This document shows, piece by piece, positions 1-62,109 of a stretch of DNA of 62,109 bases. The position numbers were made by a program, and so were the translations under genes. Source of the stretch: Heliocybe sulcata (lineage: Eukaryota > Basidiomycota > Agaricomycetes > Gloeophyllales > Gloeophyllaceae). How positions within the stretch are numbered: position 1 is the stretch's first letter; every line of letters starts with the position of its first letter. The notes beneath the pieces are model-generated. The model was not told the origin of the DNA, ran no database searches, and saw nothing but the letters and a program-made list of their open reading frames with translations. The stretch is from NCBI GenBank assembly GCA_004369045.1, contig ML213510.1:1236828-1298936 (forward strand), read 5' to 3'.

Positions 1-169
1 TCGCCGCCAGAGTGAATAGTCGGGGTCGCCAGTATAGTCGTCGCTCGCCTTCCAAGGAGCTGTCAGCGGCGAGCGAACGTGCAATAGAGTCGCAATGTCG
101 CCGCGATCACGAAACAACCCTAAAACGCGTTTTCGGAGCGCAGAACCCTGATCGGCCGTATCAGCGTGG

Positions 170-570
170 TCACCGTTCTGTTCGCCGTTCCCCTCTTCGG
201 TGTTCCCGGACCTTCACAACCCATTTGCAATTGTACCTAGGCTCCTGCTACTAGCGGCTTTCATTCTCTCCTAATACTCACTTCCTCTGTCTCGATTCGA
301 CTGAGTAACCTCTTAGCGTCCTCGACACCATGCGGCCACCGTTCTGTCCGCTGTTCCCCCCTTGGTATCCCCGGCCGGGCTTCCCCGACGCACTTGCAAT
401 TGTATCTAGGGTCTGACATGGCTTACAATCTCTCTAGGTATTTTTCCTATCTCTAGGTTGACTATGCACCCTTTAAGTGCCCTTGGCACCGCGCGGCGAC
501 CGCTCTGTTCGCCACTTAGCGTCGGGTTGCCGGTCATCCCTGATTTACTTGGATCGTATCTAACTGTGCC
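170..570. repeat. Degenerate tandem repeat, period ~165 bp
   Basis: Three diverged units can be aligned by eye. They start near 171 (CCGTTCTGTTCGCCGTTCCC), 340 (CCGTTCTGTCCGCTGTTCCC) and 500 (CCGCTCTGTTCGCCAC). The first two share a later block ending TTTGCAATTGTACCTAGG versus CTTGCAATTGTATCTAGG. The third unit is the most decayed and incomplete. No coding frame or terminal repeat was recognised, so this could be the edge of an older repeat extending left of the window. Confidence 0.5.
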
Positions 571-727
571 GCGGACACTCTCCATTCTCTGAAGTCTTCC
601 ATTCCGTCACGCACCGACTACTTGGCGACCTTCTAATCATTTCTGCTTGGACGATGACCACAGTCTCGTTTGCCGCCTCAAGTCGGGCTCGTCGGGGTTC
701 CCCAAATACGGATGAAACTGTATCTGA

Positions 728-1087
728 CCTTGTACTACGGATGAGTTCCACTCACCTTGGATCTCCCTTATTGTTTTGGATTTATCACAACGCAACTGCA
801 AAGGCAGTAGGACACCTCTATGTGGCAAGTGTACCAAAGGTTGCTCGCCTTCTGGAATGTCAAAGATCTGTGGCGCTCCCGTCCTTTACAATGAGCGGTA
901 CCCCTCTTCTTCCAGATACTGTTTGCTTGTATTCCATTATCCGTCCAGGAACCACGGTGACCCAGATTAGTCAGAGTTGGCGAAGGACTTAAAAGCCCTC
1001 CGCAAGCGCAAGGACAGCATCAAGAAAGCATTCACACTTCTCTCAAGTTCGTGCGCCTTCGCTCTTTCTCGCCCATTTTTATGCTAA
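728..1087 (+). pseudogene. Possible broken small Cys-rich coding remnant
   Basis: One frame reads through a Cys-rich stretch (several C-x2-C-like pairs around 795-850) and then a lysine/arginine-rich helical tail with RKRKDSIKKAF. It is broken by a single TAG at 971-973 and ends at TAA 1085-1087. The same frame is open on both sides of the TAG, which fits a nonsense mutation in a small gene. It could equally be chance. No family is recognised, and no start codon or 5' exon is clear. Confidence 0.22.
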
Positions 1088-1122
1088 CGTAGCATTGTTG
1101 AAGCAGCAATCAATATTGCAGA

Positions 1123-1632
1123 ATGACCGATACATATATTGCGTTGTATGCTACTGGTCAGCGCGGGAGATATCACTGGGCACTCGTCTTGCCTGCTACT
1201 CCTGGTGGCGCCCTAGGTCGCACCGGCAACATCTTCCAGGTCCGCTTGAGGGGCCAGTGGACCAAGGCTCACTACAATAACGTGGACCTCCTACAGAGCT
1301 CTACGTTCCTGTGTGTGATTCGACTCCCACCTGTGAACGATGTCTCCAGAGCTCACCAGATTGCTTCGAATGAAGACCCTGGTCAAGGCAACACACCCTT
1401 GCTATGGATGCATAGTCAGTCCGGCCAAGGCTGGTCGTGCGCGCAATGGATTATACGTCTAATGAGGACTTTCATCGCCGAAGGCATCATGACCAACTCC
1501 TTGACGGCTGGCGCGAAGGACAACGGGGCGAATTTCTATCTACAGATTTGTGGACTGGGTGCCAAAGCTGAAGAAGACCAGAACGCGGGAGAGGTTGTAG
1601 ACGGTGTCCGGGTCTTAACCTGGAATGCTTAG
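1123..1632 (+). CDS. Small conserved fungal protein (DUF6914-like)
   Basis: This is a single-exon gene of 169 residues starting at the ATG at 1123. It opens with IALYATGQRGRYHWALVLP and has a central QGWSCAQWIIR motif and a C-terminal VVDGVRVL. That layout (an N-terminal strand with a YHWAL motif, a mid SCAQW motif, an alanine-rich helix) is what I recall of an uncharacterised family common in Agaricomycetes, resembling DUF6914; the family name is from memory. No signal peptide or membrane segment is seen, so it is probably cytosolic. The function is unknown. Codon use looks normal and the frame is intact. Confidence 0.6.
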   Translation: MTDTYIALYATGQRGRYHWALVLPATPGGALGRTGNIFQVRLRGQWTKAHYNNVDLLQSSTFLCVIRLPPVNDVSRAHQIASNEDPGQGNTPLLWMHSQSGQGWSCAQWIIRLMRTFIAEGIMTNSLTAGAKDNGANFYLQICGLGAKAEEDQNAGEVVDGVRVLTWNA

Positions 1633-1958
1633 ATGCTCTTCAAGCTTCTCGTAGACGCAGCGTTTAGATACGTGATTAATACAGGCGACTGCCTCGAGTC
1701 GATTACGCCCGTACTTCTGCATTCGATGAAATGGGAGACAACAGACGTGTCTAGGAAGAACATCGTTCAGTGTGATACTCGTTTCATATATATATATATG
1801 AAGATACAGTGGTAGCAAGGCGGCGCGGCCCTCACTATCAAAGTGCCAGAGCGAAGTAAACGAGCAATATGTCGCGGAAATGCCGAGATCGCATGGCCTG
1901 CGCACAACAAAGAAGTAGTACTGATGGGATAATCAGCAAGGGTCTCTCCCCAGAGGGC
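1633..1958. other. Gene-free stretch
   Basis: This lies between the 3' ends of the convergent genes at 1123-1632 (+) and 1959-3004 (-). It contains a short (AT)n run near 1785-1798. No gene or structured element was recognised. Confidence 0.5.
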
Positions 1959-3004
1959 TCAGGGCATTAGAGCGACTCTAGCCTTCAGTTTGCCTTCCCC
2001 CATCTCCTTCAAGACCATCCCACATTCGTGCAAAGATCTGATCTCCACATGAGGCCGGATATGTTCCTCCTTTATAGCATGCAGCACCCCTCTTAGCTCG
2101 CTCTTGGTGCCCCATATCGTGGACTTCACAGTCAGCTCTTTGTGCGATGACGGTACGACCTGTAATGCCACTGTCTCTGATCCCATTCCCACCAACACGA
2201 TCGTTCCGCACTTCGCCACAGCAGAGACAGCGGTCTGGAGGCTGGCATTTGTCCCCACAATATCAATGACAACATCGATGTGCAGGCTATGCTCTTCGAT
2301 CAGGGCCGGGAGCTCGTCTGGAGTTGCTGCAAGATCCGCTCCAAGGGCGGTCGCCCCGTCTAGAATAGAATGACGAACGTCGCATGCGACAACAAAACTG
2401 CCCGCCGTGCAGTTCTTGGCTATCTGAACGGCGCTATGCCCCAACCCCCCGCATCCGACAATAAGGACTGTTTGCCCAGGCCGTACGTTGGACCGTATAG
2501 CATGGTACGGTGTGAGGACGGCATCCGTGCTCACAGCTGCAATGCCAGGCGGTATGGAGCTGGTGTCACCTGTGACAACCACCAAAGCAGCGGCGGGAAG
2601 GACACAATACGGCGCCCACATTCCGTCATACCCGAGTCCGTACCAAGGAGGACTCCGGCATAGGTTATCCTTCCCTGACGAGCAGAAGGAACAGGACGCC
2701 TGAAAACAGGCATTCATCCCCAATACCGCGACGTACGTTCCAGGGCTGAGTTCGGATAATTCTCCGCGGCCAACGATCCCATAGACTCAACGACCCCTGC
2801 TCCTTCGTGGCCCGCTGTGAAGGGATCCGGGAAGGGCCACACGCCCTTGAAGAGGGTATAATCAGAGCCACAGACACCCGCTGCTAAGATCCTGACGAGA
2901 ACTTCGTGTGCTCCAGGTTTGGGTATTGGAACGCTCTCCGCAACGGGCTCATGGACGCCTGGATGCCACCGATAGGCGCTCATCGTGTCATGGGCGAGAT
3001 TCAT
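1959..3004 (-). pseudogene. Zinc-containing alcohol dehydrogenase (MDR), apparent frameshift
   Basis: This is a medium-chain dehydrogenase/reductase expected to oxidise an alcohol with NAD+ in the cytosol. The N-terminal part (ATG at 3002-3004, or an internal ATG at 2981-2983 giving MSAYRW) carries the catalytic-zinc cysteine in CGSDYTLF and the GHEGAG motif. The C-terminal part carries a structural-zinc Cys cluster (C-x4-C-x2-C-x7-C), the Rossmann motif GCGGLG, and an Asp at the end of the second strand (ACDVRH) that favours NAD over NADP. The two halves lie in different frames. The switch falls near 2750-2770, where the family is continuous (VVESMGS to SPGTYVAVLGMNAC). No acceptable GT-AG intron bridges it, and 1046 nt is not a multiple of three. 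It is either a pseudogene or a one-base sequencing error. Confidence 0.7.
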
Positions 3005-3522
3005 AGCTTTGCCTCTTCTGTGGTAGAGGGGGAAATCAGGCCAGGCTCATGCGCTCTAGTTCCTTTTGGGACACCTCTGACAACCTGCAAGAACCTTAAA
3101 GGAATACTCACGTCAGACAGCTGTTCCCACTGCCAGGCCATAATTAGTGCACTCGTCAGCGCCAGTATTGGAGAGAAGCGTTCAGATCAGATGAACCGAG
3201 TCCATACTCAGCAGTCAAAGTTCCGGAGACGTTGGCAGAAGTCCACGACTCCGAAGAGGCTGTAACGGTCTATTCCATGCGGGGGTGATCGCGCTGGCAG
3301 TGATAGATTTTCAAGGAGTCTGGGAGCGTATACCGGAGCGTATAGTCGTGTGAGGTGTCTGGATACATACAACGGTATAGGGAAACATCATCCTCGACAT
3401 TGCAGTGAATGCCGGATGACCGAGTGGCAACAAGCAAGATATCGTCCTTCCTATTCCAGTGTTCTTCGCAAAAAAGGTCAGCTGACCACTGCCCCGACGG
3501 GAACTCCTGACTCCCGGACATT
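3005..3522. other. Gene-free stretch upstream of the dehydrogenase
   Basis: This holds the 5' region of the dehydrogenase and the 3' region of the F-box gene, both on the minus strand. Short open frames here have no recognisable content. Confidence 0.45.
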
Positions 3523-5267
3523 TCACTGGGAACTGCGGGCGTCGCCACTTGGACCCTCGTCTGCACCTGCAGCGGGATCTGGTACGAGTTTGGGAGCAAT
3601 AGAATCATCAAGGCGGGCCTGCAGCTCGCTCGGACTGGTTGTCCCATCCGCGCTCAGAATCAAGGCCAGACTCTGCGTCATCTCCTCCGGGCGGAAAAGG
3701 CCCGCCAAACACCCGTCCGTATCCACGACCTTTGTCCACGTCAAATCCTGCAGCTGCCCCCTCTCGAGATTCCATGCAAATACCGACAGGCGGCGGCGCG
3801 CGAGGTCTCGGGCTATCACGAACGGCCGCCAGTTGCTGGCGCTGTCGCGCCGCCACTCAACGTAGCCGCCCGCGAGCTGGATGCGCAAGGCATGCGGGAA
3901 GGTCTCCTTGAAGTCGTCAAGCATCGAGCGTTGTTTTTGGAGGTCGAAGCTGTAGTTTTGGACCGTGAGGCGCGGGAAGCGAGAAGATGTGGCGGGGTAG
4001 AAGCGGACATTGCGTATGGGGTGTTGTTCCTTCTTAACGTCAAGACGTGTCTGGATATGAATACAGGGTGTGAGAGGGGTCCGAGAAAATCTAACGAGCA
4101 GCACACCTTCTCGATGGCGTATATGGTAAGGGTTTCCAGGTTGGGGAAATGATCCTTCGTGTCCATCCCCTGGTACGCACGGTCGGTCACTCCTAGTTCT
4201 ATAATAGGTGCGCTGGATTGTTTGATTGGGGATACGTTGACCGGTCTCCCATCCAGCCTCTTGAATGGATTCAGTTGAATGACTGTTACCCTTTGGACAG
4301 GACGGCCGGGAATCAACATTGGCAGAAACTCCCCTGGGCACTGCACTTCTTGGAGGTGCGGAAGTGCTGAAGGCTCCAAGCTGAAGGCAGGAGTGTCCAT
4401 GAATTGTGTAGGAGGTATGAAGGTGGAGATGCGCAGGGCCTTGATGGTCGGGGTACGGCAAAGGTATCGGGAAAACAGGTCGATACTAGAGCTGCGGACC
4501 ATGACGTCGAGGTCCTCGACAGGGCAGTCAACCCCGCCGAGTATGAAGGAGTTTGTCAAGTCCCAGTCACATAACTTCAGCACACGCAGAGTTGACGTCG
4601 AGATGAGCTTAACTATCACTGAGAAGTACGGCCCTGCAGTCTGGTCTATGGGACGCGAGATGGTGCCATAGTGCTCATACCGGCGTAGCCGAGCGATGGG
4701 ACCGGGAAGCACCAAGTCTTTGACGTCTTGGTAGAATTTACAGTCCTCCAGTGATAGTGTCTCGAGATTGGGCAGTTGCTGAATGGACTGAATCATCCAC
4801 CCGGCGATATCAACCGCGTTCAGACGCAAGCTCTGGAGATTGGGGAAGTGCGACAGGAGGTGCATGTGCTCATCAATAGTGGCCCTCAGCACGTCCGGTC
4901 CTTTCGACGGCCAGTCCAGCAAAGTGTAAGATTTGACATGCAAGCGGATCGAGGAGCCACCTTTTATGAGGTTTATCCACTCGAGGTGTTGATCGATTGA
5001 CCACGGCGGCTTTGTGGGGTCACCGCGCCCAGAGAAGGATAGTTCGCTGAAGAGGACGGGGCGGGCGATAGCACAGAAAGAACGACACACCAGGGTGAGC
5101 TTGGCCACGTCTAGCTTACACTCCCGCAGACATTGGTCCTCACCAGGTCGCAGTCGGTCGATGATCTCGCACCAAATGTCGTATGGGATTTGTGCAATTG
5201 ACTGCTCATTTCGCACGTCGCCTACTGCTTGCAGCGTATCAACGTCGCGTCTAATCATACTGAGCAT
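3523..5267 (-). CDS. F-box protein with LRR-like region
   Basis: The model has two exons, 5267-4107 and 4050-3523, joined over a 56-nt GT-AG intron (4051-4106, phase 0), giving 562 residues. The F-box is near residues 25-70 (PYDIWCEIIDRL ... LTLVCRSFCAIARPVLF). A long leucine-rich region with irregular LRR-like strands (FPNLQSLRLNAVDIAGW, LPNLETLSLEDC) follows. F-box proteins are substrate adaptors of SCF ubiquitin ligases, and Agaricomycetes carry large divergent families, so the substrate cannot be predicted. The first ATG in frame (5265-5267) was chosen because the frame is open upstream but offers no ATG. The tail is acidic and serine-rich. Confidence 0.78.
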
Positions 5268-5903
5268 CAAACTCACCTGCAGTCTGCGATTCAAAAGCCA
5301 TACAAGTGCAGGCAGTTCGCTGCAGACTGTATTTATCCTTTGGCGATGTCGTGGACTGGAGGAATTAAGACAGCACTGCCTTCGCGATCTGCCAGCGGCC
5401 GCCTCAACCGCAGGTGGCAACGTTTGAATCAGCCTCCTCCATCAACATATCAGACAGCATTTACGACAACTACGTGAGTGGAGGGCCTTTAATTGCGCGG
5501 TCGCAGCAGATTACAGTAAGTGATGAATATGATGCCATGCAACCGACGCTGACTCGCATGCTCAGCAGCCTTCGCTGAGACTACCTAACTAATACCGCAA
5601 ACAAACATCATATCATCGCTTGTTTCCTCAACAGCCCCTGGCATATAATGTCACCATCGGTAATGTATGCCATCAGCCGGGCTGTGCTTCGGAGTAGGCA
5701 CTAAATGCGTGAGTCTTGTTCTGCGCAGCGTGATGCACCTGGCTGCGCGACCATCAGGTTCCGGACGTAAATCTTGATTCAGGATCCTTATCCGCGTCTA
5801 CATGCATCTTGGCATACAACTGTATACATAGTTGCAGACGCCAGGTGCTGTATGCTGTATCTCAATCTTCTCCACGACACTTACGACCACCGTATTCTTC
5901 AGT
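5268..5903. other. Gene-free divergent intergenic region
   Basis: This lies between the divergent F-box gene and the first membrane-protein gene, so it should hold both promoters. No TATA box or clear operator stands out, and no coding frame is convincing. Confidence 0.45.
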
Positions 5904-7243
5904 ATGTCTAGCGATCCCGAGGGTGCTAGTGCTAGGCAATTCCAGGACGGCAACGAGCTGACCGTCATGCAGATGAGGTAGGTCGTCTCTTCGCTATATC
6001 TTATTATACACGATGTAACAATCTTCACAGAGTCAAGGATCCGCTAAATCGGATCAGACATCCCACCCCCTATATCTGCTTCTACCTAACCCTCTGGTCT
6101 CTGAGCATCGCTCTCGCCCTGGGCACTTTTCCGTCCGCGGTACGGTGGCAATCGCATCAGCCTTTCGACCTCGCTCTTGCCATAGTCTGCCTTGGTACTC
6201 TCCTTGAAATATATGCAAGAGCACTATGCACAGGATCGGTGAGCTCTAGACGTAGAGCCGATAGTTCCATGTTAATGGACTTCCATAGAGATTCTGGTCC
6301 TCATGGGCATGCATACCAGAGCTATTAGTATGCATGTGGACTATCATCACGTGGTCGCTGTCTGGCATGCTTCCCATCGGGGGCGGTCCTGCATTCCTTG
6401 GAATATGCATACTCCTTCCGCGCAGCATGTTCCAATGTCTGCGAGCAGCGTTCGTCGCTTTAAGGTCAGCCCTGGGTCTGCAAACTTGTGGTCCGAATCA
6501 TCTTGTTATCCGTCTTCCTTAACTTGCTACTTCAGGCTGACTCGGCATATCCGCAGTGTTCAGAATTTGAGACAGCAAGCGGACATCGATAGCGTCGATG
6601 TCGATGTTGATAACTTCCGTCTGCGTGGAGCATTGCGGCCAGTGTATCCTCCGAGCAGCCTGGAGGAGGTGCTTGCTTATTCGTTCAGTTGTGCCCTAGA
6701 AGGTATACTACGCGTCGTCCAGCTGGTCCTATCGTTCGCCATTTTTGGATACAGCGGGGTTAACGTCTTGGTGGTGATCCTTCTAATGTTCTTTATCGTT
6801 ATCGAGATCGTCGTCTGCTTCAAAGATATTGTGCGTATTTCATACCTTCTGTCAGTCATAGCTTAAGTGTTTGTTCTTGCATAGGCCAAGATTCCTGTGA
6901 TTATCACCGTGTTTGACGTCCTGGCGATGGTTGCAGTAGTGGTTGCCTTTGCTCTTGAGCCGTGGCAATTCGTGTATGGTTTGCCCGTCATTGACCCTGG
7001 TGTCGCCGGTTTCTGCGCCGGGTGGGCTCCTTTCATCAGAAACTTTGTCCGGCTTGTCTACTATCCATTTGCGATGAGACGGTGAGTCGTATGAATGGCA
7101 TGAACCGCGACGGAACCTGATTTACTATATGCTAATATAGGTCTTTCAGCGGACTCTCCGCTCCTGCGATTCGCTTACCAGATGATGACGAGCCAGTGCC
7201 AGAAAATGTAGACGTCGCGGGTGGATCTGAGAGTCCGGTATGA
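5904..7243 (+). CDS. Multi-span membrane protein with two voltage-sensor-like modules (paralog A)
   Basis: The model has six exons: 5904-5977, 6031-6238, 6289-6464, 6536-6830, 6885-7081 and 7141-7243, totalling 1053 nt and 350 residues. It has about eight hydrophobic helices in two groups of four, joined by a short acidic linker (DVDVDNF). Each module has an acidic residue in its second helix (E84 in LLEIYARA; E243 in VIEIVVCFK) and another in its third (E105; D262 in VFDVLAM), followed by a basic fourth helix (R139, R146, R153; R303, R307). That pattern resembles S1-S4 voltage-sensor domains, but no pore helix follows either module. Introns at phases 2,0,2,0,2 fall at equivalent places in both halves. 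The tail is acidic and cytosolic-looking. The next gene is its paralog. No named family is recognised; the voltage-sensor idea is inference. Confidence 0.72.
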
Positions 7244-7843
7244 CATGCCAGATATCTCAGGTACAACATTACTGCCAGCCCATAAAATGTATGCGACATT
7301 GCACACGCGCTGCCAGATGCGGTATGCTACCTCATGTCGAGACTGATCTTGCAGTGCACATCAGCGCGCCTCCTTTGGAGCAGGTCTTTGTCAAAGTCGC
7401 ATTCGAGCAAATGGGGAACGCGGTAGGCTGTGCTTGATCGGGCGTCTAAACGGGATGCTGTGCGACTCCATCGATGATAGTCGGGTTGGATCCTCTGGTT
7501 TAGCCTCTGGACATGTTTCACGTTGCCGAGTACTGAGCGTTCGTGTATCAGTAAGTATGCGCCAACATGGTGCACCCTCAGTGTTGTCTTGTGAGTCTCC
7601 GCAATTTGCTAATCCGGTGGGATACTCATCACTGCATAGCCCTGACCGAGTCAGCGCTTATCGTTTACGGAACTGATCTTGATGGTCGTAAGGTGGTATT
7701 AATCAGTGTAAGGCAATGTATTCTGGCTATAGATCGCAATCAGATATACTGCGCAAATTTTGCTGCCTATATATAAAGCGTGCATCTGCCGTGGTCTCCC
7801 CACCTTCGACCGCCTCTTGCCGTACCAACAGCATCTGGGGAAC
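7244..7843. other. Spacer between the tandem paralogs
   Basis: Six hundred bases separate the two paralogous membrane genes. Short frames are present, but no third copy or relic of the family could be aligned here. The promoter of paralog B should lie in its 3' half. Confidence 0.45.
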
Positions 7844-9215
7844 ATGCCGACATTCGAGCAAAGTAATAATGGGATTGTCGTCCATCTCACGTATGTCTTT
7901 CCTCGTGCATGCTACAGACTTCCTGAGTAAATCCGATCATCCAGACTTCCGAACCTCACAGATGTGCTCAATCGGCTGCAGCACTCCGGAGCATACTTTG
8001 CATACTACCTCGCCCTATGGGCCTGGTCTATCCCGCTCGTGGTCGTGGCTCTGTTAGACTCGTCTTGGCGAGGCTTCCCCGTTGCATTTTACCTCATCCA
8101 ATTCCTTGTGAACTCAAGTACTCTCGTTGAAGTATACCTCAGGGCGTCGCACAAGGGTCCGGTAAGTGAGTATGTTCAGGTCCCTCACCTGTTATCCGAC
8201 TCGGTTTTCTCTAGAGTTTCTTGGTGTCGGGAGCAAGCCTGCTCGACGTGATCTTTTGTACAGTGACTCTCATCACGTGGTCCCTTTCTCTCGTTGCCGA
8301 GGAGAGAGGCCTTGTCGCGACTTCGGCGGCTATTGGAGCCATATCACTTCTAGTGCGCGGTATCTTCCAGTTTCTTCGGCTAGGTCTCGTCATATTAAGG
8401 TGCGTTGATGAACGTCCACATCTCAAGGCTTTGATGTTGCTCATACGATCTCAAACGAAGGCTGGCCGTGAAGAAGCAGCAAGATGGTGGTGAGAGTCCA
8501 TCCGACTCTGACAATGCCGATATCGACAACTTCGACATCCGCGACCTGTTTGGTAGTGCCACCGACCGTACCATCCGGGGTTTGGAAGAAGTCCTGATAA
8601 CCTCCTTCAAACGCGGCGTATTAGGGACTATCCGCATCGTCCAGCTCGTCGTGGCCATCGTGGCCGTGGTCTTGGCTTTCGACGACGTATCCGTGCTTGT
8701 TATTATTCAGGAGTTCGCCCTCATATTCGAGGCTGTCACGGTGCTGGTCTTCAGGAGTCACGTGAGTCACTTGTATGCGGTCGCACCGGGACACTCACTA
8801 ACTGGAAATCCAATCCTACCCTATTCAGCTCAACCTTTATCTTCCTCTCGTTGTACTAGACGAGCTGGTCTGCCTTCTAGGCTCGGTCACCGCTATTATC
8901 ATTGCTCGGGATGGAAATCATCGTCACTACTGGTCCGGGCCAGCTCTAGTCACACGGATCTTCACGATCGTCACAGCCTTTGTATTCCTGGCAAGAAGCG
9001 TGATTCAGCTGCTATACTTTGTATACAGTATATTCTTGTGAGTCGCAGTCCTGATGGCTGTGGTACGCGCTATTGACTTCAAATATTCTGTCAGGTCTTG
9101 CAAGATCGTCTTCCAGTCTTCGGAGACCATCCGCCTTCTTGATGAAGATGACAATTCCAAAGCCGCCGGAGATGAGAGTGCTGGGAGCGCAAGGCAAAAT
9201 TCGGAAAGTGTCTGA
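7844..9215 (+). CDS. Multi-span membrane protein with two voltage-sensor-like modules (paralog B)
   Basis: The model has six exons: 7844-7890, 7945-8161, 8215-8399, 8461-8761, 8829-9037 and 9095-9215, giving 1080 nt and 359 residues. All intron phases (2,0,2,0,2) match paralog A. The first module aligns well with A (FYLTLWSLSIALAL versus YYLALWAWSIPLVV; TIITWSLS versus TLITWSLS). The acidic pair in helices two and three is E78/D99 in module 1 and E240/D261 in module 2, 21 residues apart in both. The fourth helix of module 1 has R136, R143 and R150. The inter-module linker is DADIDNFDIRD and the tail is polar. No pore region or other domain is present. It arose by tandem duplication with A; function unknown. 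Confidence 0.72.
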
Positions 9216-9567
9216 GATGCGCGTGCATACTAGGTACGATGCAGATACTAGGAGTAGCATGTATCGGAGTGCAGGATGCTCCTGGCTAAGCAGGAAAACA
9301 AGCACGGCAGCCGTCCGCAAGCGATAAGGACAGATCTATCATGTACATTAATATTTATTTGTTGTGTATAGTAGTTGGCAGTTGGTAAATAAGTTCTCGT
9401 GTGGCAAAGGAGGTGCCCGGCCCGCTGAGCCCGCTCGATCGCGACGCGTCGAAGTTCGACTCGGAATGTGTCGCGCTTCAAGTTGTCCAGTCTGTGTCTT
9501 ACTGCACAACCAGGATACCCGTTTCTAATACCCACTTACTCTACATTTCTTTAATCTTACTTTCATT
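9216..9567. other. Gene-free stretch upstream of the GH16 gene
   Basis: This is the 3' region of paralog B and the 5' region of the glycosidase. Pyrimidine-rich sequence before 9568 (CTACATTTCTTTAATCTTAC) is typical of a fungal leader. Nothing else was recognised. Confidence 0.4.
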
Positions 9568-10573
9568 ATGTTTCTAATCTCTCTCCTCCTCTCCTGCTTC
9601 CTAGCCACCACTAATGCCGCACGCCTACCCACTGGCACACCTCGCTCCGTCTCCTCCTGCGAACCCTTCTACACCGCATTTCCTGGCTTCTACCTCCCAC
9701 ATGAACTTGTTGCTATCAGCCACTCAGACTCGTACACAGTGGATAAAGCGGGCTTGCATATGTTCTTGGAACGGCCGGAGGGAAATATTAAGACGGGAGA
9801 CGGTGTGAATGATAAAGTTGCGGATGGCGCGACGTTGAATTCTACGTTTACGTTTCTGTGAGTGTCTTGACGGGCCTTTTATTGGGGCTCGATGATCTGA
9901 CCAGGGCGTGCTATGCGAAGATATGGCAAGGTCACGTATGAGATGCTTGCTCCCACTGTCCCCGGCGTGGTGACTGCTGCTATCCTCATCGGTGAGTAGC
10001 GTAACCAGCGGCTTTATAAGCTGGTTCTCATCTGTGCATGCATATGCAGCCGACGAAGGAGACGAGATGGACATCGAGCTTCTAGGCAGCGACCCCTCCC
10101 ATTTCCAGTCCAACATCTTCGCACCAAAGCCGAAAGATCGCGGGCCTTTGTACGGCGTGTTCAGTAGTGTCGATGATATACCAACGGGGACTACCAAGGT
10201 TAGTGGGGCACGGAAGCTTGACGTAATGGCCTGACTGAGCAGAGTAAATTCACAGACTGTCCATTCGTACAGCATCGACTGGAACGCGGATCGTATAATA
10301 TGGAGCGTCGACGATAAAGCCGTTCGCACCCTCCGGAAAGGTGAGGATGCACATGCTTCGGTCAGCCTGTCTCATATATATGCGTCTCCAGATGAGACGA
10401 TGTACCACGGCGTCCAGCACTTTCCCTCGCACGCTACCAGGATACAGTTGGGCATTTGGGATGCCTCTAACCCAGCTGGTACTGCTGCTTGGGCTCATGG
10501 GCCGATCGACTGGAAGAATGTCCCGAGGACGATGGAGGCGACTGTGAAAAGTATCAAGCTGGAGTGTCATTAA
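9568..10573 (+). CDS. Secreted GH16-family glycosidase/transglycosylase
   Basis: The model has five exons: 9568-9857, 9921-9991, 10050-10198, 10256-10340 and 10392-10573, giving 777 nt and 258 residues. A signal peptide (MFLISLLLSCFLATTNA) is followed by a jelly-roll type sequence. It has the GH16 catalytic signature DEMDIELLG (Glu nucleophile, Asp helper, Glu acid/base) just after PGVVTAAILIADEG, and downstream IDWNADRIIWSVD and FPSHATRIQLGIWDAS. These are hallmarks of fungal GH16 enzymes acting on beta-1,3/1,4-glucans or chitin-glucan cross-links in the wall. The second intron boundary was placed at 9920 because the nearer AG at 9904 puts a stop in frame. No GPI signal is seen. The exact substrate is not predictable. 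Confidence 0.85.
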
Positions 10574-10932
10574 GAATGATTCTTATGAGAGGGGGAGCTG
10601 GTCTCCGCACACGTCTGATATAGTGCGACACGAAGTTGTAATTGTACAGTATCAAGAAACAATCCTATAATCCACAATTGTAATGTGATACAAGTATCAA
10701 ACAGCACCCAGACCCGTAAACATAAACACAACTAATACAGATTCTACAGAGCAAGACAAAAGCTAGGACTAGCGAAGCAAACAAGCAAGGGGTAACGCAC
10801 GGATAGTTCAAAGCAATTCCAAAGTCGTAAACAGAGATCGTGAGGTGCTATACAGCATGTCGTGCCCGCTGTTAATGGCGGGGTTTTCATTACGGAGGCA
10901 GTCGGTCCATCATATGAAAAGGGTTCTTGATT
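10574..10932. other. Gene-free stretch
   Basis: This is the shared 3' region between the glycosidase (+) and the candidate gene at 10933-11475 (-). It is adenine-rich around 10640-10760. Nothing else was recognised. Confidence 0.4.
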
Positions 10933-11475
10933 CTAATCGGTGTGATCGAAGAAGGATCTTCGTATCTCTTCTCCAGTAGGGCGGCTCTTCCTACGCGGGA
11001 GATGAAGTGAAATGCCCGAGAGTCTTCTGCGCCACTTGCCATCCGACCTAAAGGTAGCGGACTGTGGCCTGGAAGAGAGTGAGGCCTCGGCAACCTGGTC
11101 ATGATACGATAGTGGTTACCTCGTGGCTTGCTTCTTTAATTTGAGGCCTCCCCAGGTAAGCCTCATCTTTGCCTTCCGTCTGCCTGTGCCATCGCGTGCG
11201 CCGCCGTCCATTTCCCACTCGCGCCCCAGTGCATCCATTTCTTCTTCCTCTTCGGGTTCAACGATCAGGTAGGATTGGTCAGGCGCAGGTATCGGAACAC
11301 GTTTTGGCGTTAGAAGAAGAAATGATAGAGGGATAGAGAAGGGCATATTGAGTGATGGATAAGTCGGGGTGTACGCGAGTTTGGCGGCGCGTAGCGATTC
11401 ACGGCGACGAAGGATTGACAGTGACGAAGAGAAACTGCCGGTCGATCGTCTAGTAAACCACAAAGCTGCACGCAT
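10933..11475 (-). CDS. Candidate small basic protein, divergent to DNA2
   Basis: The model has two exons, 11475-11120 and 11068-10933, joined over a 51-nt intron (donor GTAACC, acceptor TTCCAG, phase 2), giving 163 residues. The N-terminus is arginine/serine-rich without acidic residues (MRAALWFTRRSTG), like a mitochondrial presequence. A short hydrophobic stretch (MPFSIPLSFLLL), an acidic run (EPEEEEEMD) and a very basic C-terminus follow. The frame stays open across the splice, which supports it, but there is no family match I recognise. It could be a chance frame. Confidence 0.42.
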
Positions 11476-11893
11476 AAGTTCGAGAATAAACAACAGAACG
11501 AGAAATCAGAATAAATTGTGGCAGCGATGCAAGGGAGACATAGCCAGACGCAGCATTCTGTGGCCGCACTTGGCGGACAATAGGAGGCAAATCAATCCGT
11601 CGGGAAGATGTTTTCAGTCGTGACACGGTCACGTGCAATTTGCACGTGGAAGGATCACGTCGCGAGTTTATGATTCTGCGCGACACGCCGTCATTCACTC
11701 CAGTACAAGCAACCTCATCGAGCTTCAAGCTTCAATTCCCACTGTTCAATAACTGTATCATCCGCGTACAGGTTGGCTGGACTGGCACAGGGCCTTACTC
11801 TACATCCTCTGCCTCTGCGCGTCCCATACGGACGAGTCGCGCGCGTAGGACGCGACTTCCCGCGTCGCCGCCGACGACGACGACTTCCCAGCG
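11476..11893. other. Divergent promoter region of DNA2
   Basis: This is the gene-free spacer between the minus-strand candidate and DNA2. It contains the palindromic-looking pair TCACGTGCAATTTGCACGTG near 11630-11650, an E-box-like CACGTG arranged as an inverted repeat. This is a plausible transcription-factor site, but its role is inferred. Confidence 0.4.
11628..11650. promoter_or_regulatory. Inverted CACGTG pair upstream of DNA2
   Basis: Two CACGTG hexamers sit head to head around a short AT-rich centre (CACGTGCAATTTGCACGTG), about 245 bp before the DNA2 start. CACGTG is bound by bHLH factors in fungi (Cbf1/Pho4 type). That it regulates DNA2 or the divergent candidate gene is inference. 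Confidence 0.35.
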
Positions 11894-14800
11894 ATGCCTA
11901 ACAAGAAACCAACGGCGGAAGAGGAGGCCGCCTTTATGGCAGATCTCCTCAGCGGTCTCGATGACACCGAGCTGACCCTGAGCTCATCACCCGTCAAGAC
12001 CGAAGTCCAAGAAACTATGATCCCTCGGACGCCCACGAAGCCCAAGGAGGTTGCCAAACCGGTCGCGAAAATGGAAGTTAAGCTAGAACTCGAGGAGACC
12101 CATGCCCAAGCAGATTTGAGCATGAACACACTCACGAACGGTGCTGAAGACTGGGACTGGGACGATATGGAATACGACTTTCTGACTCCCAAGAAAGCGA
12201 AACCGTCTCAGCAGGTGCGGCATTGATTTCTCTGTAAGCATATATGCGACTCTGATTACGAATCAGAAATCGGAGAACTCGAAGCCCTGCCCGGAATATA
12301 CCCCAGAACCTTGCACGCGCTGCACCGTAGAGCAAGTCCAAGATTCCTCTCTTAATGGAAAATACTGTAAGGTATGTCGCTTGTCATGACTTCACCCTTC
12401 TATATGCCTCGTTCTGCGGAGACGTCAGCCTGAAAACTGCCTGTGGCACAGTTCGCGACTTGAAGTATGATCGAGCCATCCAGGTGTAATGCGACAGGGG
12501 TCGAACGGTGTTACAGTGCTTCTTATTACAAGCCCTTCCACAAAGGACAGCTCTTCAGTACCAGCGGATAAGTCCCACATCAGGACCCTGGCATCAATCA
12601 GACGTGCTACGGGGAGCGGGTTGCTCTGACGGAGCATCATATGGGACGCTTTCGAGACATGAAGTGGACCTCGGATCGCGCTGCGCTCGTCTCTGCCTCA
12701 ACCTGGGGCCTTCTGCATTCTTCGCTAGCTATGTGCGTTAAATGCGCTGGCGAAGCTACTCCGACCACTAGCGTCATGGGCGGAGGGTCCGTTACATCGT
12801 GTATGGAGACTTGCTAACCATATACCTAGACTTTAATCATAATAACGGAACCAAGCAAGCGCAACTGCTCCGTCCATCTTTGCGACGAGTGGGCGCAGTC
12901 CGACGTCCGCGTTGGCGAGTGAAAACTTCAGCATGCATGAATCACCCCATTTATCTCCTCCACAGGTGACATCGTCAACGTCATAGGCAAACTCGATACA
13001 TCCATTGCGTCCTCCTCAACTGCACCATCCGCGAGCATAAACATCACCTCCAAAACCAATTATCTCATCCACCACCCCGACATCCTTCTAACAGCGACAG
13101 CAATCGCGAACGCCCCCCAGTGCCGCCGCAAACCCATCCTGTCGAGCCTCGTCCGCTCGAGCTCGGACGTAACTCCGGCGCTCGTCTGGGGAAACATGCT
13201 GCACGAGGTGATGCAAGCGTGCATGAGCGCGGACCGCTGGGAGGAGAGGTGGATCGACGCGCGCATCGACGAGGTGGTGCGGAAGGGATTGGGCGAGCTG
13301 GTCAAGATCGGCATGGACGTGGAGGCCGCGAAGCGGGAGGTGAAGGTGCGGGCGAAGGGCTTGCAGACGTTTGCGAGCAGGTACATGGCGCAGACGCCGA
13401 AGGTAGTATCCATGCCCTGTGTGGTTTTGCAGAGCTGATAGGGATCTAGGCGGATGCGGTGTTGTTAAACACACGGTCGTCGGAGAAGCAGAAGTCGTTG
13501 CTCGCGATCTCGAAGCTGCACGATGTGGAAGAGGACATATGGTCCCCGACCTGGGGTCTCAAGGGGAAGCTGGACGCGTCTGTCCAGGCGGTCATTGAGG
13601 AGCGCTGCTTCCCCTTCGCGAAGCCGGAGGTGAAGGGCTACCCGATGCCGCTGGAGCTGAAGACGGGCCGCGTCGTGGCGGGCATGGAGCACCGCGCGCA
13701 GACGATGCTGTACACGCTGCTTATGGCGGAGAGGTACAAGGCGGAGGTGCCGTCTGGGCTGCTGTTTTATACGCATACGGAGGAGGTTGTGCGGGTCCCG
13801 GCGGCGAGGCTTGAGCTGAAGGGCTTGATACTCGCGAGGAACGAGATTGCGTGCTATATGATGCAGCGGCATCGGTCGGCTGCTGTCAAGCATGAAGAAG
13901 AGGAGGCTGGAGGGGCCGCCCGGTTTCAGTCATTCCTGCCTCCTACGATTGACGATGAGAGGACGTGCAAGCGCTGCTACGCTTTGGATACTTGCATGCT
14001 GTATAGAAAGGTCGGCGGACAGCAACGCATGGTGATGATTGATGTCAGCTGATTCCTGTTTCTTTAGGCGGTGGAGAAGGTTGAAGATGACTCCTCTCCG
14101 ATAGCAGACATTTACGCTCTCAAGACATCTCATCTGACTCCAGCACAACTCGATTTCTTCAAGAAATGGGAAGCTCTGATATCTCTTGAGGAAGAAGATC
14201 TTATACGGTTCAAGAAGGAGCTTTGGACTATGACTGCTAGCCAACGGGAGACAAAGGGCCGCTGCTTTGCCAATATGGTTATGGATACCTCGTTTCGACC
14301 TGCGCCACCACCTGCGGCGAGTCAGAAGGAAGGCAAGATACATCAATATACGTACCGGTTTGTGAGGAAGCAGGCTGGAGACGCCAGTTCGCTCCTGAAC
14401 GGGCACTTGAGCTGCGGCGAGGCTGTTACCATTTCTGTAGAGCCGGACTTGCTAGCTCTGGCACGAGGGTTCGTTACCGAGCTGTCCCCTACCGACGTGG
14501 TAGTGGGAGTGGACCACGATCTCAACATCGACACCATACTGGCGCGGACTCGCACTCCTGGCAGAATCACGGATCCTTGCCGCTCTGGGTCCAGCTTAGA
14601 CGATCGGGTCGTTTTCAGAATAGACAAAGACGAGTTGTTCAGCGGTATGGGCCGTATCCGCGACAACCTGGCGCAGATGTTCTACGTTGAGGGCGATGCC
14701 CGACGAAGGGAACTTGTTGTGGATCTTAGGGCACCCGAGTTTGAGGACAGTATGGACGATGAAAGCGCCGCCTTGGTCTCGGGCGCTACCCATCTCAACG

Positions 14801-16523
14801 ATCACCAGAAAGTGGCGATGGAGAAGGTCATGACTGCTCACGACTATGCGCTTGTTCTGGGTATGCCAGGAACTGGGAAGACGACTATTATCGCTACCCT
14901 TATCAAGGCCTTGGTCTCCTCAGGAAAGACTGTCCTGCTTACTTCGTATACGCATTCTGCTGTGGACAACATTTTGTTGAAGTTGAAAGGTAATGTCGAC
15001 TTCGGCATATTGAGATTGGGTAACATGGATAAGGTTCGTCTCTGTCCCGTTCTAAGCACCATAGAGTTGATAATTGAGGTCGCTTTCTAGATCCACCCAG
15101 ATGTCCACGAGTTTATTCCGTCGGCTAGACGACAGGCGAATACTGTTGAGCAGCTAGAGCACCAGCTGATGACCCCACCCGTGGTTGCAACGACTTGTCT
15201 GTCAATCGACAAGTGAGTATCATGGATTGCGTGACCTGTAGGAAAGGACCTAACATCCGGGATCAGCCCTCTGTTCTTGCGGCGCAAGTTTGACTACTGT
15301 ATAGTCGATGAAGCGTCTCAGATAACGCTGCCGACATGCCTGGGTCCACTGCGTTTTGCGAACAAGTTTGTTCTTGTGGGAGACCACTTCCAGCTTCCTC
15401 CTCTGGTAAGTTGGCCTAATTACCCCTGTCTTGACCATGCTAACTGTGTCAAGGTGCGAAGCGTCGCGGCCAGGAAAAGCGGGCTGGACGTGTCCTTGTT
15501 CCGTCGCCTTTCAGATGCCCATCCTCACGCCGTTGTCGACCTCGGATATCAGTACCGCATGAACGAAGACATTATGCTCCTTTCCAATAAGCTGATATAC
15601 GGTGACCGTCTGCGCTGTGGCTCAGACGCAGTAGCCAGAAGAAGCCTACAGCTGCCGAACCCCAAGATGCTGAAGGCCTTCCATCGTCCGAGTTGCTACC
15701 CAGTAGAGAGCTGTTGGCTGCATAAGCTCCTGTCAGAAAGGTAAGTCTCGCCGCTCAGCGACTCAAGGACTGCAAATTCATCGCCTGACCATGCCTAGCT
15801 GCAAGGCTGTTTTCGTCGACACAGATGCGGTCCCTGCCCGCGATTCACGCGTAGGCGACCTCGTTCAGAATGAAGTGGAAGCTAGACTAGTGCATCAAAC
15901 CACTGAAGCACTTCTTGCTGCCGGAATCTCTGAAGACCAGATCGGCATCATATCCTTGTATCGCCAGCAGAACAAGTTGCTGTCCCACATGCTACAGCCC
16001 CGCAAGCATATCGAGATCCTCACGGCGGACAGAAGTCAAGGTAGAGATAAAGATTGCATCATCATCTCGATGGTTCGCTCGAATGACAGCGGTCAGGTAA
16101 GTGGTTTCGCGTGGCTGTGAGATACGCCTGTGCTGATAGTGTCCATGGCAGATCGGAGAGCTGGTCAAAGACTGGCGGCGCATGAACGTCTCCTTTACAA
16201 GAGCTCGTTCGAAACTGATCATCTTCGGCTCACGGAAAACTTTGCAAACAGCTCCTTTACTTGCGGAGTTCTTCGAGCTGATGGACAAGCGAGGATGGAT
16301 AGTGGCCCTTCCACCACAAGCAGATACCGTACATCGGGTGCCGCAAACATCTTCGCCAAATAAGCGACCACTGGAGTGCTCTGAGACCAGAGCTCTTCCT
16401 GGGAAGGAGAATAACATGGAGAAGGACGTCTATGGACCTGTTAAGAAGATCAAACACAGCGCCGAAGAAGCAGTCCTCAAGGGGAGGCCTTTGCTGAGAG
16501 ATTTGGCGAACGGTTGTCGTTGA
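11894..16523 (+). CDS. DNA2: DNA replication ATP-dependent helicase/nuclease Dna2
   Basis: The model has eleven exons: 11894-12214, 12267-12371, 12830-12914, 12966-13402, 13450-14010, 14068-15033, 15091-15212, 15267-15405, 15454-15740, 15799-16096 and 16152-16523, totalling 3693 nt and 1230 residues. Dna2 processes Okazaki flaps and resects DNA ends in the nucleus. Visible are a disordered N-terminus, an OB-like region (CDEWAQSDVRVGDIVNVIG), and a RecB-type nuclease with D358, E385 and K387 (LELKTGR). The Fe-S cysteines are one near NAPQC and the rest in CKRCYALDTC. The SF1 helicase has Walker A GMPGTGKT near 770, Walker B VDEASQ, and SF1 motifs LGYQYRMNEDI, LTADRSQGRDKD and NVSFTRARSK. Two introns are odd: a 458-nt intron (12372-12829, branch-like CTAAC) and one apparently using a GC donor (12915-12965). 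Confidence 0.95.
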
Positions 16524-16910
16524 GTAATTTATCCGCGGACGATCTCTATTTTATCTTGCCTTGTATTATCTCCCTTTGTATCATAGGCCCTACTATGTAT
16601 GGTAACGGTGAGATTAGAGCATCAAAATCGTTGTGAGCAGACGTAAAAGATGAGATCTTAGAACGCAACCCATGCAAAGCAATAAATTATACAGTGTACT
16701 ATGATACACTAACGTGAACAATGTGAGTAATGTGGGTGCGATGGTACCGCCGGCGTCCAATGGCTACAGAAAGTAATGATGAAGATGAAAAGCGAAAGTA
16801 CAAATGAAGGACTTGCAGTATGATAAGAATTGCAGTATGTAACTGGGCAGCAGATCCAAAGAAAGACGGCAAAATCATGTAACAAGGATCGTATATCGTA
16901 CCTCCGGCCA
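16524..16910. other. Shared 3' region of convergent genes
   Basis: This gene-free stretch lies between the DNA2 stop and the BUD6 stop. No stem-loop or RNA gene was recognised. Confidence 0.4.
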
Positions 16911-19900
16911 TTACTCTCCTCCAGAACCACTGGGTGTCGCCGAACCGCTGCCAGTGGGCGCGCCACCCGAGAACATGGCCTTCAAGGCCATCTCGTCCCT
17001 CTTCTTCCGCACCCGCTCTGCCTCCTCCGCTCCTCCCGTCATCTTCAACTTGCCCCCCTTCACAAAGCCCTTCAGCTCCGACTCGAACTCGTCGCTCTTG
17101 TGCGCCATTTCCCTCTCCCTGCTCTTCTGACTCGCCTCGATGGCCTTCAGTCTCCGCTCAGGATCGACAGACGCGTTCTTGATCTCGAGCATGACCGTGC
17201 TCAAACCGTTCACTCCTTCCTCTGCTGGGGGAGGAGTGAACGTAGCACCGCCATTGACAGGCCGCAGCCGACCGCGCGAGTTCGGTCGGTTTGTGCCACG
17301 CAGCGAGATGACCTTCTCGATATGCCCATACACCTCGATGACAGCCTTCTGGTCTTCTAGTAGGTCGCTCAGGAACTCCTCTTGGTGGTTCAAGAAGCCT
17401 TGCTCCTCCACAATATTCTGCAGCTCCTCCTCCCAGGTCTTCTTCCACATCGGCTTAATCGTCTTGATATGCTCCTTCAGACTCTCCAGCTCCGCATTGA
17501 CGTTATCCATATCGTCCTTAATGGACCGGAGAACGTGCGGCTTGGGCGTGACATGCCGCTTAATCACATCGTCCTTCACGTTCTCCACCAAATCCTGCAG
17601 CTCCTCCATCCTCGTCAGCGCGTTCTGGGACCGCATATCCAGCTTCGTCTTCCCATCGTCGATGTACTGCCGCGCCCCGCCGACCTTGGCCGCCGCCAGC
17701 TGCCGCACGTTCGCAGTCTGCGTGCGCAGCGTGCCGAGCGACTCCTTTGTCTGCTTCATAAACTCCGTATACAGCTGGCGCATAATGCCCAGATCTCTTC
17801 TCAAATTCTGGACCTCGTCAAACTGAGTCTTCAGATCCGAGACGACCCGGCTCGAGTACTCCGACACAACAGAACTGCCCGTAATCTGAGGTGGAAGTGA
17901 CTGTCCCGTCAGATTTGGCTGCACAGACTCCGGCGCCAGTGTCTGATCCTCATGCCCGACCAGACGCGAAAGCCGTCTTGCAACATGCTGGAACTGCTTA
18001 TCTGAAGGACGCGCGGCAGGCGGACTCCCCTCCCCGAGAGGCTGTCCTATAATCATAGGCGGGTGCGACATCCGGCGATTACTGCTCACAAGCGAGCGTA
18101 TATCCTTGATATCTTGCGACAATGTCGAGATCTGCACATCGATATGCTGCTTGATCTGATCGAGCGCTACCGAGCAGAAGCGATAGAGTTAGCGCGACAC
18201 GACATGCACACGAGGTAGATGAATTTACGTACGTTCGATGTTCAAAGACAGTAAACATTTCTCCTTCACCTCCTCCACGTCCTCGAGCTCATACTGAACC
18301 CCGCTGCTTGGATCGCGTATATATATCGCAGGGAAGTTCTCCATCCCAGGATTGTACGAGAATTTATCCAAGAACAGCACGCGCAGAGACGAAAAGGACA
18401 ACCCCGCAGGCTCGATATTCACCTTCTTCACCTCCCTCCCCAACTGTAGGAACACAGGGAACGACTTTGCCCTGGACGGCCCCTCCTGCTTATCGGCCTC
18501 CGCCGCCTCTTCCCTCTCTTCAGCAGTCTCAGTCGGGCGTGGCTCCGGCGTCGGATCTGAGGGTAAAGGCGGCACAGGTGGCGCCTCCTCCACCTCCTCA
18601 ATCGGGCTCCTCGATGGGCCCCTATACATCCTCGATCTCCTCCTATAGCTTCCCTGCCTCGACGGCGGCAACGCAGGCCCTCCATCATCCTCGCCATCCT
18701 CCGTCAGCACCGCCAGCTCGCCCTGCGTCAGTACCGAGCCGACTGCCATCGACCGGCGGTTCCCCGCACCGCCGAGACCGAGCTTGGAGCCCGTCATCTT
18801 GCTAATGTTGTAGGATGAGTAGCGTTTGGATGCGCGCCGCTCGAGAGCGTCGGATTTCTGTAGCGCGGCGAGCGAGCTCGCGACGGCGGGCGTTGGCTCG
18901 AGTGGAGGAGAGTCGAGGGGAGGGGAGCCAGCAGCCTGGCGTTGGCTCATCTGCACGTCTTCGGTAGGTGGAGGAGTAGCGACTTCGTCAACAACCACGG
19001 ATGGCGGCGGGGGTCCCATCGGCTTGTCCACAAGCGAGTATCGCTTCATGTGAGCCGGTGCTTGTGCTGTAGGTACAGGGGACGACGGCGTCTCCGGTCG
19101 TTCGTCGACCACAGGTAGTGGAGGAGTAGGGACTTCAGGAGGAGGTTCGGGAGGTTCGGGCGTGCTATTCGGTAGCGGGGGTAAGGATGAAGCCGGGAGA
19201 CTATTCGTCGCAAACTGGGCGCGTCGGTGCGGGCTCGGCTGAACGGGTACAGATGCGCGATCAGGCGGAGGAGGTAAGTCACCGTCTCCCGAAGGTGCCC
19301 GGGCAGGAGAGACGAAGCCCCCGACGAAGGTCTCCTCGTCATCAGCAGTCGCGGGGGGTTGTGAGAGCGTAGAGGTCGCTTGCTTTCTCCGCGCGGACGT
19401 TGCGCTCCGTCGTGCGGCCTCCTCCCGTCGCTCATGCTCGCTGTTGGGTAGGCTCCGGGAGTGGTGCACACGAGCACTCTGTCCTTCCCTATGCGACGAC
19501 CTCTCAGAGCGTGACGAGCGACTCTCGGATCGCTCGTGGCCGTGCTCTGATGATTCAGATTTCTGTTTGTGTTCCTGCATTATCCGCCGGTATAATGACT
19601 GTTTCCCTCGAAGACCTTGCAATAAATTCGTGATGACAGCGCGGACTTGGGGAAGATATGTGTCGAGGTTCTCGGGAGTTGCCTCTTCTGCTAGGCATGT
19701 CTCTAGGATGCTGCGTAGATCCTCCGGGACGGACATAAGCTCGCTAGTATGGAACAATCAGCAAAACTGTCTCATACACGAAATGTCGCATACGCACGTC
19801 ATCTCGATGTGAAAAGCAGTGAACGCAGCAACAGCCGCATTGAAATCGTTGCCCAATCTAACATAAACATCGCTGACTTGCGTCTCGGTCATCTGTTGAC

Positions 19901-20178
19901 TACTCCATAACGTGAGGGCTTCTAGCAGTTGCTTGATCGACACCAGCAGGCGGGTTACGGCTGATTCCACCGCTGGCTAGCATTTCGCTTGAGGGTCAGC
20001 GACACATATATGAGACATCTAGACGCACATTTCCCCTCCTCCTCCCTTCCCGTTCGCCCCGCTCTCCCCTTGATGTCGATGATGCTGAGTGCGTTGAAGA
20101 AACCGAATGGTTGTCGCGCCTCGATGAATGTCCTGGAAGCCCATGAGCATGTGCAGAGTGTTGCCTGACGGCAGCCAT
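16911..20178 (-). CDS. BUD6: Actin-interacting polarity factor Bud6/Aip3
   Basis: The model has four exons on the minus strand: 20178-20029, 19976-19798, 19743-18233 and 18166-16911, giving 3096 nt and 1031 residues. Bud6 binds actin and formins and nucleates actin cables at sites of polarised growth. The N-terminal part has a short conserved domain (VTRLLVSIKQLLEALTLWS ... DFNAAVAAFTAFHIE), then a long Ser/Pro-rich disordered region. The AIP3 core follows, beginning VFLQLGREVKKVNIEPAGLS and YELEDVEEVKEKCLLSLNIE. A long coiled coil (SDLKTQFDEVQNLRRDLGI onward) ends in a Gly/Ser tail. The start is the first ATG of the 5' exon (20178). All intron phases fit. This is a well-supported single-copy housekeeping gene. 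Confidence 0.93.
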
Positions 20179-21055
20179 AGTGAGGTAAGGGAGGTCAAAG
20201 TCGCCGACGTCGGCGTCGACGTTCAAGATACGCCGACCTAATACCTGAAGTGTGACGTGTGACTGTCACGAGAACCTACGTAGGCTTGCCACAATTGTCC
20301 TGTCGCTGGCTACTTTCTCGTCCTTGATGCTACAGGTATGCTGCCACTTTCTTTCTGGGTGTTCCAAGAAATGACTCAAGGAATTGTGCTTGTTTTCTAG
20401 CATTTTATTTTGACCGGCATATGTCGCCTCAAAAAATGCCGGTCTTCCGAAACGGAGCAACGGAGCGCCACTTCATTCTGTGCAAGAGACTCTAGTCCAA
20501 GTCTGCCCTTCAGAACAAATATTGAATGGTATGTTTGAAATACCGGTCCACCATCTGGGGGCTTTCGTTCCCAGCGGTGACAGCGCCACTACTGATCTGC
20601 TTGAGACATCGCGGCGTACGCTTTCGGGTCGGTCCCTCCCTCTGCTCATCGTCTTGGGGCTTTGTCCACATTTCCTAGGTGCGTTCGAAATGGACGTCAC
20701 GGGGAAGTATTTATATTCGGTTATCCGGATATCTTGACCTACAGCAGCCTCGGCTCCTTTATGCGATGGTTATTGCGCTTCCCCTGACGTGCTGCCTCGG
20801 ACATGTTGCTGCAGCACCCTGCACGGCCGAAGCTGAAAACCGCCGTATTTGTGTCGCCAATATCTATCGACCCTCGATACTAAATCTCGTGGCCAATTGT
20901 GTCATCGCGGTAGCCAAGGTCTGTCGTATCATCGTCTTATTCCTTGATCACTGTAAAACAGGAAGAGCACCGTCGCGCAGAGAACATAGAGATACAGCGA
21001 AGCAGTAGCTGTCCGCACCTATAGTACATACATGAATACAGTCTATAACCTCCTC
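20179..21055. other. Gene-free region upstream of BUD6
   Basis: This holds the 5' region of BUD6 and the 3' region of the phosphoesterase gene, both on the minus strand. A frame near 20266-20460 (-) reads FGRPAFFEATYAGQNKM and looks faintly protein-like. It cannot be extended or joined convincingly, so it may be a relic. Confidence 0.35.
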
Positions 21056-23576
21056 TCAGCGAGTGACGCCCTCGTACGGGGGCGCTGCTCCCTTGCCCGC
21101 AAGAACCATCTCATCGACAATCTCGTCCTGCTCCGTCCTCTTGTACGTTTTGATAGTCTCGCCATAGTCCGAGATGTCGTAGATCCTAAAGCGGCGATCG
21201 AAGCTATTCAAAGAAGAGGTGAGCGGTCGCGTGACAGGAAATGTGGACTACGGACGTACCCAACTTTGCCATAACCAGAGTAAGAGCTGGAAATTCAGAA
21301 GATCAACGTTATACTCCAGTGGAGCAATTCCAACTGTTAACTTACGCTCCCCCGCCGAAACATAACCACACCCCGCGAACCCGCCGACAGTTCTCTGTAA
21401 CTATCCACAAAATCAGCACATCACGCCAGAAGGGATGGCACGTCGACCGCTACTTACTATGGCAATGCCCATTTCCAACAACCTTGACCTCGCTCACGCC
21501 ACCCCCAGCGACATGCTCGCTCTCTTTCGCCGCAAGCAACGCCTTCTCGAAGAACCCATCACTCTTCTTTGCTGAGCCCTTCGGCTCGAGTCCGTGCATA
21601 CCCACGTCGAGAGGCTGTGAGTTCGATGGGTTGGTGTCTGGGTCATCGTAAGACTCTTGTCTGGAGACACGATGCGACGGTCAGTAAGGACGATCGTTCA
21701 GATGAGAAGAGTGCGGATTCGACGAACAGAGGAATGTGGAAGAACGCCAGGGCGTTCGGTTTCGCTAGCCTCTTGGCGTCAGGCGTGAGTTGGTCAGTCG
21801 ACTGTCGCTTCCAGATGTCGCCAAAGTCATTCGCGTCATCAGGCGTGAACGGACGCTCGATCGCGTTAATGGAGGCTGTGACACGAAGGCACGTGAGTAG
21901 AGAGCAAGGAATACTCCATGATACAACATACACGATTCTTGCAGGAACCAATCGATCTGGTTCTGAAAGGCTGTTAGGTCCAAGACACCCAGTCTGAGTG
22001 TAGAGCAGCCTTGCCTGGTGTATATAGTCGTACTCCGTTGGATGCCAGAACCCAAACCAGTCTAACGTGCCTGACGAGTAGGCACCCGAATCGAGGAAGT
22101 AGAGTGTCAACAAGTGCGTCTTGGATCTGCGATCAAGAATGTCAGCCCAAGAAGCAGCGCGCTTAGGGTTAGGTGCTCACGCATCCGCGGACTTGACCTT
22201 CAACACATAATTTCCAACGCCATGCACATCCTTCGGACCGGGCTGCACTAGACTATACGGCATCGCTTGCAACAACTTCGCCTGCTCCGCCCTGCTAACC
22301 CCGTCTTCATCATCGTGGTTCCCGAATACCGCCGCCCAGGGCACGCCCGCGTCCGTCACCGCCGCAGCGAACTTCGCCAGCACGCTCTTCGCATCCCACG
22401 ACGTGCCCTGCCCATTCAGCTGGTCGCCCGTGAAGACGACCAGATCGGGTTTCTCTGCAGCGAGAACGCGCGAGATGAGCGAGGTCGTGCGGTTATCCGA
22501 GTCGTGGCACGGCGCGGGCGTGTCCCGACACACACCCGTGGAGACGGAGAAATGCAAGTCGGCTACCTGAAGGACCTTGAACCGCCCATCGTGCGAGAAG
22601 TGGAGAGGCTGCGCTTTGGGCGGGGCCTGGTATTTCTTGCGGTACGTGACCCAGACGCTCTCCTTGCGCCCATCGCTCTCCAAGACCGGCGTGTCGGCTT
22701 TTTCGAAGCCCCACCAGTTCCGGGAGTCGCCGTAGAGGACATCCAATTCGGTGATGTAGTCGTCCCGGCCGCCTTTGACGGTCATTTCCCGTGTGGTCTT
22801 GCCTGTTTTATACCAGAGGTACAGGGATGGGGTGCGGGGGACTCCGTCACGGATAGATCGCTCAACTTTGTGCCATTCGTAGGGTGGGTTTACGGCGGGA
22901 GGCATTTCTGAGGCGGGAAGGAGTTTGATCTCGGTTGTGAGAGGAACGTCCAGACGGCGCGTGCGGCGGTACCAAAGGTTCTGAGGAGTCATCAGACCAG
23001 TACTATATAGTAATACTGAATAGACCCACCAGGTACCACATCCCCGACTGGAAATTCAGATCGTGTTCTACACGAACCCATTTGCCCTTAATAGCATCCT
23101 GTTCGGGAGTAGTGGCTGGTCTGCAGATACTGTTGGCGACTTTTGGGTTGATCATACACCTCTCAATCGAAATTTCCGACACTAGTGACGGCACGTTAAA
23201 TAGTTTAGATATAGCACCGTGTGTACTTACAACCAGTATCATGGGGCAGCAGAGGGTTCCAGACATCCAGCGGTAGACTGGCACTATCCACCTTGGCACC
23301 CTCTGGCACGGTCACATTCCACCAATCTACTCCCTCGTTTGTATCTCCGGGTGCTGCTGGAGGTACGCTCGTAGTATCATCTTGCGAGCCGGTAGGAATG
23401 TCGGCAGATACCAAGTCCCAGGATTGCCATCCTAGCCTCTGCAGCTCACCAGGTCCAGGAGTCGGTTGATAGAGAATGAATATCACAGTGAGTAGGACGG
23501 AGAATCCAATGATTGCCGTCATGGGGACACATATTGACCGCAAGAATCGAAAGACTCTGAAGAGCGAGAATGCCAT
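21056..23576 (-). CDS. DCR2-like calcineurin-type phosphoesterase
   Basis: The model has ten exons on the minus strand: 23576-23231, 23181-23030, 22980-22181, 22126-22015, 21962-21932, 21875-21728, 21660-21458, 21394-21346, 21286-21260 and 21203-21056, totalling 2016 nt and 671 residues. It has an N-terminal signal-anchor helix (SVLLTVIFILY near 30) and a beta-rich domain (KWVRVEHDLN). The metallophosphatase core has the metal ligands D307/H309 (VADLHF), GD352, GNHD386-389, the His in FFHIPL and GNGHCH. The family (yeast Dcr2) dephosphorylates Sic1 and dampens ER-stress signalling through Ire1; a similar role is inferred. The intron at 21963-22014 uses a GC donor (CAG|GCAAGG) with CTAAC near the acceptor. 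Exons of 27 and 31 nt are real by frame. Confidence 0.92.
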
Positions 23577-23852
23577 GCTGGGCAGGCGCCTGCGGAGAGG
23601 CGAAGTCGTATTAGTCCAGTTATGAGGCTGGGGCGAGCTCAGTACAGCGGTTGTTCAAAAAGCAGGGTAGTTGTATAGCGAGACCACGCTCGCTGCCAGC
23701 GTCAGTGATGGAACTAGAGAGTATGCGGCCTACTTAACGTGCGGCACTGTAACAAGCCAACTGCCACTACGGACAAATAAAAGCAAATACAAGTAGCTGC
23801 TTTACATTTTCGAAGTCCAAGTTCCTGCACGCTGGTCGGCTCCAGCGTAATC
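23577..23852. promoter_or_regulatory. Divergent promoter between phosphoesterase and uL23m
   Basis: A 276-bp head-to-head spacer is the only space for both promoters. No TATA box or known site stands out. Confidence 0.4.
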
Positions 23853-24809
23853 ATGCAGGCTCTCTCAAAATGCTTCAGTCGGTCATACGCTACTCTCCCA
23901 CCGCCAGCGAAGGCTGCTAGAACCGCCTCTGCACCTCGCGCAGTCCGAGAACGACGTTCGCGTAAAGGGACACACGAGCGGCCACCAGGATTCTCCGATG
24001 CGCTCCCTTCCGGCGCTACACCAACAGAACACGAGCGGTACACCCGTTTGCGCGCTCTCGGAGAGATGGTTACGAGAGATGGATCGCACGAGTACACAGA
24101 GAAGGAGTGGCTGGACCAGATGAACGCCCGTCGTACCAGAATACGAGGTATTGTCCAGGACACTAAGGGGAAGGATGCGGGAACGGCCAGGATCGTCGGC
24201 CAAAAGGTGTACCTCCCCAATGTCCTCTTCCGCCTGGTGAGGAATCATACTCGCCCGGGGCACGCTTACAATCCATACGAGGCGACATTCCGCCTACCCC
24301 AGTCCATCACGAAGACGGATATCCGCAGCTACCTGTTGTCTGTATACGGAGTGAAGACTACCTACATCCACACCGACAACTATCTCTCTCCCATCTACCG
24401 AGACCCCCGCACATACACCTTCACAACGAAGAGCTACAAGACCTACAAGCGCGCTGTCGTCGGCCTCGTGGATCCCTTCTACTATCCTCTAGCTGTGGAG
24501 GACATGAACGAGAAAGACAGAGAGGCGCGCCAGCAGTGGCTTGAGGACAAGTTCGGTATGGAGAAGACCAGAGATTATCGCCACTTCCTCCTCCTGCGGA
24601 TGACGAGGAAGAACGCGAGCCACGCGACCTGGAAGTGGTCCGGGGCGGGCCCGAATAGGGCGGCGATCTTGAGGAAAATTGGGCTGGCGAGATCGGAGAG
24701 GGAGGCGCGGATTGAGAGCACTAAGAAGTTGATCCTGGACGCGAGGGCGAGTGGGACGTCTGTCTCCGAAGCTCTTGAGTCTCGCGAAGTAGACGCTCAG
24801 GCATCATGA
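23853..24809 (+). CDS. MRP20: Mitochondrial large-subunit ribosomal protein uL23m
   Basis: This is a single-exon gene of 318 residues. The N-terminus MQALSKCFSRSYATLPPPAK is a typical mitochondrial presequence. The uL23 core is VYLPNVLFRLVRNHT, then ATFRLPQSITKTDIRSYL and LLSVYGVKTTYIHTDNY. The long C-terminal extension after the core is usual in fungal mitochondrial L23, a peptide-exit-tunnel protein that helps dock the Oxa1 insertase. The ATG at 23853 is the first in frame. The frame is intact, with no introns, unlike its neighbours. Confidence 0.9.
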   Translation: MQALSKCFSRSYATLPPPAKAARTASAPRAVRERRSRKGTHERPPGFSDALPSGATPTEHERYTRLRALGEMVTRDGSHEYTEKEWLDQMNARRTRIRGIVQDTKGKDAGTARIVGQKVYLPNVLFRLVRNHTRPGHAYNPYEATFRLPQSITKTDIRSYLLSVYGVKTTYIHTDNYLSPIYRDPRTYTFTTKSYKTYKRAVVGLVDPFYYPLAVEDMNEKDREARQQWLEDKFGMEKTRDYRHFLLLRMTRKNASHATWKWSGAGPNRAAILRKIGLARSEREARIESTKKLILDARASGTSVSEALESREVDAQAS

Positions 24810-25618
24810 CGAGCCCATGAGTTCGTGTATTAGCTTCTTATGCGAACGGCACCACTTACCTGAATTTATCTGGTAGCCCTCCGGACCAGCCACATGCTTA
24901 GAGCTGTACCTAGTCGTAATTGTATCATGCTCATTGGTCTGGAGTGCTGCTCAACTCCTCTGACTTGGAAAACCCCGGGCGCCAACATTGACCGTATGCT
25001 GACACAGGTACGAGCTGAAGAACAACTTGTTCGGAGCAAGAGAGCTTGAGGACTGGTCTGCGTCTCCTTGATTGGCTCGGGAACTGCCGAGCGTTCTGGT
25101 CTGTGTCGTCCTCGTCCCGGTGGACTCTGCGAAAGCTCTGTGTCTAATTCAGGCGTGGCCAGAAGACCAATATGCTCCTCCTGGGACAAGCAAGGTATCT
25201 GATTAGATGCGCTGCACTGCTATGATCCGTGTGAACCTGTGTGAGTTATAGTCTGAATCTAAAGATACGCACCGTGTCATGTTTGACCTTCATTGTTCGT
25301 TCGACTCCTATCAGGCGTCTACTGCATTCAACGTCCGCGTTTAGGTATGAGCATTAGTGAAGCATGCATGCTGGTTGAGGCTGTCCGAATGCGGTCCCTT
25401 CAATGCTCGTAGGGCGCGGCGTGGCGTTGTTCCTATTAATAACCGAGCGCTTGGAGGAGCATTCAGACTCATGGATCGACGAGCTACCTCATGCTGGGGT
25501 GCCATACAAGGTTTGCTGCGTCGCTCCGAGCAGGAGCCTGGTAGTATGTCTACATGTTCCCCGCTTCCGATTTCTCTATCCTGTGACATCCATCCCCACC
25601 GTCTTCACCATTGCGACC
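24810..25618. other. Gene-free stretch
   Basis: Eight hundred bases between uL23m and the small membrane-protein gene. Only short frames without recognisable content are seen. Confidence 0.45.
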
Positions 25619-25985
25619 ATGACGGACAGCCAACAGAAATCCCAGTACGCCTACGACGTTACCCGGGCTTTCGACGAGATCTCCAGGAAACGAGGACTAG
25701 GTATGTTTGCGAGTCACGTCTCGCGCGATATACGGACCAGTAACCTCTCTCTCGAATTCTCCAGCCTTGGCTATGAGTCATCAGACCACTGTCGCTGCTA
25801 GCACCCAGCCAAGCACTTCTCACCCCGCATCCGAAGACACGAGAGAGATACTGGCGGCGGCAGTGGCTGTGCTGGGCCTCCTCATCATCCTTGGCGTCTT
25901 AACAGCATTTGTCCTCGCCTTTGCGGGATTGCTGCTGCTCCTCCTATTCGTCGGCTTTGTTTGCGTTGTCATCCTTGACGTCTGA
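25619..25985 (+). CDS. Small two-helix membrane protein
   Basis: Two exons (25619-25700 and 25765-25985) are joined over a 64-nt intron with a GTATGT donor and CTCCAG acceptor, phase 1, giving 100 residues. The first half is polar (MTDSQQKSQYAYDVTRAFDE), the middle Ser/Thr-rich. The last 45 residues form two very hydrophobic helices joined by a short turn (VLGLLIILGVLTAFVLAFAG, then LLLLLLFVGFVCVVIL), ending LDV. That suggests a hairpin in a membrane with both ends on the same side. There is no signal peptide and no family match I know. The clean intron and hydrophobic pattern support a real gene. Confidence 0.6.
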
Positions 25986-27229
25986 GTGCCACTGTTGGTT
26001 AATTGGTAGAGCTCGTGCTGCGCGCGCATTGGAGGGATGGTGCTTCGCCCGTCACGTGCTGGCCTTTGGGTCCTAGAGGATGCCGGCGGTGGTGTTTACC
26101 GTTTTGAATCCATGGAAGGACCCTCCCAGTCAGGGGCGACTGGGCAGTCCGTTGTTGCTGGAGACGTTGACTATGAGATTTCACTCCTTTCCAAATATTC
26201 CACGAACGATACGATACAATCGCTCCTGTATCTAAGACGTCCTTCAAGTTTGTTCACGACCACGTAACGCATTGTCTATGGTTGATGGCCCTTCGTACCT
26301 TCGTCCAATGATTGGCATTATGCTATCGGCTTCCCTACTCCTTCCTGTGTGCGGGATCAATCAAACTGTAATCCTACCGACGACGGGATTCCTCGTTGGC
26401 AAGGGGAACACAGGAGCACATGTGTAGACGGTCGGATCAGAGTTCATGGACCTCGACGAGGATTATGAAGCCGTAGAGCAACCGGCTTCGCTGCTGGCAA
26501 CATAATACAAATTGCGGCAGAAACGAGTATGCAGTGGTAGGCTTGAAGTTGGCCAATGTTACCAGTGGTCGACGCAAATAATAGATAGTAGTCTGAATTA
26601 ACTATGTCCTATGGAACCTACAAAGATGATGTACAGCAGGCCTCTTGACTCTGCGTAACGCAGAGAGGAAGGAAGAAAACCTCCGATGGTATATTGATCC
26701 CACGGCGAACTCCTGTAGCCCATCACTTTCTGATCACGTCTCGTAGGATACGTACAAGTAACTCTGAGTCGACTATCGAAGTCAGGCATCGGAGGACGAG
26801 GGCTGCCTCTAGTCGACATAGACACGTGCTCTGTAATCTCACAATGGCCAGGTAACGTTGCAAAGCGGCACTGGAATGCGGTAGCAGTTAACGCCTATCT
26901 TGACAGATTACATCTTGGCTCGGCGGGCAACGATGCAGCCGGCACGACGGTCGGAAGCCGCATCGTCTCTTGGGCGAGGGCCGGTTCTCGGCTCGGGTTA
27001 CTACGCAGACAACTGTTTAGCCGTACTTATAGAGCTCCTTCGAGATGAATCCTCCTCACCCCTCCTCTCCTCCATCCGCGCAAGTTTGGTAGCTGGGCTA
27101 CGCCTTCTGTCCCGTTCTCTCCTCTTGTGCTGGTCATTTTTTTTCGCCTTCATCTTGAAACGTGTATCCCGGCTGGCTGGTCCTTTTTCCACCAAGTTCA
27201 TCCCGTAGCCTTTCGTTGAATCTCTCAAA
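25986..27229. other. Gene-free region upstream of Egh16-like gene
   Basis: About 1.2 kb with no convincing coding frame. The last 200 bases before 27230 contain a pyrimidine-rich tract and a possible TATA-like ACTTATAGAG near 27023, in keeping with a strong promoter. Nothing else was recognised. Confidence 0.4.
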
Positions 27230-29009
27230 ATGATCAAGAGCATCGCTGTCCTTTCTCTCCTGGCCTCGACGGCTTATGGTCACGCTTTCATCTCATCCGT
27301 GCAAAGCGCGAATGGCGTCTCTGCCATGTCCTTTGGTGTCGGTATGTCTATCCATAGCAAATAGTCCTTCACGTATTTTAACTTATAATTGTCCGAAAGA
27401 CACCACCGGTTCCATCCCACGGAACGGGACGACCGAGCAGCCATTCCAGCTTGACACGCCTGTCCTCAAGGACTTGAACACGAGTACGTCAACCCAGGAC
27501 TCTTCTATTAAACTGTTGCTCATTTGACTCCTTCGCCAGACCCTTGCGGTTCCACTCTGATGGGTGGCAGCATTGACATCGCCACAGCCATGAAGAACCA
27601 GGCGCAAGCCAGCAACGGCGCCCTGCCCCAGGTCCCCTCCAACGGCACGCTGACTCTTGGTATCCACCAGGTCAACGCTGACGGTGGAGGACCCTTCACT
27701 GCCGAGGTTAACGCTGACGGCACGGGTAAGACGTGGGTCGCTGCCACCGTCATGTCGCAGCCTCCGGGCAGCAATGGTCTCCTGCAGTACGTCTATAACA
27801 ACCAACTAGCCCAGCCGTACTGACTCCTGTCTCAGCAATGGCCCTGCCAACTCTTTCCTTACCCTCCAGATGCCTAAAAACGTTCAGTGCACGGGGGGTA
27901 CTGGCAACAACGCTTGCTTGGTCCGTATCAACAACGGTGGTGAGAACAGCACGTCCTTCGCGAACGGCGCTGGTCCTTTCGGTGGTTGCGTTGCCGTGTC
28001 TATGGGTAAGCAACTCTTGTGAGATCAGTTTCTCACCTTCTCACTGACCGTACACAGCGGCTACCTCGACCAAGGGCGGTTCCGCGGCCAAGTCCACCAT
28101 CACCCCCGCTGCGCAGAGGGGCCATAAGGGTCAGGCAGGCAAGGCGAACAACAACGGGGCTAAGAAGAACAACGCGAACAAGCGCAGCAACGTTCTCAGC
28201 TCGCGCTCGCTTGCGTCTCTGGATGAGCTGTCGGACATGCTCGTGAAGAGGAACGCCCTGGACCTGAGCATCGAGCAAAAGAGGCAGATCCTGACCGCCC
28301 AGCTGATCGACGAGCTCGGCACCGTCACCGGCACCGCCCTCGACAGTAAGTCCCATAGCCGTCTCTCACCGCTGCTACATGAGCTCATTGTTGTGCGCTA
28401 GTCCCGATCGACAACATCGCGGGCCAGAACGACTTCAGCGCCAAGGGTGGAAACTCGACCACCGTGGCAAAGAATGCCGTCCTGACCGAGCAGCAGGCCA
28501 TCGACTTGAAGAAGGCCGTCAACCTTGCTGTCAACAGCGCGATCCAAGTCCTGGCTAACGCCCAGAACATTGACGCCGGGAAGGAAGGCCAGGATGAGGA
28601 GATCACCGACAAGGCCAACGCCGACGCCGCGGCCTTCCTCGCCTCTGGCCAGACGACCTCGGTCAACTTGGGCAACGCCGGTGTCGGTTTCTTCAACACC
28701 GCCAACGTCAACTCTCTCATGGGCGAGCGTGCGTATCTGAGCTCTGTTGTCCTTTCTTGCTTCTGACGTTTCGTTTGACGGATAGTTGCCACTGCGACTG
28801 ACGGCCTGAAGGCTGCTGCGGCCACTACGACCGCTGCGGGTGCCAAGGCTACGTCTGGATCGAACAGAGGCGCGAACAAGGGCGGTAACGCCAACAAGGG
28901 CGCTGCCAACAACGGTGCCGCCAACAGGGGCGGTGCTAACAACGGTGCCGCCAACGGTGCCTCCCGCAAGCAAAAGCTGGGTATGGCCCGCGTCCGTCGT
29001 TGGGATTAG
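27230..29009 (+). CDS. Egh16-like secreted protein
   Basis: The model has seven exons: 27230-27341, 27400-27483, 27540-27786, 27836-28005, 28058-28345, 28402-28728 and 28786-29009, giving 1452 nt and 483 residues. The signal peptide MIKSIAVLSLLASTAYG is followed directly by His (HAFISSVQSANGVSAMSFGV). The conserved part has NPCGSTLMGG, LTLGIHQVNADGGGPFTAEV and NNACLVRINN, which I recognise as the Egh16/MAS3 family of fungal secreted proteins linked to infection structures and wall contact. A basic linker with dibasic KR sites and a C-terminal Asn/Gly/Ala-rich repeat tail (residues ~440-475) follow. An N-terminal His right after cleavage is what copper-dependent LPMO-type enzymes have; that link is only inference. 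The function is unknown. Confidence 0.83.
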
Positions 29010-29870
29010 GCTCCAGTTTCTGGGGACTAGTCTGCGAGAGATGATTCAACTGTTATTTATTGGTGGCGCGGGTCGGGCTCGCTGCTAGACGTTTTGTCGT
29101 GAATTGTATTTCTAGCACTCTCATTACAGTCTCATGTACAACTCGCACTGCGGGAGACTCTAGCCAGTTTATGGATACTCGTTTCCCTTTTCTCCCAGGT
29201 TTCGTGCGTCAAGTTGCTGGGGATATCTACGAATGCGCTAGGTTCCTCGACCTCTCGTCGCCTCACGTACGTCTTCCCTTCATTCTCCAATTGTGCCATG
29301 CCATCCGGCGTTCGGAACGTCCGCCTCAGGCACGCATGGCGGGCATCAGTTCGAAACTCATCGCCTTCGAGGACGTTGCTACTCCGCGTCCGATACGTCG
29401 CTCGGGTTAAGGTCCACGTTCCCGAGGAAATTCTTTATCCCCTCCGCAGGATGTCGGCGCCACAAGCCACCAAGGTTCCTGGCATCAAATCAATCTCACT
29501 TGCATCGGAAGCGAAGTCAAACGTCAGTCTGAATCATAATGTTGATGCAGACGTCAATATTCAATATTATTCAGTACTAGCAGTGGCTGTCGATCCGACC
29601 GATTATATTAATATTGGCGCGCTTCGACACGTTTGAAAGGACATAGTAGACTGAAGACAAGGCGTTATTGAAGCTTCTGCTACAGGGATTACCAGCCATT
29701 TTCTGGAAATTTAACACCCCGGTACTTGGAACGACGATACACCGCCAAGCGCTATGTGGTAATTTCCGTAGCAGATATACTCTATTCCGCATCGTCTCGC
29801 AGTCATGAATGTTTGCGACGGGAAGGGCAGAAGGCTTCCCAGGCAGAGCACGAGATATAGACTGCAACTC
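29010..29870. other. Gene-free stretch
   Basis: This is the 3' region of the Egh16-like gene and the DNA leading to the duplicated block. It is AT-rich from 29,520 to 29,640. No gene was recognised. Confidence 0.4.
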
Positions 29871-31860
29871 GGTAGTTAAATTGCATAGCAAAGAATAAAG
29901 ACACAACGAGCACGACAGGCCGTATGACTATGTAGTAGGGAGCGTGATTAGTCGGATATGTAGAGGAATATAAGGAATGGTAGTAGCTATATAGTGCACA
30001 GTATGTATAGGGTGATAGTCCGTTAATACAGGATGAAACAGTGTGCAGCATTAGGGAGTGGCAGGCAGCGGGGTTCGGATACCAAAGAGCGAGCGGTACG
30101 TGTGTTTTACAAACAACAAGATGCGAATGCAGAGAATTTTGAGCTCAGAGTGAGATGCAATGCGATGAGAGGTGATGTGCGGCGAAAGGAAGTGGACCGG
30201 CCACCCCACTCTGTAGACGCGCTCGATAGACGAACAGGGGCCTCAGGGGCTCCCCACCTCCACGAAACTCCGCCATTTGCTGGCCTCGTCGTCCGCAAAG
30301 TCAATAAAGTCCGCGAAGGGTGGGAACCACGACTCAAGCGTGCCGCTCCTGCTCCGCGGTTTTTTCGAAGGTGAAGTCGCAGCGTCAGGAACAGTGATGC
30401 TTAGCAGAAGCGTGTTGGCGCGCGAGCGGATCTTGGGCGCTTGGGCCCGAGAGTGGGACCGCAGCCGGCCGGAGCACCTGGGCGAGGCGGGGATGACGAC
30501 GTCCTCGTCCTCCAGGAGCATCGCCTCGTGGAGGTGGATCGAGTCGCGCTGACTCGGCGCCTTCTCCTGCACAAAGTCCGCGATCTCGTCGTCGGCCTCG
30601 GCGTCGTCCTCGTCGTCGGACAGGGACATGAAGTTCGTCTTGGTGCGCGAGATGCGGTGCGGGTTGCACGCGCGGCCTTCGAGGCAGGCGAGCGCGTTCG
30701 AGCGGTTCGCGCGGCGCTGGTGCGAGGTGACCGAGGCGCCTCTGGTCAGGGACGACGAGGCGATGCTTTCCCGCTTCGTCGTGCTCGCGCTGGCGCTGTC
30801 CTGTGTCCGCGAGCGCCGCGGGGTCGGGAAGGAGGGCAAGAAGGACGTGCGTGGGCTCAGAAGGAAGGAGGCGGAGCTGGGCGACAGGATGGACGGCGCC
30901 GAGTGCGAGTGCGAGTGGGAGGAGACAGACGGGGAGGCGGGGGCGGGTGGAGCAGGAGGACGGGTCGAGGGGAGGTTCAAGGGGCGAAGGTGTCGTCTGC
31001 TCGGGACAGGAGGGAGCAGGGACGATGGAGCGGGCTTGGGCGAGGGCAGACGGTCGCGTGAGCGCCGGCGAGAGGGCGTGGTGGGAGAAGGCATCGGTGA
31101 GGCGTCGGTATCTGCGAACAGCCTGCATGGGCGTCAGCAAGATATACGAGGGGATGGCGGTGAATACGCACAGCGTAGCAGACAACACGTCTGTGACGTC
31201 TGGGGATGGCGTCCGCGCGAAGTCTCTGTTAAGCGCACAGCTTTAGCTAGTTTTCGGAGACATGAAACAGAGACCTACTCGACATCAGGCAAAGTCACCG
31301 TCAGGAAGGATCTGCCCTGCGTCGTCGAGGGTTTTCGGTGCAGACTCGAGCTCGACTCGGCGAGGTCGAGATAGAGGAAGGAGCTGAATTCATCCTTCGT
31401 CTCTCTAGGAGACTGCAAGCCAAAGTAAAATGCAGACTGCTCATCGGCCTCTGGACATGAAATGGTGCGGAACGATGCATAGTTGCTTTTGCGCAGAAAA
31501 TCCGCAGATGTAACATAGTCGGAATCATGGAATGTCGAGGTGGCGCGGTCATCGAGCGACGCAGGGTACGTCGGGAATTCCATTCGTGGTTCCGTCGTAA
31601 TCGCCTCTGTCGTCTAGAGCGTGATCGTCTCTGTCGTCGGGAGCGTCGTCGAACAGTAGCAGGCAGCTTGAGCACCGCACCAGGCAGGGAAAAGGATAAC
31701 TTATATGTAAAGGGGGGCGCGTCCCCGCCGTGGTCGAACCCCTGGTTAGCGTCGCAATCGAATCGCAATGCCGCCGCCTTCCTGTTTGGTCGCTGTGGTG
31801 CAGCTGTCCAGTGAACCACCAGTCTCCTCGACGACCACCGTGATACTTGGAGTACGAGGC
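29871..31860. repeat. Segmental duplication, copy 1
   Basis: This block recurs at about 42,450-44,420 in the same orientation. Both the left flank (29,871-30,402, including the gene's 3' end) and the right edge (31,717-31,860) are clearly related but diverged. The core 30,403-31,716 seems identical to 42,950-44,263. The offset is constant at 12,547 bp across the core. The copy carries one whole gene plus about 130 bp of identical upstream sequence. Confidence 0.85.
30243..31583 (-). CDS. Ser/Arg-rich protein of unknown function, copy 1
   Basis: Two exons (31583-31279 and 31122-30243) are joined over a 156-nt intron (donor GTAGGT, acceptor ATGCAG, phase 2), giving 394 residues. No domain is recognised. 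The N-terminal third is acidic and aromatic (SADFLRKSNYASFRTISC). The middle is a low-complexity Ser/Pro/Arg region with an SHSHSHS run. The C-terminal third is more ordered-looking, with an acidic patch (DDEDDAEADDE), SPRCSGRLRSHSR and an ending WFPPFADFIDFADDE ... WRSFVEVGSP. The aromatic-acidic C-terminus is probably the conserved functional part, since it is kept in both copies despite nucleotide divergence. The splice choice is the only one that joins both frames without a stop. Confidence 0.62.
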
Positions 31861-32829
31861 CCGATCGCGTCTGCACTGCCACTAATTGCCCCGGTCTTGT
31901 TTGGTCTGCACCAACGTGCTGGAGGGGGATTGTGCTAGGTACCACAAGCCCGGCCCTAGAGTGAGGTCTTCACGGGCTAACTCGCTGCGTTTGTATTCTC
32001 GCGTTGGTCTAGTACACGCCCGTCTTCCCCGCGCTGTCTTCGGCTCTCCTCCACGCCCCGCATTGTTTCTTGGCCTACATGCCCGATCCATTGACTTGCA
32101 CTCGTCTACACACACGATATTCCCCACCTCCCGCTTCCGCCAGCACCGGGCGTGGCTTTTCTGCCGTGACATGGGGGGACGCCAAAGCCTTCACGACTTC
32201 CCCTTCCGCCCTCCCCTCACTCCCTGTCGAGTCTCCACCACCTGGTACTCGCGCGCACATGCTGCTCCCGCGGCGACTTTAAGCCCGCGAGGTGGTTGGG
32301 AGGGCAGTACGTTATCGCTGTGAGATAGCAGTTAGCAGGTCTGTATGCACTACAAATTGTACGAAACACTCACCGTTTCTGAGGCCATGATATCGAGAGG
32401 GGAGCGCGGTGCGTGGATTGTCGGAAGGGTCGAGATTGCTGCAGGTGCGTTAGCTCGCTCCCGTTCACTCCGAAAATCTCGGATACGCACCTGCCCGTTT
32501 GCTGCACATTTCTCGCCCGCGCACGCCTCCTCCAATTTGCACTTCCATCGAAACCTCGCTACTCAGCGCCGGCGTCGACAGTACGCGTGTCTGAAGGCAT
32601 CCGTGAGCTCATATCGTTCTCACCGTAAAGAGAAGACTCACCTCCACCGCGCACAGGACATCCTTCGATCACCGAGGACGTTCGCATGTCAAACACGTCG
32701 CGCCCAGTCGAGCACGCGAGGGCATCGAGACAGCGCTCGCGGGAGCCCGATCCATACCTATATCGTCGTCCGAGGGGGAGCCAAACTTGCTGCGCCGCGT
32801 CTCTGGGCCAGCCGGTGTCGAGATGCGAG
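31861..32829. other. Gene-free DNA upstream of copy 1
   Basis: This has open frames on both strands but no consistent gene. A minus-strand ATG followed by GTGAGT near 32,385 looks like a first exon but cannot be joined in frame to anything. It is probably the shared upstream region or decayed sequence. Confidence 0.35.
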
Positions 32830-34850
32830 GGCAGTGTAGTCGAGCGTGGAGGGCAGAGGACCCCGCTCGCCGGGCGTGAATGTATATAGTCGCCGTAAAG
32901 ATTGTCCGGGGCGGTAATGCTGCTGGTGAACAAGAGTCGAAGACAGGACGTCCCTCGCGGGACGTCGATCCGTCGTGATATCGATGAGCAAAGGGATAAG
33001 ACGGGGGACGACGCCGAGCGGCTGTATATCGATGTAACGGATGCCGGCGTAGAGCGGACGCGTGAAGGCGTAGCCTCTGTCACCGTTGTCGAGACAGGGC
33101 AGGGGCAGCGCGCAGTGGACGCGAAAGAGCCGAGTCGAATGCGAGCGGCGGGGAGAGGAGGGAGCCTCGCGACCTCGCTCGCGGGAACTCGATCCGTCCC
33201 TACTTTGATGTCAGCAGGCTGCGCAGTCGGGCGTCGAGGAGCGAGAACGAGACACTCTGGCCCCGTTCGTCGGACGTCGATGCGTGGCGTGAACGCGAAG
33301 CGGCGAGGAGAGGAGGCCTCGATCCGTCCCGAGTTTGATGTGAGCGGCCTGCGTAGTCCGGCGTCGAGGAGCGAGAACGAGACACTCTGGCCTCGTCGCC
33401 GGACGTCGATGCGTGGAGTGAACGCGAAGCATCGGGGAGGCCTCGCGGGAAGTCGAGCCGTCCCTACTTTGATGTCGGCAGGCGCAGTCAGGCGTCGAGG
33501 AGCGAGAACGAGACACTCTGGCCTCGGTCGCCGGGCGTCGATGCGTGGAGTGAACGCGAAGCGGCGGGGAGGCCTCGCGGGAAGTCGACCCGTGCCGAGC
33601 TTGATGTGACCGGGCTGCGTAGTCGGGCGTCGAGGAGCGAGAGCGAGACTCTTTGGCCTCGTTCGCCGGACGTCGATACGTCGCTATATTGATGCACAGA
33701 GGCGTGTCGAAGAGAACGCCGTCGGGGAATGGTGAAGACTGGACATGAACGCGGAGGTACAAATGTACCACGCTGGTACTACTCGCGACGTTGACGGCAG
33801 GCGTGCAGGTCTCGCTCGCGGGAGTCAGACATATCGGTATTTTGATGCCCGGCGGGGTGTATAGTCGATTGTCGAGAGGTAGAGCAGCGAGGACCCGGCA
33901 ATGCGGCCTCTATATGCCAAGAGATCGACGGCGGCGAAGAGGCCTAACGGGGAGAGACGAGACCTTACGGTCTCTCTCGCCACAGCCGCCCCCGAGGTCG
34001 AATAGGTTGTGCGAAACGAGGCCCTTCGGCCTCGCTCGCGGGGCGTCGATATATGGTGTCGGCGTCGACGTTCTGGCGGGAAGTGCACGTTGTCGCTTAC
34101 GGGACGCCGATAAGTCGGTGGATACGCACGGTGGTGTCGAAGGCGGGAGAGACATGTCGACGGAGAGAATGCCCAGCTCGCGGGCTGTCGATCTGTCGTG
34201 TCGGCGGCTCGAGGAAAGTGAACGCCGGGAGTCCGTTCATAGGCTCGTCGAGAACGCAATCGCGCCCTAAAGGGAGCGTGGCACGCGAGAAGGAGGCAAT
34301 GGGATCGGGGTAGGAGACGGCTGCTGTTGTATGGGCTCGTTGGAGCTGTAAAGATCGAGCAGAATAGATGAATAAGTGAAATGACGCGAGGAGGGTGTAA
34401 AAACCACGCACCATCCGTTCCTCGCACAGCCTGTTGCCGAGTTCCAATAGGTTGCCGACACGAGGCCCTGCGGGCCCGCTCGCGGGGCGTCGATATATGG
34501 CGTCGAAGTCCACGCGAACACGGGAGTGTGGCAGGGAGGTGCACCTCGTCGCTTACAGGGCGCCGATGCGTCAGTGGATACGCACGGTGGTGTCGAAAGC
34601 GGGAGGGATATGTCGACGGAGAGAACGCAGCTCGCGGGCTGTCGATCTCTCGTGTCGGCATGTCGAGGAAAGGGAACGCCGGGGGTCCGTTCATAGACTC
34701 GCCCAAGAGCGAAACAGGCGAGGGGCAATGGAGTCGGGGTAGGACATGGCCGCTATTATCTGAACTCGTTTGAGCTGTAAAGATCGGGCAGAATATATGA
34801 ATAAGTGAAACAATGCGAGGAGGGTGGAAGAACCACGCGCCATAACAGTA
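32830..34850. repeat. Satellite-like array with CGTCGAT core
   Basis: This complex tandem array has two unit sizes. Units of about 130-135 bp start with GCGTCGAGGAGCGAGA at 33,231, 33,361, 33,492 and 33,627, with a more diverged unit before them. Two larger units of about 443 bp, 34,018-34,419 and 34,461-34,849, share long stretches such as GTGGATACGCACGGTGGTGT. All units contain variants of CTCGCGGGACGTCGAT. Long minus-strand frames here (up to 347 codons) are a by-product of repeat sequence without stops and should not be read as genes. Confidence 0.8.
34018..34849. repeat. Direct repeat pair, ~443-bp unit
   Basis: The two copies, 34,018-34,419 and 34,461-34,849, align almost end to end with scattered substitutions. 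They share CTCGCGGGGCGTCGATATAT near the start and GATGAATAAGTGAAA near the end. Confidence 0.75.
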
Positions 34851-35157
34851 CAACTCTTCAGAAACCACTCCCTCGCTCTCTCTCGACGGGACGAGGCCAC
34901 CCGACCCTCCATGCCATCCATCTTGACCGCAAAAGGAAGCGGGCTGTTGCCGCCGTGCCGTACGAGCGCTCGAAGAGACCTGAAGAGGCTGGGAAACGGT
35001 GTGACACCGAGGTCAGGGTAATTCGAGCCTATCGACGCAAGAACAACATACCTATTGACCAAAGGCGTGCCGATCTTTGCTCTTTCCTTCCACCCGGCGA
35101 CAATAACCCTCGCTGAGTCTCGAGAACGCGGCCTACGGCCGCCGAGACACGACCAAT

Positions 35158-35740
35158 TTATGAGCGTTGCAGGCTGAAGTCTGTATTTGATACGTGTGTA
35201 AGCAGAGAACGCGCTGACCAATTCTGCGAGACATACCTTGTCTACAGCGCGCGGAAAGCCCGAGTCCAACCGTTGTCGTCATATTCTGGGTCCAGCTGCC
35301 CCAGAAGTCCACACCGAAGTTGAGCAAAGCGATTCTAAATCAAAAAGGATAGATTGTGAGCACGAAATATCTCCATTCGACTGAACGAGGCGTACCGTGC
35401 ATCCTCTACGTCTGCGTATCGCGTCTCTTTCAAGCCCTCAGACAATCGGCTCGGGACCCGGCCACCGAAATGCAGATCCTCATGCAAGAACTAAAGTCCA
35501 CGCAAATCTAAAGCCGTTGTCTCAGCTCCGTACAAGGCACAGTGACTCGAGAAACTAAGACGTACCTTGAACGTCGACTTCTCCATGCTGCAAGGCGCCC
35601 GCATGCATCCAAACGCCCCGATAACGCCAGAAAATCCAACCAGAGTCTTCAGAAAAGTCTATTCGGACAAATTCAGTTCGGAAATCGCAGAACGGTGAGA
35701 GTAAGACATACCGTAGCGCTCAGGCGTCCTCATCGCCTAT
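35158..35740 (-). pseudogene. Candidate spliced coding locus, possibly degraded
   Basis: Reading the minus strand, a series of splice-like sites (GTATGT, GTACGT, GTACGC, GTATGT donors; ATAG/TTTAG/TACAG acceptors) bounds short open segments. The best segment reads GLKETRYADVEDARIALLNF and GVDFWGSWTQNMTTTVGLGL, ending at TAA 35,158-35,160. Joined one way the frame is open except for a single TAG; with an alternative acceptor it is fully open but the 5' end is unclear. It could be a decayed gene or chance. No family is recognised. Confidence 0.3.
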
Positions 35741-38485
35741 CTCGAATCCGAAAGCTCGAAGCAGCCGCCGACACGTCACAGAGGGCCAACAGAGAGCCCA
35801 TGACGCACTACAGCACTTGAATGAAACACAATTGCTCGCCAGAGGACCGGAGACGGTGAGCGGTGGTAGGCGCTGGTCTGCTGCGTCGAAGTAAGCACGA
35901 CGAAAGCGGCGATCATGAAGGCGTCGCACTCACTGAACGGAGCCCACGTGCGCTACACAGCCACTCCCTCACTCGATCGCTATCGATCTCTCGCTCCTCC
36001 TCTTCGTCCTCGCCGACTTTTTGCTGGCTTACCGACGACTTTTGACGACGCTGACTATTCCTTACTGTTCAGACAGCTTGAACGGCTATAGGCGAGGCCG
36101 CTTGCCTTAAGTGAAGGGGCTCTGGCTCTCTCGACGCGGACTGGTATGCTCGTTGGCGGCTCGAGAACGTTGGCCTTCCGTTTGGACGACGCTGGGGAAC
36201 GGAGAATCACCGAGTGAGAAAGCAACCAGGTAAAAAAAGTTAAACATGTGCTTTACATGACTTCTGTGCATGTGCTGAAAGCCGTCCCACTAGGGCAGAT
36301 ATTACAAGTCCACCAACATTCTCCGCCGAGGATGGATGGCTGGAGGTAATCCACCTCGACAGGATGCGTGTGCGATGCATCGATGTGGGCCCGGGGGGTG
36401 ACAGGATGGAGGGAAAGATGGATTAGAGGAGGTGGGGGATGATTTGGGCATAAGGACGGGTAAGGACGGGTTGTTGGCAAGGTAAGTGCTTATATTTCAT
36501 GGGACGGGGAACTCAGGTGCTAGGGAAACGGCATCTCCGATGTTGCATAATGTATGTAAATGTCGACTTATACCGGCAAGGATTGACTTCTCCGGCTGCA
36601 TGTCTCCTTAGATGCCCCCACAGGAAGTCCGACAATTGAATTACGGGGACTGATTCAAGCCACCGGCAGAGGCGGGCACTGAATTTCTGTAATTCTACGC
36701 CACCCTCTGCCAGTGCCTTTACTCAGTCTCGAATATTTTTGTATGTTGTCTGGCCATTTCTGTTATGCTGCCTGCAAATTGTGACATTGAACAGTAAACT
36801 GGGGCTTGAATGTGAGTTTGTGAGTGCCAATGTGAGCTTCGGACTCAGACAAAGTGCCGTAAGACATTTATTAAGCTCTGAAACAAGTATTTTCACTAGT
36901 GCCGGTCTCCGTCCAATCAAAGTGCAATCACGGTGTCAGATTTATTTGACTGTCATCTCACATCAGCCACCCCGTAATTTATTGGGTCCAGTGGTCTCCG
37001 GGAGACCACAGTCTGGTCTAACTCGTCTAGATACACAATCTAATCTACAAGTACTCCTATTGCTGGTAGATCTGAATAAGAGGAATTTACTCACTTGTGG
37101 ACTATAGAAGACATCTGCTAAGGAATGGCTTGCATATGTTAGCAGTTGAAGCTTTAGATGATGATAGATATGCTGTACTTACTCATCTCCGGTATACAAT
37201 CTGCTTGATCCAGAACCTCGGTCGACAGGTCGCCTTTGTCAATGACATGCTGACTTCATGTTATACTGAACTCTGAAGCGAGGCACCCAGTAGTATACGA
37301 GAACCAGAACTGCGATCAGAAACCACGCAGCGCCACAGTCACTTGCTCGCGAGTCGCGGCGTAACGATCTTCGAACGAGTGGCGAGGAAGACCTAGAGAG
37401 TATTGCGGAGACAGGTTACTGCGCAGATACATCAAGAGTTATGTCGCAAAAAGAACTGGACCGGCACAAGCCAGGAGGCAACAGCAAGCGTCGAGTCTGG
37501 GTGAAGCTGAGAAACGAAGATGAGCGGCAAGAGCTTGAGATTCACTGATTGCGAAGCTGCTAGAGTCGGAGCGCAAATTGTGGCGTTGTCCATGACAGCG
37601 TCCGATCGTCCTCCTCTGTCCTTTCCTTTCGCCTGCTCCTGGACGTCGACTCTCACCACCACCTCCGTCTCTCCTTGACCTCGCAATATCTGCCTGCTTA
37701 CTGTGGCTTTGATACTGCTGGTTCTCAAGCTTCATTCGACGGTTGCACCTCGACTGCGGCGAGATACTCTGTGGCTGATTCTGAACGTCCTCTGCAGCAA
37801 AACCTGGAGTCTCCGCCTGCCGAATTACCCGATTCGACTGTCTGGATGTGTGCCGAAAGTCATGGGTGCTTGGATGCGAAGGAGGCATTGCAAGGGTCGG
37901 TGTTCGCAATCGGACTTGAGTTGGTGCAAGGGCTTGCGCAAGCAGGCGATATGGCTTGGTAACGGAGCAGAGACCAGTATGTAATACTTTTTGTGTCATG
38001 AACTTGAGGGAGGCATGTGGCTTCGGATTGCGCGGTGTCTTCTCAGGATCGTGGTTTGGATGTCAGCGAATATACGGAATTGTTCTCCTCTTTCCTCCGC
38101 CCCACGTCCTATACAAGTGTACGCTCGCGTCCCGATGTATCGGGATACTACATCCATCTGCTACGCTGTGCGTTCCAGATCCAAATCAGCCCGCACACTT
38201 GGTATATCCTGTCAATACTCCCTTCAACAATACTCTGTTTCTGGCGTGACAATGGATTTCTATGCTCTGTCGAACTACTCTACTGATGTACACACCAGCC
38301 GGGGACTCGAGAAGGCGCGAGTACCACCTCCTGCAGCCAGTGAGTATGGCATCACCGCCGGACCACTCTAAATCCTTCTGCTACCCATCATCCGCGTCGC
38401 CCTCATCGCCTACCGTTCATATCATCCGAGATCTATCCGTAAACGCTGATTGTGGGTACTGCCCGGAGAGTGGACGCTAACCCCG
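35741..38485. other. Gene-poor DNA
   Basis: The longest open stretch is on the minus strand at 37,439-37,999 (186 codons, Gln/Ser/Arg-rich), with no recognisable motif. Runs of CTCCTC and a purine-rich block (GGATGGAGGGAAAGATGG near 36,405) are present. No gene can be supported. Confidence 0.35.
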
Positions 38486-39886
38486 GTCCACCACGTCCTG
38501 TCGTGGACACTGTGACGAGACTGACGGGAGACTGGGTACGTGGTCCACAGATTCTGATGGCCAGGACAGGCGTCACTGCCTCCCCCAGATTTATGAGATT
38601 CAGATCACCGTGGAGAAGTTTGACTGCGCGCAGGTACGTCTTGATGGCGCTTCTCGCGTTCCCGAGAGCGATCATTGACGCGCGCTTCTACGGACATCTT
38701 CGACACGACTCCATCCAGATTCATGGTATGGCTGTTTTAACTGGATTAACCAAGCCTTTATCACTCGGAGTTCTGTAGAAACTCAATAGCCCGATGTTGC
38801 CCGTCAGCAAGGTGCCAATGCCAATGCCCTCAAGATTAGCCAACAGTCTATTGAGTGCTGCGGTAACCTGAAAGCAATGAAGCTGGAAGCAGTCTCCGTC
38901 TCGAGTTCCGTCCCGCAAACTTCTGGGGTGATGCTGCGGTGTTATGATGTGGTCAGGAAGTACGTACGAGAGGCAGTGCGACGAAGTTGAGTAAACGATC
39001 GAAGGCGAGCTTCGCCGCTGACAGGTTTCCGTTTTTGCACTGACCCACTCTTAGGTTTATCGGTTGCGAGACGCGAGTGAGAATGCCGTCCTTCCGCAGG
39101 CCGTACAGAATGCGTGTTGAATTTTCTCGTGGAACGGTCCGTGCAATCAGCATACGGGATTACTCACCGCTTACGAAGCACGATAGCCGTGCTTCTTCAG
39201 CGGTTAGTGGCTCGGAGACGTAACTTCGACTTGAACGTCTCTGTGTCTTGCGACGCAGTACGGTGCTTGGCACGATGATACATCCTTTCTCAGCATTGAG
39301 GGCAATATCCAGTGTTTGCAGTGTCCAATATCGCGCCATACGTTCTCCAGACAATCGGCCTCGACTACCTGCTGCGATGGAGCCAGAAGCCTACCCCGCG
39401 TGAGTCACGGATGATCGAGCTTCACAATATCCAACGGCTCTCTCGTAATTGACCGGCAGTGTTACTGCGCGTCCGAGGTTTGAAGTTGCAAGGTACGCGA
39501 GTCTGCTTCTCGCGACGCGATCGGATGCTAACAACGTCCGGTTTACTAGCTTCTCGTGACCGCCGCAGTTCTGCCGTAAGCTCCCCAACTCGTCGCTCGC
39601 AAACAACTTGTTTCTACGGTACTTTACAGGTATTGGTTACCACGGGAAGACGAGAGAAATAGAAGCGAATTACAGCGCAGTCAGCTATGTACACCAGAAG
39701 CTCGAGACGAACAGGTTGGCCATTCAGGCAAGGCAACAAGACGGCCAAATGAGAGTTATTGCCAGTACGTGATCATTTCCTCCGCCCGAATTCGCTTCTG
39801 ACCTGGAGCCGCAGTTTAGGCCGAGCTTCGCACCTGACCGAACAATGCCTACAGCACCCCAACGCTCCGTGCACCCTCATCGTTAA
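38486..39886 (+). CDS. Candidate intron-rich gene, 3' half best supported
   Basis: The 3' half can be modelled as five exons (39322-39399, 39460-39492, 39550-39629, 39676-39764, 39820-39886) with introns of 46-60 nt and consistent phases. It begins NIAPYVLQTIGLDYLLRW and ends FAPDRTMPTAPQRSVHPHR before TAA at 39,884. The 5' half has open segments with splice sites (38,589-38,633; 38,790-38,959; 39,055 onward), but joining them meets a TAA at 39,221. It may be two adjacent fragments or one pseudogene. No family is recognised; frames of this length can arise by chance. Confidence 0.33.
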
Positions 39887-40244
39887 CTGGAAGAAACTAA
39901 CGAAGGCGCAGTCTCCATGTTGCTGAGTTTGCGGGACGCGCAGGTCTTCTGGACCTGCGCAGTGTCGTAACTCCGACCCGATTTACGCAACGCGGCGAAC
40001 TTGTTCGGCGTGCAAGTGGGACGATTGTGGGATGGAAGATTGGGGCGCAGGGCTTCCGACGAACGTCTGCGGGTATAATACCTGTCCTCGCCTCTCGATC
40101 CATCATCCATCTCTTGTCGTCCCTCTCCTCCCTCTCCTCCCTTCCTTTCCTCCAGTCTCTTCTCCTTCACAGCCCTTGAGCACGTCGAGCATCTCCACAG
40201 CGACGAAGGTAAGGTCATCGTCAACGTCTAGAACGACGCTGACA

Positions 40245-40484
40245 ATGTCTGTCGAACTTATCTTGGCAGCAATCGCTACTACTGCGGTTCGGACCGGTAA
40301 GAAACATATTAATCGCTTTTCGTACTTGTCTCTAACGTTTGCCTACGATCAGGCTGGATCTCTTTGATACCCGTCTACCCGGCCTGCGTAGGATGCTTGC
40401 ATGGTAAGTCGTCTTCACGAGAAGACTTTGTTTCCCGAGCTGATAACACTTTCCATACAAACATCAGAGGTGCGATGTCTGTAG
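40245..40484 (+). CDS. Possible truncated gene start
   Basis: The ATG at 40,245 opens three short exons (40245-40296, 40353-40403, 40468-40484) with strong GTAAGA and GTAAGT donors and matching phases. They encode only 39 residues (MSVELILAAIATTAVRTGW, then a Cys/Pro segment) before TAG. The hydrophobic opening and clean introns look like the 5' end of a larger gene that has lost its rest. It may also be a real short protein. Confidence 0.3.
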
Positions 40485-40667
40485 CTTGTAGCTTGTACAT
40501 ACTCTAATTAGAGCCAGTCTACTCTGCGCTCGCGCAGGGTAATTTACGATTCCGTAAGTGTACGCTCACGTCGTTGTCATTCCTCTCTTGTTTTGTCGCT
40601 GACTCGTTGTTCGACAGATGCAGATATTCAACAAAGTATATTTGTATGGTAGATACATCAGGTAGTA

Positions 40668-42024
40668 CTAGAGTACACGAAAGGGGCACAGGACGGATGG
40701 GAGGTCCCTCCAGTCCCCTGGGTCACGATCGAGACCCGGAAAAGAAGTAGGTATGGCAATGGCGACGGCGGGAGACGTCTGCCTCTGAGCAGAGAGAACG
40801 GCGCGACGGTACGTCGGCCACGCGTTCTGGTCGACGTGCGTAGAGTACGCTGCAGTCGCCGTAGCTGTAGCCGTTGTCGGAGACGACGGCGTGACACTAC
40901 GCACGGGAGCGCTGTCATCCTCGACAGGTGTTGACGCCGCAGTCGTCGGGCGGAGAGGGTTGCGAGAGTGGAGTACTGCCCGAGTAGACACCACGGTCGG
41001 ATGGCTGCCAGTAGCGGCAGCCATCCCATCAAGTTGACTCCCTCGCGCAGCTCGAGACGATAATCTAATTGTGGTTGCGGCTGGCCGGAAGTCGGGACGC
41101 GGTCGCCGGAGAGCTGCGGCACGGCAGAGGTGTCGGTACGGTCCTGACCGAGAGCGATAGCGCGGTGCAAGTGCCAAAGGCACCTGCAGGCTTCCGAGGC
41201 GAAGCGACGGCGAGAGGATGTTGGGGAGCGGGATGCAGGACGAGGAATGAGGCCGTAGCGGCGGGTTTCGCGAGGATGGGAGCTGCGCGAGCTGGAGGCA
41301 GGGAGATCGAGACGAGGCCGGCGGAGAGAGTCCAGCACGCCTTTGCGAGGACGGGTACGGTTGCGTATACCAAGCCAGATGGAAAAGTAGATAGATAACT
41401 TACCAGCAATACAGCTCTGTCCTTTCAACCTCGAAGCACCCATTGACACCAAGCCTATCCATCCAGCCTCGAAGTCTCGCGGTTGGGCACGTTCTCGTTT
41501 GCCTATGTTCGGGTAGGCTATGGGTACGTCTCGAGCAGGAAGCGAGCAACTAGATAATGTAGAAGTCTCAAGTCATTGTTACAGATGGCGTGATGGATAT
41601 AAAAGCCACCGACTTACCGACAGCGCGGGTGAGCGTATTCCGGTCCCCTCGCGGTTTGAAGTGCAATTTTCGAGACGCCCGAACTGGGCGTCGGCCTTGA
41701 AGTGGTGGGCGCAGGCGTAGGTCGAGTGCAGTGATAGTACCAGGTATGGAGGGCTTACCTGTGCGCAGCAGCTCTCCTCTACCTCGTGGCCTCTCCAGCT
41801 GTTCAGACAGCCTTCTAGTCTGTGCTCCGCAGTCCAGCCCTTCCCTGTCATCGCTTGCAAAGTCGAAGCGCCTGTTCCCGCAATACCCACGTTCGCGCCA
41901 AATCTACTTGCTGACTGTCGACGGAACGAGTATCTAAGAGTCAAATTATTAGTATCTGCACCGAGACACTCCTCGAGAGGGCGTCGAAGAGGCGAAAGTA
42001 AGCGACTTACCGAAGTCGAAACAT
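40668..42024 (-). CDS. Candidate spliced gene of unknown function
   Basis: Three 5' exons join cleanly on the minus strand: 42024-42011, 41933-41759 and 41695-41618. The introns have GTAAGT/GTAAGC donors and the phases fit, giving 89 codons from MFRLRYSFRRQSASRFG to GTGIRSPALS. A fourth donor (GTAAGT, near 41,402) follows a segment YPNIGKRERAQPRDFE. The 3' part is probably the frame ending at 40,668-40,670, which is Ser/Thr/Ala-rich and ends WRDLPSVLCPFRVL. The join between exon 3 and this part is not solved. Four good donors in a row on one strand is the main evidence. Confidence 0.38.
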
Positions 42025-42449
42025 CGTCTACGCTCTGTTACATTCCGAACGGATTTCCGCATGTATAATCAAGGCTCTGTATCAGTGGTCTTCAAAGGTA
42101 TTTATCCAGCGCTAGAAAGTAGCACTTTTGAGGCGAATTGTAATGGTAGACGGCGGGCGGTGGTTGGTCCAGGTAGACATGTCTTGCGCGTCGTTGCAAG
42201 AGCCTAGCGGTCGAAAGAGTGAACGCCCAGCAAACAGGATTGGCTCAGATTTGCTGCAGGTCGGACAGAGAAAGCCAACCCGAGCGTAGTGCAGCAGAGA
42301 CGAAGCAGGACGCGAACGGTGGTGGTAGCAGAGCAAGTCAACTCGCCTTGTGGCGCACAAGTCCGCGTTCACTTCTGCAGTCGAACTCATATCTCTTCAG
42401 ACTGGATGCGAAGGGCGCGACAGAGGACCCCCACCTGAGTACGACATAT
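42025..42449. other. Gene-free stretch
   Basis: No gene was recognised between the candidate gene start and the second duplication copy. Confidence 0.4.
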
Positions 42450-44420
42450 ACTGTTAAATTGCATAACCAAGGCTAAAGACATAACGAGCTGTATATAATT
42501 ATGTAGTAGAGAGCGTGATTAGTACGATAGGGAACATAAGGAAGGGTAGTAGCTATAATGGACAGTATGTATAGAAGGAGCGTCCGTTGATACAGGATGA
42601 GACAGTGAATTAGGGAGTGGCAGCGGGGTTCGGATACCAGAGAGCGAGCGGTACGTGTGTTTTACAAACAACAAGATGCGAATGCAGAATTTTGAGCTCA
42701 GAGGGAGATGCAATGCAATGAGAGGTGATGTGTGAATTAGGCGGATCTGACGAGGAAGTGGACCGGCCACCGCACTCTGAGCAGGGACCTCACGGGCTCC
42801 CGACCTCGACGAAGCTCCGCCATTTGGTGACCTCGTCGTCCGCAAAGTCGATAAAGTCCGCGAACGGTGGGAACCACGACTCGAGCGTGCCGCTCCTGCT
42901 CCGTGGGGTTTTTGAAGGCAGACTGGGCGCGTCAGGAACGGTGATGTTGAGCAGAAGCGTGTTGGCGCGCGAGCGGATCTTGGGCGCTTGGGCCCGAGAG
43001 TGGGACCGCAGCCGGCCGGAGCACCTGGGCGAGGCGGGGATGACGACGTCCTCGTCCTCCAGGAGCATCGCCTCGTGGAGGTGGATCGAGTCGCGCTGAC
43101 TCGGCGCCTTCTCCTGCACAAAGTCCGCGATCTCGTCGTCGGCCTCGGCGTCGTCCTCGTCGTCGGACAGGGACATGAAGTTCGTCTTGGTGCGCGAGAT
43201 GCGGTGCGGGTTGCACGCGCGGCCTTCGAGGCAGGCGAGCGCGTTCGAGCGGTTCGCGCGGCGCTGGTGCGAGGTGACCGAGGCGCCTCTGGTCAGGGAC
43301 GACGAGGCGATGCTTTCCCGCTTCGTCGTGCTCGCGCTGGCGCTGTCCTGTGTCCGCGAGCGCCGCGGGGTCGGGAAGGAGGGCAAGAAGGACGTGCGTG
43401 GGCTCAGAAGGAAGGAGGCGGAGCTGGGCGACAGGATGGACGGCGCCGAGTGCGAGTGCGAGTGGGAGGAGACAGACGGGGAGGCGGGGGCGGGTGGAGC
43501 AGGAGGACGGGTCGAGGGGAGGTTCAAGGGGCGAAGGTGTCGTCTGCTCGGGACAGGAGGGAGCAGGGACGATGGAGCGGGCTTGGGCGAGGGCAGACGG
43601 TCGCGTGAGCGCCGGCGAGAGGGCGTGGTGGGAGAAGGCATCGGTGAGGCGTCGGTATCTGCGAACAGCCTGCATGGGCGTCAGCAAGATATACGAGGGG
43701 ATGGCGGTGAATACGCACAGCGTAGCAGACAACACGTCTGTGACGTCTGGGGATGGCGTCCGCGCGAAGTCTCTGTTAAGCGCACAGCTTTAGCTAGTTT
43801 TCGGAGACATGAAACAGAGACCTACTCGACATCAGGCAAAGTCACCGTCAGGAAGGATCTGCCCTGCGTCGTCGAGGGTTTTCGGTGCAGACTCGAGCTC
43901 GACTCGGCGAGGTCGAGATAGAGGAAGGAGCTGAATTCATCCTTCGTCTCTCTAGGAGACTGCAAGCCAAAGTAAAATGCAGACTGCTCATCGGCCTCTG
44001 GACATGAAATGGTGCGGAACGATGCATAGTTGCTTTTGCGCAGAAAATCCGCAGATGTAACATAGTCGGAATCATGGAATGTCGAGGTGGCGCGGTCATC
44101 GAGCGACGCAGGGTACGTCGGGAATTCCATTCGTGGTTCCGTCGTAATCGCCTCTGTCGTCTAGAGCGTGATCGTCTCTGTCGTCGGGAGCGTCGTCGAA
44201 CAGTAGCAGGCAGCTTGAGCACCGCACCAGGCAGGGAAAAGGATAACTTATATGTAAAGGGGGGCTGCCTGACAGTGGCGGGAAGAAATCGAAGCCCGTC
44301 CCCGCCGTGGTTCGAACCCCTGGTTACCGTCGCCGCCCTTCCTGATTGGTCGCCGTGGCGCTGCAAGTTTACAACAGTCTCTGCGACGACCACCGCAATA
44401 ACTTGGAGTACAATGACCTC
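42450..44420. repeat. Segmental duplication, copy 2
   Basis: This is the direct repeat of 29,871-31,860. The core 42,950-44,263 appears identical to 30,403-31,716, and the sequence outside it is diverged. A short insertion distinguishes the promoter-side edge of this copy (44,264-44,300). Confidence 0.85.
42790..44130 (-). CDS. Ser/Arg-rich protein of unknown function, copy 2
   Basis: Two exons (44130-43826 and 43669-42790) give 394 residues. The product is identical to copy 1 except in the last ~55 residues, where NITVPDAPSLPSKTPRS replaces SITVPDAATSPSKKPRS and EVTKW replaces EASKW. The change-over is abrupt at 42,950, the edge of the identical tract. Both copies remain open, which suggests both are or recently were functional. 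The upstream sequence differs beyond 44,263, so expression could differ between the copies. Confidence 0.62.
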
Positions 44421-45951
44421 CTGTTTTGTGCCCATGTTTTTCTTTCAAGCTGCATCTCACTCTAGCGAAAGACCTGTGTAAACCTGCTCTCACGTACGAG
44501 CCGAAGAAAACATGAGGCGCTATGCCGGGTCTAAATTGAAATTTTCCCACTACTAGAGGCCGCCACGATCAAGTATGCAATTCTTATCGACCCATCTTAG
44601 CATGTGCAGTTCGGTACATACGGGTAATACGGGCTATATTCCCCTTGCCTGATGGACCTGGAGCCTTGGCAGTATGGTCGACTACGGTGGCTTGGAAACT
44701 CCGTGCACAGGACTACTGCGCGCTTTCCATCGGCAACTCGAGTGCCTACTCCCAGGCGAGGTATCTACGACATCCCGACTAAAGCTAGCGTCCGGTTGAC
44801 CGGTTTAATTAAGCTAGTCCGGTTGCGCCACAAATGCGCTCTCAGCGATGGTGATATACGTCGCCGATATACTGGCCTTTTGCTCGGAGAGTGCTTGTCA
44901 GGTCGTACGACACACATCCTCGGGAAATCAGTTTACGTTATTACCGGTAAGCTCAGAGACTAATGATTCAGCATAAACTTACCGATGCGTGGACAGCTAC
45001 GAGAAAATCATACTATCTAGGCGCACTGCGCCCGCTTCCTGACTTCGTCTTATTCACTGTGTTTACCCAGGCACTAGACCCTTGTACGTGCCGAATGTAG
45101 TCAGCGACACTGCATTCCGTAGGTTTCCATATTCGCAAGCAAGCGAACATGCCTCCCACATCTCCTTGATCATGATCGTGCAATGTAATGAGCTCCGTAA
45201 ACCTTCACTGATGGAACTATCTGATTGAAGTCTTTGAAGGAACGAGACTACGTTGTATACCTGCCGTTTTCACCACTGCGGGGATCTCGTCATTCAGCTC
45301 CGGGATTCACTGACGGTAACCGCTCGATCTTCCCAAAAACAAACGTTCGTTCGCATTGACCTTTCTCGACACCATTCCCAAATGCTGCAGTGTATAGTGG
45401 AAGCGCAGCTGTAGGTCGCAGTCAATTGCTCGAAACCCGAAGATGGTTCTCCGTCAAACCTTCCAAATCTCATGGTCAGCATACAAGGTGGGATCACTAC
45501 CATACCTAGAAGACTGCAGATGGGATCGCCTGTGTTTCAGTCTGAAAATGTAGGGAGGTGCGGGGAAGACATCGATGTGTTTGATGTTTGGGGCAGATCC
45601 TTACGCCTTCACGCGCAAGTGGACATGGCCAGCACACAGGCGTCCTTGACAAGACATTGTACGCCACCCCCTTTCACCTTCATATCCACAATCGTCATAA
45701 CTTCAATATTAATGTGTCGGTCAATGTCATAGCCTCGAGATGCTCCCGTTGCTTTCACGACAGGATCCATACTATGTGCGTCATGTCACGCTGCACGTGA
45801 TCGTCAGTGTGACGCCGATCCTGATCAGACACTAATGCGGCATGCCGATCATGTTTCAGCCTTTCTAAACTTCTTGTGGTCGTTACGGCGTCTTCACCCA
45901 GGCTCAAGACAATAGGCCGGGATACCCCGGCGCCGACGAGTAGCAGACTCC
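44421..45951. other. Gene-poor DNA
   Basis: Only short frames without recognisable motifs. No repeat or RNA gene was recognised. Confidence 0.35.
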
Positions 45952-46251
45952 GTGCTCATCGGGGATGTAGACGAGCGCTGTGAATTTGAACGTTCCTCGT
46001 TCAAATTCATGGTCTTGATGAAACCTGATGCAGATGGGCGGCGCATCCTGTCATTCGGCCATCTCGACATGCCGCCGGATGCAGTCAACATCGCCGCGCT
46101 TCGTGGTGATCTGTACGTACGTGCTTGGTACAATTTCCGTTGTGCCTTTCACCGGCCTTTTGTTGTCCTTGTTCAGGATCATCGCGCGGGGAAGTTCGAT
46201 TCATCACCAAGTACTCTTCCGTTGTGATGTGGGTCAGCGCTCAGCTTCCAT
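45952..46251 (+). CDS. Possible coding fragment
   Basis: An open segment reads VLMKPDADGRRILSFGHLDM and is followed by a GTACGT donor at about 46,113. An intron of roughly 60 nt ends at TTGTTCAG. The frame stays open to an AGGTGT junction near 46,251. Neither a start nor an end can be fixed, so this is at best a fragment of a gene. Confidence 0.22.
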
Positions 46252-47071
46252 TAGGTGTTAGCTGATCCGCGCTGCTCGACGAATCGTAACAGTACTCTTA
46301 TGTATGGTCTGAGAACTCGTGCCTTGTATTGGTCTTGAAGAGCACAATCAACGACCGTAGCTCAGTATTTCGCTTCTCGAGCATCATCTGATCCCCCCCG
46401 TCGGTATCCATCAGCTGTCTCGACTATCCCTCCGAATACCGCCACAATGGCGCCCATCGAGCCTGTCTCCCTTGACAGACGTTGCGGTGAACGTGCGCCG
46501 GTGTCGATGACGCTGGTTCATGTTTGCCACTGGGAATCCAGGCATAGTCCTATTGGATGTCGGCATACTGGCCTTCTTGCCTTTGAGGGCGCTCACACCA
46601 CTCCAGGCTTCCTGGTGGACATCCAGAATTTACTCTCGTGTCCTCCGCTGGATTACGGGCTTCAACGCCTTTAGCTTGTCGTCTCATGTGAAGTAATCGA
46701 TTGCATGGACACGCCACATGTGCATGGAGGCCGCTACTTTGTAGCTTAGGCTGTGCCGCTTACTTCGCAACCTTCTAGGACCAGTGTTGGTCGGCAGTGG
46801 ACGACTTTCGGGCGCTTCTCTGACCTTCGTGAGTCTGGCTAACTCACCCTTGTAGTCGCTGACATCGTGGCGACCGTGATTGAGTTGTCGCAGAGGTCGC
46901 GACTTGCTCTTTGGTGGCGTTGCGGACAGACTGCAGGATGCTGGCGAGGAGTGGCTCGAGGTAGGGTATCTTTCGTGATTACCGCGCATCCTTTGGATAT
47001 GTTCAGATAGTTACTAGACATAAGCTCGTGCAGGCCGATTGGCATAATTCCACAATCTAATCAACGACAGC
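46252..47071. other. Gene-poor DNA
   Basis: No supported gene. This is the 3' flank of the small four-exon gene on the minus strand. Confidence 0.35.
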
Positions 47072-47538
47072 TCACTCTCCACGAGATCCCTTTCCAGGCA
47101 TATCCTCGTCGAAAACCATACCGCCACTAAATGCAAATGGTCGGACGTCTTTAACGGCCACCTCGTGGAAACATCCGTTCCAGTCCCGGACTACGTGGGC
47201 TAGGAGTTTTGGTACCTAGATCGTGGTTATCAAGTATGCAAGCGCAGGATGCAGGAACCATGCTCACCTCCCCGGAACTTGGATCTATGACTGGTTCGTG
47301 GTATTTCACCAACATATTTTCCTTCCCCCTGACTGTTGCTAATACCCACTCTCCCTCCTGTAGTTGGCAACTCAGTATGGGACGGTTGCACAAACATCTG
47401 TGTCTGTAATTGGTGCTTACCATGAAGTATATCCTCGGCATATTGGGTGATGGTTCCACTCAGATGATATATGTCCTTCCCGGTGATGATAGGTTCTCCG
47501 CCGCTCGCCTCACCTCCTTTTATACCTGCCCGAGACAT
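47072..47538 (-). CDS. Small four-exon protein of unknown function
   Basis: The model has four exons on the minus strand: 47538-47514, 47458-47421, 47357-47268 and 47215-47072. The introns are 52-63 nt and all phases fit, giving 297 nt and 98 residues. The core reads GEWVLATVRGKENMLVKYHE, then PVIDPSSGE, LLAHVVRDWNGCFHEVAVKD and VRPFAFSGGMVFDEDMPGKG. This looks like a compact beta-rich domain, but I do not recognise the family. The start at ATG 47,536-47,538 is the simplest choice. An open frame on the same strand at 47,579-48,037 could supply further 5' exons. Confidence 0.55.
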
Positions 47539-48374
47539 TGTGGCGTATGTGGCATTGTGGCATTTAAGAGCACAGCCTTCATGCAAGAAGCAGTGAGCCC
47601 GGGCCTGGTGGCCTCATTGCCAATAGCACCTGTGGCTCTGGGTGCAAGATCTGATCTTGCTCTTCATCTTTGGATTGTAAGCAGACCATTTCTCGCAGCC
47701 GAGGAAAGACGCCACGGTTTCTGATGATGTTAGCATGGTGACTGTGCATGCCACATTGTTCCATGGGTACATAGTCCGAATGAAGATCACTGCGAGTTGG
47801 TTTACTTGGCCTGACCTGGATATGAACTTGAAGCTTGTCCAATGCCGCTGTTATTATCCCGGGTGGTATTTCAGCAGCATAACCTACGTCATGAGGGGTT
47901 GCAAGGTGATGATGTCTATAGGGAGATGAATCAGTACTTTGCACGCTTTTCACCAAGTTGTATCGATATCGCCGCTGGCGTGTCGAAGGGATTCCATACA
48001 ACGTCGCCTCACGCGACCAACCCAGCGACCCCTCCAATTGGCTCGACGATCAGGCGGTCGCCACACCGGCAAATGCCGGACATGGGTGTGTAAACGCCCC
48101 GAGCAGGCTCTTCTGTCTTTACACGACCGTCAAGACACATTCCTCTATTGGCACTATCTTGTCTGTACAGTCGCAAATAATATTGCAGGCTCTTTTCAAT
48201 ACGCGACAGAGACAGTCTGACACATTCACGACAACTACTGATTTGAAGAGGCTAGGTTCCGGAGAGGACGCGCCCCGCACAGGAGAAGGCACTACGTGGT
48301 ACGTGCTCGACATATTTGAAGCTTGCTCAATACTGAAGCAATAGTTTCCGGCCAGCACTTGAGCACACCGGATA
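47539..48374. other. Divergent spacer with an open minus-strand frame
   Basis: This lies between the small gene (-) and the LRR gene (+). A 152-codon minus-strand frame (47,579-48,037) contains HHANIIRNRGVFPRLREM and may be upstream coding sequence of the small gene, but no splice joins it convincingly. Confidence 0.35.
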
Positions 48375-50076
48375 ATGATGGCGTCCATTGGAGTCCTGGC
48401 ACCTCCTTCCTCACCTCCTCTTTCGCCTACTCTGACTGAAGACTCGTCTGCACCTCCATCTCCTCGTGACGACATATTCATACCGGATGATCGTGTCTCA
48501 CACGAGCTTCCACTGCTTGACCCTTTCTCAGGATCTGTAAAGGCTGATCGGCCGCACCCTTCATATGAGAAGAAGTCCATAGCTACTCCTCCTGATACTC
48601 CAAACTCCAGTGCATCTACTGCGGAGTCCGCTGAGCAGAGGCGGGATGAGAGTCCACTGAGTCGAATCCGTTTCAGTGGTAGCCACGTGCGGATGTCGGA
48701 ACCTCTGTGGACGCCTGAGGAGAGCAGGGAGAATGCTGGATGGGAACAAACCTTCTCAACTATATTTGCTATAGACAATGCTACTGGTATGGAAGAAGAT
48801 GGCTTGGGGACACAGGTTTTACGGAGCGGAAGACACATAGTTATTGACAGGAGGTACGTCCCTCTCAGAGTACACGTGCTCACGAGTGACATGAAGACTA
48901 GCAATCAGGGCCTGACCTTCGTACCACCCTCAATCGCTGATCTGTCAAATCTGGTCAAATTATCGGAGAGGGAAGATGAGGCAGCGGCCGCGGTCCCGAA
49001 GAAGCCCGTGCAGCGAACGCTCGCGAGATCAGCCACCGCGCCCCCTACGAGATCACTCTTCGCTCGAGCAGATGCTCTCGCGAAGGTTACATCTGCAAAT
49101 GCGAAGCTCTTCTCGGGCTCTGGACCTGAGCACGAGATTCGTCTCTTCCTTCGAGGAAATGCAATCAGATTTCTTCCAAACGAGCTATTCACTCTGAGCA
49201 ACTTGACAGTGCTGACCCTCAGTAAGCGTGCTTCCACCTGTCTTACCAGGAGTCTGATTTCTAAGCCGCTTGCCCGAAGGCAATAATGTCCTTGAGATTC
49301 TTCCGCCAGAGATAGTGCATCTGGCCAACTTGAAGGAGCTCAATGTCGCGAACAACAAGCTCAGATATCTTCCTGCTGAGATCATTACCATGGAGATTGA
49401 CAAGCTTACTGTACAGCCGAACCCTTGGCTACCCCGACCACAATGCCCCTCCTCAAAGACATGTGATTCATCCCACATCGCATCCCCCACCACCGCGCTC
49501 ATCGGCCGGTTCGTCCCGCTAGCCGAGCTTGCACTGCGTCGGCTATTTGCGCCTGCTCATGAGCTGGGCTATTGCTCTCCGCTTGACGAAGAGGGCCGCC
49601 AACCGCTCCTCCATGCTCTCTACGGTACACCTCTTCCTCCTGAGTTCTCGTCACTTCTCCCACCACCTATCACCGCAGTCTTCGACGCGTGTGCGCCCGG
49701 CTCGATACCCCAGCCGGTTATGAAAGCCCGGAAGCCGCCTAAGCTCGTGCAGCTGCCTCGGCCGACGAAGGACCTAGGCGACGTGTGCAGGTACTGGGAA
49801 GGCGTGACAGGCGTCGGGGTGTGTCCATCTCCCAGACATCTGGAGAGCAGGGCCGAAGGATACCAAAAGCCTGTGTTTGTGCACCCCGCGGAGGAGAGGT
49901 ATACGTGGCAGCGTACGGCAGGCAAGCACGCTCTGGGCGGGGTCGTCTGTTTCTTGTGGAGAGGATGTCTGGAAGGATGTCTGGATTTCTTAGACGAGGA
50001 GGACTCGGCGGCAGCCGCGGAGGATGTTGATATGGATTCGGGATTCGGCGGGTTCAGGGCGGTCAGCTTTGCGTGA
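48375..50076 (+). CDS. Leucine-rich-repeat protein
   Basis: Two exons (48375-49221 and 49280-50076) are joined over a 58-nt intron (phase 1), giving 547 residues. The N-terminal ~200 residues are disordered and Ser/Pro-rich. Three LRRs follow, split by the intron: IRLFLRGNAIRFLPNELFTL, NLTVLTLSNNVLEILPPEIV and NLKELNVANNKLRYLPAEII. The C-terminal region contains LPRPTKDLGDVCRYWEGVTG and ends in an acidic stretch. LRRs of this short typical type serve as protein-binding platforms; the partner cannot be told. A possible retained intron at 48,855-48,907 (GTACGT ... AATCAG) was left unspliced because splicing creates a stop. Confidence 0.82.
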
Positions 50077-50286
50077 CCAAGGACATGTAAGAATAACAAC
50101 CATATGTATTCCTAGAGGAAAAATCGGGCGTTAGGCTTGTACATTCACCTACGGTTGTGTAGGTCGGAAGTACGTCCGTCATGAGGCAGGCTGCTCTGGC
50201 GAGAGGGCTTGCGCAAGGTGTCACCGTTTAACTTCCGAGGGCTCCCGGTCACCTGTTCATTGGCCCGGCGCTTCCCGAGCGTTCTA

Positions 50287-51451
50287 ATGCCTCTACCTTT
50301 TCGAACATATATGCTGCCCGGTATCTTGATGTCTCTCCCCGAAACTCCCAAGAAATGTAGCACGGTCTCACCTTATTTTTCGCCATCCGTCGAGTCTCGC
50401 TATTTTAATCTCGGAGCGCCGCACGTCGAGCATTATAGCGGAGGAAGTGTCGTGACTGCTCCTGCAGCGCGCAGAAGAACTGTATGGACAGTTCTTGCTG
50501 AACATGACAGCTCTGGATGCGATTCTGGAATAGGCGGCCCAAATGCGGTCGTCTCTACTTTCCAGTTTGAGAGATCACTCACGTATGACCCCGCATTCTT
50601 GAGCTTCGGTGACCTATTCATCCAGACGTACGATGAACTCTGGCACTCCAAGCCCATCCTGATTCAAGGTACACTCCTCTCTTGAGCTATTCTGTACGGC
50701 TACCGCCCAATGCGCATAACAGAGCACGTTAATCAAGATCCCTGGAAATTGTTGGTGGCAACAATGTTTCTGAATAAGACCGCTGGGCGAATATCTATCC
50801 CGATATTTTGGGAGGTCATGAAGAGGTGGGCGACGCCTCAAGAGCTCTCACTAGGTCGGGTCTCTTTCCAAGAGCTCGAGAAGCTCCACTAAGGTGTTTC
50901 AATACAGCGGATGCCACCGAGCTGATCGAGCTGATCAAGCCACTCGGGCTGCAACATCAGCGAGCCAAACGCCTGATACAGCTTTCGAGCGTGTACATGA
51001 GCAACCCGCCCTCACCAGATCTGCTTTACAGATCAAAGTCACCGCGCAAGAGGGTGCGTCCTACTGGAATACCCGGCGTATCGACTGGGTGCGATGCGTT
51101 GGAAGACACCGCGCAACCCGTTACGTATCCGCCTACTCCCATATCGCATCTACCAGGCGCCGGCCCCTATGCCTTGGACAGCTACAGGATCTTCTGCGTT
51201 CCCGGCGACGAGTGGAAGATTGTCAGACCTACTGACAAGGAGCTGATCAAGTACTTGGTATGTATCGCATTTGCTACCGTCTCCGCGGGCCTCACCAAAA
51301 TTTCACGTAGAAATGGAGATGGGCAATAACATCTTTCGACTTCTGGGATCCCGACCGTGGAATTGTGCGAAAGATTGAGCTTGCAGAAATGCAGTCGCTT
51401 ACCGCAGAACTAAGGGCTTCGCGAGGATCCCATGGTCTCGATGAACTATAG
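50287..51451 (+). CDS. MBD4-like HhH-GPD DNA glycosylase
   Basis: The model has four exons (50287-50668, 50723-50854, 50908-51257, 51311-51451) totalling 1005 nt and 334 residues. The fold signature begins DPWKLLVATMFLNKTAGRIS, typical of the MBD4/HhH-GPD superfamily. It continues with the helix-hairpin-helix LPGAGPYALDSYRIFC, in which Asp262 is the expected catalytic residue. MBD4 removes T or U from G mismatches in nuclear DNA. No methyl-CpG-binding domain is present; the N-terminal 130 residues look disordered. Compared with the animal enzyme there is an extra ~35-residue insertion before the hairpin. The ATG at 50,287 is the first in frame. A transposon starts 18 bp after the stop. Confidence 0.85.
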
Positions 51452-51469
51452 ATGCAGCGTCGTCACTTC

Positions 51470-51490
51470 CATCAGGGAAAACCTCCCGCC
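51470..51490 (+). repeat. Left terminal inverted repeat of Plavaka element
   Basis: Begins CATCAGGGAAAACCTCCC and pairs with 57,791-57,811 with one mismatch over 21 bp. Confidence 0.8.
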
Positions 51491-51499
51491 CGAATTCGG

Positions 51500-51620
51500 G
51501 CTAATGTCGTCTAATTTCGTCTAATTCCGTCGGATTAGCCTGTTAGGTCTATTCCACAAGGTCTCACTAATTTAGATGAATTAGTTCAGCAATACTGCGA
51601 CAATAGATGTCTGTTAGATC
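51500..51620. repeat. Left subterminal CTAAT-rich repeats
   Basis: Several copies of GTCTAAT(T) and related TTAG motifs lie within about 120 bp of the left end (for example GTCGTCTAATTTCGTCTAAT). They mirror GTTAG/TTAGT motifs at 57,680-57,780. Confidence 0.6.
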
Positions 51621-51723
51621 ACTATTAGCTCATTTGGGCATGAGATGTTGTGACAGTACTCGTATATATTGCACCTCAGACGGAGCACAACAGCATGTCT
51701 ACAGTATGGTATATCGTCGAAAA

Positions 51724-54212
51724 TCACTCCTCGCTCATTCCCGCCAAGTCCAGCAACGCGAGGATGTTCGACTTCGCCTGACTTGACCTCGCCATGGTAC
51801 TGCCACTGAGACGCGAGGACATCAGTCCAATCGAGCGGACATGATATCTCAGATATTTGTACATACCTCGCTTGGACATAGAGCCTATGCATGGTCGAAT
51901 GGTACGCGCGCGGATGGCGCTGGTGAATGCCCGCTAAGACGCTCATATTATCCTCGTACTGATTGGCATACTCGTCCGCGGAGAATTTCCGGGCCTTCTT
52001 ATCGCGCGCCTTCCAGTCCGACAAGGACGCATAGATCTAATAATGACAGCGGTTAGTCGGTAGCCAGGAGGGAATGAATGCACATACAGCAGTGGAGACC
52101 AGAGCCATCATGGCTCCTGGAATCTCCTTCTCGGAGTCCTTGTCTGTAAGTGTCGAGACGAACAAGTCCGAATATTGACTTGCTATACTTGAAGGGCCGG
52201 CGAAGAACTGTGCGCGCAATATATCAATGAAGATTTGATGCTCGTACGGCGCGTTGGCCTTGTGTGTGCGACGCTGTCCACAAGAAATTGATTTAGCGCA
52301 GCATAACCACAATGACTCGAGAATACAAGACCAACCTCGACATCGAGCGGGTAAATATACTGCAGGTCCTTCTGGAGCCAGTCGATGTCCGAGACGAGCT
52401 CGTCTCGCTGCTGGAGACCATAGCTTGTCATTACCTGCAAGTCCGTCAACTTCTTGATGTTCCCGCGAAGAGTGCTGATGCGTTGATTGGGCTTGCGCAG
52501 CAGCATGTAAATCAGATTTTCGGTCGCGCTAGACAATGGATATCACGATGATGTAACGCACCAAGGCAGCCATGTCAGCCGCGTAAGCCTTATCGGCTGA
52601 CAGGCGTTGGAGCATCCGTGGTAGGTGTTGCTCCCGAGATGCTGATTGGAGGGCCTGGACACTGATCTTGCTGCGTTGGACTTTGTCCGGGAAAGCATGC
52701 ACGAACAATATGTAGCGCATGACATCATTGATTGCACCGCGGACGATTGACTGGACCTCTGAGTGCTGGGCGTTCAGGGACAGCTCACCGCCACTGGTCG
52801 GCCAGACCAGATCTGGTGCGACATCCGAGTCAGTCGTGTGGGTCTGCACGATCTCAGCCTTTCCCTATACGAGACCGTTGTTAGCACATCAAGGGTATGA
52901 TACGCTGGATCATAATTACGATCACTTGACTGCTGCGGGCCTCTATATTCCTCAGCGCCTTCTTCAAAGTCGCCGCATCGATCTCTGTCTTTCCCTGTCC
53001 AGTTGATTTCCACTTCGGTTCCTAATGATGGCAGTAAGTTGGCGACAGAGGATACAGCAAAATCATGAGTATGTACCTCGACGTCACGCCGCTTGCCCCA
53101 GCTCCTCTGTTTGCCAGATCTATCACTCTGTCGGGGCTGATGGGGAGCGGTCCGTGCCTTCTCACTGACATTCCCTGTACTAGCCCTGTTCTTTGGAACC
53201 TGGTAGAAGACTTCCTCATTGTCGCTGTCCAGCGCAGGTTGGGGCTCGGTGTCGTCCTCATTATCCTCGTCAGAGCCCATAGTAGTCGGAGGGATACTTG
53301 CAGTCGAGAGGGAGCTATGGATGGAGATGTTGCTAGAGCGGAGGGAGAGCGTCGACGGAGTTGTAGTGTCCTTCTGTTTGCTGGTCGTCCAGTGGGGCTG
53401 CTATAGATCGTGACACGGCAGAGCCAAAACATTTACTCAACATGCTCAATGTGCCATGACATGCTCACCTCGATGGCGAGGATACTCGCTAACCGATCTG
53501 GTTGCTTGCCGCGAAGCTCTTTGAGTAGTTCGTCATCCGAGACTATGGCTTCATCTGCCTGGGAGTCGCTATCGTCCGAGTTCTCGCCATTGTCTTCGAA
53601 GGCACTACCTTGGCTTGCATCCGAGCTCTCCTCATCAGCGGCATTGGGTACAGCTAAGAAAACACGTATCTAAATACCCCGGCGTGCTGTAGCGAAAACC
53701 GGATCCCTACCTGCTGGAGCTCTGGTGCGGGCTGGAACGTTGTCGTTGTTGTCGTCGTCGTCATCAGATGGTTGGTCCAAGTCAATGTCGGGTGGGAGAT
53801 GACGCTGCTCTAAAATGGATGACAACCGTGTGAGTCCGAGAGATTAATGTCCATTTAAGTGAAGCAATGGACATACTTTGGACATCTGTACCCTTTTCTG
53901 CACGTTCTGGGATAGTTACAGTCATCGTGGACAGCTGCAAAGTAGAAGACCAATTACCGGATTTCGAACGCTTGACAGCGGCTTGCTCGGCGACGTTTGA
54001 GGTAGTGCACTTTCGGGTCTTTTTATCATCTTTCCAGACTACAGCAACCATGCAAATAGATCTGTAACTAGGAGCTGCAAGCACCTACCGGCATTTTCGA
54101 GCGCAACGGATTTTGCTTGCCTAGAAGGGCGGGAAGGCACCTGGGACTGTGCTTGCACTAGGACAGCATCGGACTTTGCTCGAGCTGGACGAGTCGTCTT
54201 ACGACGCGACAT
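51724..54212 (-). CDS. Plavaka accessory protein, DUF6532-like
   Basis: This is an intron-rich gene on the minus strand (at least ten exons) from ATG 54,212 to TGA 51,724-51,726. I could splice the whole length with GT-AG introns and matching phases, about 620 residues. The N-terminal part is basic, then acidic and Ser-rich (DNNDNVPARTRAP, EESSDASQGS). The C-terminal ~300 residues are helical, with VRGAINDVMRYILFVHAFPD, HKANAPYEHQIFIDILRAQF and SDWKARDKKARKFSADEYAN. This matches my memory of the DUF6532 domain often found beside Plavaka transposases. Its job is unknown; DNA binding or end recognition is inference. Confidence 0.72.
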
Positions 54213-54456
54213 CCTGGGATGATATGTTGCTCACAAGCTGAGGAAAGCAGCGGTGAGCGGACGAAAGGAAAGGTGGAAAATTTCAAGGTAAGGAATCAAC
54301 CCACCGATACGCTGACTTTGAATTTCGTGATATCGCGTGTAACAACCACGGCGGCGGAAAGCCGAACTGCCGCATTAAACCAGCACCGCCAGTCAGCCTG
54401 AAGTACGGAAGATCGTGCAGCTCAGCCAGCGTATACGATCGTGCTCGCAGCTTGCT

Positions 54457-57400
54457 ATGCCTGTTTGCCCCGGCTGTCATAAAGAATTCAGTCACTCCGG
54501 ATATTCCAATCACATCGCACAGACAACCAGACCAGCATGTGCTGGAGCGCACCTATACACTCAAGATTTCCCTGGTACTGATCCAGCTCAGGATGCCGAT
54601 GACCTGCATGTGGTCCCCGAGCCATTTCAAGGCGACTTCTTTGGTTCATACGAGGATGACGACTTCGAATGGCCTCAGGATGACGGTATGGGAGATGAGG
54701 ATTTTTCCGGCAGGGATTTGCTGTCCGATTATGACTCCAGCATCAACTCCGAGCTGGAGGAAGGCGGTTGGGAGCCGCCGCCGGAACCGCACCTGAGTAG
54801 CGATGCTACTATGGGACCTGGACTCAGCATTGGAGATGAAGCTGTAGAGGATGTACCTGACAGCTCACCTGTGGATGCACGGGAGTCATCGCTCTGGTAT
54901 AAGCAGCTCACTGTGAATGCCTTCCCGGGCGGATGGGCAGGTGCTCCAGTTGACTCTTCAGACCCGCAATCTCCATCAGTATACGAGAAGTACAAGAATT
55001 GCATCGATGCATCCGGAGCTAACCCCTGGGCACCATTCAAGTCACGGCTAGACTGGGAGTTTGCAAGATGGGCCAAAACACGAGGCCCTGGATCGACTGC
55101 TGTGACGGAACTTCTGAGCATCGAAGGGGTGGGTACATTGAGTACTGAAACGTACACATTGTCAAAGAGCTGAGATTCTGAATTGGGATTCGCCTGCGCG
55201 TATAGGTCCACGACGCGCTCGATCTATCATATAAGAACGCGCGTGAGTTGAGCAGGATAATCGATGAGGAGCTCACATCGGGTCGACCAGCTTTCAAGCG
55301 TGAAGAGATTGTCATCTCGGGGGAAGCCTTCGACGTGTATTTCCGTGATATAATGCAATGTACTGCTGCATTGTTCGGGGATCCCGAGTTTGCCTCTCAT
55401 CTCGTATTTGCACCAGAACGCCACTACGCAGATGCTGACAAGACAACCAGAGTTTACCACGATATGTATACTGGGAAATGGTGGTGGTCAACACAGGTCA
55501 GTCGCAGCATCGTACAATCGTCGTGGAAGTTTTGCTCACTTTTATATTCCGATAGAAAATACTGGAACACCAGAAGCCGGGCGCCACGATAATTCCTATC
55601 ATTATATCATCAGACAAAACACAGCTCACATTATTCCGTAACAAAACAGCATACCCTGTCTACATGACTATCGGAAATCTACCAAAGGAGATTCGACGTA
55701 AACCATCACGGCGAGGCCAGATTCTGCTTGGCTACTTACCCACAACAAAGCTCAGTCATATTAGCAACAAAGCTGCTCGCCGCCGTGCACTGGCGAACTT
55801 ATTCCATGCTTGTATGCGTCACATTCTCGGGCCAATCAAGGTACCAGGTGTCGAGGGGACTCGCATGGTGAGCGGAGATGGTGTCGTCCGCAGGGGACAT
55901 CCTATATTCGCAACGTACATAGGCGATTATCCAGAACAGGTCCTAGTAACTGGGTGCAAGACAGGGCTTTGTCCAAAAGGCACGATTCCTCGTGAAGCGT
56001 TGGGGAGCGGGACACGGGACTGCGCGCTCCGCGACCTCGGCCATGTGCTTGATGCACTGGCTGCGATTGATGAAGGTCCTGTTGCATTCACACGGGCGTG
56101 TGAAGACGCTGGCATAAAGCCGATATTTCACCCGTTCTGGGAGGACCTTCCCTATGTCAATATATTCCGATCCATAACTCCCGACATTCTACATCAGCTC
56201 TACCAAGGAGTCGTCAAGCACCTGCTATTGTGGCTGAAAGAGGTGTATGGCCCAGTCGAGCTTGATGCTCGCTGCCGACGCCTACCGCCCAATCACAACA
56301 TTAGGATCTTTTCGAATGGCATCACCACACTATCAAAGGTTACCGGGAAAGAGCATGGCGATATATGCCGCTTTCTCATGGCTCTGACGATTGGGCTCCC
56401 TCCGCGCAATCTTGAGTTCGGCCGTTCAATGCCCCGTTTGATCCGGACAGTTCGCGCTCTCTTGGATTTTCTATATCTTGCACAGTACCCCTTACAGACT
56501 TTGAAGACTCTGGAGGCACTGGAGAACGCTCGTACTCGCTTCCACGAGAATAAGTCTATTTTTGTGGAGCTGGGCGTGCGCAGCCACTTCAATCTGCCGA
56601 AGCTGCACTCGCTTGACCACTACGGGGACTCTGTGCAGCTCTTTGGCACGACCGACAATTACAACACGGAACATTCTGAACGGCTCCACATCGATTTCGC
56701 AAAGGACACCTACCGTGCAACTAACAAGAAGGATGAATTCCCCCAAATGACCGTCTGGCTTGAGCGGAAGGAGAAGATCGAGCGTCACTCAGCATATATA
56801 CAATGGCGCCTTACACAAGCTGCATACCCAAGAGGGCTATCTGCGCCGGCTCCTCCTGATCCTATTCTTCACATCAAGATGGCGCGTCATCCCTCGGCGA
56901 AGGCCGTGCCGTTTTCAAGTCTAGTCGCAGACTACGGCGCGGCTTCTTTCCGCGACGCCTTGGCACGCTTCGTGGTGAAGTGGAGAAATCCGTCCCTAAC
57001 GGCGGCTCAGGTTGAACGTTCACTAGGCAGCATCTACTTCAGGTTTCGGACGGTACCAGTATTTCACAAGATCAAATTCTATAACGAGCATGCCATGGGC
57101 TACGACGGCTCCACACAGGCACTAGATGTTGTGCGTGTAAGACCATCTCGTAAGGACAAGAGGCAGCACACTGTACCTGGCAGATTCGATACGGTCTTGG
57201 TGAACGATGGGACAGGAGCAGCATTTGGCGTGCAAGGTGAGCACCGAGCAGTATACTATGACATGGATGTTTATGCTCTTCACTCGCAGGCTACCGTGTT
57301 GGTCAGATCAGAGTCGTGTTTCGTTTGCCCAAGAGGGCAACGGATGACCTCTTCCCGGGCCTTATAGACCTGCCGGAGCACCTGGCGTACATTGAGTGGT

Positions 57401-57648
57401 TCACGCTGTTCTCTGTCAGGCCGGATCGTGACCACAGAATGTATAAGATCTCGCGGCAGCTACGGAATGATGGTGCTCGTATTGCTAGCATCATACCTAT
57501 CTCGAATATTCGCCGAAGCTGTCACCTGCTACCTGAGTTCGGCCCTGTAGTGCCTCGTGAATGGACAAGCAGCAATGTCCTCGACGAAGCTCGATATTTC
57601 TTTGTGAATTGCTTTCTAGATAGACATACATACATGACAGTATACTAG
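54457..57648 (+). CDS. Plavaka transposase
   Basis: The model has four exons (54457-55128, 55206-55496, 55556-57236, 57290-57648) totalling 3003 nt and 1000 residues. The N-terminus has a C2H2-like zinc-finger motif (CPGCHKEFSHSGYSNH). An acidic region and the transposase core follow, with conserved stretches DMYTGKWWWSTQ, IIISSDKTQLTLF, PVYMTIGNLPKEIRRKPSRR, YVNIFRSITPDILHQLYQG and HLAYIEWFTLFS. These identify it as the Plavaka family, which has an RNase-H-like DDE core; I did not assign the three catalytic acids with certainty. All introns are in phase and there is no stop or frameshift, so the enzyme may be active. Confidence 0.9.
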
Positions 57649-57679
57649 TAACTCCGGCAATCGCAAAAATATCATTATG

Positions 57680-57780
57680 CTCTTGTTAGTGTTTCGTTAG
57701 CTTGATTAACGTGAGTTAACGTCGGGTTAGAGCGTCATTAGTGCATTAGTCTCAGTTAGTGAACTGATATACCTAATTAG
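57680..57780. repeat. Right subterminal GTTAG-rich repeats
   Basis: Repeated GTTAG and ATTAGT motifs precede the right inverted end. They are complementary in sense to those near the left end. Confidence 0.6.
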
Positions 57781-57790
57781 CCGAAATCTC

Positions 57791-57811
57791 GGCGGGAGGT
57801 TTTTCCTGATG
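57791..57811 (-). repeat. Right terminal inverted repeat of Plavaka element
   Basis: Ends GGGAGGTTTTTCCTGATG. It matches the left end in inverse orientation with one mismatch. Confidence 0.8.
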
Positions 57812-58304
57812 TCAGTACTCGTGGATATCGATAAATAGTACGGAGTTACAAAAAGTCGTACAAAAAGCTTGCGAAGCCCTGGTATCCTGCTATGCTCCAT
57901 TGTGGAGTTAGTCAAACATAACGATATCATGCGCAATAATCTAAGGCAGAGCTTCGAAACTCAGAAACTCCTCAGTGTCGAGTTTCTGGAGCTGGTATGT
58001 GTTTGTAAGGGAGCGCCCGATGTGGCGTGTATTTGGTACTGTTTGGCAGGCACGCGGTTGTAGCGGAGGTTGAAGGAGATGAGCGCTAGACTCTTACTAC
58101 TACCTCAGAACTGCTTTACTGTATCGTCGTGTATCATCAACAAGGATAAGGTCCTGTTCTGTGCTTGTGATCTAAGTGTACAAGATATACGGGCGGTACG
58201 TTGGTAGTTCTACACTTTTTTGAACACTTACCGCATTCAAAAAATTTTCTTTGGACGCAACCTTGTTGCGATAACGACGCACCAAGTAATCGCGAAAGGC
58301 CGCG
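57812..58304 (+). other. Presumed LTR and leader of the retrotransposon
   Basis: Non-coding DNA before gag. The size is compatible with a short LTR plus leader. A second LTR would be needed to define it. Confidence 0.35.
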
Positions 58305-60500
58305 ATGAGCACTACGACAACCGTGCGTGATGGACGCACAGAAACTGCAAGCGGAGCAGTCCCTGTACCCGGAGAACCACAAGATCATTCCCCGGGTATG
58401 CAAAAGTCGAACCAAGGGTCGACCTCGTCGAGCGATCAAGACGGGGCCATTCCACAGCAGGACGACACCCCAATGTCAGCGCGACGCCTAGCACTAACCC
58501 AGCAGTTCGAGCAGAGGATGATGGGAGGCGGACGCCGCACACCGACTACGGACTCAGAGCATGACGCCAGGGCAGTCGTCGAACAACTTATTGGCAAAAC
58601 GAATGCCCGGTATGGCGATGTGCGCACGGCGCGGCCGAACGCGAAGTCTGCTGACAGACAGCGACGAGAGACGAGCGGGCCGAATAGTCACGAGGAGGAG
58701 CGCGCCAGATCCGTATTCGCTAACTATGCTGCATCGGGGAGGGTCCCTATTGGGTCACGGACCCCTAGTCGTGCGGATTACGACCGCCCTAGGACACCAA
58801 TGGGACCAAGGCCTATCACACCATCTCGGGCGGAGAGGAGGCCATTACCAGTACCGAATGTGGGAGGACTCCACGGGAGTTTGAGATCTCACTCGCAAGG
58901 CGAGTATATGCTGGACCGGCAACCGATCGTCTCAAACCCCCTCTACGCTCATGCGAGGGTAGACCGATACGTTCCTTTGGATGAAGCCGCCAGGCAGCAG
59001 GTCCCTGAGGCCCAGTCATACGGGATTAAGTCGGAAAATCAATCAGATAATGACTATCAGGTTGATGGGTCAAGGCAGCCCGCGCAACTGCGGTGTATGA
59101 CTACCGAAGTTCCGAGCCTGCATGGAAGGCTACGCAGCGCGGAGTGGACTCCATTGTCAAGTGGAATGCCTATGAATGAGATTCACGGTGTCAGTTACGG
59201 CCAAGAGCCTGGGTTGTCCAGCAACATTTTGCGAGAGACCGCGCTGCATTTAAGTTGGTATAAGGAACAAGAGGACCCGGTCAAAAGGGAGAGTTTACCT
59301 CGGGTACCTCCGCATCAGTCGCTGGAACCGGTACCATATATGTTTGGCACTAGTCCGGGGCATATACATGCGCAGGTTCGTGAGCCTGACGAGTTGAGTT
59401 ACATGTCACCTACGGCGCGGCCAGAGAACAGAGCTATTGCGCAACAGCCTGAGCCACGGCACACCGAGCCCAGGCCAACAGGAGCTGACTACGCTCGTCA
59501 GATCCAGCAACTTCAGCTGGCCATCGACCGATTGATGAGAGAAGCTGCCCAACAGACTGGTGGTGACAGACCACCAAACAACGGTTGGGATTACCCTGGC
59601 GGGATGGGAAGGCACCCCAGCGTACCCGCTCTGCGAGGCGGAGGGGGCGGAGGCCCACCGGGAGGAGGAGACGATGGAGGTTCTCCGTATAGGGGCCCTC
59701 CGGATGATGACCAACAACGTCGAGGGCCACCAGACCAACCACCACGACGTACACCCGCAGGGAATGGCGGTAATGGCGGCGGTGGAGGTGGTGGTGGAGG
59801 TGGAGGCGACGACCCTCCCCCATCTGATGATTCATGGCATAACGAACCCGACCAACGAGGCCGTAGAGGATATTCTCGTCATCGTACCCCGGCGAATAAC
59901 TACGAAAATGCGATGATCCATAGGCTGGTGGAGCTTATTCGAGATAAACGTCGGCGCGCACTGTCTCCAATTCCTCAGCTGAAACATCTAAAACCTCCTC
60001 AAGCTATCGAGCAGTATGAGGGCAAGGCCGATCCAATACGATTTGAGGCATGGCTAACCTCCGTATTACTACATCTGGATCTCGCGGGACTGGGTCAGGT
60101 GAAGTTTGACGAGTACCAAGTCCGGGCACTTGGTGCATATGTTAAGGGCGAGGCTTTATCATGGTATAATCGGGCGACGCAATCACCATCTCGGATACAG
60201 GACACATGGACCTTCGAGGAGGTGATCATCAGATTGTTCAAGCGGTTCATGTATACGGCTACGCCAAAAGACGCCGACGACCAGTACGAGTCACTGACAT
60301 ACTCTATCGAGCAAGGCAAGGGCATCAGGAAATTAGTGGAGACTATGAATTACTGGGCGGATCGGCGTGTAAGCCGACCCTCTGATTATGATTTTGTCAA
60401 GTCTATATTCACTCGGCTGCCCAAATGGATACAAGATGAGTCGAGCTATGGTGCGGGTATCACGCCTGAGCATGGATCAACAGAGGAATTGGTTGCCTGA
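58305..60500 (+). CDS. Retrotransposon Gag, N-terminal and capsid part
   Basis: This frame has 731 codons from ATG 58,305. The first ~450 residues are polar and Pro/Arg-rich, then comes a run of about a dozen glycines. The capsid-like retrotransposon-gag domain follows at ~540-720: EQYEGKADPIRFEAWL, ALGAYVKGEALSWYNRATQS and FEEVIIRLFKRFMY. It ends at TGA 60,498-60,500, but the same frame continues open afterwards. The stop is therefore either a nonsense mutation or a readthrough site inside gag. Confidence 0.8.
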   Translation: MSTTTTVRDGRTETASGAVPVPGEPQDHSPGMQKSNQGSTSSSDQDGAIPQQDDTPMSARRLALTQQFEQRMMGGGRRTPTTDSEHDARAVVEQLIGKTNARYGDVRTARPNAKSADRQRRETSGPNSHEEERARSVFANYAASGRVPIGSRTPSRADYDRPRTPMGPRPITPSRAERRPLPVPNVGGLHGSLRSHSQGEYMLDRQPIVSNPLYAHARVDRYVPLDEAARQQVPEAQSYGIKSENQSDNDYQVDGSRQPAQLRCMTTEVPSLHGRLRSAEWTPLSSGMPMNEIHGVSYGQEPGLSSNILRETALHLSWYKEQEDPVKRESLPRVPPHQSLEPVPYMFGTSPGHIHAQVREPDELSYMSPTARPENRAIAQQPEPRHTEPRPTGADYARQIQQLQLAIDRLMREAAQQTGGDRPPNNGWDYPGGMGRHPSVPALRGGGGGGPPGGGDDGGSPYRGPPDDDQQRRGPPDQPPRRTPAGNGGNGGGGGGGGGGGDDPPPSDDSWHNEPDQRGRRGYSRHRTPANNYENAMIHRLVELIRDKRRRALSPIPQLKHLKPPQAIEQYEGKADPIRFEAWLTSVLLHLDLAGLGQVKFDEYQVRALGAYVKGEALSWYNRATQSPSRIQDTWTFEEVIIRLFKRFMYTATPKDADDQYESLTYSIEQGKGIRKLVETMNYWADRRVSRPSDYDFVKSIFTRLPKWIQDESSYGAGITPEHGSTEELVA

Positions 60501-61754
60501 GTCGAGGAGATTGAACGAGCGTATCACTATAGTCATGGACAACCCACACGTAAGACGGGCGAGGCCCGCCAGAGTGGGAATAGTCAGCCAGCCAAGGCTC
60601 CGCAACAACCTCACCGTGGTCCACCAGGGAATACCGAACGAAACATCACGCGGGAGTGGACCCCAAGGTCAACTGGGAATAGGCAGAATCGACCCAGTAT
60701 CACACCTGCGGCCGTGATTCAACGGGGAACGTATAACCGACAACCGGTTTCGAGTAATCGCCCTGTTGAGGCAGACAAGCCCCGGCAGCCGGAGGCTAGT
60801 AAGGATAGGGGGTCAAACCCGCATCCGAGGACTGGCACCTCGGGAGGGAGCCGGTGCTACGTATGCAATCGCTTCGGGCACTTTGCGAATGCATGCCCTA
60901 GTAGACCAAGCCTCTGGGCTATGGGGGATGAGTCTCGTGCGGAGGGGATCGAAGTGACTACAACCACGGAAGAAGTAGCATTAACAAATGACGTGGTCGG
61001 TAATGAGGAAGGTGCAACGCCGGAAACTCCGGAATCTGACTATGAGGGGTCCCAGTACGACCCTGAACCAGGCCTTGAGAGCGAGGAACGCTTTGGCATG
61101 ATGAGGGACGAGGGGGATGCCACCAACCACGCTGCGATCAAGGTGATATCGGAAGGCGAGGATGAATATGACCAGGAGCGATGTTATGCGATGCGTGAAG
61201 TCGAGGATACCGACATGCCCAACTGGATCCCGACAACGAAAGAGTCGGGTGACGAGAATAATCTGGATTGGATGGAAGTTGGGCCTGCATTCAACTCACA
61301 CCCATGGGGTTCACTGCAGTATTCGGAAGGAACTGAGATTGATCGGTCCACATTTACGGCGGCCACAGATGGGCCAACGGTTTCTGAGACTCCGATATGC
61401 ACTGTGGAGGATCCGCAGGTCCGAATAGCTGCGTTGGAGCATCACGTTCGAGTACTGAATCACGAGATACAAATGAAGGACATGATGATACAGTCTCTCA
61501 TGGATGATAACGAAATGCTGCGGGAGGCGAACTTGGTATTATCAACACAGACTGAACTGGTCGACTCGCTGAGAGCCGATATTGTCCGGCTACAAGATCG
61601 GCTTGATCGTGAAGAATATGGCAACATTCCTCAGCTATACGCTGCCAACGACGACAAAGGCACAAGATTGAGCAAGGCTCAAGAAGGGGAGGGTGAACCC
61701 CCGATTCGCGGGCGTTTAGTATTGCAAGAACGACCAGGATTTAGACCTCTCTGA
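60501..61754 (+). CDS. Retrotransposon Gag, nucleocapsid part and acidic tail
   Basis: This continues the gag frame after the TGA (VEEIERAYHYSHGQ...), with an ATG available at 60,714. It holds one CCHC zinc knuckle, CYVCNRFGHFANAC, which binds the element's RNA. An unusually long acidic region and a coiled coil (ALEHHVRVLNHEIQMKDMM) follow. It ends at TGA 61,752-61,754, and the protease frame begins directly after in the same frame. Confidence 0.75.
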   Translation, partial: VEEIERAYHYSHGQPTRKTGEARQSGNSQPAKAPQQPHRGPPGNTERNITREWTPRSTGNRQNRPSITPAAVIQRGTYNRQPVSSNRPVEADKPRQPEASKDRGSNPHPRTGTSGGSRCYVCNRFGHFANACPSRPSLWAMGDESRAEGIEVTTTTEEVALTNDVVGNEEGATPETPESDYEGSQYDPEPGLESEERFGMMRDEGDATNHAAIKVISEGEDEYDQERCYAMREVEDTDMPNWIPTTKESGDENNLDWMEVGPAFNSHPWGSLQYSEGTEIDRSTFTAATDGPTVSETPICTVEDPQVRIAALEHHVRVLNHEIQMKDMMIQSLMDDNEMLREANLVLSTQTELVDSLRADIVRLQDRLDREEYGNIPQLYAANDDKGTRLSKAQEGEGEPPIRGRLVLQERPGFRPL

Positions 61755-62109
61755 GAGCCAATCGAGCGGCATTGTATGGTGGCCTATATAACGATCAACG
61801 GAGTACGCGCCCTGGTATTGTTCGACACTGGAAGCACATTGGATTGTGTCAGTCCGGAATTTGCGCGAGTAGCAAACCTCACTTGCTATGAGCTAGGCAA
61901 TCCAACTGTGTTACAGCTGGGTACCGTTGGTAGCCGATCGAAGATCAACTACGGCACAGACTTAACATTCACCATTCAAGGACGTACGATCACCCATTAT
62001 TTCGACGCGGCGAACATTGACCGATACCAGGCGGTAGTGGGAGTGCCGTTTCTTCGAGCAAGCAAGGCAGTATTGGACTTTGGTGAAAACAGATTATCCC
62101 TATTTGGGC
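61755..62109 (+). CDS. Retrotransposon aspartic protease (partial)
   Basis: This is open to the window end, in the same frame as gag. The first ATG is at 61,776. The retropepsin active-site motif LVLFDTGSTLDCVSP is followed by VVGVPFLRASKAVLDF, the usual flap-distal conserved block of Ty3/gypsy proteases. Reverse transcriptase should follow outside the window. With no frame change between gag and protease, a Gag-Pol fusion would need UGA readthrough, or protease would start at its own ATG. Confidence 0.78.

What the first reader, a model, noticed from the sequence alone, without database searches (positions are those of the whole stretch)
5904..9215. Tandem genes for pore-less proteins made of two voltage-sensor-like modules
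Both proteins contain two four-helix membrane modules. In each module an acidic residue in helix 2 is paired with one in helix 3: E84/E105 and E243/D262 in paralog A, E78/D99 and E240/D261 in paralog B. Three of the four pairs are exactly 21 residues apart. In the human proton channel Hv1 the equivalent S2/S3 pair (E153 and D174) is also 21 apart. A basic fourth helix follows, but its arginines are spaced by 7 in module 1 rather than by 3, and no pore helix follows either module. A double, pore-less voltage-sensor protein would be an unfamiliar architecture: perhaps a proton-conducting or voltage-reading protein, perhaps only a look-alike.
Basis: partly seen in the sequence, partly recalled or inferred. 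Interest (0 to 1): 0.75.

Follow-up and report, generated by a model that had tools for sequence, protein, structure and literature searches.

The report
Fungal pore-less double voltage-sensor-like proteins
Two neighbouring fungal genes encode membrane proteins that appear to be built from two copies of the four-helix part that lets ion channels feel voltage, with no ion pore attached; what they do is untested.

Summary
Genes A (5904-7243, 350 aa) and B (7844-9215, 359 aa) are intact six-exon paralogs (28% identity) with two four-helix groups and no pore segment; the acidic pairs are as stated. The same genome holds relatives C1 (one module) and C13 (two). Both pass Pfam's Ion_trans cut-off, and C1's PDB matches are voltage-sensor (VSD) proteins apart from two designed repeats. 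Module 1 of A and B belongs to that family (leave-one-out E 1.4e-25 and 6.7e-31), although A and B alone match neither Pfam nor VSD structures. Module 2 scores at chance against the family profile, but shared introns (phase 0 between S2 and S3, phase 2 ending S4) place its acids and S4 arginine in register. It is not Hv1: no RxWR, no S2 aromatic, no Asp inside S1; a separate Hv1 gene exists. Best reading: a fungal pore-less VSD-like family, nearest here to Cav-type sensors, more likely regulatory or adaptor proteins (module 1 perhaps weakly voltage-sensitive) than proton channels. No structure prediction ran, and no fungal ortholog survey was possible. Function is inference.

The parts
5904..7243 (+). 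Gene A, six exons, 350 aa, two four-helix modules
   Evidence: Spliced model, GT-AG introns, phases 2,0,2,0,2
6031..6238 (+). A exon 2: S1 and S2 of module 1 (E84, R88)
6289..6464 (+). A exon 3: S3 and S4 of module 1 (E105; R139, Q143, R146)
6536..6830 (+). A exon 4: acidic linker, S1 and S2 of module 2 (E243)
6885..7081 (+). A exon 5: S3 and S4 of module 2 (D262; R303, R307, Y310)
7141..7243 (+). A exon 6: acidic tail after S4, no pore helix
7844..9215 (+). Gene B, six exons, 359 aa, two four-helix modules, tandem paralog of A
   Evidence: Spliced model; A-B 98 of 354 columns identical, E 1e-26
7945..8161 (+). B exon 2: S1 and S2 of module 1 (E78, R82)
8215..8399 (+). B exon 3: S3 and S4 of module 1 (D99; R136, Q140, R143)
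8461..8761 (+). B exon 4: acidic linker, S1 and S2 of module 2 (E240)
8829..9037 (+). B exon 5: S3 and S4 of module 2 (D261; R306, Q310, Y313)
9095..9215 (+). B exon 6: acidic tail, no pore helix

Best explanation
A and B are members of a fungal family of pore-less voltage-sensor-domain (VSD)-like membrane proteins of the voltage-gated channel superfamily, nearest in this genome to Cav-type (CCH1-like) sensors. The family has single-module (C1) and double-module (C13, A, B) forms. Shown: gene structure, family homology of module 1, absence of pore segments. Supported: module 2 is a diverged copy of the same domain. Inferred: module 1, which keeps the S2 Glu, an Arg four residues later, the S3 acid and two or three S4 arginines, forms a salt-bridged four-helix bundle whose S4 may shift a little with voltage. 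Module 2 has lost the S2 base and the second S4 arginine (now Tyr) and serves as a structural partner. The proteins act as non-conducting regulatory or adaptor subunits, passing the state of module 1 to partners through the acidic linker and tail, rather than as ion or proton channels. Rough odds: VSD homology of module 1 0.95; of module 2 0.8; non-conducting regulatory role 0.5; real voltage sensitivity 0.35.
For: C1: Ion_trans 4.4e-8, 33.1 bits, cut-off 25; C13: 9.6e-8, 31.9 bits, two stretches. C1 against the PDB: 27 sequences at E<=10, best a Nav channel at 1.8e-4 (summed over several weak stretches), then CatSper1, Ci-VSP, 3wkv ('Ion channel'), KCNQ2 and bacterial ion transport proteins, with two designed repeat proteins among them. 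The five-module profile matches 75 sequences at E<=10; the 60 shown are named as Nav, Cav, CatSper, VSP or 'Ion transport protein'. Leave-one-out HMM trained on the other four modules: A1 1.4e-25, B1 6.7e-31, 0 of 500 shuffles as good for each of two kinds of shuffle. Intron anchors: acid +11 in 7 of 7, acid -10 in 6 of 7. S4 Arg stands 13 residues before the last whole codon ahead of the phase-2 intron in 6 of 6 modules that have that intron, Gln/Arg four later in 6 of 6; A2 and B2 rank 1 of 167 and 1 of 176 registers, 3 and 2 of 5000 shuffles as good. Family profile against 769 ORFs from the window and eight overlapping channel loci: after the four exons of A and B that trained it, the next six rows are copies of two CCH1-type VSD ORFs (E 0.0044-0.014). 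S2-S3 loops net positive in 6 of 7 modules, C-terminal tails net negative in 4 of 4 proteins.
Against: A and B have no significant Pfam hit and no VSD hit in the PDB, alone or as a two-row profile of module 1; the link runs through C1 and C13. An exon-wise PF00520 search of the genome rang for none of the four members (it also missed the Hv1). Module 2 scores at chance against the family profile (A2 399, B2 125 of 500 plain shuffles as good; 405 and 103 of 500 pattern-keeping ones); hhalign of module-2 to five-module profiles gives probability 2.7%; its profile finds nothing in the PDB; genome searches with B2 or A2 alone find only themselves, not even each other. Register scores of A2 and B2 (-9.6 to 16.3) are well below the controls (27.7 to 55.5), and A2 at the S2/S3 intron is not significant (rank 6 of 155; 488 of 5000 shuffles as good). 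No structure was predicted. No ortholog outside this genome was seen. The regulatory role is inferred from missing features, not from positive evidence.
Confidence: 0.55

Rival explanations
1. Proton or cation conductors: the modules themselves pass H+ or a cation leak, as in Hv1 or a gating-pore (omega) current. Sparse S4 charges and a non-aromatic plug would leave a leaky gating pore, and two modules in one chain would replace the Hv1 dimer.
For: Pore-less VSDs can conduct protons (Hv1; PMC7910559, part 1 of 8 read). The aromatic plug is absent in 7 of 7 modules and S4 charges are sparse (sequences). Two VSDs per unit mimics the Hv1 dimer. C1 also matches 3wkv weakly (E 0.03), which I recall as an Hv1 chimera.
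Against: No RxWRxx[R/K], no F three before the S2 Glu and no Asp inside the placed S1 in any of seven modules, while the genome's own Hv1 (L049) shows LADLVY, FLLE and RLWRLVKLVGG. Acids do stand at the S1 borders: D54 in B module 1, D224/D225 in B module 2, E208 in A module 2.
Confidence: 0.15
2. True two-sensor voltage receptors: both S4 helices move with voltage and signal to cytosolic partners, without any channel or enzyme in the chain.
For: S2 Glu, S2 Arg/Lys and S3 acid together in five of seven modules, S4 Arg in all seven. Acidic linkers (DVDVDNF in A, DNADIDNFD in B) and acidic tails.
Against: Only two or three S4 charges spaced by 7 with Gln between, instead of every third residue. 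Module 2 of A and B lacks the S2 base and the second S4 Arg. No partner is known.
Confidence: 0.2
3. Look-alikes: unrelated eight-helix membrane proteins whose acids and arginines match by convergence.
For: A and B give no significant Pfam match and no VSD match in the PDB on their own; module 2 is at chance by profile.
Against: B and C1 match at 4.4e-13 and 1.8e-13; leave-one-out E 1.4e-25 for A1 and 6.7e-31 for B1; C1 and C13 pass Ion_trans; shared intron frame and register.
Confidence: 0.04
4. Only module 1 is a VSD; module 2 is an unrelated four-helix segment acquired by fusion.
For: Profile searches do not link module 2 to VSDs.
Against: Same intron phases at the same helix boundaries; D at +11 in both A2 and B2; S4 Arg and Gln/Arg in gapless register, rank 1 of all registers tried; C13 shows that a clear two-VSD member exists.
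Confidence: 0.15

Closest known systems
Ion_trans (PF00520) voltage-sensor domains of Cav/Nav-type channels; in this genome the CCH1-type channel at C9:318182-322378 (name inferred from several Ion_trans stretches)
   Same: S2 Glu, S2 Arg/Lys, S3 WNxxD in C1 and C13, S4 Arg; nearest non-self ORFs of the family profile
   Different: No S5-P-S6 pore in A, B, C1 or C13; S4 arginines of A and B module 1 spaced by 7 with Gln between, not by 3; A and B have lost the WN before the S3 acid
Hv1 voltage-gated proton channels (fungal SlHv1/AoHv1, PMC7910559)
   Different: No RxWRxx[R/K], no S2 Phe, no Asp inside S1; two modules per chain; a separate Hv1 gene exists (L049)
TMEM266 (C15orf27), voltage-sensor protein that does not appear to form a channel (passages in PMC13095418, and PMC10377628)
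   Same: Pore-less VSD-like protein, apparently not a channel
   Different: Vertebrate, one VSD per chain with a dimerising coiled coil; no sequence comparison made here
Two-pore channels (TPC; features recalled, TPC papers seen only in search listings)
   Same: Two VSDs in one chain
   Different: TPCs have a pore after each VSD; A, B and C13 have none

Membership tests
VSD of the voltage-gated channel superfamily (Ion_trans) | Score above Pfam PF00520 cut-off (25 bits) | tested here: inconclusive
   A, B: no Ion_trans hit. Family members C1 and C13: 33.1 and 31.9 bits. A1 and B1 belong to the same family. Control: the genome's Hv1 ORF itself scores only 21.0, the Kv ORF 27.4
VSD of the voltage-gated channel superfamily (Ion_trans) | S2 Glu and S3 acid in register | tested here: met
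   Acid +11 in 7 of 7, -10 in 6 of 7 modules; the five-module profile aligns these with S2 Glu and S3 Asp of Nav and Cav in the alignments printed
VSD of the voltage-gated channel superfamily (Ion_trans) | S4 with basic residues at every third position | tested here: not met
   A and B module 1: R0, Q+4, R+7, R+14; module 2: R0, Q/R+4, Tyr+7
VSD of the voltage-gated channel superfamily (Ion_trans) | Aromatic plug in S2 three before the Glu | tested here: not met
   0 of 7 modules: T, T, M, I, V, I, L (sequences)
VSD of the voltage-gated channel superfamily (Ion_trans) | S1-S4 fold | not tested
   Structure prediction accepted no job in 23 calls
Hv1 proton channel | S4 motif RxWRxx[R/K] | tested here: not met
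   Absent in 7 of 7 modules; motif from PMC7910559; present in L049
Hv1 proton channel | Aspartate inside S1 (selectivity filter) | tested here: not met
   No Asp in the hand-placed S1 helices of 7 of 7 modules; D54 (B module 1) and D224/D225 (B module 2) lie just beyond S1
Hv1 proton channel | Voltage-gated proton current | not testable with these tools
   Needs electrophysiology
Two-pore channel / Cav / Nav | S5-P-S6 pore after each VSD | tested here: not met
   Linkers of 54 aa and tails of 35 and 39 aa without hydrophobic helices in A and B

The most novel reading that the evidence does not exclude
A dedicated fungal electrical receptor: a tandem voltage sensor with no channel, enzyme or transporter in the chain, in which one module moves with voltage, the other is a fixed or inhibitory partner, and the acidic linker and tails carry the signal. 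Single- and double-module forms coexist in one genome beside a separate Hv1, a Kv-type and a CCH1-type channel.
Probability: 0.2. Interest if true: 0.82.

Novelty: new variant of a known kind. Interest (0 to 1): 0.58.

Why it matters
The pore-less voltage sensors I know of carry one VSD per chain (Hv1, TMEM266, VSP; partly recalled). A tandem pore-less form, in a genome that also keeps a normal Hv1, would be a new arrangement of this domain and a natural test of what a VSD does when it neither gates a pore nor conducts protons. Electrical activity of mycelia is reported (PMC11227530, search listing only), and small non-channel candidate receptors could make that question testable by gene removal. 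If they prove not to sense voltage, they are a clear case of the VSD fold reused as a scaffold.

Tried and rejected
Rejected: Hv1 membership (motifs absent, separate Hv1 found). Rejected: chance look-alike for module 1. The weak hit at C1:364564 (E 0.0155) was read by eye; I recognised no family-like gene there, treated it as chance and left it out of the family. C1 against viral contigs and genome contigs (viral and prokaryotic collections): 22 and 28 stretches matched a pattern, none confirmed as a relative. hhalign of module-2 against the five-module profile was weak. Literature: nine paper runs. In the rows listed (64 showed 12 of 79, 67 12 of 17, 68 25 of 36, 123 10 of 15; the others were complete) I saw no tandem pore-less VSD protein and no fungal VSD-only family other than Hv1; the library lacks most subscription papers. 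Passages of PMC10218840 (its 'two VSDs' are those of Cav1.1) and PMC3410928 added nothing on such a family. Small trees group A1 with B1 (95/94 with five rows, 89/95 with seven) and A2 with B2 (99/98), but branches are long and the origin of the duplications (C13 versus A/B) is not resolved.
Full report
What is there. Gene A runs from 5904 to 7243 (350 aa) and gene B from 7844 to 9215 (359 aa). All ten introns are GT-AG and 50-71 bases long, and the phases are 2,0,2,0,2 in both genes. The proteins are 28% identical (98 of 354 columns, E 1e-26). Helices were placed by hand on the hydropathy peaks and motifs: two groups of four per protein, a 54-residue linker and a tail of 35 or 39 residues with net negative charge. 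Hydropathy alone does not separate all eight helices, above all in module 2 of A. Nothing after either module looks like S5, a pore loop or S6.

The acidic pairs. In every module a phase-0 intron lies between S2 and S3. Counted from that intron, an acid sits at +11 in 7 of 7 modules of the family and at -10 in 6 of 7; in A module 2 it is at -8. This explains the 21-residue spacing and the one exception. None of 20,000 permutations gave a column of 7 of 7. The modules are related, so this shows conservation rather than seven independent events.

Relatives in the same genome. The window's assembly (31.6 Mb, 51 contigs) holds two further members, found by exon-wise search. C1 (L014, matches at C1:954228-955207) is a 260-aa protein with one module. 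C13 (L015, matches at C13:573458-574933) is a 420-aa protein with two modules. C1 matches B at 4.4e-13 and 1.8e-13 and A at 1.2e-5 and 6.0e-6, depending on direction. C1 matches each of the two modules of C13 at 2.6e-14 to 7.7e-14. Further queries with B exon 3, module 2 of B, module 2 of A, and the C13 exon that joins its two modules gave no new member; the two module-2 queries found only themselves. The search is exon-wise and scores only the best candidates, so four members is a lower bound. C1 and C13 share the intron layout: phase 0 between S2 and S3 in each module, and phase 2 at the end of S4 in C1 and in C13 module 2. C13 module 1 lacks the latter.

Why this is a voltage-sensor family. 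C1 and C13 pass the Pfam Ion_trans cut-off (33.1 and 31.9 bits, cut-off 25). As a yardstick, the genome's own Hv1 ORF scores 21.0 and its Kv ORF 27.4. C1 matches 27 PDB sequences at E<=10: sodium channels (best 1.8e-4, summed over several weak stretches), CatSper, Ci-VSP, 3wkv, KCNQ2, bacterial ion transport proteins, and two designed repeat proteins. A profile of five modules (B1, A1, C1, C13-1, C13-2) matches 75 PDB sequences at E<=10. The 60 shown are named as sodium or calcium channels, CatSper, VSP or 'Ion transport protein', and in the two alignments printed the S2 Glu and S3 acid fall on those of Nav and Cav. Leave-one-out profiles, trained on the other four, recognise A1 (1.4e-25), B1 (6.7e-31), C1 (5.3e-29), C13-1 (2.6e-23) and C13-2 (2e-24); none of 500 shuffles of either of two kinds scored as high. 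Against 769 ORFs from the window and eight partly overlapping channel loci, the first rows after the four exons of A and B that trained it are six copies of two CCH1-type sensor ORFs (E 0.0044 to 0.014). The Hv1 ORF is not among the rows at E<=1.

What speaks against it. A and B on their own give no significant Pfam match and no voltage-sensor match in the PDB (two-row profile of module 1). Their tie to VSDs is through C1 and C13. An exon-wise Ion_trans search of the genome rang only for the CCH1-type and Kv-type genes, not for any of the four members nor for the Hv1. Module 2 of A and B scores at chance against the family profile (A2 399 and B2 125 of 500 plain shuffles as good; 405 and 103 of 500 pattern-keeping ones). 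The profile-profile comparison is weak (probability 2.7%, though its alignment pairs S3 with S3 and S4 with S4), and a module-2 profile finds nothing in the PDB.

Module 2 by gene structure. Aligned at the phase-2 intron, without gaps, the S4 Arg falls at the same place in 6 of 6 modules that have this intron, and Gln or Arg stands four residues later in 6 of 6. Seven residues later stands Arg in four, but Tyr in A2 and B2. This register ranks 1 of 167 for A2 and 1 of 176 for B2, with 3 and 2 of 5000 shuffles as good. At the S2/S3 intron B2 ranks 1 of 164 (15 of 5000), while A2 ranks 6 of 155 (488 of 5000, not significant), as its two-residue difference would lead one to expect. The scores themselves (5.3 and 16.3 for S4; -9.6 and 0.6 for S2/S3) are well below those of the five clear modules (27.7-39.3 and 33.8-55.5; all). 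I take module 2 as a strongly diverged copy (about 0.8). A2 and B2 are each other's relatives, so this is one lineage, not two witnesses.

Not a proton channel of the Hv1 family. Fungal Hv1 channels carry R.WR..K (PMC7910559, part 1 of 8 read; PMC10377628, passages). None of the seven modules has it, none has an Asp inside the placed S1, and none has an aromatic residue three before the S2 Glu. It reads LADLVY in S1, FLLE in S2 and RLWRLVKLVGG in S4, and its best PDB match is Hv1 (1.8e-9). R.WR..K..G is the motif that PMC7910559 gives for the basidiomycete SlHv1.

How it may work. Module 1 of A and B keeps S2 Glu, a base four residues later (R or K in 5 of 7 modules of the family, absent in A2 and B2), the S3 acid and S4 arginines spaced by 7 with Gln between. 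This is enough for a salt-bridged bundle but poor for a strong voltage sensor, and the plug residue is not aromatic. Module 2 has lost more. The linkers hold acidic stretches (DVDVDNF in A, DNADIDNFD in B). The reading I favour is a non-conducting regulatory or adaptor subunit, possibly weakly voltage-sensitive through module 1. This part is inference. A leaky gating pore and a true two-sensor receptor remain open.

Novelty. In the rows listed by nine literature searches (four of the lists were cut) I saw no tandem pore-less voltage-sensor protein and no fungal VSD-only family except Hv1. The library holds open-licence papers only, so this is weak evidence of absence. Genome databases may well carry such proteins as hypothetical or ion-transport-domain proteins; none could be consulted. 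I rate it a new variant of a known kind.

Surroundings. Neighbours are ordinary: an ORF with a sub-threshold leucine-rich-repeat match on the other strand (3819-5441), a GH16-like gene downstream (exon at 9974-10234), then Dna2 and Bud6/Aip3 (20 long ORFs scanned). They give no functional hint.

Noticed in passing
L015 (G000:C13:573458-574933): C13, a 420-aa protein with two clearer voltage-sensor modules (EVGIK...WNVLD and EVGLR...WNCLD), passes Ion_trans and has an N-terminal stretch that resembles an ExxxLL sorting signal (EHNALL; motif recalled). A better first target than A or B for structure or electrophysiology.
   Followed up: partly
L014 (G000:C1:954228-955207): C1, a single-module member with S4 IGRNVLQFLRLAMIMR and a long acidic tail (85 residues, net -9); possibly the ancestral form of the family.
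   Followed up: partly
L049 (G000:C3:934660-935013): A recognisable fungal Hv1 proton channel (RLWRLVKLVGG) in the same genome.
   Followed up: yes
G000:C9:318182-322378: CCH1-type calcium channel; one voltage-sensor ORF (L026, minus strand, with RLFIVSIAFKLVQRTNSL) has a sparse S4.
   Followed up: no
L034 (G000:C7:1346914-1347378): A Kv-type potassium channel gene with S4 FSILRTFRLVRVFRPFRY and a GYGE filter in a later exon.
   Followed up: no
window 55556-57364: Plavaka transposase ORF (Pfam 3.4e-87), followed by ORFs at 58290-60497 (no family) and 60501-61751 (zinc-knuckle match below cut-off).
   Followed up: no
window 16914-19757: Bud6/Aip3 gene on the minus strand, in two long ORFs.
   Followed up: no
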